Shown piece after piece: positions 1 to 64,000 of a stretch of DNA of 64,000 bases. The position numbers and the translations under genes were made by a program. The notes beneath the pieces are model-generated. The model was given only the letters and a program-made list of their open reading frames with translations. It had not been told where the DNA came from and searched no databases. The stretch is from the NCBI RefSeq assembly GCF_023806465.1, contig NZ_JAMSLS010000007.1, positions 1 through 64,000 on the forward strand, read 5' to 3'. The stretch's first letter is position 1, and every line of letters begins with the position of its first letter. This DNA is from Thermomicrobium sp. CFH 73360. Its GTDB lineage: Bacteria; Chloroflexota; Chloroflexia; Thermomicrobiales; Thermomicrobiaceae.

Positions 1-48
1 CTTGCTCATCGTCTCGCCCCTTCCTGGCCTCATCATACCCTTTTACAC

Positions 49-77
49 CAAAGAGCCCACGCCTCCACGCCGTGGGC
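49..77 (-). terminator. Putative terminator of the tRNA-Thr/tRNA-Tyr transcript
   Basis: Read on the minus strand, GCCCACG (77-71) pairs with CGTGGGC (61-55) around a 9-nt loop and is followed by TCTTTGG. It lies about 25 nt downstream of tRNA-Tyr, where a transcript from the promoter at 300-328 should end. The T-tract is short, so this is a moderate call. Confidence 0.45.
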
Positions 78-102
78 CCCTCCGCGCCAACGCGGCTTTG
101 GG

Positions 103-183
103 TGGGGGGAGAGGGATTCGAACCCCCGCAGCTTACGCACCTAGTTTACAGCCAGGCCCCTTTGGCCACTCGGGCATCCCCCC
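103..183 (-). tRNA. tRNA-Tyr (anticodon GUA)
   Basis: The minus strand folds as a class II tRNA with a long variable arm. The acceptor stem is GGGGGGA/TCCCCCC with discriminator A, the T arm contains GGTTCGAATCC, and the anticodon stem closes a loop CTGTAAA giving anticodon GTA. No CCA is encoded. It lies 15 nt downstream of tRNA-Thr and shares its promoter. Confidence 0.95.
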
Positions 184-198
184 ACTGTACGCTGAGAG

Positions 199-271
199 AG
201 CCGATGGTGGGACTCGAACCCACAACCCGCGGTTTACAAAACCGCTGCTCTGCCAATTGAGCTACACCGGC
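199..271 (-). tRNA. tRNA-Thr (anticodon UGU)
   Basis: The minus strand folds as a 73-nt class I tRNA. The acceptor GCCGGTG pairs with CATCGGC (one G-T), the D arm contains TAGCTCAATTGG, the anticodon loop is TTTGTAA (anticodon TGT), and the T loop is GGTTCGAGTCC. The discriminator is T and no CCA is encoded. It is the first gene of a two-tRNA transcript that begins near position 293. Confidence 0.95.
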
Positions 272-299
272 TTGCGCCACCGCGCCGGTTCCAGCCGCA

Positions 300-328
300 A
301 TTTTACGTGTCACTTCTGCCCCTGTCAA
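300..328 (-). promoter_or_regulatory. Sigma-70-type promoter for the tRNA-Thr/Tyr transcript
   Basis: On the minus strand TTGACA (328-323), a 17-nt spacer and TAAAAT (305-300) form a near-consensus promoter. It sits inside the last codons and stop of comEC and points at tRNA-Thr, whose 5' end is about 30 nt downstream. The tRNAs therefore need not rely on comEC transcription. Confidence 0.75.
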
Positions 329-1646
329 TCCACGCGAGCCACAAGCCAGCAGCAAGTACATACAGCCATACGACGATCCACACCGGGGGTTCGATCATCA
401 CCCCACTCACTCCGGGAATTCGGAGTAACCACTCAGCAACCAACACAATCCATCGACCCAAAGCCCACGCCGGAATGGCTAACACTGTACCCAGCGAACC
501 CATCAACGCTGCCAAAAGCGCCAGCAACCCGGCGACCAACAACCATGGCATGACGGGCTCCACCAGTGCATTCGCGAGCGGTGCAACGAGTGAGAATGTT
601 CCCAAGCGCAACAGGAGAAGCGGCGTTACGGCAAGTTGCACCGCCACCGGGACGAGCAGGAACTCCTTCCACTGCCTCTCCTTTGTCTCCCCAAGTCGCA
701 TCGCACTTAGCGTAAACGTCGCAATCGCTGAGAGCTGAAACGCCAGGGAATACGCCAACTCTGGACGAACGAGCAACAATCCCACCACTGCCCAGCCGAG
801 CGCCGAAATCGGCTCCCGCGGCCAGCCGCGCCAGCGGGCAAGAAGATAGAGTGTCGCCATCGCCGCTGCTCGTTGCACCGGCGGCTCTAGTCCGGTTAGG
901 ACCGCATAACCCCACACGGCTGTCCCGATACCCACCCAACGTAGCCACACCCAAGGGCTTAGCCGCGCCACAACCCCTTCTACCACCGCCGTCACAACCG
1001 CAACGTTCCAACCGCTGACAGCGGTGACATGTGAGAGTCCTGACCGACGAAGCACATCTCGGGTTGAGGCTGCCAAACCCCTGTCGTCACCAGTCAAAAT
1101 CCCTAGCGTGAGCGAGCCGCTCGGTTCTGGCACCACGCGAAGCACCGCGTCCCGCACCCAACGACGCAACGCCAAAAGAGGCCAAAACGCCCGTTCCTGC
1201 TCGGCCTCGAAGGCCTCAATCTCGTACTGCCCGACGACCCCTATCCCAGCTACAGTGCTCCGCCCCGGGTGATAGACGCCCTGCCAGACAACACGTTGAC
1301 CAACCTCCACTGCTGTAGGATCGTCCACCGTAAGGCCTACAAGTTGTCCATCATCACGGAGAATGACGACCTCCGATGTTTCGGAGTTACCGTCAGCCAC
1401 AGTGAGCACCACGCCACTCGTGCTGGTCCCTAACGTTGAGGGAACAAGGAGCACGTGATAGCGAACAACCCCTAACACCAACCCCAGGACGAGAACACTA
1501 GCCATCCGAACCAGATGCCAGCCGTGACGCCCGAGCAGCCAGCTACTCGCCACAAGACTCAACAAGAGCACAAGAGATTCCAACGGATTGTTCTGGTCCG
1601 CCAATACACCGAGTACAAATCCCAGCACAAGCCAAGCACCGGTCAT
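303..1646 (-). CDS. comEC: ComEC/Rec2-family competence membrane protein, short form
   Basis: Predicted inner-membrane DNA-uptake channel that would pass single-stranded DNA into the cytoplasm during transformation. It is 447 aa and strongly hydrophobic. N-terminal membrane segments are followed by an OB-like DUF4131 region (about residues 70-130). The competence core has the LSHVTAVSGWNV signature, then many transmembrane helices to the C terminus. The start is the ATG at 1646, whose ATGA overlaps the comEA stop; an extra 12 upstream residues are possible but lack this coupling. Classical ComEC proteins of about 750 aa end in a metallo-beta-lactamase-like domain, which is absent here: the protein stops after the last helix. 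The tRNA promoter lies within its 3' end. Confidence 0.88.
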   Translation of the reverse strand: MTGAWLVLGFVLGVLADQNNPLESLVLLLSLVASSWLLGRHGWHLVRMASVLVLGLVLGVVRYHVLLVPSTLGTSTSGVVLTVADGNSETSEVVILRDDGQLVGLTVDDPTAVEVGQRVVWQGVYHPGRSTVAGIGVVGQYEIEAFEAEQERAFWPLLALRRWVRDAVLRVVPEPSGSLTLGILTGDDRGLAASTRDVLRRSGLSHVTAVSGWNVAVVTAVVEGVVARLSPWVWLRWVGIGTAVWGYAVLTGLEPPVQRAAAMATLYLLARWRGWPREPISALGWAVVGLLLVRPELAYSLAFQLSAIATFTLSAMRLGETKERQWKEFLLVPVAVQLAVTPLLLLRLGTFSLVAPLANALVEPVMPWLLVAGLLALLAALMGSLGTVLAIPAWALGRWIVLVAEWLLRIPGVSGVMIEPPVWIVVWLYVLAAGLWLAWIDRGRSDT

Positions 1647-2245
1647 TCGGTAGAACTCCCAACCGTGACCAGGTTGGCCCATTCGGCAACCATTCGTGCG
1701 GAGATTCCGGGTACCTCGGCGAGCTCTTCAATCGATCGAAACGGTCCATGCTCCTCGCGGTACGCCACAATACGCTGGGCGAGCGCTGGCCCTACTCCAG
1801 GCAAGCGCTCCAGCTCCGCGACGGTGGCGCGGTTCACGTCTATCGTCTCATCTTGAGGAACAGGGCCAGCCCGGCTCGGTATACCCTCACTCGCTGCACC
1901 CGGTGTCACCTGCACATCGGGCCCTTGTCGGACCGGCACCTCCACTGTCTGCCCGTCCCGCAAGCGCTCGGCCATCGGAATCTTCGCGAGATCCGCCTCG
2001 ACACGTGGACCAGCGAGCTCAACGGCTTGGGCCACCCTTGCATCGCTCGGTACGGTATAGAGTCCGGGTCGCTCAACCGCTCCGGTGACATAGACGATGA
2101 TGACCGACGGGGTTGATATCGGCTCGATGCGAAGAATGAGATCCTCCTCAGAAGACCAGTGACGCGCAATATTGAACCCGATCAGCATACCCAGCGCCGC
2201 CCCAACCAAAAGGCCAAAACGCGCCGGCATGTCGCGGAATCGCAT
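1643..2245 (-). CDS. comEA: ComEA-like DNA-binding competence protein
   Basis: Membrane-anchored receptor expected to bind incoming double-stranded DNA at the cell surface and pass it to ComEC. It is 200 aa from the ATG at 2245. A single N-terminal membrane anchor (about residues 6-25) is followed by a SLBB-like region (VYVTGAVERPGLY). A Pro/Gly linker leads to a C-terminal pair of helix-hairpin-helix motifs (DVNRATVAELERLPGVGPAL, then ELAEVPGISARM), the usual ComEA DNA-binding unit. A longer frame reaches 2341, but those residues do not resemble the family and overlap the divergent mfd leader. The stop overlaps the comEC ATG by 3 nt, so the two are translationally coupled. Confidence 0.9.
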   Translation of the reverse strand: MRFRDMPARFGLLVGAALGMLIGFNIARHWSSEEDLILRIEPISTPSVIIVYVTGAVERPGLYTVPSDARVAQAVELAGPRVEADLAKIPMAERLRDGQTVEVPVRQGPDVQVTPGAASEGIPSRAGPVPQDETIDVNRATVAELERLPGVGPALAQRIVAYREEHGPFRSIEELAEVPGISARMVAEWANLVTVGSSTE

Positions 2246-2355
2246 CTTCGCCCTATCCTCAATGTGGTATTGTTGGACGGTATCCCTTTTACCCCTCCCT
2301 GTGATGCGGGGCGGGGTGTTCGGTATTGTCCTACAAGGCACTGCCGATTGCCGAG

Positions 2356-5300
2356 ATGATCCAGACCGAATTCCTTGGGAAGCTCATTTCTGCTCCTTCC
2401 ATAGTCAGCCTTACTTCCACCTTGCGGGTGCGCCGGTGTGTGGTAGCTGATACGGTTCCCCCTGCAGCTCGGCCAGCGCTCATCGCAGCATTGGCCGTGC
2501 GGAGCGGCGAGCCTCTACTCGTCGTCGTCCCGCGGCAAAATCATGCGGATGATCTCGCGTATGCCATCGCTCAGCTTCTTCCGGAGTTCCCCGTCATCTC
2601 CTGGCAGGCTCCTGAAACGCTCCCCTACGATATCTTCACCCAAGACCGTTCGCTGGCCGCTGAACGTACCTGGTTCCTTACCCAGCTACGCAACGCGAGG
2701 TCAGGGGTATTCATCGTTCCTGCCCGTGGTCTTACCCAGCTCCTTCCTCAACCAACAACCGTCGACGCTCGTAGCCTGACGCTGCAGGCCGGTCGAGAGC
2801 TCCAACCAATGCTTCTGCTGGAGTTTCTCACAGAATGTGGTTATGCCGCGGCTCCACTCGTGCAACATCCGGCCTCATACAGTCGGCGCGGCGGCATCAT
2901 CGATTTCTGGCCTCCTGGTAGTGAGGCCGCAATCCGTGTCGAGTTCTTTGGTGACGAGATTGACGCCATTCGTCGTTTCGATCCTGCCACACAACGTACC
3001 ACGGACCGACTGGAAACGATCACGGTCCTGCCCATCAGCGATGTACCAATCAGCACCTACCGCCTGGCAGCTGCAAAGCTCCGAGAACTTGACACATGCT
3101 CCCTCCGCCCGGAGGTCCTGACAGAATGGACTCGTCTACTCGAGCGACTCGAGCGCGGGGAACTTGTACCACCCCCAGAATTCGTTCTCCCATTTCTTCT
3201 CTCTGACGCGGCGTTACTTCTCGACTACCATGCCCCAGACCGGCCAGTCGTCATCCTTGATCCTGGTGCAGTCCAGCTCGCACTCGAGCAGTTCGAGCGA
3301 CAAGCCGAGGAATTCCGTGACATTAGCGAGTTGAGTGGCGAACTTCCTCGTGGCATGCCCCGCCCATATCACGCCTCAGCGTTGATCCTGCACACACTCA
3401 CCCATCATCCTGTCCTTTGGCTTGGGGCGACCAGTGAACCCAGCGGATGTTCAGCTGAGTCATCGGATCTCGGCTTTACCGCAGGAGTTCCGACCGTCAC
3501 TGGTCGCCTTGACACGCTTCCAGCCCTCCTCGAGCCATATCGTGCGGAGGGCTATACGATCGGCATCGTGACGGAGCAACCCGACCGAATTCTCCAACGT
3601 CTGACCGAATGGGCACAAACCTCACGTCCTGAAGTGTCGGACACGGCAGTTACAGTTGCCCGTGGTCGCTTGCCGGGCGGATGGGCACACCGAGAGGCGA
3701 AGGTGTTGATCCTGACTGATCGTGAACTGTATGGGCTCACCCGCCTGCCGAGCCCGCGCCGTCGCGGTCACCGTCCGGCCTCGACTGACCTTCTGAGCAA
3801 ACTCACCCCTGGCGTGTTTGTTGTTCACGTTGACCATGGGATTGCCCGATACGGCGGATTAGTCAGTCTGGTTATTAACGGTGTCCATCGCGAGTATCTT
3901 CTCTTGGAGTACGCCGACAACGATCGGCTCTATCTTCCGGTCGACCAGCTGGATCGGATCACACTCTACGAGGCATTTGATGTTGAGCCGAAGTTGACGC
4001 GCCTCGGATCTCCAGAGTGGGCACGCGTGAAACGGCGCGTCCACGAGGCCGTGCGGGAGCTCGCATTCGAACTGCTCCAGCTCTATGCGGCGCGCAAGGC
4101 GACGTCTGGTATCGCGTTCGGTCCAGATACTGCATGGGATCGAGAACTCGAGGAATCGTTTCCGTACGAGGAAACACCAGACCAGTGGCGAGCAATCCAA
4201 GAAGTCAAAGCGGATATGGAACGCCCGCGTCCGATGGACCGGCTACTGTGTGGCGATGTCGGATTTGGCAAAACCGAAGTGGCAATCCGCGCGGCATTCA
4301 AGGCGGTAAACAATGGATACCAAGTAGCGATCCTCGTGCCGACGACGGTGCTTGCTCTGCAGCACTACAACACCTTCCGCGAACGTCTTGCACCGTATCC
4401 GGTTCGAGTGGAAATGCTCTCCCGTCTGTGCACGAAGGTCGAGCAACGAGAGATCATCGCCGGTCTCCGGACGGGTTCAGTAGATATCGTTATTGGCACA
4501 CATCGCCTGCTCCAACGTGACGTTGAGTTCAAGCGCCTCGGACTTGTGATCATCGATGAGGAACATCGTTTCGGCGTCGCCCAGAAAGAGCACTTCAAAC
4601 GGTTGCGCACAAACGTCGACGTCCTCGCCATGACAGCAACGCCGATTCCCCGTACCCTGTATCTCGCGCTCTCGGGAGTGCGAGACCTCTCCATCATTGC
4701 GACACCGCCGATCGAGCGCACACCAGTGCGCACCTTTGTGACACCGGCTCGCGATGCCATCATCCGAGAAGCGATACTGCGCGAGCTCGCACGCGGTGGT
4801 CAGGTCTACGTCGTCCACAACCGGGTACAATCTATCAATGCGTTTGCGGACCGGCTCCGAGCACTTGTTCCTGAAGCCCGATTCGCTGTCGCGCACGGGC
4901 AAATGCCGGAAGCGGAACTGGAACGGATTATCTTGGCGTTCATCGAACGAGAATTCGATGTCCTCGTGTGCACTGCGATCATCGAATCTGGTGTCGATAT
5001 TCCTTCGGTGAACACCATTATCATTGACCAAGCACACCAGTTAGGCTTGACACAGCTTTATCAGCTCCGAGGGCGAGTAGGACGTCGCCACCAGCGAGCC
5101 TATGCTTACCTCCTCTACGATGATCGCCGACCTCTCTCCAGCGAAGCTCAAGCACGTCTGGAGGCGATCCAGGAAGCGACCGAACTGGGCGCTGGGTTGC
5201 AGATCGCCCTTCGCGATCTTGAGATCCGAGGCGCTGGGAACATTCTCGGTCCCGAACAGAGTGGACACATTGCTGCCGTCGGGCTCGAACTTTATACGCA

Positions 5301-5835
5301 GCTCCTGGCGCGCGCTGTCCAGGAGGTTCGCGAGGGCCGGCCAATAGAAGACGCTCCCAGCGTGACAGTCGATCTGCCGGTCGAAGCCACAATCCCGACC
5401 GACTACTGTGGTGATGAGGCGGTCCGTATGAGTCTCTACCAGCGTTTCGCAGCCATCCGCTCCGCTGCACAGCTTGACGATCTGGTTCTCGAACTCCGCG
5501 ATCGCTTTGGTCCGCTTCCGGAATCAGTCCAGCGCCTTGTTGATCTTGCCCACCTGCGTCTTTGGGCCAATCGCCTCGGACTGGCGTCGATCGTGGAGCG
5601 CGACGGCGAAGTGTTTATCCGACCAGTCGTAGGAACCCGGCTTGATCCCGAGCGCTTGCGACGGATGATCGGGCCAGGGATCTATATCACCCCGAACCAA
5701 GTACGGCTTGTGACATCGCGCTTGACGTGTACCCTTTGGGACGCTCTCCAATGCGTCTTGCAAGAAATCAAAACACGACGCGCTACCGTTCTCCTCGGCG
5801 CACCAGCGGCTCCTGCCTCTGCACCTGCCCGGTAA
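2356..5835 (+). CDS. mfd: Transcription-repair coupling factor Mfd
   Basis: Superfamily 2 translocase that releases RNA polymerase stalled at DNA lesions and recruits UvrA. About 1159 aa, normal for Mfd. An N-terminal UvrB-like region (VVVPRQNHADDLAYA, then YSRRGGIIDFWPPG) is followed by the RNAP-interacting domain (VHVDHGIARYGGL). The helicase core has Walker A GDVGFGKTE, the DEEH box (IIDEEHRFGV), motif III TATPIPRT, and motif VI QLRGRVGRR. A C-terminal TRCF domain follows. The frame is open from a TTG at 2326; I prefer the ATG at 2356 because it matches the family N terminus. It is divergent from comEA. Confidence 0.96.
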   Translation: MIQTEFLGKLISAPSIVSLTSTLRVRRCVVADTVPPAARPALIAALAVRSGEPLLVVVPRQNHADDLAYAIAQLLPEFPVISWQAPETLPYDIFTQDRSLAAERTWFLTQLRNARSGVFIVPARGLTQLLPQPTTVDARSLTLQAGRELQPMLLLEFLTECGYAAAPLVQHPASYSRRGGIIDFWPPGSEAAIRVEFFGDEIDAIRRFDPATQRTTDRLETITVLPISDVPISTYRLAAAKLRELDTCSLRPEVLTEWTRLLERLERGELVPPPEFVLPFLLSDAALLLDYHAPDRPVVILDPGAVQLALEQFERQAEEFRDISELSGELPRGMPRPYHASALILHTLTHHPVLWLGATSEPSGCSAESSDLGFTAGVPTVTGRLDTLPALLEPYRAEGYTIGIVTEQPDRILQRLTEWAQTSRPEVSDTAVTVARGRLPGGWAHREAKVLILTDRELYGLTRLPSPRRRGHRPASTDLLSKLTPGVFVVHVDHGIARYGGLVSLVINGVHREYLLLEYADNDRLYLPVDQLDRITLYEAFDVEPKLTRLGSPEWARVKRRVHEAVRELAFELLQLYAARKATSGIAFGPDTAWDRELEESFPYEETPDQWRAIQEVKADMERPRPMDRLLCGDVGFGKTEVAIRAAFKAVNNGYQVAILVPTTVLALQHYNTFRERLAPYPVRVEMLSRLCTKVEQREIIAGLRTGSVDIVIGTHRLLQRDVEFKRLGLVIIDEEHRFGVAQKEHFKRLRTNVDVLAMTATPIPRTLYLALSGVRDLSIIATPPIERTPVRTFVTPARDAIIREAILRELARGGQVYVVHNRVQSINAFADRLRALVPEARFAVAHGQMPEAELERIILAFIEREFDVLVCTAIIESGVDIPSVNTIIIDQAHQLGLTQLYQLRGRVGRRHQRAYAYLLYDDRRPLSSEAQARLEAIQEATELGAGLQIALRDLEIRGAGNILGPEQSGHIAAVGLELYTQLLARAVQEVREGRPIEDAPSVTVDLPVEATIPTDYCGDEAVRMSLYQRFAAIRSAAQLDDLVLELRDRFGPLPESVQRLVDLAHLRLWANRLGLASIVERDGEVFIRPVVGTRLDPERLRRMIGPGIYITPNQVRLVTSRLTCTLWDALQCVLQEIKTRRATVLLGAPAAPASAPAR

Positions 5836-5844
5836 CCGGGGGTC

Positions 5845-6081
5845 TTACGGTTCCGCCTCTAATGCTTCTAGGAGCTCCCAAGCGCGGGCACTGTCTCGCC
5901 GGCGAACGTAGAGCGCATGCTCGGCTGCAAAGGCTGACCAATATGCGTGGCCAAGCCCGAGCACCTTGACAAGCGCCGGAATACCCGCCTCTTCCAGCAC
6001 GCCGCGCCAGAGTGCGGCCACCACCTCGTTCGGTGCCACCGCGAGCTCGACAAGCTCATCATCTCCACGTGATGTCGCCAC
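5845..6081 (-). CDS. DUF2007-type putative signal-transducing protein
   Basis: Small acidic protein of 78 aa starting at a GTG with GGGAG about 6 nt upstream. The pattern VAVAPNEVVAALWRGVLEEAGIP followed by the hydrophobic/aromatic stretch and LYVRRRDSARAWELLE fits the DUF2007 fold, in which a short beta-alpha unit is thought to act in signalling or protein interaction; no reaction is known. It lies 8 nt downstream of mutS2 on the same strand and is probably the last gene of the cvpA-mutS2 operon. It is convergent with mfd, with only 9 nt between the stops. Confidence 0.7.
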   Translation of the reverse strand: MATSRGDDELVELAVAPNEVVAALWRGVLEEAGIPALVKVLGLGHAYWSAFAAEHALYVRRRDSARAWELLEALEAEP

Positions 6082-6089
6082 GCTGCTCC

Positions 6090-8468
6090 CTACCCTCGAA
6101 GATAGACCACCGTTACCCCATGACCCCCTTCGTAGGGTCCAGCAAGTTCCCAGCGCTCGACTAACGGATGATTCCGAAGGAAGTCATGTATCGCCTGCCG
6201 TAGCGCGCCGGTTCCTTTGCCATGCACAATCCGCACCCACGGAAGTCCAGCCCGCACTGCCCGATCCAGGTATCGATCGAGCCGCACCAACGCTTCTTCT
6301 ACACGCAGTCCGCGAAGGTGGAGTTCCGGTTCCACCGTCGGTGTTGTCTGTGTGACCATCGTATACGGGGGTTGCCATGTCGCCTCAACAGGACGCGCCC
6401 CAAGGCGGCGCACCGCTGACAGCGGTTGCCGAACGCGGAATTGTCCCACCCGGATCTCGACCTCATCACTTTCGGCGATAACCTCGACCACCTCACCCTC
6501 AAGCCCCAGAGTAGGAATCTCAACACGATCACCGACCGCGACAGCTGGGCCCGAGGGGCCATTTCGGCCAGCACCGAAGCTCCGGACGCGTCGTCGCGCC
6601 TCCTCGAGCGCGCGGAGACTGGACTCGACAACTTGCGGCGGAGGATACGTCGATGATTCGGCCAGCCGCTCAAGCTTCCGTACGAGTTCACGAGCCCGAC
6701 GAAGTTCGCTCTCCACTTCAGCGCGCGCTGCAGTCAGCGCCTGCTGCTTTTCGAGTTCTGCTTCGGCCAGAAGCCGTTCAGCCTCCTTGCGAAGCGCTTC
6801 AGCATCCTGACGGGCACGGGCAGCTGCTGCCGCTTGCGCCTCAGCCTCTGCGAGCCGTCGCTGAATCTCAGCGATCAAGAGATCGAGCTGTGGACTTCCT
6901 GAGCCGAGCAGCTCGCGCGCCCGCTCGATGACCGTCTCCGGCAAACCGAGCCGATGAGCAATCTGGAGTGCATGGGAACGCCCAGGAAGCCCGATGATAA
7001 GGCGATAGGTTGGTGTCAACGTCACGGGATCGAACTCGACACTCGCGTTTTCCAGCCCCGGTGTCCCTGCTGCAAACGCTTTGAGCTCTGGATAGTGTGT
7101 TGTCACAACACCAAGCACCCCGATCGCAAGGAGGCGCTCGAGAATTGCGCGAGCAAGCGCGGCTCCTTCCTGTGGATCCGTCCCGGCCGCCAGTTCGTCT
7201 AACAAGACGAGACTTAACGCATCAGCCTGTTTCAAGGTCGCCACGATGCGCCGCAAATGCGACGAGAAGGTCGAGAGGTTCTGCTCGATACTCTGCTCGT
7301 CACCAATATCGACGAAGAGTGCTGGGAAGACACTCAGTCCGCTTCCTGGTGCCGCTGGAATGAAGAGACCCGCCTGCGCCATGAGGACGAGCAGCCCGAC
7401 TGTCTTGAGAGCGACCGTCTTCCCACCAGTATTTGGCCCAGTGATGACCAGGATCCGATAGCGTTCGCCGAGCTCGATGTCGATCGGAACCGCCGTCCGC
7501 TGATCCAGCAACGGATGACGCGCCCGCCGCAAACGGATGCGCAGCCGCGGGTGTCCAGTAGCGTTGGCAGGCTCCGTTACCTCCACAAGTTCCGGTTCCG
7601 TCGCATTCAGGTCCAAAGCAAACCGCGCCTTTGCCAGTGCGAGATCGAGCGCCGCTCCTGCTTCGACCGTGCGCAGGAGGGACGCCGCCTCCTCCGCGAC
7701 GCCACCACTCAGGACTCGTAGAATGCGCTCGATCTCATGCGCCTCAGCCGCTTGCAGCTCCCGCCAGCGATTATTGAGTTCGATCACCTCGAACGGCTCA
7801 ACAAACAGCGTTTGGCCACTGCCCGACACGTCGTGTGTAATGCCTGGCACGGCCGAACGACGATCTGCTCGTACGGGGATTACATAACGCCCCTCCCGTA
7901 CTGTGATATACGCCTCCTGTACTGCGTCCTGCCGCTCCGCGACCAGGCGCCGCAGCCGCTCCAGCAACCGATCGTGTGCATCCTTCAGCTGTCGTCGAAT
8001 TGCAGCCAGCTCGGGGGAAGCGGTATCCAGGATCTCGCCGCGCGGGCCAATGCTGCGCGCAAGGTCGCTTCGAAGGGCTGGCAAGTCGGCCAGTGCATCC
8101 ACAAACTCAGCCAGTGCTGGATACCGTTCTGCCCAGCGATCTGAACTTGCAAACTGACGACGCAGCGTTTGCGCCGCTTCAAGGGTATCCAGGATCGTCC
8201 GGAGGTCCGTTGGTGCCAGAGCCGCCCTACGCTGAGCTGCTTCCACGAGCGGGCGAAGATCACGAAATCCGCCGACCGTAAAGCCAGGGCGTTCGCTGAG
8301 CAACCGCACGGCCTCTCGTGTCACTTGGAGGAGATACCGCACCTGCTCTGGATCAGCCGTCGGCGTAAGCTCGAGAGCTCGCTCGCGAGCGACCGAGTAG
8401 TGGCAGTAGCTCGCCAGCATCGAGCGTATCTTGTCAAACTCAAGAAGACGCAGCAGATCACTTGTCAT
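6090..8468 (-). CDS. mutS2: Endonuclease MutS2
   Basis: MutS-family ATPase with a nuclease tail. In other bacteria it suppresses homologous recombination or acts on collided ribosomes. It is 792 aa, normal for the family. A core and clamp domain is followed by the ABC ATPase with Walker A TGPNTGGKT and Walker B LVLLDELAAGTDP. A long Ala/Glu/Arg-rich coiled coil (about residues 510-620) leads to a C-terminal Smr nuclease domain with LHLRGLRVEEA and HGKGTGALR. The start is the ATG at 8468, with GGAGGAG about 12 nt upstream inside the end of cvpA. The upstream 20 residues of the open frame do not match the family. Confidence 0.95.
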   Translation of the reverse strand: MTSDLLRLLEFDKIRSMLASYCHYSVARERALELTPTADPEQVRYLLQVTREAVRLLSERPGFTVGGFRDLRPLVEAAQRRAALAPTDLRTILDTLEAAQTLRRQFASSDRWAERYPALAEFVDALADLPALRSDLARSIGPRGEILDTASPELAAIRRQLKDAHDRLLERLRRLVAERQDAVQEAYITVREGRYVIPVRADRRSAVPGITHDVSGSGQTLFVEPFEVIELNNRWRELQAAEAHEIERILRVLSGGVAEEAASLLRTVEAGAALDLALAKARFALDLNATEPELVEVTEPANATGHPRLRIRLRRARHPLLDQRTAVPIDIELGERYRILVITGPNTGGKTVALKTVGLLVLMAQAGLFIPAAPGSGLSVFPALFVDIGDEQSIEQNLSTFSSHLRRIVATLKQADALSLVLLDELAAGTDPQEGAALARAILERLLAIGVLGVVTTHYPELKAFAAGTPGLENASVEFDPVTLTPTYRLIIGLPGRSHALQIAHRLGLPETVIERARELLGSGSPQLDLLIAEIQRRLAEAEAQAAAAARARQDAEALRKEAERLLAEAELEKQQALTAARAEVESELRRARELVRKLERLAESSTYPPPQVVESSLRALEEARRRVRSFGAGRNGPSGPAVAVGDRVEIPTLGLEGEVVEVIAESDEVEIRVGQFRVRQPLSAVRRLGARPVEATWQPPYTMVTQTTPTVEPELHLRGLRVEEALVRLDRYLDRAVRAGLPWVRIVHGKGTGALRQAIHDFLRNHPLVERWELAGPYEGGHGVTVVYLRG

Positions 8469-8475
8469 ACTCGTC

Positions 8476-9033
8476 TCACGCTCCTCCGAGGAGAGAAGGC
8501 GGTTCTCCCGGAACCCAGTCAATGACAATACGCTGCACCCAGGGTTCCGCGTCGCTGATGAGCGGTATCAGACGGGCACGGTCCATCTCGGACCGCAGTC
8601 GTATCCCAAACGCGTCACGAGGGAGCTGACCAATGGTGTTGGTCATAATCATGACGACTGACACCGTGACCGCGCCAGCAAACACCATCGCGAGGAGCGC
8701 CTGTAGCAAGAGACTGATAGGCCCGCTCCCTCGTCCTTGCCAACGCCATGTCGCAACTGGTACGGTGCGGAGGGACCAAATGCTACCCCAGATGCCAAGC
8801 AACCCGACCGAAACGACGACCAGCAGGAGTGCCAAGAACTCGCTTGCCCAACGGGACATCGCCGGTATGAACTCGCGCAGTCCCCCCGCAAGTGGACGAG
8901 TAAAGAATGCTGCTGCCACCATCACACCAAACCAGGTTATAAGGGCAGCGAGTGCCCGTCCGATCCCACTGAGGAAGGCCAGTGTGTAGAGCGCTAGAAA
9001 CAGCGTAAAGACGAAGAGATCAACGATAGCCAT
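8476..9033 (-). CDS. CvpA-family membrane protein
   Basis: Polytopic membrane protein of 185 aa with four predicted transmembrane segments (about residues 3-20, 27-47, 68-88 and 110-133) and a short polar C-terminal tail. The opening IVDLFVFTLFLALYTLAFL and the overall spacing match the CvpA (colicin V production) family, which commonly sits immediately upstream of mutS2, as here. The start is the ATG at 9033, preceded by GGAAGAG; the open frame runs 11 codons further but without a better ribosome-binding site. The function of the family is unsettled. Confidence 0.8.
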   Translation of the reverse strand: MAIVDLFVFTLFLALYTLAFLSGIGRALAALITWFGVMVAAAFFTRPLAGGLREFIPAMSRWASEFLALLLVVVSVGLLGIWGSIWSLRTVPVATWRWQGRGSGPISLLLQALLAMVFAGAVTVSVVMIMTNTIGQLPRDAFGIRLRSEMDRARLIPLISDAEPWVQRIVIDWVPGEPPSLLGGA

Positions 9034-9066
9034 CAAACTCTTCCAGGATATCGCCGATCGCGCCAC

Positions 9067-9096
9067 TTGACACGAACGGATGTTCGCACCTATACT
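9067..9096 (+). promoter_or_regulatory. lexA promoter
   Basis: TTGACA (9067-9072), an 18-nt spacer and TATACT (9091-9096) form a strong sigma-70-type promoter 39 nt upstream of lexA. The spacer contains the SOS box, so a bound repressor would block RNA polymerase. Confidence 0.85.
9073..9086 (+). promoter_or_regulatory. LexA operator (SOS box, Gram-positive type)
   Basis: CGAACGGATGTTCG is a perfect CGAAC-N4-GTTCG palindrome, the form bound by LexA/DinR of Firmicutes and Actinobacteria rather than the CTGT-N8-ACAG box of Gammaproteobacteria. It directly follows the -35 hexamer of the lexA promoter, indicating negative autoregulation. Confidence 0.88.
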
Positions 9097-9134
9097 GACA
9101 CCGACGGTTCGACGACGGAAGGCGACGGGAACCG

Positions 9135-9779
9135 ATGGGCAAGCGACTCACGAAGCGCCAGCAGGATATCCTCGAATTCATCCGAACCTTCGTGGACGAA
9201 CGCGGCTATCCGCCGACGGTGCGCGAGATCCAAGCCGGTCTCGGCATCTCGTCCACCAGTGTTGTTGATTATAACCTGAATGTCCTCGAGTATCTCCGTT
9301 TCATCCGTCGGAACCGCAATATTTCACGCGGTATTGAGCTGCTTGAGCGACGGACGACGAAGCACGACGATGTTGTCCGCGTGCCACTCATCGGCACAAT
9401 TGCTGCAGGTCAACCATTGCCGGTTCTCGAGCCAGTCGAAACCGAAACCGCGACCGAATTTGTTGAACTCGGCGCGGGCCTCGTGGGACATGCGACACGG
9501 GATCTTTATGCATTACGTGTCAAGGGCCTCTCCATGATTGACGCACTGATCGATGACGGCGATATCGTTGTCCTCCGCCGACAGGGGACCGCAGAAAACG
9601 GTGATACGGTCGCAGCATGGCTGAAGCGCGAGCAAGAAACGACGCTCAAACGCTTTTACCGTGAAGGCAACATCGTACGACTCCAGCCGGCCAATTCCGC
9701 GATGCAGCCCATCTATACGACCATCGACAACATTGAGATTCAAGGGAAACTCTTGCTCGTCATCCGACGGCTGGAGTAA
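9135..9779 (+). CDS. lexA: LexA SOS repressor
   Basis: Repressor of the DNA-damage response that self-cleaves when stimulated by RecA filaments. It is 214 aa. An N-terminal winged helix-turn-helix (about residues 1-65, with GYPPTVREIQAGLGISSTS) is followed by the S24 peptidase domain. The scissile bond is Ala91-Gly92 in TIAAGQP, the nucleophile is Ser133 in VKGLSMIDA, and the general base is Lys172 in TTLKRF, all in standard spacing. The start ATG follows GGAAGG. The SOS box within its promoter shows direct autoregulation. It is divergent from cvpA, with about 100 nt between the starts. Confidence 0.97.
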   Translation: MGKRLTKRQQDILEFIRTFVDERGYPPTVREIQAGLGISSTSVVDYNLNVLEYLRFIRRNRNISRGIELLERRTTKHDDVVRVPLIGTIAAGQPLPVLEPVETETATEFVELGAGLVGHATRDLYALRVKGLSMIDALIDDGDIVVLRRQGTAENGDTVAAWLKREQETTLKRFYREGNIVRLQPANSAMQPIYTTIDNIEIQGKLLLVIRRLE

Positions 9780-10187
9780 AGAGGCATCCCCTGTCAGCCC
9801 CTCGGGCGAGGCCTGCTCCAATGCTGGGTCGCAAGAGATCGTACCAGCCTTCTCAAGTGTCTTTGCGTCGGATGTGGAAATCACCGCCGAGCAGCAAGAG
9901 CGGCAGCCGTCACGGTGAGTCTTGAGTCTCCCGTCCGTTTCCGTTCTGGGTCGCCCCTCCTGGAGATTTACTGCAGAAATTCTTCGTCATCCGCTGCTCG
10001 TCCGCACAGTCAGCGGTAGACGTCACACCGTGGCAGAGGGATTCCCGCAAAGCCGTGCGAGCACAATACCCTAGAGAGTTCGCTGATCAATCACCCAGCA
10101 GAGTACGCCCCTGCAGACGGCGACCAGCACAGCGAATACCGCCGGTATTGAGCTGTTGGTCATGAGCGATGTCATGAAGAGTTCGCA
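9780..10187. other. Intergenic region with no recognised gene
   Basis: No frame here has credible coding character. A small inverted repeat GGCCTCGCCC-like element around 9797-9813 lies just after lexA but has no T-tract. The only other clear signal is the promoter that begins at 10188. Confidence 0.5.
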
Positions 10188-10216
10188 TTGACCACCAAGA
10201 AGACTCTCATTAGAAT
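10188..10216 (+). promoter_or_regulatory. Promoter of the DUF4013 pair
   Basis: TTGACC (10188-10193), 17 nt and TAGAAT (10211-10216) form a good sigma-70-type promoter. It overlaps the first codons of the longest open frame of the next gene, which rules out that long start and supports initiation at 10263 or 10236. Confidence 0.65.
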
Positions 10217-10262
10217 GCGGGAGGAGAGGAGTTTCATGGCAGGCGGGGAAGGGAGAAGGGGC

Positions 10263-10955
10263 ATGGATCTTGGTCGTGCATTTTCTTATGTCTTTCAAGA
10301 TGCCCAGTGGGTGAAAAAAGGGCTCATCGCCCTCGTGATGGTAATTATCCCGGTTGTTGGCTGGCTAATCCTCTTTGGGTACATGCTCCGCATCATGCGA
10401 CAGACTGCTCTTGGCGACGACGTACCGTTGCCGGAGTGGGATGACTTCGGCGGAGACTTTGTACGAGGCGTAAAAGGCTTCGCCATACAGATCATTTGGT
10501 CCATTCCAGTGTTGATTCTGACCTTTTGTGTGGGAGTCCTCAGTGGGGTTCTGGGCGCCGTCGCTGAACGCGGAAGAGAGGCAGAAACAATCAATCTCAT
10601 TCTGAGTTTGTGTGGAAACTGTCTTACCTGGATATTCTCCCTCGCAGTCATGTTCGTCACACCAATCTACCTCACACGCTTCGCAGTGAGTGATCGCTTC
10701 AACGCAGCGTTCGAGCTATCTCAAATCATCACAGAAATTCGATCAAGTCTCAGCAGTCTTCTTATTGTCCTTTTAATGTCACTCGTGCTCGGCTTCTTGG
10801 CTTTCCTTGGTATCATCATGTGCTTTGTTGGAATTCTTGTGACATCCCTCTACGCTTGGTTTGTGCAAGCGCACCTCTACGGGCAGATCCGTCGGCGTCT
10901 GTCAGCTGATGGGGAAAGCATCGTTGCACCGTCACCGCTGATGCCAACGGCGTAA
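10263..10955 (+). CDS. DUF4013 domain membrane protein, copy 1
   Basis: Predicted polytopic membrane protein of 230 aa and unknown function. The opening MDLGRAFSYVFQDAQWVKKG and the next hydrophobic segment match DUF4013, a family found in archaea and some bacteria. Four to six hydrophobic segments are visible, with a conserved charged loop LPEWDDFGGDFVRGVKG after the first pair. The chosen ATG has GGGAGAAGGG 4 nt upstream and aligns with the start of the paralogue that follows; an ATG at 10236 with GAGGAGAGGA is the alternative. A related copy lies 180 nt downstream. Confidence 0.72.
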   Translation: MDLGRAFSYVFQDAQWVKKGLIALVMVIIPVVGWLILFGYMLRIMRQTALGDDVPLPEWDDFGGDFVRGVKGFAIQIIWSIPVLILTFCVGVLSGVLGAVAERGREAETINLILSLCGNCLTWIFSLAVMFVTPIYLTRFAVSDRFNAAFELSQIITEIRSSLSSLLIVLLMSLVLGFLAFLGIIMCFVGILVTSLYAWFVQAHLYGQIRRRLSADGESIVAPSPLMPTA

Positions 10956-11135
10956 TCCCTTCAGCACCGGTGATTCGGTCGTTTCAGCGCGTCATTCCAC
11001 CGTCGGCTGAGCAAGCGATATACCCTTTGATCGAACCATACGATGATCCAGCGGGAATGTATCGCCCGACACGATACAGCGGGTCGCTCTACAACCTGAT
11101 TGTGGACACGTCACGCAGTGCCGAGGGACCTCAAA

Positions 11136-11831
11136 ATGGACATTGGGCGAGCCTTCACTGCACCTTTCCGGGATCGTGAATGGCCTGAAAAGGGAATCAT
11201 TGCAGCTCTCCTGCTTCTTCTGCCACTGCTTGGGTATCTCATCGTCTTTGGCTGGGTTCTTCGGTACGCAACGGCTGTTCTTTCTGGCAATGACACAGAA
11301 CTTCCCCCATGGAACCGGTGGGGACAGGATTTCCTGCTCGGCCTCAAAGCAACCCTCGTTGCCATCGTGTGGTTTGCCCCAGTCTACGCCATCCTCTTCT
11401 GTGGTGTCTTTGCGCTGCTTCCCGAGCTGCTCAACCAACGACGCCTTTCTCTGCCCTCATTAGGCATCTCGCTTGTCGCATTGCTTTGTCTCGTTCCTCT
11501 TCTCACTGCGATCGGTAGCATCGTTCTTCCTCTCCCGCTGACGCGTTTGGTCGTGAGCGGTCGTTTTGCCGATGCTCTTGCCCTTCGTTCGACTCTAAAC
11601 GAACTTGGGAAAGCGATCAGTGATCCTATGGTCGTCTGGGTTGCGAGTTTCGGGTACGCCCTAGGGATCGCGGTCGCTGTACAATTCGCCTCCCAGGCGG
11701 CCATCCTCCTGTGCTTGCCTGGTATCGCTGCCAGCATCCTCATGACACTAGGCGCTCAGGTCCATTGGCTCCTCGTCACTGTTCACCTCTGGGCGCAAGT
11801 TCGATCACGCCTTGGGCAGTCCAGTGCATGA
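11136..11831 (+). CDS. DUF4013 domain membrane protein, copy 2
   Basis: Paralogue of the preceding gene, 231 aa. Both start M-D-(L/I)-G-R-A-F, have a W-x-x-K-G before the first membrane segment, and carry the loop LPPWNRWGQDFLLGLKA where copy 1 has LPEWDDFGGDFVRGVKG. Both end with a membrane segment followed by a (W/L)-x-x-(H/A)-L-(W/Y)-x-Q-(V/I)-R-(S/R)-R-L motif. The start ATG follows GAGGGA. Function is unknown. The tandem arrangement looks like a gene duplication, and the two may form one heteromeric membrane complex. Confidence 0.7.
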   Translation: MDIGRAFTAPFRDREWPEKGIIAALLLLLPLLGYLIVFGWVLRYATAVLSGNDTELPPWNRWGQDFLLGLKATLVAIVWFAPVYAILFCGVFALLPELLNQRRLSLPSLGISLVALLCLVPLLTAIGSIVLPLPLTRLVVSGRFADALALRSTLNELGKAISDPMVVWVASFGYALGIAVAVQFASQAAILLCLPGIAASILMTLGAQVHWLLVTVHLWAQVRSRLGQSSA

Positions 11832-11891
11832 TTCACTTCCGCATCGCTCCCTAGTTCATGCACGGACCTGCGCCGCTGAATCTCACCAGGG

Positions 11892-11920
11892 TTGCTACAA
11901 GTCGGCTCAAGAGGTATACT
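11892..11920 (+). promoter_or_regulatory. Probable dnaJ promoter
   Basis: TTGCTA (11892-11897), 17 nt and TATACT (11915-11920) lie 40 nt upstream of dnaJ. I see no CIRCE (TTAGCACTC-type) or HAIR-like inverted repeat, so heat regulation of this copy is not evident from the sequence. Confidence 0.6.
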
Positions 11921-11959
11921 GCTGCTGGAGCGCGGGTGATTTCGAGGTGATGGGCAACG

Positions 11960-12988
11960 ATGGAATTCAAGGACTACTACAAGATCCTCGGTGTTCCGCG
12001 CGATGCGGATCAAGAGACGATCCGAAAGGCCTACTTGCGCCTCGCGCGCAAGTATCATCCTGATGTCAACAAGTCGCCCGAGGCCGAGGAAAAGTTCAAG
12101 GAGATCAACGAGGCATACGAGGTTTTGCGGGACCCCGAAAAGCGTGCCAAGTACGATCGCTTCGGTGCTGATTGGGAACGCTACCAGCAAGCCGCCGGCG
12201 CACAGGGCGGAGCTGCCGACTTTGCTGAGTGGTTCTTTGGCGCCCGAGAGCGGGCACAGCAGCGTCGCCACCGACGTAGCAGTGACTTCTCGGACTTCTT
12301 TGACATGCTTTTTGGGGATCTGGGAGACCTTTTCACTACTGGTACAGAACGCGTTCGGACACGGGCTCGCCCAGAGCGCGGACAAGACTACGAGCATCCA
12401 ATTGAAGTCACCCTCCGTGAGGCTTTCCGCGGTGCAACGCGGCGAATTGATGTGAAGATTGACGAGCGCTGCACAGCTTGCAATGGTACCGGTCTCAATG
12501 GGCGCGGCATCTGTCGCGTCTGTGGCGGAAGTGGATATGTCACGCGCACCAAGACACTGGAAGTGAAGATTCCAGCGGGTGTGCGGGAAGGGTCACGCAT
12601 CCGCATCGCCGGGCAAGGGGCGCCAGGCCTCAATGGAGGGCCGCCAGGCGACCTCTATCTCCGGGTGCATCTCGTTCCTGATCCACAGTTCACCCTTGAC
12701 GGTGATAATCTCCGCACCGAGGTCGAGGTGCCACTCTACACCGCGATTCTCGGTGGCGAGGTGACGATACCCGCACTTGATCGCCCTGTCGTCCTGCGGA
12801 TCCCGCCCGGTACCCAAAATGGGCAGGTTTTCCGCTTGCGCGGAAAGGGGATGCCTTCCCTTCGTACCGGCGAACGTGGTGACCTCCTTGTCAAGGTGAA
12901 GGTTGTTCTGCCAACTGATCTCACGGAGGAGGAGCGCCGCTTATTCGAGCGGCTGCGTGACCTGCGAGAAGCGCGTATCCGCGCTTGA
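11960..12988 (+). CDS. dnaJ: DnaJ/CbpA-type co-chaperone with half zinc finger
   Basis: J-domain protein that would stimulate DnaK ATPase and deliver substrates. It is 342 aa, shorter than classical DnaJ (about 375). The J domain (1-70) has the HPD motif at residues 33-35. A charged and Phe-rich linker (about 75-135) contains [14 protein letters not shown]. The C-terminal substrate domains follow. Between them lies a reduced zinc centre: only two CxxCxGxG repeats, Cys171/174 and Cys185/188, instead of four, so one zinc ion at most. It is not a plain CbpA, which has none. No dnaK or grpE lies nearby. Confidence 0.9.
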
Positions 12989-13059
12989 ATGGGCCCGTAG
13001 TGCTATAGTTCACAGGGCAGCTTGCCCACGATTGGGAAGCACGACGAGGAGTTGGATCG

Positions 13060-14355
13060 ATGCCAGTGACCATCGTGCTGGGTGGCCAGTGGGGTGACGA
13101 GGGTAAGGGGAAAATCACCGATGCTCTGGCCGCCACCGCTGATATCGTCATCCGCCCGAATGGTTCGACGAATGCCGGGCACACAGTCGTAACCGATGAC
13201 GGTATCTTTAAGCTTCACGTGATCCCATCCGGAATCCTTTATCCACATTGCACCTGCATCATCGGTGCGGGCGTCGCTGTCTCTCCCCCCGACCTCCTTC
13301 GCGAGATTGCCGCGCTGCGCGAGCGCCATGCACGGCTCGGTCAGCTCTACTTGAGTGACCGGGCGCATGTGATCATGCCGTACCATCCACTTCTGGACCT
13401 GTACGAGGAGCAGCGTCGCGGTGCAGCAGGTATCGGAACGACGCTCCGGGGCAACGGTCCAGCCTTCACCGACAAGGTGGCACGACGTGGCATCCGCGTG
13501 GCCGATCTGCTTCCGGGATCCGAGGCACACTTACGGCAAAAGCTCGAGATGCTGCTTCCCGAGAAGAATACGCTCTTCGTGCATCTCTATCATCAACAGC
13601 CGCTGGATCTTGATGAACTCCTGAAGGAAGCACGCACCTGGGGTGAGGCACTCGCGCCGTTCGTCATTGCCGCCGAAGTCTTCGTGCAAGACGCGCTTGC
13701 TGCGGGCAAGCACGTCATTGTTGAAGCTGCGCAAGGCACCATGCTCGACCTCGACTACGGAACGTACCCCTACGTCACATCCAGCTCCCCAACGGCCGCA
13801 GGCGCTTGCCAAGGAGCTGGCATCGCCCCCACACAAGTCGAGCGAGTGGTCGGTGTCTTCAAGGCCTACACCACACGCGTCGGTGCGGGCCCGTTCCCAA
13901 CAGAGCTGACCGACGAGACTGGTCAGCTGCTGCGTGAGCGAGGACGTGAGTACGGGACAACCACTGGTCGACCACGCCGCGTTGGTTGGTTCGATGCGGT
14001 CGCGGCCCGGTACACCGCGCGCTTAAATGGCATGACCGAAGCAGCTCTCACAAAGCTGGACATGCTCGATCCACTACCCGAAATTCGTGTCTGCGTTGGA
14101 TACCGCCTCGGCGATCGAGAACTCACTGCCCCACCCGCCCAACTTGACCAATGCATGGCCGTCGAGCCGGTGTACGAGATCCTCCCCGGATGGCAGACAG
14201 ACACGAGTCAGGCTGCATCGTTCGCCGATCTGCCACCTGCCGCCCAGCGGTACGTCGAAAGGATTGAAGAACTCATCGGGGTTCCGATCACGATGATCGG
14301 TATCGGCCCGGCGCGACGCCAGATCGTCTGGCGCCATGCCAGTGCGCTCGCCTGA
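13060..14355 (+). CDS. purA: Adenylosuccinate synthetase
   Basis: Catalyses GTP-dependent condensation of IMP and aspartate to adenylosuccinate, the first step from IMP to AMP. It is 431 aa, full length. Signatures are the P-loop [48 protein letters not shown], the [15 protein letters not shown] block, and [13 protein letters not shown]. The start ATG follows GAGGAG. A TATAGT at 13004-13009 could be a -10 element, but I find no matching -35. It lies 17 nt upstream of fabZ and may be co-transcribed with the envelope genes. Confidence 0.97.
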
Positions 14356-14372
14356 AGCTGGTCGAGGAGTGG

Positions 14373-14825
14373 ATGATGCTCGAGGCATGGCAGATCCAAG
14401 AAATCATTCCGCACCGTTATCCCTTCCTCCTTGTCGATCGGATCATTGAAGTGGAATGGGGCCAACGGGCTGTTGGCATTAAAAATGTCACGGTGAACGA
14501 ACCGTTTTTCGTCGGTCACTTTCCCGGTAACCCAGTGATGCCGGGAGTACTGATCGTCGAAGCCCTGGCCCAGGTCGGAGCTGTCGCGCTCCTTGGTCAT
14601 GAAGACTTCCGCGGAAAGATGGCGTTCTTCGCTGGTATCGACCGCGTCCGCTTCAAGCGCCCCGTCCGACCCGGCGACACACTCCGCCTCGAAGTCCAAA
14701 TCGGGAAGCTCCGCCGGAACATCGGAACGGGGACCGGTCGCGCGACGGTCGACGGCGAACTCGCCGCCGAAGGTGAAATCCTGTTCGCGATCCTCGATCC
14801 TGACGCTGCTCGGACAGCGCGTTGA
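14373..14825 (+). CDS. fabZ: 3-hydroxyacyl-ACP dehydratase FabZ
   Basis: Dehydrates (3R)-hydroxyacyl-ACP in the fatty-acid elongation cycle. It is 150 aa, with the hot-dog fold signature [14 protein letters not shown] and the active-site block [20 protein letters not shown], which supplies the catalytic His and Glu. Two adjacent ATGs (14373 and 14376) are possible starts behind GAGGAG. In diderms fabZ often sits with lipid A genes. Here it directly precedes glycosyltransferases, suggesting acyl-chain supply to an envelope lipid, but no lpx gene is visible. Confidence 0.95.
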
Positions 14826-14828
14826 AGA

Positions 14829-15869
14829 ATGCGACGCATCCTCGTCGTCAAACCCTGTTGCCTGGGTGACGCTCTCATGGCGACACCAGTTCTGCGTGCC
14901 CTGCGTACGACTTTCCCCGACGCAGAAATTGATGTCGTTGTGACCCGTTGGGCAGCACCCGCCTTTGACGGTCATCCAGCCATCCGTCGTCTCATCCCGT
15001 ATCCAGAGCAGGCCACGTTGCCGCAAATTGCCCGGCTCGCCCACCAACTCGCGCGTGAGCGCTATGACTGGGGCCTCGGGCTCGATCGCTCTCCGCGTGT
15101 TGCGCTCCTTCTCTATCTGAGCCGTATTCCAAAGCGCGCTGGTGTCAACGTTGCCGGACGCGGGATTCTCTATACCCATCGCGTGCGCCCACGGCCGAGC
15201 CAGCACGAGACCGAGCTCTATCTGGCAGTCGCCGCGATGCTTGGCGTTTCCCCACAGGGACTCGAACCGGAATATGCCGTTCCGCCGGACGTATGCGCGA
15301 GTGTCGCAGAGCGACTTGGCTCCGTCACTCGTCCACTCGTCGTCATCCATCCAGGAGGAGCCGTGAACCCGGGCAGCACGCTCCTGGCGAAGCGCTGGCC
15401 ACCCGAGCGCTTTGCTGCACTGGCAGATCGGTTGCATGCTGAGTTTGGTGCCACCATTCTGCTCGTCGGCAGTTCGAGTGATGCCGAGGCAGTAAGTGGG
15501 GTACTCCATGCAGCCAGGAGTCCTCTCCTCGATTGGTCGAACCGATTAACATGGACAGAACTCGCCGCGCTCCTCTCCCTGGCAGATCTTTTCGTCGGGA
15601 ACGACAGCGGAATCGGTCACCTCGCTGCTGCAGTTGGGACCGCGACGGTGTCGATATTCGGGCCGACGAGTCCTCTCCTCTACCGGCCGCTTGGGCCCCG
15701 AAGCCTCGTCTGTGCCCCACCAGGGAGTTGGTCACTCCACGAGGCACGAGACTTGCGCCGCCCCTTTCCCATTCCAGACACACTGGATATTCGGCACGTG
15801 ACGGTGAATGAGGTCGCACGCGCCTGTGCCGCACTTCTTGGCCCAGCGGGAGCATCAGATGTTCCGTGA
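14829..15869 (+). CDS. Glycosyltransferase family 9 protein, first of three
   Basis: Predicted GT-B glycosyltransferase of the ADP-heptose:LPS heptosyltransferase (GT9) family, 346 aa. The N-terminal LVVKPCCLGDALMATPVL carries the LGD motif, and the donor domain has VIHPGGAVNPGSTLLAKRWP and LADLFVGNDSGIGHLAAAVG followed by a FGPTSP motif. The family moves sugars from nucleotide-sugar donors to lipid or oligosaccharide acceptors; the actual donor here is unknown. It starts 3 nt after fabZ and overlaps the next GT9 by 11 nt, so the genes are one operon. Confidence 0.88.
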   Translation: MRRILVVKPCCLGDALMATPVLRALRTTFPDAEIDVVVTRWAAPAFDGHPAIRRLIPYPEQATLPQIARLAHQLARERYDWGLGLDRSPRVALLLYLSRIPKRAGVNVAGRGILYTHRVRPRPSQHETELYLAVAAMLGVSPQGLEPEYAVPPDVCASVAERLGSVTRPLVVIHPGGAVNPGSTLLAKRWPPERFAALADRLHAEFGATILLVGSSSDAEAVSGVLHAARSPLLDWSNRLTWTELAALLSLADLFVGNDSGIGHLAAAVGTATVSIFGPTSPLLYRPLGPRSLVCAPPGSWSLHEARDLRRPFPIPDTLDIRHVTVNEVARACAALLGPAGASDVP

Positions 15870-17016
15870 CCGAGCACGTACTGCCGTTCGATGGGTTGGG
15901 CAGGCAATTCCGGTGCCGATTTGCACACCCAGTGTACGGCGCGAAGTGATACTGGTTCGGCCAGATCACCTTGGAGATGCAATCCTGACCCTGCCTGCCC
16001 TGCAGCTGGTACGCCAGGTCGCACCGGGACTCACGACAACGTTGCTTGCTGGCCCCTGGACTGCAGAGCTGTTCACAATCACGCGTGTGGTCGACCGCGT
16101 TGTGCCAGTGGTGTTTCCCGGTTTTACGCGGCGACCATCGACCGACTTCACCCAGCCCTACCGAGTACTTGTCCATGAGGCTGCTCGGCTCCGTCGACAT
16201 GCTCCACTTGCGATGGTCATCCTCCGTGACGACCACTGGTGGGGAGCATGGCTCGGCTACCTTGCAGGGATTCCGATTCGCGTTGGAGCCGATCATCCTA
16301 CTCTGCGCCCATTTCTTACCCATCCGGTGCCCCTGAGGAGCGAGCACGTTGCTGCACGCAACATCGAGCTCGTCCGCGCGCTTTTACGCCTCTTTGGATA
16401 TGATCTCCCGGAGTCCCCACCCAACCCGGACGATCATCCAATCGTTTGGCCTGTCGATCGAGCCGCAGAGAGCCGTGTGAGGGCACGTCTCGTCGCTCAG
16501 GGTATCCACGCTCCCTTCGCTGTCGTTCATCCAGGATCCGGTGCCGCTGCCAAATGCTGGCCTGAGCAGCGTTGGGCCGCCTTCATTGATGTACTGTCCG
16601 AGCTCGGTTTCGCAGTTCTCCTCACCGGCTCTCGGAGTGAACAACAGCTGTTAGAAGCTATCGCGAAGACAGCACGCGCCACCCCGGTGGTCCTGGCTGG
16701 TGATCTCTCGCTTGGAGAACTGGCCGAACTCCTACGCGCTGCGTCTCTGGTCGTTGGGCCGGACACAGGCCCCCTGCACCTGGCTGTCGCCGTCGGAGCA
16801 CCGACCGTTCACCTCTTCGGCCCAACACGGCCCGAGCGATTTGGCCCATGGGGGCCTGCCTCTCGCCACCGTGTGGTCCGCTCGCCGCTCGAGTGCCCGC
16901 GCTGCGGAGACATTGGCCCCACTCGTCGGTGTGGTGTGGGCTGTATGATGGCATTGAGTGTCGAGCGTGTCGTGGCCATGGTGCAAGATTGCCTCTTGAA
17001 AGGCCTTTCTGGATGA
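15859..17016 (+). CDS. Glycosyltransferase family 9 protein, second of three
   Basis: Predicted GT9 family transferase of 385 aa from the ATG at 15859, which overlaps the end of the previous GT9. Key blocks are LVRPDHLGDAILTLPALQLV, VHPGSGAAAKCWPEQRWAAF, LVVGPDTGPLHLAVAVGAPT and HLFGPTRPERFGPWG. A Cys-rich tail near the C terminus (CPRCGDIGPTRRCGVGC, about residues 345-362) resembles the Cys-containing loop seen after the donor domain in many GT9 proteins. A 50-residue upstream extension of the frame lies inside the preceding gene and is not used. The last codons form an ATGA overlap with the next gene. Confidence 0.88.
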   Translation: MFRDRARTAVRWVGQAIPVPICTPSVRREVILVRPDHLGDAILTLPALQLVRQVAPGLTTTLLAGPWTAELFTITRVVDRVVPVVFPGFTRRPSTDFTQPYRVLVHEAARLRRHAPLAMVILRDDHWWGAWLGYLAGIPIRVGADHPTLRPFLTHPVPLRSEHVAARNIELVRALLRLFGYDLPESPPNPDDHPIVWPVDRAAESRVRARLVAQGIHAPFAVVHPGSGAAAKCWPEQRWAAFIDVLSELGFAVLLTGSRSEQQLLEAIAKTARATPVVLAGDLSLGELAELLRAASLVVGPDTGPLHLAVAVGAPTVHLFGPTRPERFGPWGPASRHRVVRSPLECPRCGDIGPTRRCGVGCMMALSVERVVAMVQDCLLKGLSG

Positions 17017-18161
17017 CAGAGTCAATTATCGGCATTGACGCCAGCCGCGTTCGGGCGGAGGGTATCACGGGGACTGAGCGCTACGCTAGCCGCGTGATTG
17101 AGCATCTCCTTCGGCGACCGGGTCCGTATCGCTTTCGGCTCTATCGAAACACTCGCGGTGAGTTTCCGTTCCCCATCGATCGCGCCGAAATCCGTGTCAT
17201 TCCATTCCCACGACTCTGGACGCATGTCCGTCTTGCCTTCGAGCTTGTGCGTCGCCCGGTGGCACTTTTGTTCGTCCCGGCACATATTCTCCCACTTTGG
17301 TGTCCTGTTCCAGCAGTCATCACCGTACATGATCTTGGCTACCGCTACGAACCCCAAGCACATCCCCTCCGACAACGGCTCTATCTCGAACTAGGGACCT
17401 GGTGGAGTGTCCGTCGGGCCCGCCGGGTCATTGCGATCTCACGAGCAACCGCGAACGACCTCCTTCGGTTCTACCGCGCCGCACCAGAGCGCATCGCCGT
17501 GATTCCGCACGGTGTTGATCTGCAGTTCTTCCCTCGTTCACCGCAAGAATGTGCGGCTGTTCGTCACCGTTACGGCTTGCAGCGCCCCTATCTCTTGCAC
17601 GTCGGGACCCTCCAGCCACGAAAAAACCTTGTGCGGCTCGTGCAGGCTTTCGAACTCCTTGCCCGGCATGATTCCGAACTCGAGCTCGTTCTTGTCGGCA
17701 AGCGTGGCTGGCTTGCAGAGCCAATAGAGCGAGCAATCACCGAGAGCCCGTTTCACGGGCGAATCCGCTGGCTTGGGCACGTAGACGATCGTGATTTGCC
17801 AGCCTTGTACAGCGCGGCGGAGGTTTTCGTCTTCCCGTCGCTCTACGAAGGTTTCGGTTTGCCAGTGCTCGAAGCCATGGCTTGTGGCATCCCGGTCGTC
17901 GCCAGCCAGCGGGGTGCACTCAAAGAGATCGCCGGACCGGCACTCGTGTGCGATCCGTTGGATCCTGGAAATATCGCCGAAGCGATCGCTGCAGCGCGCC
18001 AGCCCCACCAGAAAATCGCACTCAGCGAGTCTGGGCGAGCATACGCGGCCCAGTTCAGTTGGGAACGCACGGCAGAAAAGACGCTTGCTGTCCTAACGGC
18101 CGCTCTCGGAGCTCCTGATGCCAGCACGATTTCGACGTATCCTTGTCATAAAGATCGCTGA
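17013..18161 (+). CDS. Glycosyltransferase family 4 protein
   Basis: Predicted GT-B retaining glycosyltransferase of 382 aa (mannosyltransferase-like). The N-terminal domain has IGIDASRVRAEGITGTERYA, typical of group 1 transferases. The C-terminal GT4 domain has LHVGTLQPRKNLVRLVQAF, the E-x7-E region in PSLYEGFGLPVLEAMACGIP, and ASQRGALKEIAG. The start is the ATG at 17013, overlapping the GT9 stop (ATGA). The 3' end overlaps the next GT9 by 44 nt. Acceptor and donor cannot be read from sequence; inositol- or diol-lipid glycosylation would fit the neighbouring inositol-phosphate synthase. Confidence 0.88.
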   Translation: MTESIIGIDASRVRAEGITGTERYASRVIEHLLRRPGPYRFRLYRNTRGEFPFPIDRAEIRVIPFPRLWTHVRLAFELVRRPVALLFVPAHILPLWCPVPAVITVHDLGYRYEPQAHPLRQRLYLELGTWWSVRRARRVIAISRATANDLLRFYRAAPERIAVIPHGVDLQFFPRSPQECAAVRHRYGLQRPYLLHVGTLQPRKNLVRLVQAFELLARHDSELELVLVGKRGWLAEPIERAITESPFHGRIRWLGHVDDRDLPALYSAAEVFVFPSLYEGFGLPVLEAMACGIPVVASQRGALKEIAGPALVCDPLDPGNIAEAIAAARQPHQKIALSESGRAYAAQFSWERTAEKTLAVLTAALGAPDASTISTYPCHKDR

Positions 18162-19209
18162 TCTTGGCGACGCCGTCCTTACCCTTCCGGCACTGCGCGC
18201 CTTGCGCAGAGCCTACCCGGATACAAGCATTGATGTCTTGACTTCGCGAGTGGGGGCTGAACTCTATGCGCTTTGCCCAGCCATTGATCATGTGTACGTT
18301 CTGGAAAAGTCTCGGTTGCGTCGTGGGCAAGTCCACCACCTTCTTCACCTACTCATCACGCTCCGACGCCACCAGTATGATGCGGTCCTCCTCCTGCACC
18401 ACCTGACAACGCAACCGGGACGCCTCCTCTACCGGATTCTTCTTGCTTCCACCGGCAGCCCCGTTCGCGCGGGGATTGACAATGGCACCGGTCACTTTCT
18501 AACCCATCGCGTCACCGATCGGGGATTTGGGGCAGTACCCGAATGGCGATACGCCCTGGAAATTGCACAGGCACTGGGAGCTTTAGAAGCACCTGATCCA
18601 CCATTCCTGCAGGTTCCTGTGGAGGCTCGACGGCAGGCGCAGCGCCTCCTCAAATCTGCCTTTCGCCCATACGTGGTGATCCATCCGGGAGTTGGTCCCT
18701 TTGCACCTGCTCGCCGATGGCCAGCCGAGCGGTTCGCTGCTGTGGCCCGCGAACTCGCGCGCCACCAGTTGGGTATCGTGGTGACCGGTACTACTGCCGA
18801 AAAACCGGACGCAGCTCCCCTCCTCAACATCGAGGGCGTCCATGACCTGATCGGGCGCACGGACATCGCGACGCTGGCAGCAGTTCTGGAGCAAGCGAGC
18901 CTTGTCCTTGGGAGTGACTGTGGCGTAGTCCACCTTGCTGCGGCTCTTGGTCGCCCCACCCTGGCACTGTTTGGGCCGACCAATGTGGAAGCGTGGCGAC
19001 CATTGGGATCGTCAATCGCCAACCCGCTTCAAGCGGCCCATGTCACCAGCCCCGTACTTGCGCTGACCGTGCAACTGCCTTGCTCGCCCTGTTGTTATGT
19101 TGGCTATCGGGTAGGGCGCCCGGAAGGCTGTAGCCTTCGGACATGCCTCACCCTGCTCACGCCTGAGCTGGTCACGGACGCGGCGCTGCGACTGCTTGAC
19201 CACTGCTAA
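18118..19209 (+). CDS. Glycosyltransferase family 9 protein, third of three
   Basis: Predicted GT9 transferase of 363 aa, opening [21 protein letters not shown] with the LGD motif. The donor domain has [40 protein letters not shown] and [14 protein letters not shown]. It ends with a Cys-rich segment ([19 protein letters not shown]) like that of the second GT9. It overlaps the GT4 gene by 44 nt and closes the operon; a promoter for the inositol gene follows. All three GT9 copies are diverged, so they probably act on successive sugars rather than being recent duplicates. Confidence 0.87.
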
Positions 19210-19430
19210 AGTCAGTGCAGCTTGGCCGGAGTCACCAGGGATGCCAAGAGTCGCATGACGCACTGGTAGTCCCGGCCTTCAACGTCTTGTGGAGGGTTCG
19301 CTCATGCGACCAGCCACGCCACAGGGGATTGGTGAGAGCCGAGCACATTTTGGCACGCGGAAGACGTTTGTCGCCTCGACCGCTCATCGTGCGATCACCC
19401 TGCTACTGCCCGGTTGCTTACGTTATGCCA

Positions 19431-19459
19431 TTGACGGTCTCTTTTAGCACCTCTACAAT
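19431..19459 (+). promoter_or_regulatory. Promoter of the inositol-phosphate synthase gene
   Basis: TTGACG (19431-19436), a 17-nt spacer and TACAAT (19454-19459) form a good promoter. It lies downstream of the ATG at 19425, so that longer start cannot be used from this promoter, which supports the GTG at 19530. The rest of 19210-19529 shows no gene. Confidence 0.72.
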
Positions 19460-19529
19460 CGCCGCAGGAGCTAGTGGCTCCTTCTTCTCTGTTGGTACCG
19501 GCCTTTTGAGGAGAGGAACGTACGCTGCC

Positions 19530-20645
19530 GTGGGAGATCGAAAGATTCGCGTCGCCATCATCGGTGTTGGAAATTGTGCTTCAGCGCTCGTCCAAGGTGT
19601 GCATTATTACCGCAATGCTGATCCCAACCAGTTCGTTCCTGGGCTAATGCATGTCGATCTGGGCGGCTATCACGTCGGCGACATCGAGTTCACCGCCGGG
19701 TTCGACATTGACATCAACAAAGTCGGAAAGGATCTCTCCGAGGCGATCTTCGCGCCGCCCAACAACACCTACAAGTTCACAGATGTTCCCTATCTTGGGG
19801 CGCCGGTCTATCGTGGCATGACCCATGACGGTCTTGGAAAATACCTTTCGCAGGTGATTACCAAAGCTCCCGGACCAACAGCAGACATCGTTGGTATTTT
19901 GAAAGAGACAAAGACGGACGTTGTCGTCAATTTCCTGCCGGTCGGTAGTGAGATGGCAACCAAATGGTATGTTGAACAGGTACTGGATGCAGGGTGCGCA
20001 TTCGTGAACTGCATCCCGGTGTTTATCGCCCGGGAGGAGTATTGGCAGCGCCGCTTCCGCGAGCGTGGATTGCCGGTTATCGGAGACGACATTAAGAGCC
20101 AGGTCGGCGCAACGATTGTGCACCGTGTTCTCGCTCGGCTCTTCGCGGATCGCGGTGTGCGCATCGACCGGATGTACCAGATCAATTTCGGGGGCAATAC
20201 GGACTTCTTGAACATGCTTGAGCGCGAACGACTTGAATCGAAGAAGATCTCGAAGACGAATGCCGTGACAAGTATCCTCGACTATCCGTTGCCGGAAGAA
20301 AACGTCCATGTCGGTCCGAGCGACTACATTCCATGGTTGAAGGACCGCAAGTGGTGCCACATTCGTATCGAAGGAACAACATTCGGTGATGTGCCGATCA
20401 ATCTTGAATTAAAACTGGAGGTCTGGGACTCCCCAAACTCGGCTGGTGTCGTGATCGATGCGATCCGTTGTGCTAAGCTTGCGCTCGACGCCGGAATCAG
20501 TGGTGCACTGATCGGCCCCAGTGCGTACTTTATGAAGTCTCCGCCCGTCCAATATCGGGACGAGGAAGCGCGGGAGATGGTCGAAGCCTTCATCCGCGAG
20601 ACGGTAGCACAGCGCGAGCGGCTGGCAGCGAGCGAAAGCACCTGA
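19530..20645 (+). CDS. ino1: Myo-inositol-1-phosphate synthase, actinobacterial/archaeal size class
   Basis: Converts glucose 6-phosphate to myo-inositol 1-phosphate with NAD, feeding phosphatidylinositol-type lipids or inositol solutes. It is 371 aa from the GTG at 19530, matching the roughly 370-aa bacterial class rather than the 500-aa eukaryotic enzyme. The Rossmann motif [16 protein letters not shown] is followed by [27 protein letters not shown] (catalytic Lys region), [11 protein letters not shown] and [28 protein letters not shown] lies 12 nt upstream of the start. A strong intrinsic terminator follows the stop. It is next to glycosyltransferases and acyltransferase-like genes, suggesting a phosphoinositol lipid pathway. 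Confidence 0.93.
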
Positions 20646-20674
20646 AACAATGGGCGTCTGCGAGGGTGACACCA

Positions 20675-20708
20675 GGGGCGGGCGCGTCATACGCCGGCCC
20701 CTCTTTTT
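20675..20708 (+). terminator. Intrinsic terminator after ino1
   Basis: GGGGCGGGCG (20675-20684) pairs with CGCCGGCCCC (20692-20701) with one mismatch around a 7-nt loop, followed by TCTTTTT. This is a textbook rho-independent terminator. It lies inside the 5' part of the longest possible frame of the next gene, which argues that translation of that gene starts further downstream. Confidence 0.82.
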
Positions 20709-20745
20709 CCTCCAGAATCGGCTCTCAGGCACGCCGAACCCCGAT

Positions 20746-21357
20746 GTGCTCCGGGCTCTCCACCTCAACCTCTCTTACGTCCTCCATGAACCTTCGACAA
20801 GTCCTCTGGTGGATCGGTTCGCCCAATCTATCGTGGCCCAGCATCGTCGTGCAAAACACGCAACCGAGCGCATGGTTCGCTGGCGTGACGAGGAGTTCCT
20901 CCCACGGATCGTCTTTCGCGATGAAGCGGCCGTCTGGGCATTCCAACGTGACTGCGCCTCCACGGTCTTGACGATCGACATTGGGGCAACCGAACTCCTC
21001 GTGCGAACGTTACGCCTTCTCATGCCATCAAACCGGCCACCGCTTGCAGTTTGGCAGGTCGACCACCCCGGCAAAGAGAAGATCCCTACAGCCGTTCCAC
21101 TCTTTCGCGGAACGGCGCTCCTCTTCCTCCCAAGTCACGCCTGCATACCGCGCTGGTTCGCTATACTGATCTTCCGTCCTGGCTGGCGGTCCGTGTTGCT
21201 GGATCTGATCCAACTCGCTGGTAATCACCCGGTGACGGCCCTCGCCAAAGCGATCGAGCACGTACTGCGTGACTACACAAATCAATGGTGGGGATGGCGA
21301 GCATGGTGGGACCAGCCAGCCGAGAAGGTATTACCCGAATTCCGGGAGGGTCAATGA
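20746..21357 (+). CDS. Degenerate LpxL/HtrB-type acyltransferase homologue
   Basis: Probable non-catalytic or diverged relative of the acyltransferase encoded next door. From a GTG at 20746 it is 203 aa; the frame opens at 20650 but that part contains the ino1 terminator, so the start is uncertain. It aligns by eye with the neighbour: LRALHLNLSYVLH with VLENLRHVC, IDIGATE with AHLGNFN, FRGTALLFLPS with QRTGATLLPAF, and IEHVLRDYTNQWW with LERMIRTDPGQW. The HX4(D/E) dyad reads Asp78 and Glu83, so the catalytic His is replaced. About 90 central residues are missing. The stop overlaps the next ATG (ATGA), so expression is coupled. Confidence 0.55.
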   Translation: MLRALHLNLSYVLHEPSTSPLVDRFAQSIVAQHRRAKHATERMVRWRDEEFLPRIVFRDEAAVWAFQRDCASTVLTIDIGATELLVRTLRLLMPSNRPPLAVWQVDHPGKEKIPTAVPLFRGTALLFLPSHACIPRWFAILIFRPGWRSVLLDLIQLAGNHPVTALAKAIEHVLRDYTNQWWGWRAWWDQPAEKVLPEFREGQ

Positions 21358-22367
21358 GCCTTCTCTGGGCACTCCGTATTGGAGCACTCCTGACGCCGCT
21401 GGTTCCAGCACGCGTTGGTTACTGGCTTTGTCGGATCATCGGTGTCGCTGTCTTCCTTGGCCACCATCGGGCTCGTCGCCACGTCCTTGAGAACCTGCGG
21501 CACGTTTGTCCGCAGTGCTCCCACCGTTGGCGTGTTTGGCATGCGGCTCGGGTCTTCATCACAGCTGTCATGAACTACTACGACCTGGTACGCATCCGGT
21601 CGGTCGATCGCCATCGCTTGCGTGAGCTCATCGAAGTTCGCGGGTGGACACACGTCGAAGAAGCCTTATCTCGCGGCCGCGGTGTGATTGTCATCTCGGC
21701 ACACCTAGGAAATTTCAACGTTGTAGCACAGTACCCGGCAGAACTCGGATTAGAAACGGCTATCGTCGTCGAACGGGTTCAGCCGCCGCAGCTCTTTGTC
21801 TCTCTCTGTCGCTTGCGGAGTGCAACTGGGGTTCGCGTCTTACCATCGGGCCCCGAAGCCGTTCCTGCAATTCTCCGCTTGCTCCGCCGCAACGGTATTC
21901 TGCTGGTTGCTGGCGACCGCGATGTGACTGGTCACAGTCGCCCCGTCCGCTTCTTCGATGCTCCGGCACCGTTACCGATCGGCCCGGTGGCACTGGCTCA
22001 GCGCACGGGTGCAACGCTCCTTCCTGCGTTTACCATCCGCTTAACACCTCGTCGCTCGCTTGTTGTTGTCGATCCGCCCTTGCAGCTCGTGCACACCGGC
22101 GATCCAGAGCGGGACCTTGTTGACAACCTTCAGCAGGTCGCACGTTGCTTAGAACGAATGATCCGCACCGATCCCGGACAATGGGCCGTGCTACAGCCTG
22201 TCTGGGCAGTCGAGACCCGCCGAACTCCGCTCGCTGAGGCCCTGGGCACGATACCTGCACCTGATCACCTGGTGTCGCCTCCTGTCGAAACGGACGGATC
22301 GACCAGGACAGCCCCGTCCCCTTCCGATCCCCCCAACACCCCACGTAATCGGCCTTTCCCAAAATAG
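21354..22367 (+). CDS. LpxL/PatA-family lipid acyltransferase
   Basis: Predicted membrane-associated acyltransferase of the LpxL/HtrB/phosphatidylinositol-mannoside acyltransferase family, 337 aa. The start is the ATG at 21354, within ATGA of the preceding gene. An N-terminal hydrophobic segment is followed by RRHVLENLRHV, VIVISAHLGNFNVVAQ, LVAGDRDVTGHSRPVRFFDA and GPVALAQRTGATLLPAF. The family dyad HX4(D/E) is His117 with Asn122 here, so the acidic partner is missing although the His is present. A Pro/Thr/Ser-rich tail ends the protein. Placement after inositol-phosphate synthase suggests acylation of an inositol lipid. The substrate is unknown. Confidence 0.8.
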   Translation: MSLLWALRIGALLTPLVPARVGYWLCRIIGVAVFLGHHRARRHVLENLRHVCPQCSHRWRVWHAARVFITAVMNYYDLVRIRSVDRHRLRELIEVRGWTHVEEALSRGRGVIVISAHLGNFNVVAQYPAELGLETAIVVERVQPPQLFVSLCRLRSATGVRVLPSGPEAVPAILRLLRRNGILLVAGDRDVTGHSRPVRFFDAPAPLPIGPVALAQRTGATLLPAFTIRLTPRRSLVVVDPPLQLVHTGDPERDLVDNLQQVARCLERMIRTDPGQWAVLQPVWAVETRRTPLAEALGTIPAPDHLVSPPVETDGSTRTAPSPSDPPNTPRNRPFPK

Positions 22368-22399
22368 GGGGGACTTTGCCTCCACACCCCTCATAGTCA

Positions 22400-22413
22400 A
22401 GCGAACATTCGCT
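22400..22413 (+). promoter_or_regulatory. Short palindrome upstream of gyrA
   Basis: AGCGAACATTCGCT consists of 6-bp inverted repeats separated by 2 nt, 66 nt before the gyrA start. It shares GAAC with the SOS box but the half-site spacing is wrong for LexA. It could be an operator for another regulator or chance. Confidence 0.25.
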
Positions 22414-22478
22414 CCAATCATCGGCGAATCCCAGCCATCTGGTAGGATTGGAGGGGAAAGCCAAGGGACGACGGAGCC

Positions 22479-24971
22479 ATGAGCGAAAGTCAGATCGGGC
22501 GCGTGCAAATCGTCACAATTGAAGAAGAAATGAAGCGCTCATATCTTGATTACGCGATGAGCGTAATCGTGCAACGAGCGCTTCCTGATGTGCGCGATGG
22601 TCTGAAACCCGTCCAGCGCCGCATTCTGTACGGCATGCACGAGATGGGCCTGCGCCCGAATGCCAAGTACCGCAAGAGCGCTGGTATCGTTGGCGAGGTA
22701 CTCAAGTCATACCACCCGCACGGTGACAGCGCTGTCTACGACGCGCTGGTGCGCATGGTTCAACCGTTCACCATGCGCTACCCGCTCATCGATGGGCAGG
22801 GAAACTTCGGCTCCATTGACGGTGATGGCGCAGCCGCAATGCGCTACACCGAAGCGCGCTTGGCTCCCATCGCAGAGGAACTGCTGGCCGATATCGAGAA
22901 GCAAACTGTCGACTTCGTTCCGAACTATGACGACAGCACGCGCGAACCGGCTGTGCTGCCTGCCAGGCTCCCGAATCTCTTGCTCAATGGTGCGAGCGGC
23001 ATCGCCGTCGGGATGGCGACAAACATCCCACCACACAATCTCGGCGAGGTGGTCGATGCCCTCGTCTACCTGATTGATCATCCAGAAGCCACAGTCGAGG
23101 AGCTCGTTGAGCGACTTCCCGGCCCCGATTTCCCGACGGGCGGCATCATCCTCGGCCGCGAGGGCATTCTGGCAGCCTATGCGACTGGCCGCGGGCGCAT
23201 CGTTGTCCGCGCCCGAGCGCACATTGAAGAACACGGACGCGGGCGCACGAGTATCATCGTCACCGAGCTGCCATACCAGGTCAATAAGGCTGCGTTGATC
23301 GAAAAGATAGCCGAGCTCGTCAAGGCAGGGCGACTGGAAGGCATTCATGATCTTCGGGACGAATCTGATCGCGACGGCATGCGCATCGTCATTGAACTGA
23401 AGCGTGATGCGCAGCCACGAGCCGTGTTGAACAATCTCTTTAAGCAGACACAGCTGCAGACCACCTTCGGTGTCAACATGCTGGCGCTGGTGGATGGAAC
23501 CCTACCGCGGGTGCTGACCCTCAGGCGCATGTTGCAGCTCTATCTCGAGCATCGCCAACATGTGGTCCGCCGCCGCACAGAATTCGAACTGCGCCAAGCC
23601 GAGCGCCGTGCACATGTCCTGGAAGGGCTCAAAATTGCGTTGGATCACCTCGACGAAGTGATCGCGACAATCCGGAATGCTCGCTCAGCCGATGATGCAC
23701 GGCAGCAGTTGATGAACCGCTTCAGCCTGACCGAGCTCCAGGCAAATGCGATTCTCGATATGCAGTTGCGGCGGCTGGCAGCGCTCGAACGCCAGAAGAT
23801 CGAGGAGGAGTATCAGGAGCTCCTTACCCGAATCGCTGAATTGCGAGCCCTCCTCGCCGATCCGACGAAGATTCTCGCTGTGATTCGCCGCGAACTTCTG
23901 GAACTGAAGGAACAATACGGAGATCGCCGCCGTACACAGATTCAGGACGTCAGTGTCGAGCTCCGTGACGAAGACCTTGTGCCGAAAGTTGACATCCTTG
24001 TCACGCTCACCGCTCGTGGCTACATCAAGCGAAGCACCAACGGCCACTACCGCGTCCAGCACCGTGGCGGCCGAGGTGTGAATGGCATGACGGTGCGGGA
24101 CGAAGACTATATCCAGCACGTGGTACTAACAAGCACGCACGATTCGTTGCTCTTCTTCACCAATCGCGGTCGAGTCTTCCAACTTCCGGCTTACGAGATT
24201 CCTGATGCGGGACGAACTGCCCGGGGTCTTCCCATCGTCAATTTCCTGAACCTTCAGCCTGGTGAAGAGGTAACGACTCTCTTACCAGTACGAGATTTTG
24301 GCGCAGCGACGTTCCTCTTCTTCTGCACCCGTCAGGGACGGGTCAAACGGGTTAGGCTCGACGAGTTTTCCAACGTTCGCGCGAGCGGGCTCATCGCGAT
24401 GACGCTGGATGCAGGTGACGAGCTCGTCTGGGTACGACCCACGAGTGGATCCAACGAAGTGATCCTCGTGACAGCACTCGGGCAAGCAATCCGATTCCCT
24501 GAAGACGAGGTTCGCCCCGTTGGGCGACAAGCTGGGGGAGTTATCGGTATTCGCCTCGATACCAACGACTACGTTGTTGCTGCGGAGGTGGTCTCTCCGG
24601 ACGCCGATCTCCTTATTGTCTCCCGCCACGGTTACGGGAAGCGAACGGCGCTCCAGGAATTTCGTGTCCAAGGCCGTGGCGGAAGTGGAGTCATCGCGAT
24701 GAAGGTGACCGCTCGCACGGGACATGTCGCAGCAGCGACCGTCGCGCGTGAGGATGATACTGCGGTCCTCGTCAGCCGTCGGGGTCGACTCATTGTGATA
24801 CCAGTCCGCCAGATCCCGCGTTTGGGGCGGAGCACTCAAGGCGTCGCTCTGATGCGCCTCCAAGACAACGACGAAATCGCTTCCATCGCGGTCGGACTGA
24901 CGAGCGAAGCACTATCACCGACGCGGTCGGGTAAGGAAGACAGCGAATCGGATGGCCTGGAGGACTCGTAG
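22479..24971 (+). CDS. gyrA: DNA gyrase subunit A
   Basis: Breakage-reunion subunit of gyrase; with GyrB it introduces negative supercoils. It is 830 aa, full length. The winged-helix region has [16 protein letters not shown] and the quinolone-resistance region [12 protein letters not shown] with the sensitive-type Ser and Asp. The catalytic Tyr lies in [11 protein letters not shown] coiled coil is followed by the C-terminal beta-pinwheel. The GyrA box reads HRGGRGVNG, supporting gyrase rather than topoisomerase IV. The acidic tail [11 protein letters not shown] is typical. Its 3' end overlaps the convergent membrane-protein gene by 57 nt. gyrB is not in the window. Confidence 0.95.
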
Positions 24972-25748
24972 CCACCATTGCCGAGCGGCAACGGAGAAAA
25001 GCGAGCAGGCGACGCCAACCTCAAGCACCCAGAGCACAGAAGCGAACAGCGGACGGTTCCAGAGGCTGGTAGCCCCAGTATTGATGAGTATGATCGTGCC
25101 ATAGGCGAGCGTTCCCGCGGCAATCACCCAGCGGGCTGCTGCCGCGGGCGCAAGACGCGCAACAACTGTCACGAATGCCGCCGCGAGAAAACCACCACCG
25201 AGCGCAAGTGAGAGCGACCTGGTACTGCCATCCTGCGCGCTCGGCAACACGCTGCTGGGCACGACAAGGAGTGGCCAGAGAACCAGCGAGCGTGCGAGCG
25301 GGCTCCAAATGTCGCTATGTCGTTCGACGAGAGCAGCCCCCGCCATCATTGTGGCGGTGATCGCTATCCCGGTCTCGAGAGCGAGGAGAACTTCTCCTGT
25401 GGTCATCGTCGCACCGGACGATGCGACATACGCCTGCACGGCCGCAAACGGCGATACAAGGCCTATCGTCATTGCTTCGACCGCGCTTGCTCTTCGCAAA
25501 CGCAAAGGCAACCGAAACCACGGCGAGGCGGCGAGTAAGCACACGCAAGCAACCCCGGTGACAAGCACGAGGAGCGTTAGCCGTTGCGGCCATGCAGCTG
25601 CCGCAAGGTAGAGGCTTGCCACCAAGAGGCGGGTGGCGATCAGCCACCCTACATCCAGGCGAAGACCAGCCGGCATCTGCCGCGCCGGCCGAGTCTGGCT
25701 GATCGCGGTCGAACTCCGCGGAGGTTCCCACCGTGCATCCTCGATCAT
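24915..25748 (-). CDS. Hypothetical polytopic membrane protein
   Basis: I do not recognise a family. The product is about 277 aa from the ATG at 25748 (ATGs at 25763 and 25772 are also possible). A polar N terminus is followed by about seven or eight hydrophobic segments, including [36 protein letters not shown] and [16 protein letters not shown]. Arg-rich loops between segments suggest an inner-membrane protein with positive-inside topology. The C-terminal 19 codons overlap the end of gyrA on the opposite strand. It is divergent from nadD. Consistent hydrophobic periodicity and third-position GC make a real gene likely, but function is unknown. Confidence 0.6.
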
Positions 25749-25845
25749 CTCGTGTTGACTCATCCACCCCATGCACGCCGCCTTCATCCACGCTCAGTGT
25801 ACGATTGCCGCGATACGGAGCGCAGGCACCGAGGAGGAGCAGAAG

Positions 25846-26490
25846 GTGGCCCGTGTCGGTATCTTTGGTGGAACATTCGATCCGATCCATCACGGTCACT
25901 TGATCGTTGCCGAGGTACTCATGGAGGAGCTTGGGCTTGAGCGCGTGCTCTTTCTTCCGGCCGGCCAACCACCCCACAAGATCGGCCGTGTTATCACGCC
26001 CGTTCCCCATCGTTTGGCAATGCTCGAGCTCGCGATTCAGGGGAATCCTCACTTCGCCATCTCGTACGTCGACGTCCAGCGACCCGGACCCTGTTACACC
26101 GCCGACAGCTTAGAGATCCTCCAGCGTCAGTATCCAGAAGATGAACTGGTTTTTCTCATGGGTGAGGATTCCCTGCACGATCTCCCAACCTGGCACGATC
26201 CAAATCGTGTTGCTGCTCAGGCGCTCCTTGGAGTCGCACTGCGGCCAGGCGTCCAGGTCGAACTCGAAACCGTCTTCCAGAAGGTCCCCGCAGCACGCGA
26301 CCGCGTTATCCTGGTCCCTGTTCCGCTCATTCAAATCGCTGCAAGCGACATTCGCCGGCGGGTCGCTGAGGGACGAACTATCCGCTATCAAGTTCCTACG
26401 ATCGTCGAGGAATACATTTATCGGCATCAGCTGTACCGCGTCCCTGCCCCCCTGACCGCTGAGGGGAGGAACCAGACTGCGGGAGTATAA
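25846..26490 (+). CDS. nadD: Nicotinate-nucleotide adenylyltransferase
   Basis: Transfers AMP from ATP to nicotinate mononucleotide in NAD synthesis. It is 214 aa from the GTG at 25846, preceded by GAGGAGGAG at ideal spacing. Nucleotidyltransferase signatures are GIFGGTFDPIHHGHL (the HxGH motif), AGQPPHK, TADSLEILQ, FLMGEDSLHDLPTWHDP and the ISSTxxR-equivalent QIAASDIRRRV. The longer open frame starting at 25771 adds residues without family similarity. The TAA stop is part of a TATAAT at 26486-26491, a possible -10 element for secD. Confidence 0.95.
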   Translation: MARVGIFGGTFDPIHHGHLIVAEVLMEELGLERVLFLPAGQPPHKIGRVITPVPHRLAMLELAIQGNPHFAISYVDVQRPGPCYTADSLEILQRQYPEDELVFLMGEDSLHDLPTWHDPNRVAAQALLGVALRPGVQVELETVFQKVPAARDRVILVPVPLIQIAASDIRRRVAEGRTIRYQVPTIVEEYIYRHQLYRVPAPLTAEGRNQTAGV

Positions 26491-26537
26491 TCCCCGCGGC
26501 ATCGCTCGGGCGCGGAGCGAGGAAGTGAGGGAAGCCG

Positions 26538-28070
26538 GTGCAAATCCGACCTTGGCAAACGCTGATCGTCATCATCCTCTTAAGTCTGGCTGCCATCTGG
26601 GTCGATCTTCCCGGACGCCCGCTGGATCCGTTTGGCTGGAAAGAGAACATTACCGTTCGTCAGGGACTTGACCTGCAAGGCGGCATCCAGCTCGTCCTCG
26701 AAGCACGTCCCCCTGCCGGCGTCCAGGTGACGCAGGAGGTTCTGCAGGGCACACGTGATACTATCGAGCGGCGAGTAAACGGTCTGGGAGTGAGCGAACC
26801 AGTCATTCAGACACGTGGCAATAACCAGATTCTTGTAGAACTTCCCGGTTTTCAAGACCCGGAGCGCGCCGTTCGCGTACTGCAACGGACCGCTCTTCTT
26901 GAGATCATCGACACCCAGGGTCAGTTCCTCCCGGTTGGCACCATTGTCAATACGAGCCTCGGACCAGCAACTGACCGAGACACTTCTCCCGCGACCCTCG
27001 AGGCTCCTCCCTCCGCGACTCCCGCACAGCAGACTCCGACTATAGAGACACCGACCGCCGGCAATGAGACACCTACGAGCGCGGAGCAAACTCCTGGCCC
27101 AGTGCAAGCGCAGACGACGCCATCCTCTGCTACGCCGATCCCCTCGGCTACCCCGACTCCCAGTGGCCCGGTCTACGAGACGATCGTGACCGGTGCCGAT
27201 CTCAAGGATGCCTATCCAACGACCGACCAGTTCGGTAATCTCGTCGTCGGCTTTGAACTGAAACCTGAAGCAGCCGACAAGTTCTATCAATACACCAGTA
27301 CGCACATCGGTCAGCCGATGTCGATTGTGGTGGACAAGGAAGTGATCAACACTGCCACGATCCGAGATGCGATCCGCGACCGCGGCATTATCCAAGGGCT
27401 CAGTGCCCAGGAAGTGCGCGATCTGGCACTGCAGCTCAAGTCAGGCGCGCTCGCTGTGCCGCTGGAAGTCGTGCAGAGTCGGACAGTCGGTCCCACGCTC
27501 GGTCAGGACTCCATTCAAAAGAGCATCATTGCCGGGCTTGTCGGACTAAGTCTGGTCGCGCTTTTCATGGTCCTGTACTACCGACTGCCTGGTGTCATCT
27601 CCGTGATCGCGCTCCTCCTCTACACGAGCTACGTTTTTGCGCTCTTCAAGCTCATTCCAGTCGTCCTGACCCTGCCAGGCATCGCCGGTTTTATCCTCTC
27701 GATCGGTATGGCCGTGGATGCGAACATCTTGATCTTCGCTCGTATTCGAGAGGAACTCCGGCTTGGCCGGCCGATTGCTCGTGCCATTGAGGAAGGCTTC
27801 AATCACGCCTGGCCATCGATCCGTGACTCGAATATCTCGACGATGATTTCCTGCATGATCCTCTTTTGGTTCGGCCGCTACGTGGGTGCGACGATTATTC
27901 AGGGCTTCGCGCTGACACTCTTCATCGGTGTTGCGGTTAGCATGTTTACCGCAATCGTCGTTACACGGACGCTGTTGCGCATCCTGCTGACTCGCCGCAT
28001 CTTCCGTGACGTCCGGTGGTATGGAATCTCTCCATCCCAAGTCGCAACTGCACCAGCACCTGGTGATTGA
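26538..28070 (+). CDS. secD: Protein translocase subunit SecD with Thr/Pro-rich insert
   Basis: RND-type membrane protein that, with SecF, uses proton motive force to help proteins through SecYEG. It is 510 aa from a GTG start. An N-terminal helix (7-24) is followed by QGLDLQGGIQLVLEA and the extracytoplasmic P1 domain. Five more helices follow, with GPTLGQDSIQKS and the FILSIGMAVDANILIFARI motif. P1 is split by a low-complexity Thr/Pro/Ser/Ala stretch (about residues 146-210) resembling extracellular linkers. It lies 13 nt upstream of secF; a TATAAT at 26486-26491 may be the -10 of a promoter whose -35 is poor. Confidence 0.95.
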   Translation: MQIRPWQTLIVIILLSLAAIWVDLPGRPLDPFGWKENITVRQGLDLQGGIQLVLEARPPAGVQVTQEVLQGTRDTIERRVNGLGVSEPVIQTRGNNQILVELPGFQDPERAVRVLQRTALLEIIDTQGQFLPVGTIVNTSLGPATDRDTSPATLEAPPSATPAQQTPTIETPTAGNETPTSAEQTPGPVQAQTTPSSATPIPSATPTPSGPVYETIVTGADLKDAYPTTDQFGNLVVGFELKPEAADKFYQYTSTHIGQPMSIVVDKEVINTATIRDAIRDRGIIQGLSAQEVRDLALQLKSGALAVPLEVVQSRTVGPTLGQDSIQKSIIAGLVGLSLVALFMVLYYRLPGVISVIALLLYTSYVFALFKLIPVVLTLPGIAGFILSIGMAVDANILIFARIREELRLGRPIARAIEEGFNHAWPSIRDSNISTMISCMILFWFGRYVGATIIQGFALTLFIGVAVSMFTAIVVTRTLLRILLTRRIFRDVRWYGISPSQVATAPAPGD

Positions 28071-28083
28071 GAGGAAACGGACT

Positions 28084-29007
28084 ATGCTCGATCTCGTTGG
28101 GAAACGCTACTATTGGTTCCTTCTGTCGATCCTCGTCATCGTACCGGGAATGATTTCACTGGCAGTTCATGGCCTGCGACTGAGCATCGACTTTACCGGT
28201 GGCTCGCTCTGGGAACTCCAGATGAGCCGCCCTCTTCAGCCGGGCGAGGTTCGACAAGTGTTGGCCGAAAACGGTGTCGATGACGCCATTGTGCAGACGG
28301 CGGACAACAATGTCGTGTTAATCCGAATGCGCGAACTGAAAGAGGGTTCGCCTGAGAAGGATCGGTTGACCCAGGCCCTGCGAGACGCCTTCGGCGACTT
28401 TACTGAACTCCGGTTAGAGTCCGTCGGACCGACCCTGGGAACAGCCATCCGCAACCGCGCGATGATCGCTGTCGCCCTGACCACCATCGGCATACTCGCT
28501 TACATTGCCTGGGCTTTCCGTAATACGAACAACCCATTCCTCTACGGCATCGCAGCCATCATCGCCATGCTGCATGACGTTGCTGTTGTGGTGGGTATCT
28601 TCTCAATCCTTGGTTGGTTGCGTGGGGTTGAAGTGGATGCACTGTTCGTGACCGCGCTTCTCACCGTCATCGGGTTCTCGGTGCACGATACGATCGTTGT
28701 TTTCGACCGGATCCGTGAGAATCTGGCTCGCCGCGCGGCACCAACCTTCGAGCAGATTGTCAACTATAGCCTCGTGCAAACGCTTGTTCGCTCGCTGAAT
28801 ACGTCCCTGACAGTCGTCTTTACACTCTTGGCTTTGTACCTGCTCGGCGGTGAAACGATCCGAAACTTCGTCCTCGCCTTGTTGATCGGCATCGTCAGCG
28901 GAACCTATTCGTCAATCTTCAACGCCAGTCAGATCGTGGTCGTGTGGGAGAACCGGGAGCTCCATCGCCTGTTCGCACGCATTCGACGACAACACGCACC
29001 CGCCTGA
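28084..29007 (+). CDS. secF: Protein translocase subunit SecF
   Basis: Partner of SecD in the SecDF accessory complex. It is 307 aa from the ATG at 28084, with GAGAGGA upstream. The first helix (about 9-30) is followed by LRLSIDFTGGSLWELQ (the G-rich SecF signature). A short P4 domain ends in SVGPTLGTAIRNRA, and the remaining helices include VIGFSVHDTIVVFDRIREN. The frame extends upstream into secD but the extra residues are not SecF-like. The next gene starts 11 nt after the stop, so FAD-oxidoreductase expression may depend on this operon. Confidence 0.95.
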   Translation: MLDLVGKRYYWFLLSILVIVPGMISLAVHGLRLSIDFTGGSLWELQMSRPLQPGEVRQVLAENGVDDAIVQTADNNVVLIRMRELKEGSPEKDRLTQALRDAFGDFTELRLESVGPTLGTAIRNRAMIAVALTTIGILAYIAWAFRNTNNPFLYGIAAIIAMLHDVAVVVGIFSILGWLRGVEVDALFVTALLTVIGFSVHDTIVVFDRIRENLARRAAPTFEQIVNYSLVQTLVRSLNTSLTVVFTLLALYLLGGETIRNFVLALLIGIVSGTYSSIFNASQIVVVWENRELHRLFARIRRQHAPA

Positions 29008-29018
29008 GGAGCCGTGTT

Positions 29019-30383
29019 ATGTCCACTCGGCTACGCATCGGCGTCATTGGTGGCGGAATCGCCGGGTTGACGGCTGCGTATCGGCTGGCCAGCCGAGGGC
29101 ATGAAGTGATCCTCTGGGAACGTCAGCGCCAGCTCGGTGGCCAGGCAGCAGCTTTCCCGCTCCTCGGCACGGCACTCGAGTACTTCTATCATCACCTGTT
29201 CATGAGTGACCACGACATCGTAGCCCTGATGAAGGAACTCGGCATCGCCGATCGGCTGGTCTGGTTGCCCTCCCGTGTTGGATTCTATGCCGCTGGACGG
29301 ATTTATCCTCTTTCGAGCGCTCTCGATGTTCTTCGTCTCGGAGTTGTCCCGCTCCACGATCGACTCCGCATCGGCCTCGTCACGTTTTACCTGCAGCACG
29401 TGCGCGATTGGCGACGTTTTGAAGAGATCACCGCCGAAGAATGGCTTCGGCGGTGGGTCGGTGCTCGTGCCTTTGACCGCGTCTGGGGGGCTCAACTCCG
29501 TGCCAAGTTCGGTCCACGTGCGAGTGATGTCGCGATGGTCTGGTTTTGGAACAAGATCTTTCTCCGCACCCAATCTCGTCGCTCATTGTTGGAGCGCGAG
29601 CGCCTGGGCTACATCATGGGCAGCTTCAATGCCCTTATCGATCGGCTGGCTGAAGCGATCCGCGAGCAGAGCGGCACCGTCCTTGCCGGCGTTGGAGTCG
29701 ATGCAGTCGAACGAAGCGGGGACACATGGGTCGTTCGCGAGAGTACCGGCCGTGCCATGCCAGTTGATGTGATCGTCGCTACTGTCCCATCCCCGTTGAT
29801 TGCAAAGCTCTTTCCGCAACTTCCTGAGATCTATCGGATGAAACTTTTAGGAACAGTCTACCAGGCAGCCGTCACCCTGCTTCTCCAAACCCATCGAGAG
29901 CTCAGCGATATATACTGGCTAAACATCGGTGATCCTGATCTCCCCTACACTGGCATCATTGAACATACGAACTTCGTGCCCGCGTCTTATTACCAGGGAC
30001 GACACCTTATCTATGTCAGCAAATATGTCGAACAGACGCATCCGTACCTCGCGCTGCGCGACGACGAGGTTTTGGCTGCTGCGATCCAGCATCTTCCCAA
30101 GGTCAATCCTGCTTTCTCGGCTGACTGGATAGAAGACTATTGGGTCTTTCGCGAGCGAGCTGCTCAGCCGATCGTCACCGTCCGTTATCGTGCGCAAATC
30201 CCGGACCATCGGACCCCGTTGCCGGGAGTCTATGTGGCAAACACGGCTCAGATCTATCCTGAAGATCGTGGAACCAATTACAGTGTTCGTTTGGGAAATG
30301 TGGTCGCTGACCTCGTCTGCGATGACGTGAGAACGGGCCGCCTTGGTGTGGCTACATCGGCCGCACGCGATACAACCCCATGA
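29019..30383 (+). CDS. FAD-dependent NAD(P)-binding oxidoreductase
   Basis: Predicted flavoprotein of 454 aa. The N terminus carries the dinucleotide-binding motif IGVIGGGIAGLTAAYRLASR and the acidic strand end WERQRQLGGQAA. Near the C terminus, LPGVYVANTAQIYPEDRGTN is the second FAD-contact region seen in amine-oxidase, protoporphyrinogen-oxidase and UDP-galactopyranose-mutase relatives. The substrate is unknown. Homologues of this type often accompany cell-surface polysaccharide genes, which is weak support for a sugar- or lipid-modifying role. The start is the ATG at 29019 with GAGGA 9 nt upstream; the longer frame overlaps secF. Confidence 0.75.
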   Translation: MSTRLRIGVIGGGIAGLTAAYRLASRGHEVILWERQRQLGGQAAAFPLLGTALEYFYHHLFMSDHDIVALMKELGIADRLVWLPSRVGFYAAGRIYPLSSALDVLRLGVVPLHDRLRIGLVTFYLQHVRDWRRFEEITAEEWLRRWVGARAFDRVWGAQLRAKFGPRASDVAMVWFWNKIFLRTQSRRSLLERERLGYIMGSFNALIDRLAEAIREQSGTVLAGVGVDAVERSGDTWVVRESTGRAMPVDVIVATVPSPLIAKLFPQLPEIYRMKLLGTVYQAAVTLLLQTHRELSDIYWLNIGDPDLPYTGIIEHTNFVPASYYQGRHLIYVSKYVEQTHPYLALRDDEVLAAAIQHLPKVNPAFSADWIEDYWVFRERAAQPIVTVRYRAQIPDHRTPLPGVYVANTAQIYPEDRGTNYSVRLGNVVADLVCDDVRTGRLGVATSAARDTTP

Positions 30384-30431
30384 GGCAACGACGGTTCATA
30401 ACCGATACACAGTGAATCCATAAACACGAGC

Positions 30432-30461
30432 TTGACAACGGGGGTCGTCCTTGGGTATCGT
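30432..30461 (+). promoter_or_regulatory. Probable icd promoter
   Basis: TTGACA (30432-30437), 18 nt and TATCGT (30456-30461) lie about 40 nt upstream of the icd start, in the 118-nt gap after the oxidoreductase gene. Confidence 0.6.
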
Positions 30462-30501
30462 GCGGGCTCGGGCTGCGTGAGCCTGCTGCCGAGAGGTGTC
30501 C

Positions 30502-31983
30502 ATGGGAGGAAGCGGAACAAGAATGAAGTACGTCGTCACGCCGTCCGGCAAAAAACTGGTCACGCTGATTCCGGGTGACGGCATTGGGCCGGAGATCGTT
30601 GAGAGTGCCTGCCGAATCATCGAAGCAGTCGGTGCCCCTGTCGAGTGGGAGGTCCGGCGAGCTGGCGCAAGCATCTTCCGTGAAGGGATTGCGAGCGGCG
30701 TCCCTGACGACACCATTGAGTCCATTAAGCGGACACGTGTCGTACTGAAGGGGCCGCTCGAAACACCAGTGGGTTACGGTGAGAAGAGCGCCAATGTCAC
30801 CTTGCGCAAGCTCTTCGAAGCGTTCGCGAACGTCCGCCCGGTTCGTGAGTTCCCGTCTATTCCCACCCCCTACCGGGGACGCAATATCGATCTTGTCGTT
30901 GTCCGAGAGAATATTGAAGACCTCTACGCTGCAATTGAATATCGGGAAACTCCTGGTGTGACAATCGCCCACAAGTTGATCTCATACAAGGGTAGTGAGA
31001 AGGTGATCCGCTTCGCCTTCGAACTCGCTCGATCGGAAAGTCGGAAGAAAGTCACCTGCGCGACGAAATCGAATATTCTGAAGCTGACGGAGGGTTGGTT
31101 CCAACACATCTTTGAGGAGATCGCCCGCGAGTACCCGGATATTGAAGCGAATCACCTCATCATCGATAACTGCGCGCACCAACTCGTCAAGGCACCCGAA
31201 CAGTTCGAAGTGATCGTGACCACGAACCTCAACGGTGACATCATCTCTGATCTCGCGTCTGGACTCGTCGGGGGACTCGGCTTCGCCCCGTCAGGAAATT
31301 ACGGTCATGAGGTTGCGATCTTCGAGCCAGTCCACGGCACTGCCCCAAAGTACGCCGGAAAGAATGTCATTAATCCAACAGCGATGATCCTCACTGCGGT
31401 AATGATGCTCCGTTACCTTGACGAGTTTGAGGCTGCTGAAACGATCGAACAGGCGCTCGTGGTGACACTCGAAGAGGGCAAGGCGCTCACTCGCGATGTC
31501 GTGGGAGATGAGCGGGCGGTTTCCACCACCGCGTTCACCGATGCAATCATTGCCAATCTTGGTCGCCGTTCAAAAACCTGGCACTCTCGACCACACAAAG
31601 AGATCCGCATTCCTCCCCAGCGCCCCGAGTTGGATCCCATTCGCCCGGGTCAGCGCCGGGTCGTTGGTCTCGACCTCATCATCGAGGGCACAGAACCACC
31701 GGAGGTTCTCGGCCCGAATCTGGAGGCACTCGTGGCTGATTTGCCACTGCGCCTCCACCTGATTTCCAGCCGCGGACTCCAAGTCTATCCGGATGTAGGC
31801 ACTCGGATCGATTATGTCGACCACTGGCGCTGCCGTTTCCTTACTCGCGACGGCGACGTGACGACAAGGACGGTCACCGAGCTCCTCAGTCGCGTTAGTG
31901 CACGCTATCGCTGGAGCCGGGTTCAATTGCTCCATGAATTGGACGGCGAGCCGGGTTTCACGAGGGCACAGGGCGAAGACTGA
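30502..31983 (+). CDS. icd: Isocitrate dehydrogenase, two-domain Thermus type
   Basis: Oxidatively decarboxylates isocitrate to 2-oxoglutarate in the TCA cycle. About 493 aa. The beta-decarboxylating dehydrogenase core (about 1-340) has [24 protein letters not shown], the catalytic block [34 protein letters not shown] and the cofactor region [19 protein letters not shown]. The [11 protein letters not shown] context is typical of NADP-type enzymes. A C-terminal domain of about 145 residues follows, as in Thermus thermophilus isocitrate dehydrogenase. Start options are GTG 30496, ATG 30502 (GAGAGG 5 nt upstream) and ATG 30523; I chose 30502. purE follows 18 nt after the stop. Confidence 0.92.
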
Positions 31984-32001
31984 ATCACAGGAGTAAGAGC
32001 G

Positions 32002-32511
32002 ATGCGTACGACGCCGAGCCAGCCGCTCGTCGGCATCATCATGGGCTCGCGCTCAGACTGGGAAACGATGAGTCATGCGGCGGAAACACTTGAAGCACTG
32101 GGCATCCCCTACGAAGTCCGTGTGGTTTCAGCACATCGCACGCCTGACCTGATGTTCGAGTATGCAGCGAGTGCCGAGCTTCGCGGTCTCGAGGTGATCA
32201 TCGCTGGAGCCGGAGGTGCTGCGCATCTTCCGGGAATGACTGCGTCCAAGACCATCCTTCCAGTGTTAGGCGTACCGGTACAGAGTCAAGCACTGCATGG
32301 GCTGGATTCGCTGCTCTCGATCGTTCAAATGCCAGCCGGCGTACCGGTTGGCACGCTCGCGATTGGGCGCGCCGGAGCCATCAATGCAGCGCTCTTGGCA
32401 GCGGCGATTCTTGGAACGAAGTACCCGGAAATCCGCGAGGCGCTCCGTCGCTACCGTGAACAACAGACACAGTTTGTTCTTGAACGACCAGATCCGCGGC
32501 AGCCAGAATAG
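32002..32511 (+). CDS. purE: N5-carboxyaminoimidazole ribonucleotide mutase, PurE class I
   Basis: Moves the carboxylate of N5-CAIR to C4, giving CAIR in purine synthesis. It is 169 aa. The class I signature is [14 protein letters not shown], then [14 protein letters not shown] (catalytic His) and [12 protein letters not shown], then [20 protein letters not shown]. It is immediately followed by purK, the ATP-dependent partner that makes N5-CAIR, which confirms the class I PurE-PurK route. SD AGGAG lies upstream of the ATG. Confidence 0.97.
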
Positions 32512-32521
32512 GAGGGCACGC

Positions 32522-33616
32522 TTGTTGATCGGAATCCTCGGAGGTGGTCAACTCGGGCGCATGCTCGCTCTTGCCGGCTATCCGCTCGGACTGCGGTTCC
32601 GAGGTCTCGATCCAAATGCGAATGCACCGCTGGGTCAGGTTGCCGAACTCGTCGTGGCTCCATACGACGATCGGCTCGCGCTGGAACGCTTTGCAGCAGG
32701 TCTGGACCTTGTTACCTACGAGTTCGAGAACGTTCCGGGATCGACGGCGGAATTCCTCGCTGCCCGCCTTTCTGTCTCACCACCCCCCGAGGCCCTGATT
32801 CGTTCCCAAGATCGGCTGGAAGAAAAGCGACTCTTCGAGGAATGTGGTATTCCGGTGCCACGGTATGCACCGGTCTCCGGCCCGGACGATTTCGCCCAGG
32901 CGCTGGACGCCGTCCCGCTCCCTGCACTGCTCAAAACGCGTCGCCTTGGCTATGACGGTCGAGGACAGGCGCAGATTCACACCGCAGAAGAGCTCGCTCT
33001 GGCTTGGGAACGCCTCGGCGGAGTACCGTGCTTGTTGGAAGAGTTTGTGCCATTCGAGTACGAAGTCTCGTTACTCGGCGTCCGCTCGCGCCGGGGCGAA
33101 ATCACCTTCTACACCTTAGTCGAAAACCGTCACGTGGAAGGGATCTTGGCCATCTCTCGGGCTCCCGCTCCACGTGCAAGCACGGCACTGCAGACGTTAG
33201 CCCAGCAATATGTCGCAGCGATCCTGAACCGACTGGAGTATGTCGGGGTGTTGGCGGTTGAGTTCTTTGTTGTCGGCGATCGGCTGCTCGCCAATGAGAT
33301 GGCTCCGCGTGTGCACAACAGCGGACACTGGACCATTGAGGGCGCAGAGACAAGTCAGTTTGAGCAGCATTTGCGTGCCATTCTCGGCTGGCCGCTCGGT
33401 TCGACTACACCCCGAGGTCACAGTGCAATGATCAACCTTCTTAGTGTCATCCCACCGATCGAGCCCATCCTTGGCTTGCCCAACACGCACGTCCATCTCT
33501 ATGGCAAAGAACCCCGACCGCGGCGCAAGCTTGGCCACATTACTGTCCGTGCCGACTCCGCTCACGAACGAGACGAACTCCTCCGTCAGGTACTGGAGTT
33601 CGTCTCGTTCCCCTGA
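32522..33616 (+). CDS. purK: N5-carboxyaminoimidazole ribonucleotide synthase
   Basis: ATP-grasp enzyme converting AIR, ATP and bicarbonate to N5-CAIR. About 364 aa from a TTG at 32522 (or the TTG at 32525), with AGGAGGG 5-8 nt upstream. The longer frame lies inside purE and is not PurK-like. Signatures are IGILGGGQLGRMLALAGYPL, YEFENVP, KTRRLGYDGRGQ, LLEEFVPFEYEVSLL and NEMAPRVHNSGHWTIEGAET. Use of a TTG start is unusual among the neighbours. A 10-bp stem-loop follows the stop and separates it from the convergent ilvD. Confidence 0.94.
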   Translation: MLIGILGGGQLGRMLALAGYPLGLRFRGLDPNANAPLGQVAELVVAPYDDRLALERFAAGLDLVTYEFENVPGSTAEFLAARLSVSPPPEALIRSQDRLEEKRLFEECGIPVPRYAPVSGPDDFAQALDAVPLPALLKTRRLGYDGRGQAQIHTAEELALAWERLGGVPCLLEEFVPFEYEVSLLGVRSRRGEITFYTLVENRHVEGILAISRAPAPRASTALQTLAQQYVAAILNRLEYVGVLAVEFFVVGDRLLANEMAPRVHNSGHWTIEGAETSQFEQHLRAILGWPLGSTTPRGHSAMINLLSVIPPIEPILGLPNTHVHLYGKEPRPRRKLGHITVRADSAHERDELLRQVLEFVSFP

Positions 33617-33626
33617 CAAGCACTTC

Positions 33627-33660
33627 GAGGGTCGGGAGGAAATCACCAGCCCCGACCCTC
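33627..33660. terminator. Stem-loop between convergent purK and ilvD
   Basis: GAGGGTCGGG (33627-33636) and CCCGACCCTC (33651-33660) form a perfect 10-bp stem with a 14-nt loop between the two convergent stops. No T-tract follows on either strand. A bidirectional terminator is likely by position. Confidence 0.55.
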
Positions 33661-33704
33661 CTTCCATGCACTCTCCGCCGTCACCGCGTCTTCCGCGGGT
33701 GTGA

Positions 33705-35375
33705 TTACTGCCAGCGTGGCGTGCGGAGGACTGCCCCCTCGGACGCCGAACTCACGAGCGCCGCGTACCGGGCAAAGACGCCATTCGTGAAGCGTGGAGC
33801 TGGCGGCGACCAGCTTGCTCGCCGCTCGGCGAGTTCAGCATCCGATACCTCGAGATCAATGCGCCGGTTTTCCACATCGATGACGATCGTGTCCCCATCT
33901 CGCACGAAGGCAATGGGACCACCCACCGGGGCTTCTGGTGCCACATGCCCAACCATGAGACCCTTGGTGCCGCCAGAGAACCGCCCGTCGGTGACCAAGG
34001 CAACGTGTGGTCCGAGCCCTTCGCCGACAATCGCTGCAGTGATACCGAGCATTTCCCGCATGCCGGGACCGCCCTTTGGCCCCTCATATCGGATGACCAC
34101 CACGTCTCCAGGTTTAATTTGCTGGTTCAGCACGGCTTGCATCGCCTGTTCTTCAGCATCGAAGACGCGCGCGGTACCGCGGAAATACATCTGCTCCGTT
34201 CCGGCGACCTTGAGGACCGCACCTTCCGGAGCCAGTGACCCTCGCAGAATCACAAGTCCACCGTGCGGCTTCAACGGATTGGACGGATGGTAGACGACTG
34301 GCTGGCCAGGCGCCTCCTGGGCATCCGCTACTGCCTCGGCGAGTGTCTCACCTGTAACAAGTCGCTGATTTCCATCGACAAGTCCAGCCTCGAGCAACCG
34401 CTTCACAACCAGCTTTGTACCCCCGGCCTTGTAGAGGCTCCATGCGACATACTTGCCCCAAGGCTTGAGATCAGCGATCACCGGTGTGCGCCGGCTAATC
34501 TCATCGAATTCGTCAATACTCAGCGGGATTCCGAGTTCGTGAGCAATCGCCATGAGATGGAGCACCGCATTTGTTGAGCCACCCGTCGCCGCCACCGCCG
34601 CGATCGCATTCCGGAGCGACGTCTTGGTGATGAAGTCACGCGGCATCCGGTTCGCTCGCACAACCTCCATGAAACGGCGACCGGCCTCACGCGTTGCTTC
34701 AGCCTTTTCCGGCGCCACCGCCGGAATCGCGTTGTAGCCCATCGGAGAAAGCCCTAGGACTTCTAAGGCCATTGCCATCGTGTTCGCCGTGTACTGGCCA
34801 CCACAAGCACCGGGGCCCGGAATCGCTCGGCGCTCGATCTCCTGGAGCTCCTCGAGCGTAATCTTCCCAGCCGCGTATGCGCCGACCGCCTCGAAGACCT
34901 CAACGATCGTCAGCTCTCGGTCACGCCAATGGCCAGGCGCGATCGAGCCGCCGTACAGCACCATGCCCGGAACGCCAGCTCGGATCACCCCCATTGCTCC
35001 ACCAGGGATCGTCTTATCGCAGGAGACGAGAGCGACGATCGCGTCGAACTGGTACCCAAACGCCATGAGCTCGATCGAGTCGGCGATTACCTCGCGGCTA
35101 ATCAGCGAGGCTTTCATCGCCTCAGTCCCCATCGAGATCGCGTCGTTCACTGCAACTGTGTTGAACTCGACGGGCACCCCTCCCGCTTCACGGATCCCCT
35201 CCCGGAGGTGCTGCGCAAGTTCGCGCAAGTGATAGTTACATGGCATCGCGTCGGTCCACGTATTAGCGATAGCAACGATCGGCTTCTCGAAGTCCTCGTC
35301 GCGGAACCCGACAGCTCGTAGCATCGCGCGCGCTGGTGCGCGGTCGATCCCATGCGTGATCCGTTCGCTCCGCAT
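33705..35375 (-). CDS. ilvD: Dihydroxy-acid dehydratase
   Basis: Iron-sulfur enzyme that dehydrates 2,3-dihydroxy-isovalerate and -methylvalerate, the third common step of Val/Ile/Leu synthesis. It is 556 aa from the ATG at 35375. Signatures are [31 protein letters not shown] (cluster Cys), [17 protein letters not shown] (cluster Cys) and [17 protein letters not shown]. Three cluster-ligand Cys are visible. It stands apart from ilvBNC at 52-56 kb, and I see no leader peptide in the 150 nt between it and the divergent gpmI. Confidence 0.96.
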
Positions 35376-35451
35376 CGTCCCTTCGACTCCTCTCCGGTCG
35401 TTCGTACGACGCTGGTTGGCATTGTACTGCTGGAGTCGCATTTTGTGCTGT

Positions 35452-35481
35452 TTGCCGCAAGCAGCTTCCGATGTCTACTAT
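35452..35481 (+). promoter_or_regulatory. Candidate gpmI promoter
   Basis: TTGCCG (35452-35457), 18 nt and TACTAT (35476-35481) lie 45 nt upstream of the gpmI GTG. Both hexamers are imperfect. Confidence 0.4.
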
Positions 35482-35525
35482 GAGCAGAGCAATCGTGTTT
35501 GTGCGCGGGAGGGAGAGGACAAGCA

Positions 35526-37082
35526 GTGGAGCAACAACCATCCGTTTGCCTGGTCGTTTTGGACGGCTGGGCCATCGGGCCCGACTATCCCGGTAACGCC
35601 ATTCGCGCAGCACACACTCCGGTCATGGATCGCCTCCAAGCCACCTACCCTATGACGTCATTGCGCTGCTGGGGACTCGACGTCGGACTTCCTGACGACC
35701 AGATGGGGAATTCGGAAGTCGGTCACCTCAACCTCGGAGCGGGCCGAGTTGTCTACCAGCTCATCACCCGTATTGACCTTGCCATTGAGGATGGCTCCTT
35801 CTTCGAAAACCAAGCCTTCCTGAAGGCGATCGACCGAGCCTGCCAGCCAGGCAGAACTCTCCATCTGCTCGGGCTTATTGGGGACGGCGGCGTCCATAGC
35901 CACCAACGTCACCTCTATGCCTTGCTCGAGCTCGCAGCGCGCGCCGGCGTCCCTCGTGTCGCGGTGCATGCGTTCACCGATGGCCGTGACACCTCCCCGA
36001 CCTCGGGTATCGAGCATCTGCGCGAACTCCTGAGCACGATGGAACGTCTCAAAACCGGCTTTATCGCCTCCATCAGTGGTCGCTATTACGCCATGGATCG
36101 GGACAAACGCTGGGATCGGACGCAGCAGGCCTACAACGCGATTGTGTGTGGGCAGGGCCGCACCGCTTTTAACCCTCTGCAAGCGATTGAACAAAGTTAC
36201 GCCGCGGGGGTTACCGACGAATTCATTGTTCCCACCGTAATCGTCGACTCCACCGGACGCCCCCGAGCGACGGTCCAGGACGGCGACGCGGTCATCTTCT
36301 TCAATTTTCGCGCCGATCGAGCGCGACAGTTGACATCCGCCCTGACCGATCCGGATTTCCGTGCTTTCGAACGCTGCCGTTGGCCGCGCGATATCGTAAT
36401 GGTCACCATGGCTGAGTACGAGCCGCATTTCCCAGTTCTGGTTGCCTTTGCACCGGATATCGTTCGGACACCGTTGGCGCGCGTCCTGTCAGAGGCTGGA
36501 CTCCGACAGTTCCATACCGCAGAGACCGAGAAATATGCCCACGTGACGTACTTCTTCAATGGAGGGCGAGAAGAACCCTTCCCTGGCGAGGAACGTGTCT
36601 TGGTCCCATCGCCCAAAGTACCGACATATGACCTTAAGCCGGAGATGAGTGCCCCCGAAGTCACCGACGTGGCTGTGGAGGCGATCCGGAGCGGAAAGTA
36701 TGCCTTTGTCCTCATCAACTATGCCAACCCAGACATGGTCGGGCATACCGGGGTCTTTGAGGCAGCAGTCAAAGCCGTCGAGTGTGTCGACCAGTGTGTT
36801 GGCCGGATCGAGGATGCAGTGCGATCAGTTGATGGATATCTCATCGTCACCGCCGACCATGGCAATGCTGACGAGATGCTGGTACCCGGAACGAACGAGG
36901 TGTGGACTGCACATACCAAGAATCCAGTTCCTTTCGTCCTCGTCGCACCTGAGCAGAGTCCTTATCGTCGCGTGACATTACGGAGCAGCGGTCGTCTCGC
37001 CGACGTCGCCCCAACGATTTTGCAACTCATGGGCCTTGAACAACCGGAGGAGATGACCGGGCAGAGCTTGATCCAACGGTAA
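35526..37082 (+). CDS. gpmI: 2,3-bisphosphoglycerate-independent phosphoglycerate mutase
   Basis: Manganese enzyme interconverting 3- and 2-phosphoglycerate in glycolysis. It is 518 aa from the GTG at 35526, with GGGAGGGAGAGGA just upstream. The alkaline-phosphatase superfamily signatures are VVLDGWAIG, the phosphoserine site PDDQMGNSEVGHLNLGAGR, HAFTDGRDTSPTSG, SGRYYAMDRDKRWDR, NFRADRARQLT, NYANPDMVGHTG and TADHGNADEM. It is separated by a 336-nt non-coding stretch from eno, which faces it from the opposite strand, so the two consecutive glycolytic genes are not one operon. Confidence 0.96.
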   Translation: MEQQPSVCLVVLDGWAIGPDYPGNAIRAAHTPVMDRLQATYPMTSLRCWGLDVGLPDDQMGNSEVGHLNLGAGRVVYQLITRIDLAIEDGSFFENQAFLKAIDRACQPGRTLHLLGLIGDGGVHSHQRHLYALLELAARAGVPRVAVHAFTDGRDTSPTSGIEHLRELLSTMERLKTGFIASISGRYYAMDRDKRWDRTQQAYNAIVCGQGRTAFNPLQAIEQSYAAGVTDEFIVPTVIVDSTGRPRATVQDGDAVIFFNFRADRARQLTSALTDPDFRAFERCRWPRDIVMVTMAEYEPHFPVLVAFAPDIVRTPLARVLSEAGLRQFHTAETEKYAHVTYFFNGGREEPFPGEERVLVPSPKVPTYDLKPEMSAPEVTDVAVEAIRSGKYAFVLINYANPDMVGHTGVFEAAVKAVECVDQCVGRIEDAVRSVDGYLIVTADHGNADEMLVPGTNEVWTAHTKNPVPFVLVAPEQSPYRRVTLRSSGRLADVAPTILQLMGLEQPEEMTGQSLIQR

Positions 37083-37184
37083 GCTGGGTAACCGCTATCC
37101 ATCGACTGACTCTGAAAGGCTGCTCCAAGCTCTCGAGGGCGTGGGATGCAACGAGTTACTGCTCTTCATCCACTGACCCCGAAA

Positions 37185-37220
37185 GGCCGTCGCAGGAACA
37201 CGACGGTGGCTGCGACGGCC
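37185..37220 (+). terminator. Terminator-like hairpin downstream of gpmI
   Basis: GGCCGTCGCA (37185-37194) pairs perfectly with TGCGACGGCC (37211-37220), with a 16-nt loop. It lies 103 nt after gpmI and has no T-tract. Confidence 0.4.
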
Positions 37221-37263
37221 TGACAAGACTCATAAGTTACCGATCCGCCACGTAGCCATGAAG

Positions 37264-37303
37264 GGGAGCGGCGGCAGATCTCCTCGCCCTGCTCGCCGCT
37301 CCC
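37264..37303 (-). terminator. Terminator-like hairpin downstream of eno
   Basis: GGGAGCGGCG (37264-37273) pairs perfectly with CGCCGCTCCC (37294-37303), with a 20-nt loop. It lies about 115 nt after the eno stop on its strand and has no T-tract. Confidence 0.4.
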
Positions 37304-37418
37304 ACGTTGGCCCCACAGCGAGTTCCCCGACGTGGATCTGAGAGGGATCTTGCGGTCAGCAAAACCCGCTGAGTGGGCGACCCGACGCGCATTCCGCGGT
37401 CATGAGGCGGCCCGACTG

Positions 37419-38735
<1,317 letters not shown>

Positions 38736-38866
38736 TCAGGGTCACACTCTTGCAGCAACCCGCGGAAGTGTACTCACCAATTCCGAGTTTTGGGATCGCC
38801 CACAGCGTCGCGAGTGTCCTTGTACCTCAACGCAACCGAGCGAGAGGGTGCCGTTCAGGTTCTTGC

Positions 38867-38896
38867 TTGACACCTCCGATCGCGCATCCTTATGCT
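38867..38896 (+). promoter_or_regulatory. Promoter of the pheS-pheT-his operon
   Basis: TTGACA (38867-38872), 18 nt and TATGCT (38891-38896) form a good promoter 70 nt before pheS. Confidence 0.7.
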
Positions 38897-38901
38897 CAGG
38901 C

Positions 38902-38919
38902 CGCGTCCCGAAGGACGCG
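38902..38919 (+). other. 5' hairpin of the pheS transcript
   Basis: CGCGTCC and GGACGCG enclose a CGAA tetraloop, giving a 7-bp hairpin at or just after the expected transcription start. I see no T-box features (no specifier loop or NGGUGG bulge) and no Phe-rich leader ORF, so it is more likely an mRNA-stabilising 5' structure than a regulator. Confidence 0.4.
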
Positions 38920-38965
38920 CCACCGAGGGTCGAACGAGAACGCCCCTATCGCAGGAGGCGAGTGA

Positions 38966-40012
38966 GTGAGCAGCGAACGAATCGAGGCACTCCTCCAACG
39001 AGCACTCGAGGAACTCCACGCCGCAACAACGCAGGACGCCCTGACAGAGTGGCATGCTCGATATCTCGGGCGGCGCGGTGACGTTACGGCTCTGCTTCGC
39101 CAGTTGGGTACACTCCCGCCGGAGGAGCGGCCCGCCTTTGGACGCGCCGCAAACGCGCTGAAGGAGGAGCTCCAGCGAGCCTACGAACAGCGAGAGCGAG
39201 AAATCCGCGAACTCGAACTCGCTGCGCGGATCGCATCCGAGGCAGTCGATGTGACACTTCCCGGACGTGTGCCGCCTATCGGTACACTCCACCCTGTGAC
39301 ACAGATGATCCGGGAAGTCACCGACATCTTCGCGCATCTCGGATTCCAAGTCGTCGAGGGTCCAGAGGTCGAATACGGATACTACGCGTTCGACGCTCTC
39401 AACATTCCACCGGAGCATCCTGCCCGAGACGTCTGGGATACGATTTTCATCGAATCCGACCAAAAGGAGATCGTTCTACGGCCACATACGTCGCCAATGC
39501 AGATCCGGGTCATGCAACGACGCCAGCCGCCCATCCGGGTGGTCGTTCCTGGACGCTGTTACCGATACGAAGCGGTCGACGCGACGCATGAATGGCATTT
39601 CCATCAAATCGAGGGGCTCGCAGTTGACGAGCACATCACAATGGCGGATCTCAAAGGCACCCTTGCTGAGTTCGCGCGTCAGCTTTTTGGGCGCGAACGT
39701 CGCGTTCGCTTCCGCTGTGATTTCTTCCCCTTCGTCGAGCCTGGGGTCGATTTCGCCATCGACTGCATGTTCTGTCGCGGGGAAGGTTGTCGTGTCTGCG
39801 GAAACAGCGGCTGGATTGAGATCCTCGGTGCGGGAATGGTGCATCCGCAAGTCTTGCGCAATGTGGGATATGACCCTGAGCGCTACTCTGGTTGGGCCTT
39901 TGGTATGGGCGTGGAGCGACTCGTCATGCTCAAGTACGGCGTCCCCGACATTCGCTATTTCTATCAAGGCGACCTACGTTTCCTCCAGCAGTTCGATCGA
40001 ATACCGGTCTGA
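38966..40012 (+). CDS. pheS: Phenylalanyl-tRNA synthetase alpha subunit
   Basis: Catalytic subunit of the heterotetrameric class II enzyme that charges tRNA-Phe. It is 348 aa from a GTG preceded by AGGAGG. An N-terminal coiled coil (about 1-90) is followed by the class II core with GTLHPVTQMIREV, FDALNIPPEHPARD, motif 2 VVVPGRCYRYEAVDATHEWH and motif 3 GWAFGMGVERLVMLKYGVPD. A four-Cys knuckle (CMFCRGEGCRVC) lies before motif 3, as in many bacterial PheS proteins. It is followed by pheT. Confidence 0.97.
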   Translation: MSSERIEALLQRALEELHAATTQDALTEWHARYLGRRGDVTALLRQLGTLPPEERPAFGRAANALKEELQRAYEQREREIRELELAARIASEAVDVTLPGRVPPIGTLHPVTQMIREVTDIFAHLGFQVVEGPEVEYGYYAFDALNIPPEHPARDVWDTIFIESDQKEIVLRPHTSPMQIRVMQRRQPPIRVVVPGRCYRYEAVDATHEWHFHQIEGLAVDEHITMADLKGTLAEFARQLFGRERRVRFRCDFFPFVEPGVDFAIDCMFCRGEGCRVCGNSGWIEILGAGMVHPQVLRNVGYDPERYSGWAFGMGVERLVMLKYGVPDIRYFYQGDLRFLQQFDRIPV

Positions 40013-40045
40013 GCAACGAGCAACACGGAAGGTGGGCGAACACCG

Positions 40046-42499
40046 ATGAAAGTGCCGATGCGGTGGCTGCGCGAACTCGTCACGACCGATCTCTCGGCCG
40101 ACGAACTCGCGGAGCGACTGACACTGGCCGGACTCGAGGTCGAATCAATCGAGCGTATCGGGGCGCACTGGGACAACATCTATGTCGGCATGGTAGAGCG
40201 TATCGAGCCCCATCCCAATGCCGATCGGCTGGTTTTGGCTACGGTCAATGCCGGAGCACACCGTTTGACCGTTGTCACTGGCGCACCGAACATCGCGGTA
40301 GGGCAGAAGGTGGCATTGGCACTCGCCGGAGCCACACTTTATGATGGCCACAGCGCCGAACCGAAATTGACTACCCTCAAGCCGGCGACCATCCGTGGCG
40401 TGCGGTCGGAAGGCATGGTGTGCTCCGAGAAGGAACTTGGCCTGTCTGAAGAGCACGAGGGAATCATGGTTCTCGATCCCGATGCTCCCGTCGGTATGCC
40501 GCTTCGTGAATATCTGGGCGACGAGGTCCTCGAGCTCGCAATTACGCCCAACCGTGTCGACGCGTTCTCGATCGTGGGCGTGGCACGCGAGGTCGCTGCC
40601 CTGACCGGAGCCCCCTTCCAACTCCCGGCACTTGCCACACTCGAAGCTCCAGTTGATCCGATCCTCGGAACGATCGAGGCGACCGACCTCTGCGCCCGCT
40701 TCGTTGGTGTAGCACTCGAGGGTATCCGCGTCGAGCCCTCGCCGTGGTGGATCCGTCGGCGACTCCAGCTCGTCGGTATCCGACCGATAAACAACGTCGT
40801 TGATGTGACGAATTATGTGATGGTGGAATGGGGACAACCACAGCACGCCTTCGATCGGCAGCGCTTGCGCGAAGGGCGTATCGTCGTGCGGCGTGCCCGC
40901 CCAGGAGAGGAGATCGAAACGCTCGATCACATCCGACGCACACTGACGCCTGACACACTTGTCATTGCCGACGCCGAGCGACCAGTCGGCATTGCCGGCG
41001 TCATGGGGGGGCTCGACAGCGAGATCACTGAAGAGACGACAACTGTTCTTCTAGAAACTGCGAACTTTCACATGTTGAGTATCCGGCGGACCGCTCGCGC
41101 GCAGCGCCTTCGCACCGAGGCATCGGCACGCTTCGAGCGCGGACTCGATCCCAACCTCTGCTGGCTCGCAGCCCAACGCGCCGTGCGTCTGCTCACTGAG
41201 TTAATTCCCACCTGCCGTGTGGTTGCTTTTGTCGACCACTATCCGTCTCCTCGGTTGCCACGTCGTATCGAGCTGCCGCGCACTGAAATCCCGCGTTTGC
41301 TCGGCGTTGACTATCCTGATCACGAGGTGCTTCAGGTCTTCCAACGACTCGGCTTCGTGACCGAGACGCACCGGGAGGACGACCGATCGATCTGGATCGT
41401 CGAGGTACCGACCTATCGCAGCGACGTGACCATCCCTGCGGATCTTGTCGAGGAAGTCGCCCGGGTCATCGGGTATGACTCGTTGCCCGAACGTCTCCCG
41501 GTTGGACAGACCGTTCCGGTCGAGATCGATCCAGAATTGCGCCTCATTCGGCAGATTCAAAACGGCCTTGTTGCCGCTGGACTGCACGAGATCATCACCT
41601 ATCCGATGGTTGATGACGAGACGCTCCTGGCACTCTCTCCAAGTGGGGGTTCGGTGCCAGAACGGCTTGGTTTCTACCAGCGACCGTGCCAGGAGTTCGT
41701 GCGGGCGCGTAACCCCATCCGTCCGGAGTGGTCGATCATGCGCCCATCCCTTATCCCGACCTTACTGCGAAACGCGGCGGAGCAACTCAAGTTCAACGAT
41801 GCTGTGGCCGTCTTCGAAACTGGCAAGGTGTACCTGCCGCGCGGACGCGACGAGTTACCTGACGAGCGCCGCGCTGTCGGTTGTCTTCTCGCTGGCCTGC
41901 ATGCACCGCGCGATCTGTACCACGAGGAGCGTCCTGTAGACTTTTTCGACCTCAAGGGTATCCTAGAGACACTTTTGCCACGCCTCGGTGCGCAGGATCT
42001 CGTCTTTCGCCCGATTGTCCATCCGACCCTCCAACCGGGTCGGAGCGCAGAACTGGTGTACCGCGGCATGCCCATCGGTATTCTTGGGGAAGTGCTCGTC
42101 ACCATCGCCGAGCGGTTCGGTATCGCTCAGCACCACAGAGTGGTCATTTCCGAGTTCGATATTCCCTCGTTGATCGAACTCGGTCTGGAGCCGGTCACCA
42201 TCCGTCCAATTTCTCGCCATCAACCGATTGAACAGGATTTCGCGATCGTCGTGGACGAGGCGACTCCAGCGGCTGACGTTGCTGCCGCCATTCGGGCTGG
42301 GGCTGGGCCACTCGCGGCGGCAATACGACTCTTCGATGTTTACCGCGGTCCGGCCATACCGCCCGGCAAGAAGAGCTTGGCCTTCCGTGTGATTCTCTCG
42401 GCACCTGACCGAGCACTCAGCGACACGGAACTGCAGCGTGTGCGCGAACGGATCGAGCAGCAAGTCCGTCGACGGGTCAAGGGAGAGTTCCGCCGGTGA
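40046..42499 (+). CDS. pheT: Phenylalanyl-tRNA synthetase beta subunit
   Basis: Beta subunit with the editing site and tRNA anticodon-recognition module. It is 817 aa, full length. Domains in order are the N-terminal B1 region, an EMAP-like tRNA-binding fold (HPNADRLVLATVNAG, about 45-150), the B3/B4 editing domain (RPINNVVDVTNYVMVEWGQP), the B5 DNA-binding-like domain, the catalytic-like core, and the C-terminal ferredoxin-fold anticodon-binding domain (RPISRHQPIEQDFAIVVDE). GGAAGGTGGG precedes the ATG. The last codons overlap the next gene by 4 nt (GTGA). Confidence 0.97.
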   Translation: MKVPMRWLRELVTTDLSADELAERLTLAGLEVESIERIGAHWDNIYVGMVERIEPHPNADRLVLATVNAGAHRLTVVTGAPNIAVGQKVALALAGATLYDGHSAEPKLTTLKPATIRGVRSEGMVCSEKELGLSEEHEGIMVLDPDAPVGMPLREYLGDEVLELAITPNRVDAFSIVGVAREVAALTGAPFQLPALATLEAPVDPILGTIEATDLCARFVGVALEGIRVEPSPWWIRRRLQLVGIRPINNVVDVTNYVMVEWGQPQHAFDRQRLREGRIVVRRARPGEEIETLDHIRRTLTPDTLVIADAERPVGIAGVMGGLDSEITEETTTVLLETANFHMLSIRRTARAQRLRTEASARFERGLDPNLCWLAAQRAVRLLTELIPTCRVVAFVDHYPSPRLPRRIELPRTEIPRLLGVDYPDHEVLQVFQRLGFVTETHREDDRSIWIVEVPTYRSDVTIPADLVEEVARVIGYDSLPERLPVGQTVPVEIDPELRLIRQIQNGLVAAGLHEIITYPMVDDETLLALSPSGGSVPERLGFYQRPCQEFVRARNPIRPEWSIMRPSLIPTLLRNAAEQLKFNDAVAVFETGKVYLPRGRDELPDERRAVGCLLAGLHAPRDLYHEERPVDFFDLKGILETLLPRLGAQDLVFRPIVHPTLQPGRSAELVYRGMPIGILGEVLVTIAERFGIAQHHRVVISEFDIPSLIELGLEPVTIRPISRHQPIEQDFAIVVDEATPAADVAAAIRAGAGPLAAAIRLFDVYRGPAIPPGKKSLAFRVILSAPDRALSDTELQRVRERIEQQVRRRVKGEFRR

Positions 42500-43962
42500 C
42501 ATCGAACTCAACGCCTGAGAGTCTTCCTCCCCTTGAACGCCTGCGTGGAATGCAGGATGTGGGGCCAGCACTTTTCCGACGACGCCAGGCCGTTCTCCGG
42601 CGTATCCTTCGTATCCTCGAACGCCACGGGTACGCGGTGATTGAGACCCCGATCCTCGAACCGACCGAGCTTTTTCTCCGCAAGGCCGGCCCAGAACGTA
42701 TTGCCCAACTCTACGCTTTTACCTTTCGGAATCGCGAAATGGCGTTGCGGCCAGAGCACACGGCGTCCGTTTTGCGCTATTACGTCGACGCCCGGCAGAA
42801 TGATCCATTGCCGCTCCGTTTCGCTTATGCCGGGCCGGTATTCCGGTACGAGCGTCCCCAAGCGGGTCGCACACGCCAGTTCACTGAGGTGGGGTGCGAA
42901 CTCCTCGGGGCCCCCGGTGCAAGTGGTGACGCTGAAGTGATCCATCTCGCGGTGGAGATTCTCCAGTCGCTCGGGATCGTCCCGCGGATCGTGCTCGGGC
43001 ATGTCGGAATTGTTCTCGACTTTCTCCAGCGCTTACCGCTCCGCCAACGGGCGCGGGACTGGCTTCTCTGGACAATGGAACGGCTGCGCAAGGGACAAGA
43101 CGTCGATCTCGAGGCGGAACTCCCTGCGCTCACCGGCAGTGCCCACGTCGCCCAGCTGACAAGGGAATTACGGGAGAAGCTACACCCCTTGCAGCCCGAG
43201 GAACTCGAGCGACTCGTCCTAACACTCCTCCAAGAAGTTGGCATGCAAACGTCTAATAGCTCCCGCACACCTGACGAGATCGTCCGTGGTGTCTTGGCAA
43301 AACTCGAGCGGAGCGCGGATCAGCAGGCACTCCGTCATGCCTTCGCTTTCGTCCGTGAACTTGCTTCCATTTCCGGCCCACCTGATGAGGTCCTGCCCGA
43401 GCTTCATCGGGTCATCGCACGCTACGAACTCGATGCAACCCCCTTGCGTCAGATCGATGATTTGCTCGAACTTCTTGCCGCGTACGGTGTCGCCTCGCAG
43501 CAGATCGTTCTCAACCCAGGCATGGCACGCGGTCTCCACTACTACACCGGCATCCTCTTTGAGGTTTATCCTGAGAACGATCTCGGCCGTCAGCTCTGCG
43601 GCGGTGGACGATATGACGATCTCGCTCAACTCTTAGGCGCACGGGCTCCTTTACCCGCGTGTGGTTTCTCCGGTGGGCTGGAACGTATCGCTGATCTGGC
43701 GTCCCTTCCGGACGTCCCGGCAGCACCGCGCCTGCTCGTGGCAGCGGCTCAGCCAGAGGCACTCGCACGAGCTGAACAGGTCGCGGAAGCACTGCGTGCA
43801 CGAGGAGCCATTGTCGAACTCGACGTGCGGCAGCGTTCCGTCTCCGCGAATCGCCGCTACGCTCGTCGACGTGGATTCATCCAGTTGCTCGTCGTTGACG
43901 TTTCCGGCTCTGTCCTGCATTGGGACCTTCGGTCGAATGAGGAACGAGACACCGATGAGTGA
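42496..43962 (+). CDS. HisRS-like class II protein: histidyl-tRNA synthetase or HisZ
   Basis: Class II synthetase fold of 488 aa, starting at a GTG that overlaps the pheT stop. Motif 1 region LRGMQDVGPALFRRRQAVL is followed by LRPEHTASVLRYY, motif 2 GPVFRYERPQAGRTRQFTEV and motif 3 GFSGGLERI. A C-terminal anticodon-binding-like domain (about 405-475) is present, which true HisZ lacks. The motif 2 Arg and the catalytic-type Arg345 are kept, but the normally invariant RGLDYYTG reads RGLHYYTG (His348). Its place before hisG suggests HisZ, yet the HisG here is the long form that works without HisZ. Either a diverged hisS or a regulatory paralogue fits. Confidence 0.72.
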   Translation: MTSNSTPESLPPLERLRGMQDVGPALFRRRQAVLRRILRILERHGYAVIETPILEPTELFLRKAGPERIAQLYAFTFRNREMALRPEHTASVLRYYVDARQNDPLPLRFAYAGPVFRYERPQAGRTRQFTEVGCELLGAPGASGDAEVIHLAVEILQSLGIVPRIVLGHVGIVLDFLQRLPLRQRARDWLLWTMERLRKGQDVDLEAELPALTGSAHVAQLTRELREKLHPLQPEELERLVLTLLQEVGMQTSNSSRTPDEIVRGVLAKLERSADQQALRHAFAFVRELASISGPPDEVLPELHRVIARYELDATPLRQIDDLLELLAAYGVASQQIVLNPGMARGLHYYTGILFEVYPENDLGRQLCGGGRYDDLAQLLGARAPLPACGFSGGLERIADLASLPDVPAAPRLLVAAAQPEALARAEQVAEALRARGAIVELDVRQRSVSANRRYARRRGFIQLLVVDVSGSVLHWDLRSNEERDTDE

Positions 43963-44974
43963 ACCGTTGCGGCTCGCTATTGCTTCTAAGGGTGCTTATG
44001 AGGAAGCGACCCTCCGCTTCTTGGAAGGTGCCGGGCTCAGTGTCTGGCGCCCCAACCCCCGCCAGTACGTCGGCCGATTGTCGGGTATTGATGGGATCGA
44101 GGTGCTGTTCCAGCGCACTGCTGACATCGTTCAGCAGGTTGCGACCGGCGGCGCTGACCTCGGCATCACCGGGTACGACCTCGTTGCCGAGTTGGCAGGA
44201 GATGATCCAGAGGTCCTCGTGGTCATGGAGGATCTCGGATTTCGCCGTTGCGAGCTGGTGTTGGCCGTGCCTGAGAGTTGGCTCGACGTGACGACGATCG
44301 CCGATCTCGCTGATCTTGCAGTCGAGTGGAAACGCCGTGGCCGCACGTTACGAGTTGCAACAAAGTTCCCGAATCTCACGAGGGAGTTCTTGCTTCGAAA
44401 TGGCGTCCATTACTTTACGCTCGTTGAAGGGCATGGCGCACTAGAGGTCGCGCCAGCCCTCGGATATGCCGATCTCATTGCCGATCTGACCGAGACCGGT
44501 GTCACGCTCCGCGAGAACCGGCTCCGTGTTCTGGAAGGTGGCGTCATCCTCAGCGCTCAGGCGTGTCTCATCGCCAGCCGGAAATCGCTCTGCCACGCAT
44601 CTGAGAAGCTCGAGCGCGCCCGCATCGTGATCGAGCTCATCGAGGCCCGCCTTCGGTCACGGCGTTATCGCCTCATCACGGCGAACATCCGCGGCCACGA
44701 CGAAGAGGACGTCGTCCGCCATGTCACTGCTCATGTTGCGACCACTGGTGAACTCGGGCCGACGGTCGCCCGCGTCTACCCGAAATCGGGAGACACCCGC
44801 TCTGGATGGTATGAGGTCACGATCATCGTTCCTGCTCACCTCTTGCTGGAAGCGGTGGATCACTTGCGCCTGGCTGGCAGCACTGGCATCACCGTGACGT
44901 CGCCTGACTACGTGTTCGATTCCCGGTCGTTCGCGTTCGAGCGGCTTTGTCGAGCGCTGGAGGAGGGAGCATGA
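43955..44974 (+). CDS. hisG: ATP phosphoribosyltransferase, long form
   Basis: First enzyme of histidine synthesis: condenses ATP with PRPP, and is feedback-inhibited by histidine. It is 339 aa from the ATG at 43955, which overlaps the preceding gene by 8 nt. The periplasmic-binding-like catalytic part has LRLAIASKG, ADLGITGYDLVAELAGDDP, RVATKFPNLTREFL and the PRPP-loop-like EGHGALEVAPALGYADLIADL. The C-terminal regulatory domain (about 245-335) is present, containing TTGELGPTVARVYPKSGD and WYEVTIIVPA, so this is a HisG(L) hexamer-type enzyme. The end overlaps hisD by ATGA. Confidence 0.93.
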   Translation: MSEPLRLAIASKGAYEEATLRFLEGAGLSVWRPNPRQYVGRLSGIDGIEVLFQRTADIVQQVATGGADLGITGYDLVAELAGDDPEVLVVMEDLGFRRCELVLAVPESWLDVTTIADLADLAVEWKRRGRTLRVATKFPNLTREFLLRNGVHYFTLVEGHGALEVAPALGYADLIADLTETGVTLRENRLRVLEGGVILSAQACLIASRKSLCHASEKLERARIVIELIEARLRSRRYRLITANIRGHDEEDVVRHVTAHVATTGELGPTVARVYPKSGDTRSGWYEVTIIVPAHLLLEAVDHLRLAGSTGITVTSPDYVFDSRSFAFERLCRALEEGA

Positions 44975-46317
44975 CGGGAGTGATCCGGCTTTTTGAGGAT
45001 CTCCATGCTGCGCGGGCCTTCTTGGGACGTCCGCGTCAGCTGCCAAGCGAGCTCCCTAATGCAGTACGCGAACGCATTCGCTCCGTGTTCGGTGCGGAGC
45101 TCTCACCGCTTCAGGTCGTCGAGCGGATCATCACAGCTGTGCGTGAAGAGGGGGACAATGCTCTGCGACGATTCACGCTCGCCTTCGACGGCATCCCAGT
45201 CGAGGACTTTCGTGTACCGGAGGATGAACTTGTCAGGGTCGCTGCCACGGTGCCTGCGGATGTGCTCACAGCACTGCGCTTTGCACGCGACCGTATCGAG
45301 CATTTCCACCAGCGGACACGTCGGCGTTCCTGGATCGAGTTCGATCGCGATGGTGCGTTTGGACAGCTCGTTCGCCCGGTCGATCGTGTTGGCATCTATG
45401 TTCCAGGTGGCCGAGCGCCGCTTCCTTCCTCGCTGCTTATGACTGCTATCCCGGCACAGCTCGCTGGCGTTCGTGAGCTCATCGTCTGCACCCCACCAGG
45501 ACGGGATGGGCGGATCGCACCAATCGTCGCCGCGGCAGCACATCTCCTGGGCATTCGTTCCGTCTACAGACTCGGAGGTGCACAAGCAATCGCCGCGATG
45601 GCCTTCGGGACCGAGTCAATTCCCAAAGTTGACATCGTCGCTGGCCCAGGAAACCTCTTCGTTGTGCTCGCGAAGCGGCTCGTTTATGGCGAGGTCGGGA
45701 TCGACCAGCTTCCCGGTCCCACAGAGACCCTGGTCATCGCTGATGACTCTGCCCATCCCGCACTCTGCGCAGCTGATCTCCTGGCGCAAGCCGAGCACGA
45801 CCCGCTCGCCAGCGCTATTCTCATTACGACCAATCCCGGTCTCGCGCGCGCGACGATCGACGAAATTGAGCGGCAGCTCGCACGTCTCGAATCGGCAGAC
45901 ATCGCGCGGAGTGCGCTCGAACGCAACGGAGCGATCGTCATCGTCCCCGATTTGGAGCAGGCTTTCGAATTGGCAAACCTCTTTGCGCCGGAACATCTGT
46001 GTCTGTCAATACGGGACCCCTGGCGCTATCTCGATCGCGTCCGGAACGCTGGCGGCGTGTTCCTCGGTGAAACCTCACCCGAGGTGATCGGCGACTATAC
46101 CGCTGGACCAAGCCACGTCATGCCGACAGGGGCAACCGCTCGGTTCGCCTCACCGGTGACGGTCGAGACGTTTCTCAAAGTCACGAGTGTGATCGCTGTC
46201 TCGCCTGAGGCCCTGGAGCGACTCGGTGTTCCCGCCATGCAGCTGGCTCAAGCTGAAGGCCTACCAGCACATGCCGCTGCGATCGAACAGCGGCTGGAGC
46301 GAGTACCGCCCCAATAA
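44971..46317 (+). CDS. hisD: Histidinol dehydrogenase
   Basis: Zinc enzyme performing the last two oxidations of histidine synthesis, histidinol to histidine, with NAD. It is 448 aa from the ATG at 44971 (ATGA overlap with hisG). Signatures are VGIYVPGGRAPLPSSLLMTA, RLGGAQAIAAMAFGTESIP, VAGPGNLFVVLAKRLVYG, AQAEHDPLASAILIT and NLFAPEHLCLSIRDP, with zinc-site residues around GPSHVMPTG. It closes the pheST-hisZ/S-hisG-hisD operon; the rest of the his pathway is not in the window. It is convergent with ruvA, with only 3 nt between the stops. Confidence 0.96.
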   Translation: MTGVIRLFEDLHAARAFLGRPRQLPSELPNAVRERIRSVFGAELSPLQVVERIITAVREEGDNALRRFTLAFDGIPVEDFRVPEDELVRVAATVPADVLTALRFARDRIEHFHQRTRRRSWIEFDRDGAFGQLVRPVDRVGIYVPGGRAPLPSSLLMTAIPAQLAGVRELIVCTPPGRDGRIAPIVAAAAHLLGIRSVYRLGGAQAIAAMAFGTESIPKVDIVAGPGNLFVVLAKRLVYGEVGIDQLPGPTETLVIADDSAHPALCAADLLAQAEHDPLASAILITTNPGLARATIDEIERQLARLESADIARSALERNGAIVIVPDLEQAFELANLFAPEHLCLSIRDPWRYLDRVRNAGGVFLGETSPEVIGDYTAGPSHVMPTGATARFASPVTVETFLKVTSVIAVSPEALERLGVPAMQLAQAEGLPAHAAAIEQRLERVPPQ

Positions 46318-46320
46318 TCG

Positions 46321-46896
46321 TCAAGATGGAGCCAGGTGGCGAAGCGCAGCGAGGATCCGCTGTTCAAGTGTTTCTGCAGCTCGGACGTCCGGCTGTACCG
46401 CAGCCATGCGCGCCTCCTGGGCGGTATAGCCGAGCGCTTGGAGTGCCGCCAGAAGCTCGCGGTCGAGCTCGTCCACTCCGCTCGATGGAACCGGTGACGG
46501 AAGTCGTCCACGGAGCTCCAACACGATCCGGCTTGCCGTTTTGCGTCCGACTCCGGGCGCACGTGCGAGTTGCTCTACCTGTTCCTCGCGGATCCACTCC
46601 GCAATCCGTTCCGGCGGCGCCAGAGACAAGACACTTAACGCTCCTCGTGGCCCCACCCCGCTCACCCCGAGCAACGAGAGAAAGAGTTCCAGCTCGGTTT
46701 CCGTCGCAAAACCGTAGAGAGCAAGTTCCTCTTCGCGAACCATCAGGTGAGTGAGCAGCGAGATGCATTCCCCAGGGTCACCAAGCTCCTGCAAGGTCGT
46801 CGCCGATGTCTGCACGCGAAAGATGACGCCTTGAACATCGACGAGCAGTTCACCCGGTCGTTTACTCACCAGTGTGCCGCGGAGGCCTCGAATCAC
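46321..46896 (-). CDS. ruvA: Holliday junction helicase subunit RuvA
   Basis: Junction-binding subunit that loads RuvB for branch migration. It is 191 aa from a GTG whose GTGA overlaps the upstream amidohydrolase stop. An N-terminal OB domain (GLRGTLVSKRPGELLVDVQG) is followed by two helix-hairpin-helix motifs (LLGVSGVGPRGALSVLSL and ARAPGVGRKTASRIVLELRG). A flexible Pro/Ser linker leads to the C-terminal RuvB-binding domain (LDRELLAALQALGYTAQEAR). ruvB and ruvC are not adjacent, and I see no SOS box nearby. Confidence 0.95.
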   Translation of the reverse strand: MIRGLRGTLVSKRPGELLVDVQGVIFRVQTSATTLQELGDPGECISLLTHLMVREEELALYGFATETELELFLSLLGVSGVGPRGALSVLSLAPPERIAEWIREEQVEQLARAPGVGRKTASRIVLELRGRLPSPVPSSGVDELDRELLAALQALGYTAQEARMAAVQPDVRAAETLEQRILAALRHLAPS

Positions 46897-47768
46897 GTGT
46901 CGCGCTCCTCGACGAGCGGCAACTGTACGCCGTAGATGCGCTGGGCATTCTCGCCCAGCACAGCTCTAAGCTCCGACTCGGTTAGACTCCCTTCACGCTG
47001 TACGCGCTCCAGGAAGCGTTTCTGCCGCAATACCGGATAGTCGCTCGCAAACAGCACACGCTGCTGACCCACAAGATCGACAACCAGGCGAAACACGCGA
47101 AACCGGTACAAGTACGTGCTCGCCGCAGAATCGTAGACGACGTTGTTTGTCGCCACTGCAACTTCAGGCATCAACTCATAGAAGGGGAGTCCACCGCCCC
47201 AATGTGCCGCCACCACTGTCACATCAGGAAAGCGCTCGAGGAATCGCACAAAACGCTGTGGCCATGCGGTTCCCTTGCCAGCATAGCGGTGGCCAAGCGG
47301 CTCGCTCACGTGCGCCATAATAGGACGGCGTGCGGAAATACAGGTTTCAACGAGGTCACTGAGTGCCCCAGGTTCATCCCAGGCGAACCCTTGAGCATCC
47401 GCATTGAGTTCTCCAACTCCGCTCGCACCGCGTTGGAAACAGCGCTCTGCTTCACTTGCTGCCTGCCGCTGATGCGGCACAACTGTTGCTAGCCATGCGA
47501 TACGGCCAGCGCTCCGTTGTGCAGCCTCGGCCAGATACTCATTGTGATACGCGCAGAGTCCAGGGTCCGACCAGGGAAAGCCGGCGGCAATGGAGACTGT
47601 AATTCCAGCCTCGTCCATCGAAGCGACAAGATCCTCTGCCGTTGCGAGACGCGCGCGAGGATCCGAATACAGTTCGGCGAACCATCGATCTCGTTGGCAG
47701 AATTCAGCCCGTCGCTGGACGATTTCGGGTGGAAAGATGTGCACGTGAGCATCAATAACGGTTCTCAT
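46893..47768 (-). CDS. Amidohydrolase family 2 (TIM-barrel) metal-dependent hydrolase
   Basis: Predicted metal-dependent hydrolase or decarboxylase of the amidohydrolase_2 family, 291 aa. The metal-binding HxH motif is in TVIDAHVHIFPPE; later blocks include PIMAHVSEPLG (His), VVAAHWGGGLPF (His) and LFASDYPVLRQKRF (Asp). This pattern fits the aminocarboxymuconate-semialdehyde-decarboxylase-like branch; the substrate cannot be told. The start is the ATG at 47768, which overlaps the PP2C stop (ATGA); the longer frame has no better support. It lies between a signalling phosphatase and ruvA, giving no pathway hint. Confidence 0.85.
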   Translation of the reverse strand: MRTVIDAHVHIFPPEIVQRRAEFCQRDRWFAELYSDPRARLATAEDLVASMDEAGITVSIAAGFPWSDPGLCAYHNEYLAEAAQRSAGRIAWLATVVPHQRQAASEAERCFQRGASGVGELNADAQGFAWDEPGALSDLVETCISARRPIMAHVSEPLGHRYAGKGTAWPQRFVRFLERFPDVTVVAAHWGGGLPFYELMPEVAVATNNVVYDSAASTYLYRFRVFRLVVDLVGQQRVLFASDYPVLRQKRFLERVQREGSLTESELRAVLGENAQRIYGVQLPLVEERDT

Positions 47769-48670
47769 CCACCGTAACCCAGGCTCAGGATCACCCCGAC
47801 GATTGCGATGAACAGGAGTAAGCCAATGACGATCAAGGCGACAATCCAACGACTGCCAGCCCCGTGACGTTCAGCCTCCGCTTCAACTGGGGTCGTCGCC
47901 GGCTTGAGCCACGCAACAATGGCGGAGGCGTTGTCCTGACTGCCCTGTTCGAGCGCGCGCTCGACCAACATCCGCGCTGCCCGCTCGGGTTCCGCAGACA
48001 GCGCGATCGCCGCGAGTTCCTCGTCACTCAGGACATCGTGAACACCATCCGACGTGAGGACAATGCGGTCGTCACTCATCAAACGGAGCTCGAAGACATC
48101 GACGTCCACTTTCGGGCGATAACCAAGTGCACGCGTGATGACATTCCGATAGGCACTCCCTCGCGCCTCTTCTTGTGTCAGCAGGCCTGCTTCTACCTGT
48201 TCAGCGACCAGCGAATGGTCGCGAGTAATCTGCGTTGGGCGACGAGCACGAATCAGATAGGCACGGCTATCACCAACATTTGCCACGGTCAGGTTCTCGC
48301 CGCGGACCACTGCCGCGACCAAGGTTGTCCCCATTAAGTTGGTCTCACCGTGTGGCTCCCATTCGCGGAAGATCCGCCCGTTCGCCAAACGAAACGCCTC
48401 CTCGAGCCGTTTCGCGACCTCAGTGGGCGGAACGGGTGACGCAAAGAAGTGCTCACGGAGTGTTTCCACGGCCATCTGCGCAGCAACTTCTCCTCCCCGA
48501 TAGCCACCCATCCCATCGGCGACAGCGAAGAGAACGCCGTTCTCTTGCGCCTCCGGACTGGTTGGCTCGACCACGAGGACCGCATCTTCGTTCTGCTCTC
48601 GAACGGGACCAGGATCGGTTGCAGCCCCGACAAGGAACGTTGTCTCACGAACTCGCGCACGGGCAACCAC
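47765..48670 (-). CDS. PP2C-family serine/threonine protein phosphatase, membrane-anchored
   Basis: Metal-dependent protein phosphatase of the PrpC/Stp type, about 301 aa. Motifs in order: DPGPVREQNEDAVLV, FAVADGMGGYRGG, MGTTLVAAVV, VANVGDSRAYLI, ITRDHSLVAEQVEAG, VLTSDGVHDVLSDEE and GSQDNASAIVAWL, all with the metal-binding Asp residues. A C-terminal membrane segment (about 277-297) anchors it with the catalytic domain in the cytoplasm. No partner Ser/Thr kinase is in view; the FHA protein at the right edge may belong to the same type of signalling. The GTG at 48670 is the best start but is not certain. Confidence 0.88.
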   Translation of the reverse strand: MVARARVRETTFLVGAATDPGPVREQNEDAVLVVEPTSPEAQENGVLFAVADGMGGYRGGEVAAQMAVETLREHFFASPVPPTEVAKRLEEAFRLANGRIFREWEPHGETNLMGTTLVAAVVRGENLTVANVGDSRAYLIRARRPTQITRDHSLVAEQVEAGLLTQEEARGSAYRNVITRALGYRPKVDVDVFELRLMSDDRIVLTSDGVHDVLSDEELAAIALSAEPERAARMLVERALEQGSQDNASAIVAWLKPATTPVEAEAERHGAGSRWIVALIVIGLLLFIAIVGVILSLGYGG

Positions 48671-48876
48671 GGCCTCAGGCCACCTTCCTCTCGTCCTTAG
48701 GCCCAAGTATGAGCCCTCGCGTCTCCTCCCGCAACACGCCGCTTGCGACTGTGCACACTGCACCGATTCCTTGGGAACCGACCACTCATCTTCTGTCACG
48801 ATGCTGTAACACGCGGAGCCGCCAAACAGACTACTCTAGAGACAGCGGGAGATTCCCCGTGGGAGGGAGTGTCCAG

Positions 48877-49149
48877 ATGGAAACCCGGTGGCAATCGCAC
48901 CAGCGCACTGAGGAGTGGCGCGAGGACATTGTTGGTCCGTGGATGCTCCGATTCTACGTCATTCAACCTGCTCCCAGCCAGTGGGTCGCAGTCGGCTTGG
49001 TGGCGACAACACAGGGGTATGTGTTTCTTACGGGTTGCGGCCAGAGCGCGTCGGATGCCCTGTCCGAGCTACGTCACCGTCTCCTCCAGCGATTCTCATC
49101 CGACGTGGTGCGGGATCAGCGCGTCACTCTGGTCGGTTGTGCTGCTTAA
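48877..49149 (+). CDS. Small hypothetical protein
   Basis: 90-aa frame with GGGAGGGAG 7 nt before its ATG. The sequence is W-rich at the N terminus (WQSHQRTEEWREDIVGPWML), then a beta-like stretch (WVAVGLVATTQGYVFLTG) and a helical C terminus (ASDALSELRHRLLQRF). I recognise no family. The good ribosome-binding site and lack of any competing frame support a real gene. It is divergent from the PP2C gene. Confidence 0.5.
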   Translation: METRWQSHQRTEEWREDIVGPWMLRFYVIQPAPSQWVAVGLVATTQGYVFLTGCGQSASDALSELRHRLLQRFSSDVVRDQRVTLVGCAA

Positions 49150-49182
49150 TCGCTCGGGGGACGCCGAGACGAATACAGCTCC

Positions 49183-49980
49183 TTACCCTCCCGATGCTTC
49201 GCGCCAGATGCGACACCGGTTGGCCTCGACGAGTAACTTGGTCTGGTAGAGGCCTAGACCGAGTCCGGATTTCCCCTGAGAACGCCCACGTTGGAACGGC
49301 TGGAAGAGACGTGAATGGAGTTCGGACTCAACGCCTAGTCCCATATCACGGATCTGGATACGAACCTCAGAACCTTCCCGATACGTCCCGATCTCGATCC
49401 GCTCCCCGCGAAGGCTGCATTTGGCAGCGTTGTGGATGATGCTCAGCAAGGCTTACACCACGTACAAGGGGACGATGCCGACCGCCAAATCAGGAGGGAG
49501 CTGAACTTCCAGTCGCAACGGCCCAAGCTCCTCGCCGAGTTCGCGCAACATCGCGGACACACGTTCGGTAATCGGAGTGGAACCTCTTCTCTGCTGTGTA
49601 CCTGCCTTCTGCAATTCCGCCAGCTGGAGCAGGCGCTCGAGCATGTCCCGCAAGGAACGGTCGGTAGTCAGGAGAGCTCGTAGAAGTGTGGAGCGTTTCT
49701 TCACACTCAGCGCTTCCCACTTCGTCACGAGAAGCTGGGCAATCTGTTGGACGACCGTAAAGTGGATACGCGGTTCATGCCAGACAAAGGATGACCGATT
49801 CCGGTTCCCGAACCGGTATCACGACCGCCTCTGGTACCTGAACAACAATTTACCAGAGACGGCACCACTCTTGATGATCTCGGTGACTTCCTCCCACTCC
49901 CTACCCCACCTGGTATGCGGCCATCGCTCTTTGATCGTGAGGAAGGACAGCGGACCAAGACGGTCCCGCAAGTGGGCCAT
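49183..49980 (-). pseudogene. Sensor histidine kinase gene broken by two in-frame stops
   Basis: A single 266-codon frame starts at an ATG at 49980, 22 nt after the response-regulator stop. It is interrupted by TGA (49821-49819) and TAA (49455-49453) with no frameshift. Between the stops lies a HisKA-like segment (WHEPRIHFTVVQQIAQLLV, with candidate phospho-acceptor His) and its helices. After the second stop the ATPase domain continues with N box HNAAKCS, G1 box RDMGLGVE, F box LFQPFQRG and G2 box GLGLGLY. Both stops are one C-to-T change from CGA and CAA, suggesting recent decay. The second stop separates the dimerisation/phosphotransfer helices from the ATPase, so no active kinase can be made without readthrough. 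Confidence 0.8.
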
Positions 49981-50002
49981 CCCGGTACAATGCCTGCAGA
50001 CC

Positions 50003-50701
50003 TTAAGCGGATACTGCTATGGGTTCGGCCAGCTGATATCCAAGTCCGGGTCTGGTCACAATGACCCGATGTGGCTCCTCATCTCGGAGCTTCGAACGTA
50101 GGCGACTGACCCACGTACGCAGATAGTACGTCTCGCGCACGAACTCCGGTCCCCACACGTGACTGAGCAGCTCGGCATGCCGCATGACACGGCCGGGATT
50201 TCGCGCGAGCTGCTCGAGGAGTGCCCATTCCGTTCGACTGAGGCGAACTTCTTGGCCATCGACGTAGACGCGCCGATTCTGGAGATCAATCGTCACGTGA
50301 TCATAGTGGAGAACTGTTTGCCGTGGTATGTTGCGGCATGCCCGACGAAGAACCGCAGCAATTCGGGCGAGAAGTTCGTCGAGATGAAACGGCTTCGTCA
50401 CATAATCGTCGGCCCCGAGTTCAAGTCCCAAGACTCGGTCCTCCGGGGCAGCCCGTGCACTGATCAAGATGATTGGAATCGTGCTTCGCGAGCGGATATC
50501 CTGCAGGACCTCAAATCCGCTGCGGTCCGGGAGGTTACTATCCAGAAGCACAAGATCGGGTTCATGCCGATCCAGCGCCTCGAGCGCACCTTTCGCGGTT
50601 CCTGCGACCACAACACTGTACCCTCGCAAGGTAAGCGCTGCGCGCAACAGTCGTTGGATTGACGGGTCGTCGTCGACAAGGAGTACCAACCGCTTCTCCA
50701 T
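50003..50701 (-). CDS. OmpR/KdpE-type response regulator
   Basis: DNA-binding two-component regulator of 232 aa. The receiver domain (about 4-118) has the acidic pair in LLVDDDPS, phospho-acceptor Asp in LVLLDSNLPDRSG, ILISARA and the conserved Lys in DDYVTKPF. The C-terminal OmpR-type winged helix (about 135-228) has VRLSRTEWALLEQLARNPG and VWGPEFVRETYYLRTWVSRLR, ending VTRPGLGYQLAEP. The start is the ATG at 50701 with GAGGG upstream; the long upstream open frame is not coding-like. It appears intact although the kinase gene directly downstream is broken. Its target genes are unknown. Confidence 0.92.
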   Translation of the reverse strand: MEKRLVLLVDDDPSIQRLLRAALTLRGYSVVVAGTAKGALEALDRHEPDLVLLDSNLPDRSGFEVLQDIRSRSTIPIILISARAAPEDRVLGLELGADDYVTKPFHLDELLARIAAVLRRACRNIPRQTVLHYDHVTIDLQNRRVYVDGQEVRLSRTEWALLEQLARNPGRVMRHAELLSHVWGPEFVRETYYLRTWVSRLRSKLRDEEPHRVIVTRPGLGYQLAEPIAVSA

Positions 50702-51149
50702 GGATAGGCCCTCACAGAACGGTACGCACGCGCACCGCCGACTTCTCTTCGTCGACCTGACCCACAGCACCTTCATAGTAGGAAAGTTCTTCTTCCTCGT
50801 CAAGAGTGTTGACCGCCCAGCATGATGGATCAGTCGAACAACCACCGCAAATGAGAGCACTCCACGAGCACGCGCCCACTCGCGCCGAAAACCAACCTGT
50901 ATTTCTGCAACTGAACCACGCCGGTTCGTGCAACGGAATCGTGCGCCTCTCGCGTCGCTACCGTGCCCAACTGGACCTTGGGCACGCTCGGCCAACCAGT
51001 GAAAGCAAGAAGGCCTCTTCACCGGGCAGAGACCGGGGCGCGTGTTCTCGCCCGACACCAAACAGATCCTCGGTGATTACGCGCGAATATCATCTCTTGT
51101 CTTGGGCGCGACTGTTGGCCATACTGAGAATGAGTAGGAGCTGAGAGTT
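50702..51149. other. Intergenic region between divergent genes
   Basis: About 450 nt without a convincing gene. A perfect 8-bp stem GTGCCCAA/TTGGGCAC with a 7-nt loop lies at 50963-50985, without a T-tract. It probably holds the promoters of the regulator (minus) and of the 194-aa gene (plus), but I could not identify clear hexamers. Confidence 0.45.
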
Positions 51150-51734
51150 GTGTCCGAGGACCCAAATGCGCTCAAGCTGCCAAATGAGGCGCAAATTGCC
51201 TTACGCTTGGCGGGCGCCCGGGAGCAACTGACGCTTGTCGTCGACGCACTGCGAACACACCGGCCTTCGCTCGCCGAGTCAGGGACCTGCGCAGTCATTG
51301 ACCAGGCACTGAAGACGCTCACTGCAGCCTTGCATGGCTTCAATCTGCTCCTCCCGCAGCCTCTCCCCGCGGAACGAGTCAGCTGGCGTAACCTGCGCGC
51401 TCGGTTTGTCGCAGTTCAAGCTGAGAGCGCAGTCCTCGACTTGGTCGAGGAACATTTGCGTCCTCATGTCGGCTGGCTTTGGTGGCTCGACCGCAAAGAG
51501 CACGCGAGCGCGTTCGCGCCTCTCCTCCGCGTCGACAGCGAAACGAGTTCCGTTGCAATTTGGCGAGATCCTTTGAATCCGACAGCTGGTGTGGAAGAAG
51601 GCACTCCCGATGAGTACCTTGCCAGTGTTTTGGATCGCATCGAGGAGTTGACTCGGGAGATCGCCCGTCTTGCTCGCAAAGACGTGGAAACGTTTCGGAA
51701 AGCCGCCCGCCGTCAACCAGGACGGATGCTCTAA
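51150..51734 (+). CDS. Hypothetical protein
   Basis: I do not recognise this family. It is 194 aa from a GTG with TAGGAGCTGAGAG upstream. The sequence is soluble and mostly helical: LRLAGAREQLTLVVDALR near the N terminus, a Trp-rich centre (RPHVGWLWWLDRKEH, about residues 105-119), and a C-terminal coiled-coil-like LDRIEELTREIARLARKDVE. No membrane segment or signal peptide. It stands alone between the two-component locus and the ilv leader. Confidence 0.55.
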   Translation: MSEDPNALKLPNEAQIALRLAGAREQLTLVVDALRTHRPSLAESGTCAVIDQALKTLTAALHGFNLLLPQPLPAERVSWRNLRARFVAVQAESAVLDLVEEHLRPHVGWLWWLDRKEHASAFAPLLRVDSETSSVAIWRDPLNPTAGVEEGTPDEYLASVLDRIEELTREIARLARKDVETFRKAARRQPGRML

Positions 51735-52017
51735 TTGCTCAGGGGTGAAACAAGTGCGGTCTGGAGCCGATCCACCGCGCCAGATCGGTGGGAAGGCGCG
51801 TTTCCATAGCGCTCAATGCTGGGACTGCTTGCATCTGGACGCGCGTCCTACGCACAAGTGGACAATTTCAGCCAACCATTTATCCTTTACGAGAGACGGC
51901 TCGCCCAACGGTGACCGGGGAGGTTCCCGTGATCGTCGCTCCCACGGAACGCACATGTTGTCACTGCCGGCTGTTGGGCAAATCCATGTCTCGTTCATCT
52001 TCCAGCCCACTCAACGC
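51735..52017. other. Region upstream of the ilv promoter
   Basis: About 280 nt with only weak open frames of poor coding character. I see no transcription signal here other than the promoter that begins at 52018. Confidence 0.4.
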
Positions 52018-52046
52018 TTGACACGAGGCGACTCCTCTGGTAGGCT
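52018..52046 (+). promoter_or_regulatory. ilvBNC promoter
   Basis: TTGACA (52018-52023), 17 nt and TAGGCT (52041-52046) form a good promoter. The expected start near 52053 leaves about 30 nt before the leader-peptide ATG. Confidence 0.72.
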
Positions 52047-52082
52047 GCGAGAGGGACAAAGAGCAGTCCCGGGTGGAGTTCC

Positions 52083-52235
52083 ATGAAACCGAGGCGGCGG
52101 TCACAAGGTTTGAGAGACAGCAACCAGCGACCAGCTAGTATTGAGGGTGTGTTCGCCACCTCAGCCTGGACGTGCTTCCTCAGCCTCGTAGTAGTAATTC
52201 TCATCCTTACGGGCCTGCCGCTGGTGGGAGGCTGA
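52083..52235 (+). CDS. ilvBNC leader peptide (branched-chain amino-acid sensor)
   Basis: A 50-codon ORF with a good ribosome-binding site (GGTGGAG 5-6 nt before the ATG), too short for usual gene calling. It starts MKPRRRSQG and ends GLPLVGG. Eight consecutive codons at 52185-52208 encode Leu-Val-Val-Val-Ile-Leu-Ile-Leu, and the tail adds Leu and Val. Such runs of the end-product amino acids are the hallmark of ribosome-mediated attenuation leaders upstream of ilv operons. The run begins at the 3' end of RNA segment 1, so a ribosome starved for Val, Ile or Leu would mask that segment. No independent function is expected. Confidence 0.88.
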   Translation: MKPRRRSQGLRDSNQRPASIEGVFATSAWTCFLSLVVVILILTGLPLVGG

Positions 52236-52305
52236 GCGAGCGCGGACCAAGACAGTGAACAAAGACGAAGCGCATCGCGAGCCTCCCCAGCGGGAGGCTC
52301 GCGAT
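52179..52305 (+). promoter_or_regulatory. Transcription attenuator of ilvBNC
   Basis: Segment 1, CTCAGCCTC (52179-52187), can pair with GAGGCTGAG of segment 2 (52228-52236). Segment 2, CCGCTG plus GGGAGGCT (52218-52223 and 52226-52233), can instead pair with AGCCTCCC plus CAGCGG of segment 3/loop (52280-52293): an antiterminator of 14 bp with a 2-nt bulge. Segment 3, ATCGCGAGCCTCCC (52274-52287), pairs perfectly with segment 4, GGGAGGCTCGCGAT (52292-52305), around a CAGC loop. The 1:2 plus 3:4 and the 2:3 folds exclude each other. Segment 4 is followed by ATATCC, not a U-run, so the terminator is atypical. Confidence 0.82.
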
Positions 52306-52338
52306 ATATCCAGGGGTCACGAAGGGAGGTCAGGCGCA

Positions 52339-54075
52339 ATGGCAATTGAGACACGTGAGCGACAGCAGGTCAGGGAAGAACCGCAGCGCGAACCACAGCT
52401 CGGAGCGCACCTCGTGATGCAGGCCCTGGTGCGTGAAGGGGTGGAGGTCATTTTTGGCTATCCCGGCGGTGCCATTCTCCCTGTGTATGACGCGTTACCT
52501 TACTACCCAATTCATCATGTCCTGGTTCGACACGAGCAGTCCGCTGCGTTCGCCGCCGACGGTTATGCGCGAGCGACCGGTAAGGTGGGAGTTTGCATGG
52601 CCACCTCCGGCCCTGGGGCGACAAATTTGGTCACAGGGATCGCCAATGCCATGATGGACTCAATCCCCATCGTCGCCATTACCGGCCAGGTCCCGCAAAG
52701 CGTGATTGGGATGGATGCCTTCCAGGAAACAGACATTACCGGTATCACTTTGCCGATCACCAAATACAACATGGTGATCCGCAGCGTGGAGGAGATCGGC
52801 CCTGCAATTCAGAAGGCGTTCTACCTTGCTCGCTCTGGTCGCCCAGGACCTGTACTCATCGACATCCCCAAAGACGTCCAGCTCGCCAAGGGTTACCTTG
52901 CTCCACGCCAGGAACTTCATCTCCCTGGCTATCGCCCCACGATCGTGCCGCATCGACGGCAAATCCGACGCGCGGCCGAACTGATTCGCCAAGCCAAGCG
53001 TCCCCTCATCTTGGCTGGTCACGGCATCCTCGTGAGCGGAGCGACAGAGGAACTTGTGCGCTTTGCCGAACGCACGCAGATTCCGGTCGGCCTCACACTC
53101 CTGGGCATTAGTGGCTTCCCAGCTTCTCACCCGCTGTGCCTCGGAATGGTTGGGATGCATGGGCATGCCCACGCGAATCGCGCCATCCACGAGGCAGACC
53201 TGATCATCGGGATCGGGATGCGCTTTGACGATCGAGTGACAGGCCGACCCAGCGAGTTCGCGCCCAATGCGAAGATCATTCACATCGATATCGATCCGGC
53301 AGAGATCGGCAAGGTGCTTAAGACAGAAGTGCCGGTTGTCGGCGATGCACGCGAAGCGCTGCGCCTCCTGCTCGAAGAACTTGAACCGCTGGAGCATGAC
53401 GACTGGCTGAGCCTGATCCGAAGCTGGTACCGGCCAATCCGCACCGAGCCATCAGGACCGAATGGCATCCTCCAGCCGCAGTACGTCATCGCGCGGCTCC
53501 ACGCACTCACGGAGGGGAGAGCGATCGTCACGACTGATGTGGGCCAGCATCAAATGTGGACGGCCCAGCTGTACAAGTGCGACATCCCGCAGCAGTGGAT
53601 CAGTTCCGGCGGTCTGGGTGCCATGGGGTTCGGCGTCCCCTCCGCAATGGGAGCCGCGATCGGGCGCCCTGAGGCCGAGGTGTGGGCGGTCGTCGGCGAC
53701 GGTGGTGTGCAAATGACCTTGAACGAGTTCGCGACGATTGTCGACGAACAACTCAACGTCAAAGTGGCGATCATCAACAATGGCTACCTCGGCATGGTCC
53801 GGCAGTGGCAGCAGCTCTTCCACAACCGAAACTATTCGGAGACGCCGATCTCGAGCCCGGACTACGTCCTGCTGGGTCAGGCCTACCGGATGGCAGCACG
53901 GCGGGTCACACGCCCGGGCGAGGTCGACGAGGCCATCCTCTGGGCCCGTTCTTTCCGCGGACCCGCACTCATCGAGTTCGTTGTGAATCAGGAAGAGAAC
54001 GTGTTCCCGATGATCCCGTCCGGTGGAACGTTCCGGGACATGATTGACGAGTACCAGGTTGAGGGGGAATGGTGA
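52339..54075 (+). CDS. ilvB: Acetolactate synthase large (catalytic) subunit
   Basis: Thiamine-diphosphate enzyme making 2-acetolactate or 2-aceto-2-hydroxybutyrate, the first common step of Val, Leu and Ile synthesis. It is 578 aa from the ATG at 52339, with GGGAGGT upstream; the frame extends back into the attenuator but those codons are not used. The PYR domain has IFGYPGGAILPVYDAL and the catalytic Glu in LVRHEQSAAFAADGYARA. The FAD/central domain has GMVGMHGHAHANRAI. The PP domain has the ThDP motif VVGDGGVQMTLNEFATIVDE through NNGYLGMVRQWQ. It overlaps ilvN by 7 nt. Confidence 0.97.
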   Translation: MAIETRERQQVREEPQREPQLGAHLVMQALVREGVEVIFGYPGGAILPVYDALPYYPIHHVLVRHEQSAAFAADGYARATGKVGVCMATSGPGATNLVTGIANAMMDSIPIVAITGQVPQSVIGMDAFQETDITGITLPITKYNMVIRSVEEIGPAIQKAFYLARSGRPGPVLIDIPKDVQLAKGYLAPRQELHLPGYRPTIVPHRRQIRRAAELIRQAKRPLILAGHGILVSGATEELVRFAERTQIPVGLTLLGISGFPASHPLCLGMVGMHGHAHANRAIHEADLIIGIGMRFDDRVTGRPSEFAPNAKIIHIDIDPAEIGKVLKTEVPVVGDAREALRLLLEELEPLEHDDWLSLIRSWYRPIRTEPSGPNGILQPQYVIARLHALTEGRAIVTTDVGQHQMWTAQLYKCDIPQQWISSGGLGAMGFGVPSAMGAAIGRPEAEVWAVVGDGGVQMTLNEFATIVDEQLNVKVAIINNGYLGMVRQWQQLFHNRNYSETPISSPDYVLLGQAYRMAARRVTRPGEVDEAILWARSFRGPALIEFVVNQEENVFPMIPSGGTFRDMIDEYQVEGEW

Positions 54076-54596
54076 GCGTGCGAAGTCATACACTCGTCGT
54101 GCTAGTCGAAGACAAGCCAGGAGTGATGAATCGGATCGTCAGTCTCTTCCGCCAGCGCGGTTTTAACATCGATTCGATCGCAGTTGGCCATTCGGAAACG
54201 CCTGGCCTCTCGCGCATCACACTCGTGGCGCAGGGTGACGACCGGAAGATCGAACAACTTGTCAAGCAATTATATAAAATTCTTGAGGTGATCAAGATCA
54301 CAGATGTGACTGACGAGAATCTCATCCAGCGCGAGCTTGCGCTCATCAAGGTGGCGGCAACTGATCGGAATCGAAGTGACATCATGCGGTTGGTCACCGA
54401 TGTCTATCAGGCACGCATCGTCGATGCAACCCCAGATTCGCTCATCATTGAGGTGACGGGACCGCCAGACAAAATTGATTCCTTGATCACGATGGTCCGC
54501 TCCTACGGAATTAAGGAATTGGCACGCTCCGGCGTCATTGCGATGGCACGCGGTACGCGTGCAGTTGCGACGGTTCCGCAGCCCGTTGTAGCATGA
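54069..54596 (+). CDS. ilvN: Acetolactate synthase small (regulatory) subunit
   Basis: Regulatory subunit that activates IlvB and confers valine feedback inhibition. It is 175 aa. The N-terminal ACT domain (about 5-80) has LVEDKPGVMNRIVSLFRQRG and FNIDSIAVGHSETPGLSRIT. The second, C-terminal ACT-like domain (about 85-160) has ELALIKVAATDRNRSDIMRL and LIIEVTGPPDKIDSLI. This long two-domain form corresponds to IlvH/IlvN of valine-sensitive enzymes. The ATG overlaps the ilvB stop. It lies 45 nt before ilvC. Confidence 0.95.
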   Translation: MVSVRSHTLVVLVEDKPGVMNRIVSLFRQRGFNIDSIAVGHSETPGLSRITLVAQGDDRKIEQLVKQLYKILEVIKITDVTDENLIQRELALIKVAATDRNRSDIMRLVTDVYQARIVDATPDSLIIEVTGPPDKIDSLITMVRSYGIKELARSGVIAMARGTRAVATVPQPVVA

Positions 54597-54641
54597 AACG
54601 CGTGTACGGAGAACGGATTCGAACGGAGGGTATGACAACCG

Positions 54642-55649
54642 ATGGCGACGATCTATTACGACAAAGATGCCGATCTGCAGTTCCTGGCCGGCAAAACGGT
54701 GGCGATTCTCGGCTACGGGAGCCAGGGGCATGCCCATGCCCAGAATCTTCGTGATAGCGGTGTGCAGGTCGTTGTGGGTCTCCACGAGGGCAGCCGCAGC
54801 CGGGAACGAGCCCAAGCCGACGGCTTTGAAGTCTTGACACCGCGTGAAGCAGCAGCCCGCGCAGACATCATCTCCATGCTCATGCCGGACCACGTCCAGA
54901 AAGGCGTGTACGAGGAGAGCGTCGCTCCTGAACTCCGGCCAGGGAAGCTTCTTATGTTCGCCCACGGCTTCAATATCCACTATGGACGGATCGTTCCTCC
55001 GGCTGATGTCGACGTCACCATGGTAGCGCCCAAGAGTCCAGGGCACATCTTGCGTGATCTCTTCGTCCAGGGGATCGGTGTCCCGGCACTCTTGGCAGTG
55101 CATCAGGACGCGAGTGGCCAAGCCAAACAGATCGCGTTGGCCTACGCGAAGGGACTCGGGTGCACGAAGGCGGGAGTGATTGAGACGACATTCAAGGAGG
55201 AAACCGAGACCGACCTCTTCGGCGAACAAGCCGTGCTCTGCGGAGGTGTGAGCCATCTCATCCAGGCCGGTTTCGAGACGCTGGTCGAGGCCGGTTATCA
55301 GCCTGAGATCGCTTATTTCGAAGTGCTGAACGAACTCAAGCTGATCGTCGACCTGATCTACGAAGGCGGTCTCAAGTTCATGCGCTACTCCGTGAGTGAT
55401 ACCGCCGAGTACGGCGACTACGTGAGTGGTCCAAAGATTATCGACGATCACGTCCGGGAAACCATGCACCAGATCCTTCAGGACATCCAGACTGGTCGCT
55501 TTGCGCAGCAGTGGATCGCGGAAAATGAGGCCGGCCGGCCGAACTTCTACCGACTCCGCCAGGAACACCTTCAGCATCCGATTGAGGAGGTCGGCGAGCG
55601 TCTCCGCGCCATGATGCCCTGGCTCAAGCAACGCCAGATCCCATCTTGA
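54642..55649 (+). CDS. ilvC: Ketol-acid reductoisomerase, class I
   Basis: NADPH-dependent second enzyme of the branched-chain pathway, rearranging and reducing acetolactate. It is 335 aa, class I length. The Rossmann motif is [17 protein letters not shown]; the phosphate-binding loop following [13 protein letters not shown] carries Ser/Arg residues typical of NADPH preference. The catalytic knotted domain has [37 protein letters not shown] and [19 protein letters not shown] with the metal-binding Asp/Glu residues. A strong intrinsic terminator follows, ending the ilvBNC operon. Confidence 0.97.
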
Positions 55650-55663
55650 CGCGGGAGGGGTTC

Positions 55664-55700
55664 AAGAGTGCTCCGGGAAAATCCCCGGAGCACTCTTTTT
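55664..55700 (+). terminator. Intrinsic terminator of ilvBNC
   Basis: AAGAGTGCTCCGGG (55664-55677) pairs perfectly with CCCGGAGCACTCTT (55684-55697) around a 6-nt loop and runs into TTTTT. It shows that classical U-tract terminators do exist in this genome. Confidence 0.92.
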
Positions 55701-55789
55701 GCGGCACCGATAGGTCCTCTCTGCTATACTGCTGGTGTTGTAGATGTGTGGCGCAGGGAGCGCACAGCGATCGGGGGATTCGCGAAGCG

Positions 55790-56059
55790 ATGGCGTTGTA
55801 TAAGGCGCAAAAGGCCGCGATCATCGAGCAATTCCGCCAGCACGAACAGGACACCGGATCCACAGAGATCCAGGTGGCCCTGCTGACGGAACGCATCAAC
55901 ATTCTCACAGAACACCTGCGCGAGCATAAGCACGACTACCATTCGCGCCGTGGTCTGATGAAGCTTGTCGGGCAGCGGCGAAGGCTGCTGCGTTATCTGA
56001 AGCGGACCGATGCCCAGCGATACCAAGCACTCATCCAACGACTCGGGCTCCGCGGATAA
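55790..56059 (+). CDS. rpsO: 30S ribosomal protein S15
   Basis: Primary-binding ribosomal protein of the 30S platform that contacts the 16S three-way junction and helix 44-region bridges. It is 89 aa, exactly the family length, with [19 protein letters not shown], the helix [20 protein letters not shown] and a C-terminal helix. The start is the ATG at 55790; TATACT at 55725-55730 is a likely -10 element without a clear -35. The about 55-nt leader can form a small hairpin (TGTGgCGC with GCGCACA), a possible site for S15 autoregulation, not demonstrated. pnp follows, the usual rpsO-pnp order. Confidence 0.96.
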
Positions 56060-56152
56060 CCGCGGTGCCGATCATGATCGTCCCGGCGTTGTCAGCACTC
56101 GCCGGGTCGATCAGCATACCCAGCATCAGTCCTTTCGCGCCTCGATCGCATG

Positions 56153-56178
56153 GCCCAGGGGAGGAGTACCCTGGGCCG
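56153..56178 (+). terminator. Stem-loop between rpsO and pnp
   Basis: GGCCCAGGG (56153-56161) pairs perfectly with CCCTGGGCC (56170-56178) and is followed by GTTTC. It may partly terminate rpsO transcription or serve as a processing hairpin upstream of pnp, as the rpsO-pnp spacer does in other bacteria. Confidence 0.5.
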
Positions 56179-56244
56179 TTTCAGTGTATGGATTGAGCCA
56201 CTGTTGAGGCGAGCACACTCAAGAAACGGAGGAGTGACGGAGCC

Positions 56245-58611
56245 ATGCCACCGATCATCCACGAGCGCTCCATCGAAATCGCAGGACGCATCCTCAGCAT
56301 CGAAACCGGTCGTGTTGCTGAACAGGCCGATGGTGCGGTGCTGGTTCGCTACGGCGAAACGGTGGTACTGACGACGGTCGTCGGTGCCAAGCAGCCAGTC
56401 GAGGGAATCGATTTCTTTCCACTTACTGTCGAGTACGAGGAAAAGATGTACGCAGCCGGGAAGATCCCCGGAGGCTTCTTCCGCCGTGAGGGACGACCAT
56501 CGGAATCTGCAATCCTCGCTGCTCGGTTGACTGACCGGCCTATCCGGCCTCTCTTCCCTAAGGGCTACCGTAATGAAGTCCAGGTGATTTCGACAGTTCT
56601 CTCCGCAGATCAGGAGAACGAGCCAGATGTCCTTTCGATCATCGGTGCATCAGCTGCGCTGACACTCTCTGACATCCCATGGTACGGCCCCGTCGGCGCA
56701 GTACGCATTGGCGAGCTCAATGGTGAACTTGTCATCAACCCGACAAGTCACCAACTGCTTGAAAGCACTATGGAGATTGTGGTGGCTGGCACCGCCGATG
56801 CAATCCTCATGGTGGAGGGTCGGGCAGACGAGATCTCTGAGGATCGGTTCATCGAAGCAGTGGTCGCTGCCCATGAAGAGATCAAGCGCATCGTCGCAAT
56901 GCAACTTGAACTCCAGGCGATTGCCGGAAAAACCAAGCGTGAGTTCATGCCTCCACAGGAGAACCTGGAACTCAAGCGGCAGATCGCGGACTACCTCGGC
57001 GACCGGTTGCGCGAAGCAGTATTCAACCCTGATAAGACACTGCGCCTACAAGCGACAGCAGCCTTGCGTGAAGAGGTGGTTGCCCACTTCGCTCCGGCCG
57101 AAGTGCAGCTCCAGAATTTCATCGCTCCCGCACAGCCAACGGCGAAGGAAGTTGGCGAACTCTTCGATGCACTGGTGAAGGACCTCGTTCGCCGCACGAT
57201 CCTGGAGCGCGGCGAACGTCCGGACGGTCGCCGACCGGACGAAATCCGCGAAATCTGGATCCAGGTAGGGGTTTTGCCTCGACCGCACGGCTCGGCTATT
57301 TTCACGCGCGGACAGACACAAGTGCTTTCCGTCTGTACGCTTGGGACGAAGGAAGAAGAACAGTTCCTCGACACCTTGGGTATCGAAGAGACCAAGCGAT
57401 ATATGCACCACTATAACTTCCCGCCCTTCAGCACCGGTGAGATCCGCCGGCTGCGCGGGCCAAGTCGACGTGACATCGGCCACGGTGCACTCGCCGAGCG
57501 AGCGTTGCTTGCTGTCTTGCCGAGCGAGGAAGACTTCCCCTACACAATGCGCCTCGTATCTGAGGTACTCAGCTCAAACGGCTCAACGTCGATGGCAAGC
57601 GTCTGCGGTTCGAGCTTGGCCCTTATGGATGCCGGTGTGCCAATTCGCAAACCGGTCGCTGGTGTCGCAATGGGCCTCGTGACCGACCCAGAGGCGGGAC
57701 GATACACCATCCTCACCGATATCCAGGGAATCGAGGACGCCCTCGGTGACATGGACTTCAAAGTCGCTGGAACACGTGATGGGATCACCGCCATCCAAAT
57801 GGACATCAAGGTGATGGGTATTACCCCCGAGATCATGCGTGATGCCCTGGAACAGGCGCGCCGAGGACGACTCTTCATCCTCGACAAGATGTGTGAGGTC
57901 ATCGATGCTCCGCGTCCCGAGATGTCGCCATATGCTCCGCGTGTCCTCCGCATCAAGATCAAGCCAGAGCAGATCGGCGAGGTCATCGGCCCGGGCGGTC
58001 GCGTCATCCGTGCAATCCAGGAACAGACCGGCAGCAAGATCTCGATCGAAGAAGACGGAACGGTCTTCATTACCGCGATGAACGAAGACAGCGCGCGGCG
58101 AGCAGTGCGAGAAATCGAGCGCCTCACGCGGATTCCGGAGGTTGGAGAGATCTTCTATGGACGCGTGGTCACCATTATCCCCTCCGGCGCCTTCGTCGAG
58201 ATCCTGCCGGGCAAAGACGGTTTCCTCCATATCTCGGAGATCGCTCCTGGTCGTATCCGCTCTGTTGAGGACGTGCTGAAAGTTGGCCAAGAGATCAACG
58301 TGATGGTTATCGGTGTCCGGCCGGATGGCAAAATCAACCTTTCCCGAAAAGCGCTCCTCGAGAAGGAGGCCGTGGAGCGCGCTTCGGCCGCACCACCCAC
58401 TGATAGTCACGGCAACCAGCGCCCGCCACAGCGTCCCAGCGCACCACTGCAGCAGCCCGAGCGCCGGCCTCCCCCACCTCCGCGCAAACCGGAGCAGCGG
58501 GGCCCCAGTCGACCGCAACGGCCTCAGGCCCAAGGATCAAGCAGGCCACCAGGCCAATATCGGATCGGTGATCGGCTCAAGCAAATCCTCCACGAGGACG
58601 AACCACATTGA
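56245..58611 (+). CDS. pnp: Polyribonucleotide nucleotidyltransferase (PNPase)
   Basis: Phosphorolytic 3'-to-5' exoribonuclease acting in mRNA turnover. It is 788 aa, somewhat longer than usual (about 700-720). Two RNase PH domains are present, the first with GGFFRREGRPSESAILAARL and the second with the catalytic block RRDIGHGALAERALLAVLP and VCGSSLALMDAGVP. They are separated by the helical domain, and followed by a KH domain (IGEVIGPGGRVIRAIQEQTG) and an S1 domain (YGRVVTIIPSGAFVEILPGK). The extra length is a Pro/Gln/Arg-rich low-complexity tail (about 715-770) ending in a short helical motif, possibly an interaction tail. The start follows GGAGG. Confidence 0.97.
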   Translation: MPPIIHERSIEIAGRILSIETGRVAEQADGAVLVRYGETVVLTTVVGAKQPVEGIDFFPLTVEYEEKMYAAGKIPGGFFRREGRPSESAILAARLTDRPIRPLFPKGYRNEVQVISTVLSADQENEPDVLSIIGASAALTLSDIPWYGPVGAVRIGELNGELVINPTSHQLLESTMEIVVAGTADAILMVEGRADEISEDRFIEAVVAAHEEIKRIVAMQLELQAIAGKTKREFMPPQENLELKRQIADYLGDRLREAVFNPDKTLRLQATAALREEVVAHFAPAEVQLQNFIAPAQPTAKEVGELFDALVKDLVRRTILERGERPDGRRPDEIREIWIQVGVLPRPHGSAIFTRGQTQVLSVCTLGTKEEEQFLDTLGIEETKRYMHHYNFPPFSTGEIRRLRGPSRRDIGHGALAERALLAVLPSEEDFPYTMRLVSEVLSSNGSTSMASVCGSSLALMDAGVPIRKPVAGVAMGLVTDPEAGRYTILTDIQGIEDALGDMDFKVAGTRDGITAIQMDIKVMGITPEIMRDALEQARRGRLFILDKMCEVIDAPRPEMSPYAPRVLRIKIKPEQIGEVIGPGGRVIRAIQEQTGSKISIEEDGTVFITAMNEDSARRAVREIERLTRIPEVGEIFYGRVVTIIPSGAFVEILPGKDGFLHISEIAPGRIRSVEDVLKVGQEINVMVIGVRPDGKINLSRKALLEKEAVERASAAPPTDSHGNQRPPQRPSAPLQQPERRPPPPPRKPEQRGPSRPQRPQAQGSSRPPGQYRIGDRLKQILHEDEPH

Positions 58612-58626
58612 ACAAGCAGGTACGAC

Positions 58627-58664
58627 AGCTCACGGTCGATCTTTCCTCAGGTCGACCGTGAGCT
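58627..58664. terminator. Bidirectional terminator hairpin between pnp and the flippase-like gene
   Basis: AGCTCACGGTCGA (58627-58639) pairs perfectly with TCGACCGTGAGCT (58652-58664), a 13-bp stem with a 12-nt loop, between two convergent stops. There is no long T-run on either side, but position and stability support termination. Confidence 0.7.
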
Positions 58665-58672
58665 CTCTGCCG

Positions 58673-59719
58673 TCATGTACTCACTCGTTCCCGCTCAACA
58701 CAACTTTGCTCGGTTGAGCGCAGCACCCGCTGTTGTATCCACAGGAGCGCGAGAGCTCCGAGAAACACCCCGAACCAGAGTGTTCCTATCCGGATGAGCA
58801 CAGTTGCCGTTGCAGCCACCGCTGTAGAAACATCCGGGCGCAAGAAGACGAGGAGCCCCGTAATCCCCGCCTCGGCCGCTCCCAGCCCCCCTGGCAAGAG
58901 CGATAGAGCGCCCGCAATTGACGCTGTCGACAGCACGAAGGTCGCGAGAGCGAGAAGTTCCGCTTCTGGTCGTAGTCCCAATCCGACCAGGATGAGAAAG
59001 AGGCCGATACACTCGAGAGACCATGAGAACACACTCAGCCCGCTGACCAGGACGAGCCTCCGCCAGGAGACAATCGCACGCGCCGCGTCGTAGACAGCCT
59101 CAACAGTATCAGCCCTCTTTCGGATCACCGGTGCCCGCCCTGCGAACCGTAGAAGCGGTCGCACCACGCGTTCCTCTTGCAGGAGCCAAAGACCAAGGAG
59201 AACCATCACCGCGAGGATACTCAGCGGTTCCCATCCCCACCCTGATCCAACCGCAGCGCTTGCCAGCCCGAGCACCAACATTGCAATTCCATCGGTGAGC
59301 CGTTCCGCAGCAACAACCGGAACAAGCGGTGCCATGGCTCCACCGCCGAGACGTGACACAAGATATGCCTTGAGCCACTCACCAACTTTCCCCGGCGTAA
59401 TCGACATGGCGAATCCGGAGAGAAAAACCGCAAGGCTCCAACGCCACGGAAAGTCTGTCACCCCAACCCAGCGCAGATACAACTGCCACTTGAGGAAACG
59501 GCATGCGTAATTCCCGACTGTTAGAAGCAAGACGACGGGGAGCATTTCCCAAGTGAATCCAGCCAGTGTCGGCAAGACCGTACGCACATCAGCCACGACG
59601 GCGAGCGCCGCTATGACAACGATGCCGAGCCCCAGCCCTACGAGCAAGCGCCGCCAGAGTGCTGCACCATGCATCGCCCCCGTGGCGACTGGCCCTGGGT
59701 TCACCTCTCTGTCAGACAT
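58673..59719 (-). CDS. LPG-synthase-TM / UPF0104 family integral membrane protein
   Basis: Polytopic membrane protein of about 348 aa from the ATG at 59719. It matches the membrane (flippase-like) part of lysylphosphatidylglycerol synthases, without the aminoacyltransferase domain. Around eight hydrophobic segments are visible. Family signatures are NYACRFLKWQLYLRW, FLSGFAMSITPGKVGEWLKA and the late SIAGALSLLPGGLGAAEAGI. In bacteria such stand-alone proteins are thought to move lipids or lipid-linked sugars. The neighbouring GT2 and secreted hydrolase make a glycolipid role plausible. Another 50 N-terminal codons are open but overlap the divergent larE leader. Confidence 0.85.
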   Translation of the reverse strand: MSDREVNPGPVATGAMHGAALWRRLLVGLGLGIVVIAALAVVADVRTVLPTLAGFTWEMLPVVLLLTVGNYACRFLKWQLYLRWVGVTDFPWRWSLAVFLSGFAMSITPGKVGEWLKAYLVSRLGGGAMAPLVPVVAAERLTDGIAMLVLGLASAAVGSGWGWEPLSILAVMVLLGLWLLQEERVVRPLLRFAGRAPVIRKRADTVEAVYDAARAIVSWRRLVLVSGLSVFSWSLECIGLFLILVGLGLRPEAELLALATFVLSTASIAGALSLLPGGLGAAEAGITGLLVFLRPDVSTAVAATATVLIRIGTLWFGVFLGALALLWIQQRVLRSTEQSCVERERVST

Positions 59720-59771
59720 CTGTGCTACCCTTGCCGAACGGTGTCGAAGACGACTGCGATCGGAGCAGACG

Positions 59772-60620
59772 ATGCACAACGAACTCCGCGCCAAGTATGA
59801 CCGATTGCTGGAGCGACTTCGCAGTCTCGGTTCGGTCGTGGTCGCATTCAGCGCTGGTGTCGATTCCACTTTCCTCCTGTATGCTTCACGACAAGCCCTT
59901 GGTGACCACGTAATCGCCGCGACTGGACTCTCGGAAACCTATCCCGAAGAAGAAATTGCAGAAGCTCGCCAGCTTGCAAGGGAACTCGGCGTCCGACACG
60001 TCATGGTACGGACCGAAGAACTAACGAATCCTCGATATACGATGAATTCCCATCAGCGCTGCTTCTTCTGCAAGAATGAGCTTTACGGCAAGTTACGAGA
60101 ACTCGCCCGCGCCGAGGGATACGCCGCCATCGTCGACGGCACGAACGCCGACGATCTCCGCGACTATCGGCCAGGATTGCGTGCTGCGCAGCAACTTGGC
60201 GTACTTCACCCGCTTGCGGAAGTCGGCCTTACCAAACAGGAAATCCGTGAACTCAGCCGGATCTTCGGGCTTCGGACATGGAACAAGCCGGCTTATGCCT
60301 GTCTCTCCTCTCGCTTTCCGTACGGTACCCAGATCACCGTGGAGAAGCTGCGGCAAGTCGCCGCGGCGGAGCGCGCATTACGGGAACTCGGCTTCCGCGC
60401 TTTCCGGGTCCGTCATCATGAACAAATCGCTCGTCTTGAGCTCCAGCCAGAAGATCTACCGCGGGCAATCGAACGTCGGCAGGAGATTGTCGCCCGCCTG
60501 CGTGCCCTGGGATATGAGTTCATCACCCTAGATCTCGAGGGTTATCGTTCGGGAAGCTTCAATCGCACGTTGCCGAAGCCACTTCTGGTTCAGACAGGGG
60601 AGAGGGATCGCACGCTGTGA
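59772..60620 (+). CDS. larE: ATP-dependent sacrificial sulfur transferase LarE
   Basis: PP-loop enzyme that, in the lactate-racemase system, activates the nickel-pincer cofactor precursor with ATP and inserts sulfur. It is 282 aa. The PP-loop reads VVAFSAGVDSTFLLY; downstream are NPRYTMNSHQRCFFCKNELY with a Cys pair, DGTNADDLRDYRPGL and PAYACLSSRFPYGTQI with the Cys placed like the sulfur-donor Cys of LarE. No larA, larB or larC gene is adjacent, so its partner pathway is open. The start is the ATG at 59772 behind GGAG. The stop overlaps the next GTG. Confidence 0.86.
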   Translation: MHNELRAKYDRLLERLRSLGSVVVAFSAGVDSTFLLYASRQALGDHVIAATGLSETYPEEEIAEARQLARELGVRHVMVRTEELTNPRYTMNSHQRCFFCKNELYGKLRELARAEGYAAIVDGTNADDLRDYRPGLRAAQQLGVLHPLAEVGLTKQEIRELSRIFGLRTWNKPAYACLSSRFPYGTQITVEKLRQVAAAERALRELGFRAFRVRHHEQIARLELQPEDLPRAIERRQEIVARLRALGYEFITLDLEGYRSGSFNRTLPKPLLVQTGERDRTL

Positions 60621-60928
60621 CCTTCACGTCCGTTGACCACCCGGATGGCAGTGTCGAGTTCAGGGTTACCGTTCAGCCTCGTGCGAGCCGCTCGGAAATC
60701 GCCGGGATACGTGACGATACGCTCCTTGTCCGTGTGGCCGCTCCACCAATCGACGGCGAGGCAAACGCCGCTCTCTTACGGACGCTTGCCAACGCCCTGG
60801 ATATTCCGATCCGACGCATTGTGATCGTTGCTGGTGAGCATCAGCGCCGCAAACGTCTCCGCATTACTGGATTTACCAGCGCGGAACTGCTCGCGCGGCT
60901 TGCGCAATTTCGCATGCAGCGCGCCTAG
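60617..60928 (+). CDS. DUF167 (YggU-family) protein
   Basis: Small conserved protein of 103 aa, starting at a GTG in a GTGA overlap with larE. The pattern VTVQPRASRSEIAGIRDDTL, VRVAAPPIDGEANAALLRTL and IVAGEHQRRKRLRI matches the DUF167/YggU fold. The molecular function is unknown. It is translationally coupled to larE, which may be a clue to a shared process. The stop overlaps the stop of the convergent GT2 by 4 nt. Confidence 0.88.
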   Translation: MTFTSVDHPDGSVEFRVTVQPRASRSEIAGIRDDTLLVRVAAPPIDGEANAALLRTLANALDIPIRRIVIVAGEHQRRKRLRITGFTSAELLARLAQFRMQRA

Positions 60929-61797
60929 CGGTTGCGCCGGAAGAATCGCCGCACCAGCCACCAGGATGCTGATAAAACAAGCGTGACCAGCACCACCGCA
61001 CGCATCACCTGGCTTGAGCGTGGTTGCGGCCGTCCACGCCCTACTCCACGTGGTGGCTGATACCACAGCATGAGCCACCACAGCTGCGCGACTTCACGCA
61101 TCGCGCGCAAAATGACGCGGAGACTGCCACCGGACGGCTCACCGCTCAGTCGTGGATAGTGCCGAACCCCAACCTCAACAATTGTCGCCCCGGCTCGCTG
61201 TGCTTTCGCTAGGAGCTCCGTATTGACCAGCGCGCCATTCATCCGGAGATCGATCGCGCGTACAAGGTCACCCCGAAGAACCTTGAAGGCGCAGTCGATG
61301 TCACGGACCGCAATACCGAAGAGCAACCGCATGGCAACGTTGAAAATAGCGGCATAGACGAGCCGCTGCCACGGATCGCGCCGCCGCACCCGATAGCCGG
61401 CCACAATGTCCGCATGTGGAACAAACGGAGCAAGGTGCGCCAAGTCAGCCGGATCAAACTGCTGATCCGCATCCATGAACATGATTAAGTCGCCTTGGGC
61501 TGCCGCAAAACCCGAACGCAGTGCTGCACCGTATCCGCGGTTCACCCCGTGATGGACAACACGCACCCGAGGATCGTCCCGCGCCAACCGCTCGGCAATC
61601 TCACCAGTTCGGTCGCGGCTCCCATCGTCGACGATGACGATCTCGAACGCTTCGACGAGGGAAGGCAGTACCTCGAGCGACCGTTGCACCACTGCTTCAA
61701 GGTTCTCGGCTTCGTTGTAGGCAGGTAAAACCAGCGAGAGGCTGCCGCGGATCGGCAGCACTCCCGCTCCCTGGTCTTTCGCCGCTCCACCTTTCAC
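60925..61797 (-). CDS. Glycosyltransferase family 2, dolichyl-phosphate-mannose-synthase-like
   Basis: GT-A transferase of 290 aa that probably links a sugar to polyprenyl phosphate. The N-terminal GT2 fold has SLVLPAYNEAENLEAVVQRS, EIVIVDDGSRDRTGEIAERL, NRGYGAALRSGFAAAQGDLI and the metal-binding FMDADQQFDPADL. A short basic region and one C-terminal membrane segment (about 265-284) suggest membrane attachment. The start is a GTG at 61797 in a GTGA overlap with the upstream hydrolase gene, with GGAGAT 8 nt before it; the 15 extra codons of the open frame lie in that gene. Confidence 0.9.
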   Translation of the reverse strand: MKGGAAKDQGAGVLPIRGSLSLVLPAYNEAENLEAVVQRSLEVLPSLVEAFEIVIVDDGSRDRTGEIAERLARDDPRVRVVHHGVNRGYGAALRSGFAAAQGDLIMFMDADQQFDPADLAHLAPFVPHADIVAGYRVRRRDPWQRLVYAAIFNVAMRLLFGIAVRDIDCAFKVLRGDLVRAIDLRMNGALVNTELLAKAQRAGATIVEVGVRHYPRLSGEPSGGSLRVILRAMREVAQLWWLMLWYQPPRGVGRGRPQPRSSQVMRAVVLVTLVLSASWWLVRRFFRRNR

Positions 61798-63545
61798 TTT
61801 GGCATCTCCTGCAAAGCCCGATAGGCTGGGCGCGGACTCCAATCAGCCGCCACGACTGACCACGGATACTTCTCATCGCTCGGCTGGGCAATCGTGCTGA
61901 AGTTCAGATTCCATACCAACAGGACTCCAGCCCATGGCCACTGTGTTCGGGCAATCTGGAACGCCCGCACGAGATACTGGGCTTGCTGTTGCTCACTAAT
62001 GAAGTTCCCATATTCGTAGCCTGGCGCCTGATTCGCCGTCGACCACCCAAACTCGGTCAGCCAGACCTGCTTGGCCGCGTCGCCATTCTCGATCATCACC
62101 TGCCGCAACTGCTCAGCTCGGCGGAAATAGAAGCTGGGATGATCAAGCCATCCTGGTCCCGGTCCAGGCCGCTCCGGCCAGAGCGCGTCCGGCGGATTCA
62201 GTGTTCCGCCTGGATGCGTTGCGAGGTGATCAAAATACTGCTTAATCTCGCCATTCTTGTAAGCATACGCTTGTCGGAGATACTCGACGTCATCGATCGC
62301 AATGGAAGGATCCATCACGCCTGTCGGTGTGAGTCCTCCGAATAAGACGATCGCCTTGGGATCACCCCGCTTCACTCCCTGATAGCCCGCCTTGAGGAGT
62401 GCAACGTAGCGTCCCACATCGACATGCCCACCAGTCTCGTACGCCAGGTTCTGCTCGTTCCAGATTTCCCAAGCCTGAACTTTCCCGGCATAACGCCGAG
62501 CCAGGAACTCCATGAGCTTACCGAATGGCGCTGGATCGGCCGGAATGCCTCCGTTTGGGTCAGCCCAGGTCGGCGCTTTGACCACGCTCACAACCACCTT
62601 GATCCCGTTCTTGCTCGTTGTATCGAGGATCCGATCCAACGCATGTGTATCGTACCGCCCTGGCCGAGGTTCAATGTCACGCCAGATCGCCTGGATACGT
62701 ACCCAGGAGAATCCCGCGCCCTTCACCAGATCCATCGTCCGCTGGTTAAACCCATCCCCGTCGTTATCACCCCGCCAGGCGATATTGAATCCGTACCCGA
62801 CATGCGGACCGTATTGTCTCTTCCGGATTGGGTCATACGGCGGTAGCCCGGAATCCTGCCGGGCAAGCGCCTCCGGCGGAGCTCCACGTGCCTGCAGGTA
62901 CTCGCGGCCGAGCAGCCCCAAGAGGACCTCGTACGGCGTTCCCCTATTCTCCGGATGGTACTCGAACCGCGCCCGCTCGAAGTACTGGACCGCATAGACC
63001 TTTCCATCACCCGCTGGGGGCGCTGGATTCGGTTCAGAAAACTCCTCAGAGAGGGGCAACCCAAACACACGCCAGCCTCCAAACCGGTCCCAATAGTTCT
63101 TGAATCCATAGGCCAGCGAGTGTTGCGTCTCGGGGAAATATCTTCGCTCGCGGGTGTCCGGGAACCAGGCTATGGGCCGAAACGGCTCCTCATTCTCTCG
63201 GCCACTCACGCGCCAGGCACCAACCCGGACGAGCTGCACTTCGTCTTCGGTCCCCGCCTTCTCCGGGTGATACTCGAACACCGCCCGTTCGAAGTACTGC
63301 CTCCAGAATCCGTCCTGCTGGAACACGCCGGTGATCGGATAGCCGAAAATGAAGAGACCACCATTCGTCTCCCAAAAACGTCGGAACGGCCCCTGCACCC
63401 AGAATCCTGTTTCGGGAAAGTACCGCGGCATCTCGAGGTCCGCCGGCGCGCTCGGCGCTGCTGCTCGTGCGACATTGGAAGTTGTTCCCATCGGCAGCAA
63501 GCTGAACACGAGCCAGCCGACAACAAGAAGTCGCAGAAACTTCAC
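61794..63545 (-). CDS. Secreted glycoside hydrolase with duplicated N-terminal YFPETG modules
   Basis: Predicted extracellular enzyme of 583 aa from a GTG at 63545 behind AAGGGGG. A signal peptide (about 1-29: basic start, hydrophobic core, ARAAA end) is followed by two related modules (about 40-112 and 134-215). Each carries (R)RYFPET, a W-x-x-(N/F)-G-G-(L/W)-x-(I/V)-FG-(Y/L)-P-(I/L) motif, QYFERA and FEYHPE. A TIM-barrel hydrolase domain (about 247-583) has the acid/base Glu364 in WEIWNEQN and the likely nucleophile Glu498 in WLTEFGWS, as in clan GH-A families such as GH5, GH39 or GH53-like enzymes. The substrate is unknown. It is coupled to the GT2 gene. Confidence 0.83.
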   Translation of the reverse strand: MKFLRLLVVGWLVFSLLPMGTTSNVARAAAPSAPADLEMPRYFPETGFWVQGPFRRFWETNGGLFIFGYPITGVFQQDGFWRQYFERAVFEYHPEKAGTEDEVQLVRVGAWRVSGRENEEPFRPIAWFPDTRERRYFPETQHSLAYGFKNYWDRFGGWRVFGLPLSEEFSEPNPAPPAGDGKVYAVQYFERARFEYHPENRGTPYEVLLGLLGREYLQARGAPPEALARQDSGLPPYDPIRKRQYGPHVGYGFNIAWRGDNDGDGFNQRTMDLVKGAGFSWVRIQAIWRDIEPRPGRYDTHALDRILDTTSKNGIKVVVSVVKAPTWADPNGGIPADPAPFGKLMEFLARRYAGKVQAWEIWNEQNLAYETGGHVDVGRYVALLKAGYQGVKRGDPKAIVLFGGLTPTGVMDPSIAIDDVEYLRQAYAYKNGEIKQYFDHLATHPGGTLNPPDALWPERPGPGPGWLDHPSFYFRRAEQLRQVMIENGDAAKQVWLTEFGWSTANQAPGYEYGNFISEQQQAQYLVRAFQIARTQWPWAGVLLVWNLNFSTIAQPSDEKYPWSVVAADWSPRPAYRALQEMPK

Positions 63546-63804
63546 CGGACCCCCTTCCCTTGGCCCGCACACCACACGGCGGTAGCGCGCTCATCGCCCC
63601 CGCGCCAATCGACCAGACAGGAGAGCGGTCTCCCTGGTCAACCGCTCCCCTCCATCCTCGATTGTCCTCATCCTAGCATCCGGCCACAGTTGGGCACACC
63701 TACCGATCATCCCCCTTCGGTAGCGCTTCACGGCTTGCTACTGACAAAACTGACCATCTCGTCCCAATCTCCAAAGTAGCGCCAGCCCAGTCGGAGAAGT
63801 TCCT

Positions 63805-64000
63805 TCACGGCACCAGTACCAGTCGGACGTCGCCGAGCTCAATCACATCACCATACCGTAAGCCGGTCGGCGCAGTCACGGGTCGTCCGTTCACTCGCGT
63901 GCCGTTTGTACTCTTTAGATCAGTGATCCACCAGCGACCATGTTCCCAGGTGAGCTGTGCGTGCTCGGTCGAGACGAATGCATCATCCAACCGGATCGTA
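63805..64000 (-). CDS. FHA domain protein, C-terminal part (cut by the window edge)
   Basis: The frame is open past position 64000, so only the last about 64 residues are seen. They are a typical forkhead-associated domain: LDDAFVSTEHAQLTWEHGRW, the ITDLKSTNGTRVNGRPV core with Ser/His/Asn-Gly phosphothreonine-binding residues, and the final strand VIELGDVRLVLVP. FHA domains read Thr phosphorylation by Hanks-type kinases; the PP2C phosphatase at 47.8 kb belongs to the same kind of signalling. The N-terminal domain is outside the window. Confidence 0.88.
   Translation of the reverse strand, partial: TIRLDDAFVSTEHAQLTWEHGRWWITDLKSTNGTRVNGRPVTAPTGLRYGDVIELGDVRLVLVP

Follow-up and report, generated by a model that had tools for sequence, protein, structure and literature searches.

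Introduction

The enterobacterial attenuators of the ilv, leu and trp operons have a short leader ORF with control codons for the amino acids of the pathway, and their leader RNA can form mutually exclusive 1:2, 2:3 and 3:4 pairings, with the stop codon of the ORF located in segment 2. An overview of ribosome-mediated attenuators is available (PMC1183508), and an origin in the gamma-proteobacteria has been suggested for amino-acid attenuator motifs (PMC3766115). Actinobacterial ilvB leaders (PMC1262725) and the ilvB-II motif of Corynebacterium (PMC10272879) consist of a short Leu/Val/Ile-rich ORF followed by a hairpin, and the ilv-leu operon of Staphylococcus aureus has a leucine-rich attenuator peptide where Bacillus subtilis has a T-box (PMC5794164). 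Known or predicted ilv leader-peptide attenuators include those of enterobacteria, Actinobacteria and S. aureus; our search of the open-access literature found no description of such an attenuator in Chloroflexota, and priority is uncertain.

Here, we analysed a 64,000-nucleotide stretch of DNA (the window) that had been guessed from its sequence to be of Chloroflexota/Thermomicrobia-like origin and that indeed comes from Thermomicrobium (Chloroflexota). Its ilvBNC operon is preceded by a leader that we consider, with fairly high confidence and on the basis of its sequence, to be a ribosome-mediated attenuator sensing charged Leu, Val and Ile tRNA. The leader shares with the enterobacterial ilv, leu and trp attenuators the control-codon ORF, the exclusive 2:3 and 3:4 pairings and the stop codon within segment 2, but it occurs in another phylum and its family has no U-tract after the 3:4 hairpin. 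As in Actinobacteria and Corynebacterium, the short ORF and the hairpin stand directly before ilvBNC, whereas the terminators of those leaders have been described with poly-U, and the conserved pairing and a bias towards the Val codon GTA are specific to the order of Thermomicrobium. In Streptomyces coelicolor, changes of the control codons in a similar-looking ilvB leader gave no response (PMC1262725), which by analogy counts against the attenuator reading.

Results and Discussion

Anatomy of the ilvBNC leader

The original prediction described a promoter, a ribosome-binding site and a 50-codon ORF with eight consecutive Leu/Val/Ile codons, all of which are present where it had placed them. 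The features of the leader and of the operon are as follows, in window coordinates.

52018..52046, + strand: promoter, TTGACA (52018-52023), 17-nt spacer and TAGGCT (52041-52046), read from the sequence
52071..52078, + strand: probable ribosome-binding site of the leader ORF, GGGTGGAG, judged from the sequence ahead of the ATG at 52083
52083..52235, + strand: leader ORF of 50 codons with ATG at 52083 and terminal sequence LSLVVVILILTGLPLVGG, from the ORF translation
52175..52187, + strand: segment 1, partner of segment 2, from the ribosome-free fold (z -3.1 in the window)
52185..52208, + strand: control codons CTC GTA GTA GTA ATT CTC ATC CTT (LVVVILIL), read from the sequence
52210..52224, + strand: extra arm with predicted partner 52287-52301 (hairpin loop and segment 4), from a fold of 52203-52310
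52226..52243, + strand: segment 2, GGGAGGCTGAGCGAGCGC, containing the leader stop codon, from the 2:3 duplex test
52270..52287, + strand: segment 3, GCGCATCGCGAGCCTCCC, from the duplex test and the family alignment
52274..52305, + strand: 3:4 attenuator hairpin of 14 perfect bp, -29 kcal/mol, without U-tract, from the fold and the family alignment
52292..52305, + strand: segment 4, GGGAGGCTCGCGAT, from the sequence and the hairpin stem
52321..52329, + strand: ilvB ribosome-binding site, GAAGGGAGG, with the SD GGGAGG from 52324, outside the 3:4 hairpin, from the sequence
52339..54075, + strand: ilvB, acetolactate synthase large subunit, ATG at 52339, TIGR00118 above cut-off
54069..54596, + strand: ilvN, acetolactate synthase small subunit, TIGR00119 above cut-off
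54642..55649, + strand: ilvC, ketol-acid reductoisomerase, TIGR00465 above cut-off
55666..55700, + strand: operon-end terminator with a hairpin at about 55666-55695 and T5, from the sequence, in contrast to the leader hairpin

Conservation and chance controls

Relative to the first sequence of the query alignment, the best named match of the window ilvB was that of the Thermomicrobium MAG L038 (97% identity), and the ilvB of the Sphaerobacter MAG L039 showed 75% identity. We searched for ilvB in 60 relatives. A branched-chain leader ORF and a GCCTCC/GGAGGC hairpin precede ilvB in all 18 loci of the window's family that have upstream DNA and in nearly the whole order, so that the small ORF and the stems, whose lack of conservation had been named beforehand as a refuting result, are in fact kept. 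In these loci, the ORF that contains the dense L/I/V run terminates some 90-360 nt upstream of the ilvB match. Upstream of the run, TTGACA with TAnnnT at a distance of 17-18 nt was found in each of the 20 loci from the window's family and family f2. The C-terminal run is kept in all family loci while the N-terminal part and the length of the ORF vary; in the sister family f3, the leaders have the common peptide motif LVLIxLPxGS, and CTCCCG...CGGGAG could form an inner hairpin there.

ORFs and hairpins are abundant in GC-rich DNA, and a chance combination of the two might be suspected. This explanation is contradicted by the conservation and by the shuffle controls, and we regard it as scarcely credible: the 8/8 L/I/V run was reached by none of 100 shuffles of the region upstream of the window ilvB, and a short ORF with 7 of 8 L/I/V occurred in only 3 of 922 gene upstream regions (about 1.25 Mb of the window genome), the window leader included.

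Alternative RNA pairings

The three pairings 1:2, 2:3 and 3:4 had been proposed for the leader, and the perfect 14-bp 3:4 stem was recovered as described; the 2:3 pairing, on the other hand, comprises 8+4+4 bp interrupted by a bulge and a small internal loop, which differs slightly from the 14 bp with a 2-nt bulge that had been proposed. The 2:3 duplex of the window was stronger than all 100 shuffles (z -3.9), and at all 18 family loci it was more stable than dinucleotide shuffles, with z from -2.5 to -5.8; order-wide, z was below -2 in 25 of 44 loci. In the family alignment, 94% (2:3) and 100% (3:4) of the paired cells were able to pair, compared with 27-56% for slid versions, and both the folds and the alignment show the antiterminator 2:3 and the hairpin 3:4 to be mutually exclusive. 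The expected covariation in the stems was found at one position, where a compensatory triple change from G-C-G to C-G-C affects all three segments. Because it is confined to one genus, it counts as a single event, and because most of the other stem pairs never vary, little information can be drawn from them.

When folding was simulated with a ribosome on the run, segment 3 paired with segment 2 in 23/23 loci. In the ribosome-free fold, the control region sequestered segment 2 in only about half of these 23 loci, and the 1:2 step is therefore less certain; the 1:2 pairing is present in the minimum-energy fold of the window without a ribosome and is weak in most relatives. With the ribosome stalled on the run and the RNA behind it hidden, the extra arm at 52210-52224 is predicted to leave segments 3 and 4 both held.

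From the anatomy, the conservation, the alternative pairings and the codon bias, all of which are read directly from the DNA, we infer the following course of stalling, termination and response to amino acids. Transcription of the leader would start at its own promoter, and the 50-codon ORF would be translated. With branched-chain amino acids in ample supply, the ribosome would proceed to the stop codon that lies within segment 2, allowing the 3:4 hairpin to form, and most polymerases would halt before ilvB. If charged tRNA became scarce, the ribosome would stall on the L/V/I run and cover segment 1, whereupon segments 2 and 3 would pair, the 3:4 hairpin would not form and ilvBNC would be transcribed. 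The 2:3 state is perhaps aided by pairing of 52210-52224 with the hairpin loop and segment 4.

Output of the leader and the missing U-tract

The longest T run after the arm of the window hairpin is 1, compared with T5 at the end of the same operon, in agreement with the original prediction that the leader terminator lacks a U-tract although the operon end has one. At least four T after the GGAGG arm were found in none of the 18 loci of the window's family and in neither of the two f2 loci, but in 24 of 26 f3 loci by script and in 26/26 by eye (at the two exceptions, L037 and L162, the script had picked another site, and T4-T5 or more are seen by eye); the f3 hairpins carry T4-T6. Because the U-tract was looked for and is missing, we do not class the leader as a full classical attenuator.

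Three outputs can be weighed on this basis. An effect of the hairpin on ilvB translation, one of the mechanisms first considered, would fit the short distance of 33 nt between the end of the window hairpin and the ilvB start and the complementarity of segment 3 to the GGGAGG ribosome site. The ribosome site does not lie within the 3:4 hairpin, however, and in f3 the hairpin carries a U-tract and ends about 125-300 nt before the ilvB match, which is too distant to mask the ilvB ribosome site; control of translation in place of transcription is thus very improbable.

The same leader and the same sensing could also lead to Rho-dependent termination or to a long polymerase pause, with a hairpin that does not itself terminate. 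The absence of the U-tract throughout the window's family and the presence of Rho in the window genome (3.06 Mb) speak for such an output, which we nonetheless consider unlikely, since the hairpin is a homologue of the T4-T6 terminator of f3 and its stem has been kept with 100% pairing.

Transcription termination at the hairpin itself is the output that we prefer. In the window's family, the hairpin lacks the U-tract that its f3 homologue carries, so that release probably depends on the strength of the GC stem, perhaps together with NusA/NusG or Rho. The distribution of the U-tract suggests that transcription termination would be the older output and that the U-tract was lost in the clade of the window; that this loss tracks thermophily is an idea. 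Since the homologous hairpin occurs with and without a U-tract inside one order, whether attenuation needs a U-tract can be tested directly.

At the ends of genes in the window genome, many strong hairpins, which are putative terminators, likewise have weak U-tracts, and a genome-wide U-tract comparison of three genomes gave counts that are small and noisy. A U-poor example in the window genome is found on contig C12 (about 72047-73964), where two convergent genes are separated by a perfect 16-bp hairpin that has a weak U-tract on either side.

Sister leaders upstream of citramalate synthase and leuA

We built a covariance model of the family element and ran it on the window genome and its relatives. 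The second match in the window genome was weak (contig C12, 64574-64673, minus strand, E 0.08) and lies upstream of a gene identified as citramalate synthase (TIGR00977). In Sphaerobacter-like genomes, the model matched the region upstream of leuA. The two elements in the window genome (G000) are as follows.

G000:C12:64801-64560, - strand: leader carrying the Ile run AIAIIAII upstream of citramalate synthase (locus L313), covariance-model match
G000:C1:703650-704105 (locus L338, positions 1045-1500): leuA tandem with an Rfam T-box at about 703685-703909, a leader from 703942 and a hairpin at 704052-704071

The citramalate-synthase leader (VAQHLNAAIAIIAIIRPRVAG...) has the promoter TTGACA-N17-TAGGCT and a hairpin without a U-tract, and an Ile-rich run with a promoter-like match was found at all 14 citramalate-synthase loci of the family with upstream DNA, the window genome included. 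A scan for amino-acid runs as a sign of further leaders was rejected, its matches being chance-like once several targets are translated; the citramalate-synthase leader had escaped it, as the called start of that gene extends into the leader.

We dropped regulation of leuA by a T-box alone because leader peptides were found behind the T-box. At L310-L312, L333-L335, L337 and L339, too, leuA is preceded by a T-box and, behind it, by a Leu leader peptide that has a hairpin of its own; the Sphaerobacter-like genomes have a stronger Leu run than Thermomicrobium, where it is modest (SLLQLSL). A comparable succession is reportedly found in the B. subtilis rtpA (anti-TRAP) leader, which combines a T-box with a Trp leader peptide (said to be the work of Chen and Yanofsky, 2003 and 2004). 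In both cases, the leader peptide behind the T-box is for the same amino acid as the T-box, but the rtpA peptide is said to control translation initiation, whereas the hairpin behind the leuA peptide resembles a second, Leu-specific attenuator of transcription. The S. aureus ilv-leu system, unlike leuA of Thermomicrobium, is a single operon that is also under CodY and has no T-box tandem.

The 2:3 shuffle test was not significant in most citramalate-synthase and leuA leaders, so that their mechanism is argued from their likeness to the ilvB leader and from the match between codons and pathway. By this analogy, both would be attenuator-like, with control codons that match the pathway. It is possible, though we propose it tentatively, that the Thermomicrobiaceae have a branched-chain attenuator regulon, with control codons specific to the pathway (L/V/I for ilvB, I for citramalate synthase and L for leuA), a double gate of T-box and then leader at leuA, and termination free of U-tracts.

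Codon choice in the control runs

In the control runs, 94% of the Val codons (n=83) are GTA, compared with 2% among the 834 Val codons of 17 ilvB genes from these loci; Ile is encoded by ATT in 64% of cases, compared with 14% in ilvB. All three Val codons of the window's run are GTA, a codon that accounts for 7.4% of Val codons in the window genome. Because GTT never occurs in the control runs, a general preference for A/T does not account for the GTA bias. GTA is also used by Chloroflexia leaders and GTC by some other lineages. The bias may reflect a constraint on the RNA sequence rather than on the codon. It also offers a possible test of isoacceptor-level sensing at attenuators, for which theory exists (PMC1183508).

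The hydrophobic C-terminal stretch of the small ORF would also fit a functional small membrane peptide to which the hairpin is unrelated. Since the length and the N-terminal part of the ORF are variable, the run follows the pathway encoded downstream (Ile for citramalate synthase, Leu for leuA) and the GTA bias is a signal at the level of codons, we give this explanation almost no weight.

Leaders and T-boxes in other Chloroflexota

Within the window, no T-box (RF00230) was matched before ilvB, and none of the Rfam leader or ilvB-associated families was matched in a gathering scan of the window or in a relaxed scan of L001 and relatives. Leader candidates with hairpins were found before ilvB in other Chloroflexota, Litorilinea among them (L182, L187, L189, L193, L102, L188 and L124), several of them with U-tracts. 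Among 20 loci selected in other Chloroflexota, a T-box precedes ilvB in 8 (L142, L177, L181, L183, L186, L190, L202 and L203), a proportion that is not a frequency because the loci had been picked partly for a T-box-like look. The occurrence of T-boxes at ilvB beside leaders means that the phylum has two different tRNA-sensing devices at one gene. Taken with the leader system of the Thermomicrobiales and the candidates in other classes of the phylum, this points to a wider use or a repeated origin.

In the window genome, ilvB-like match sets with identical scores were also found on contig C2 (about 33841-37247) and on contig C35 (about 114039-117445), reflecting either a duplication or an assembly overlap.
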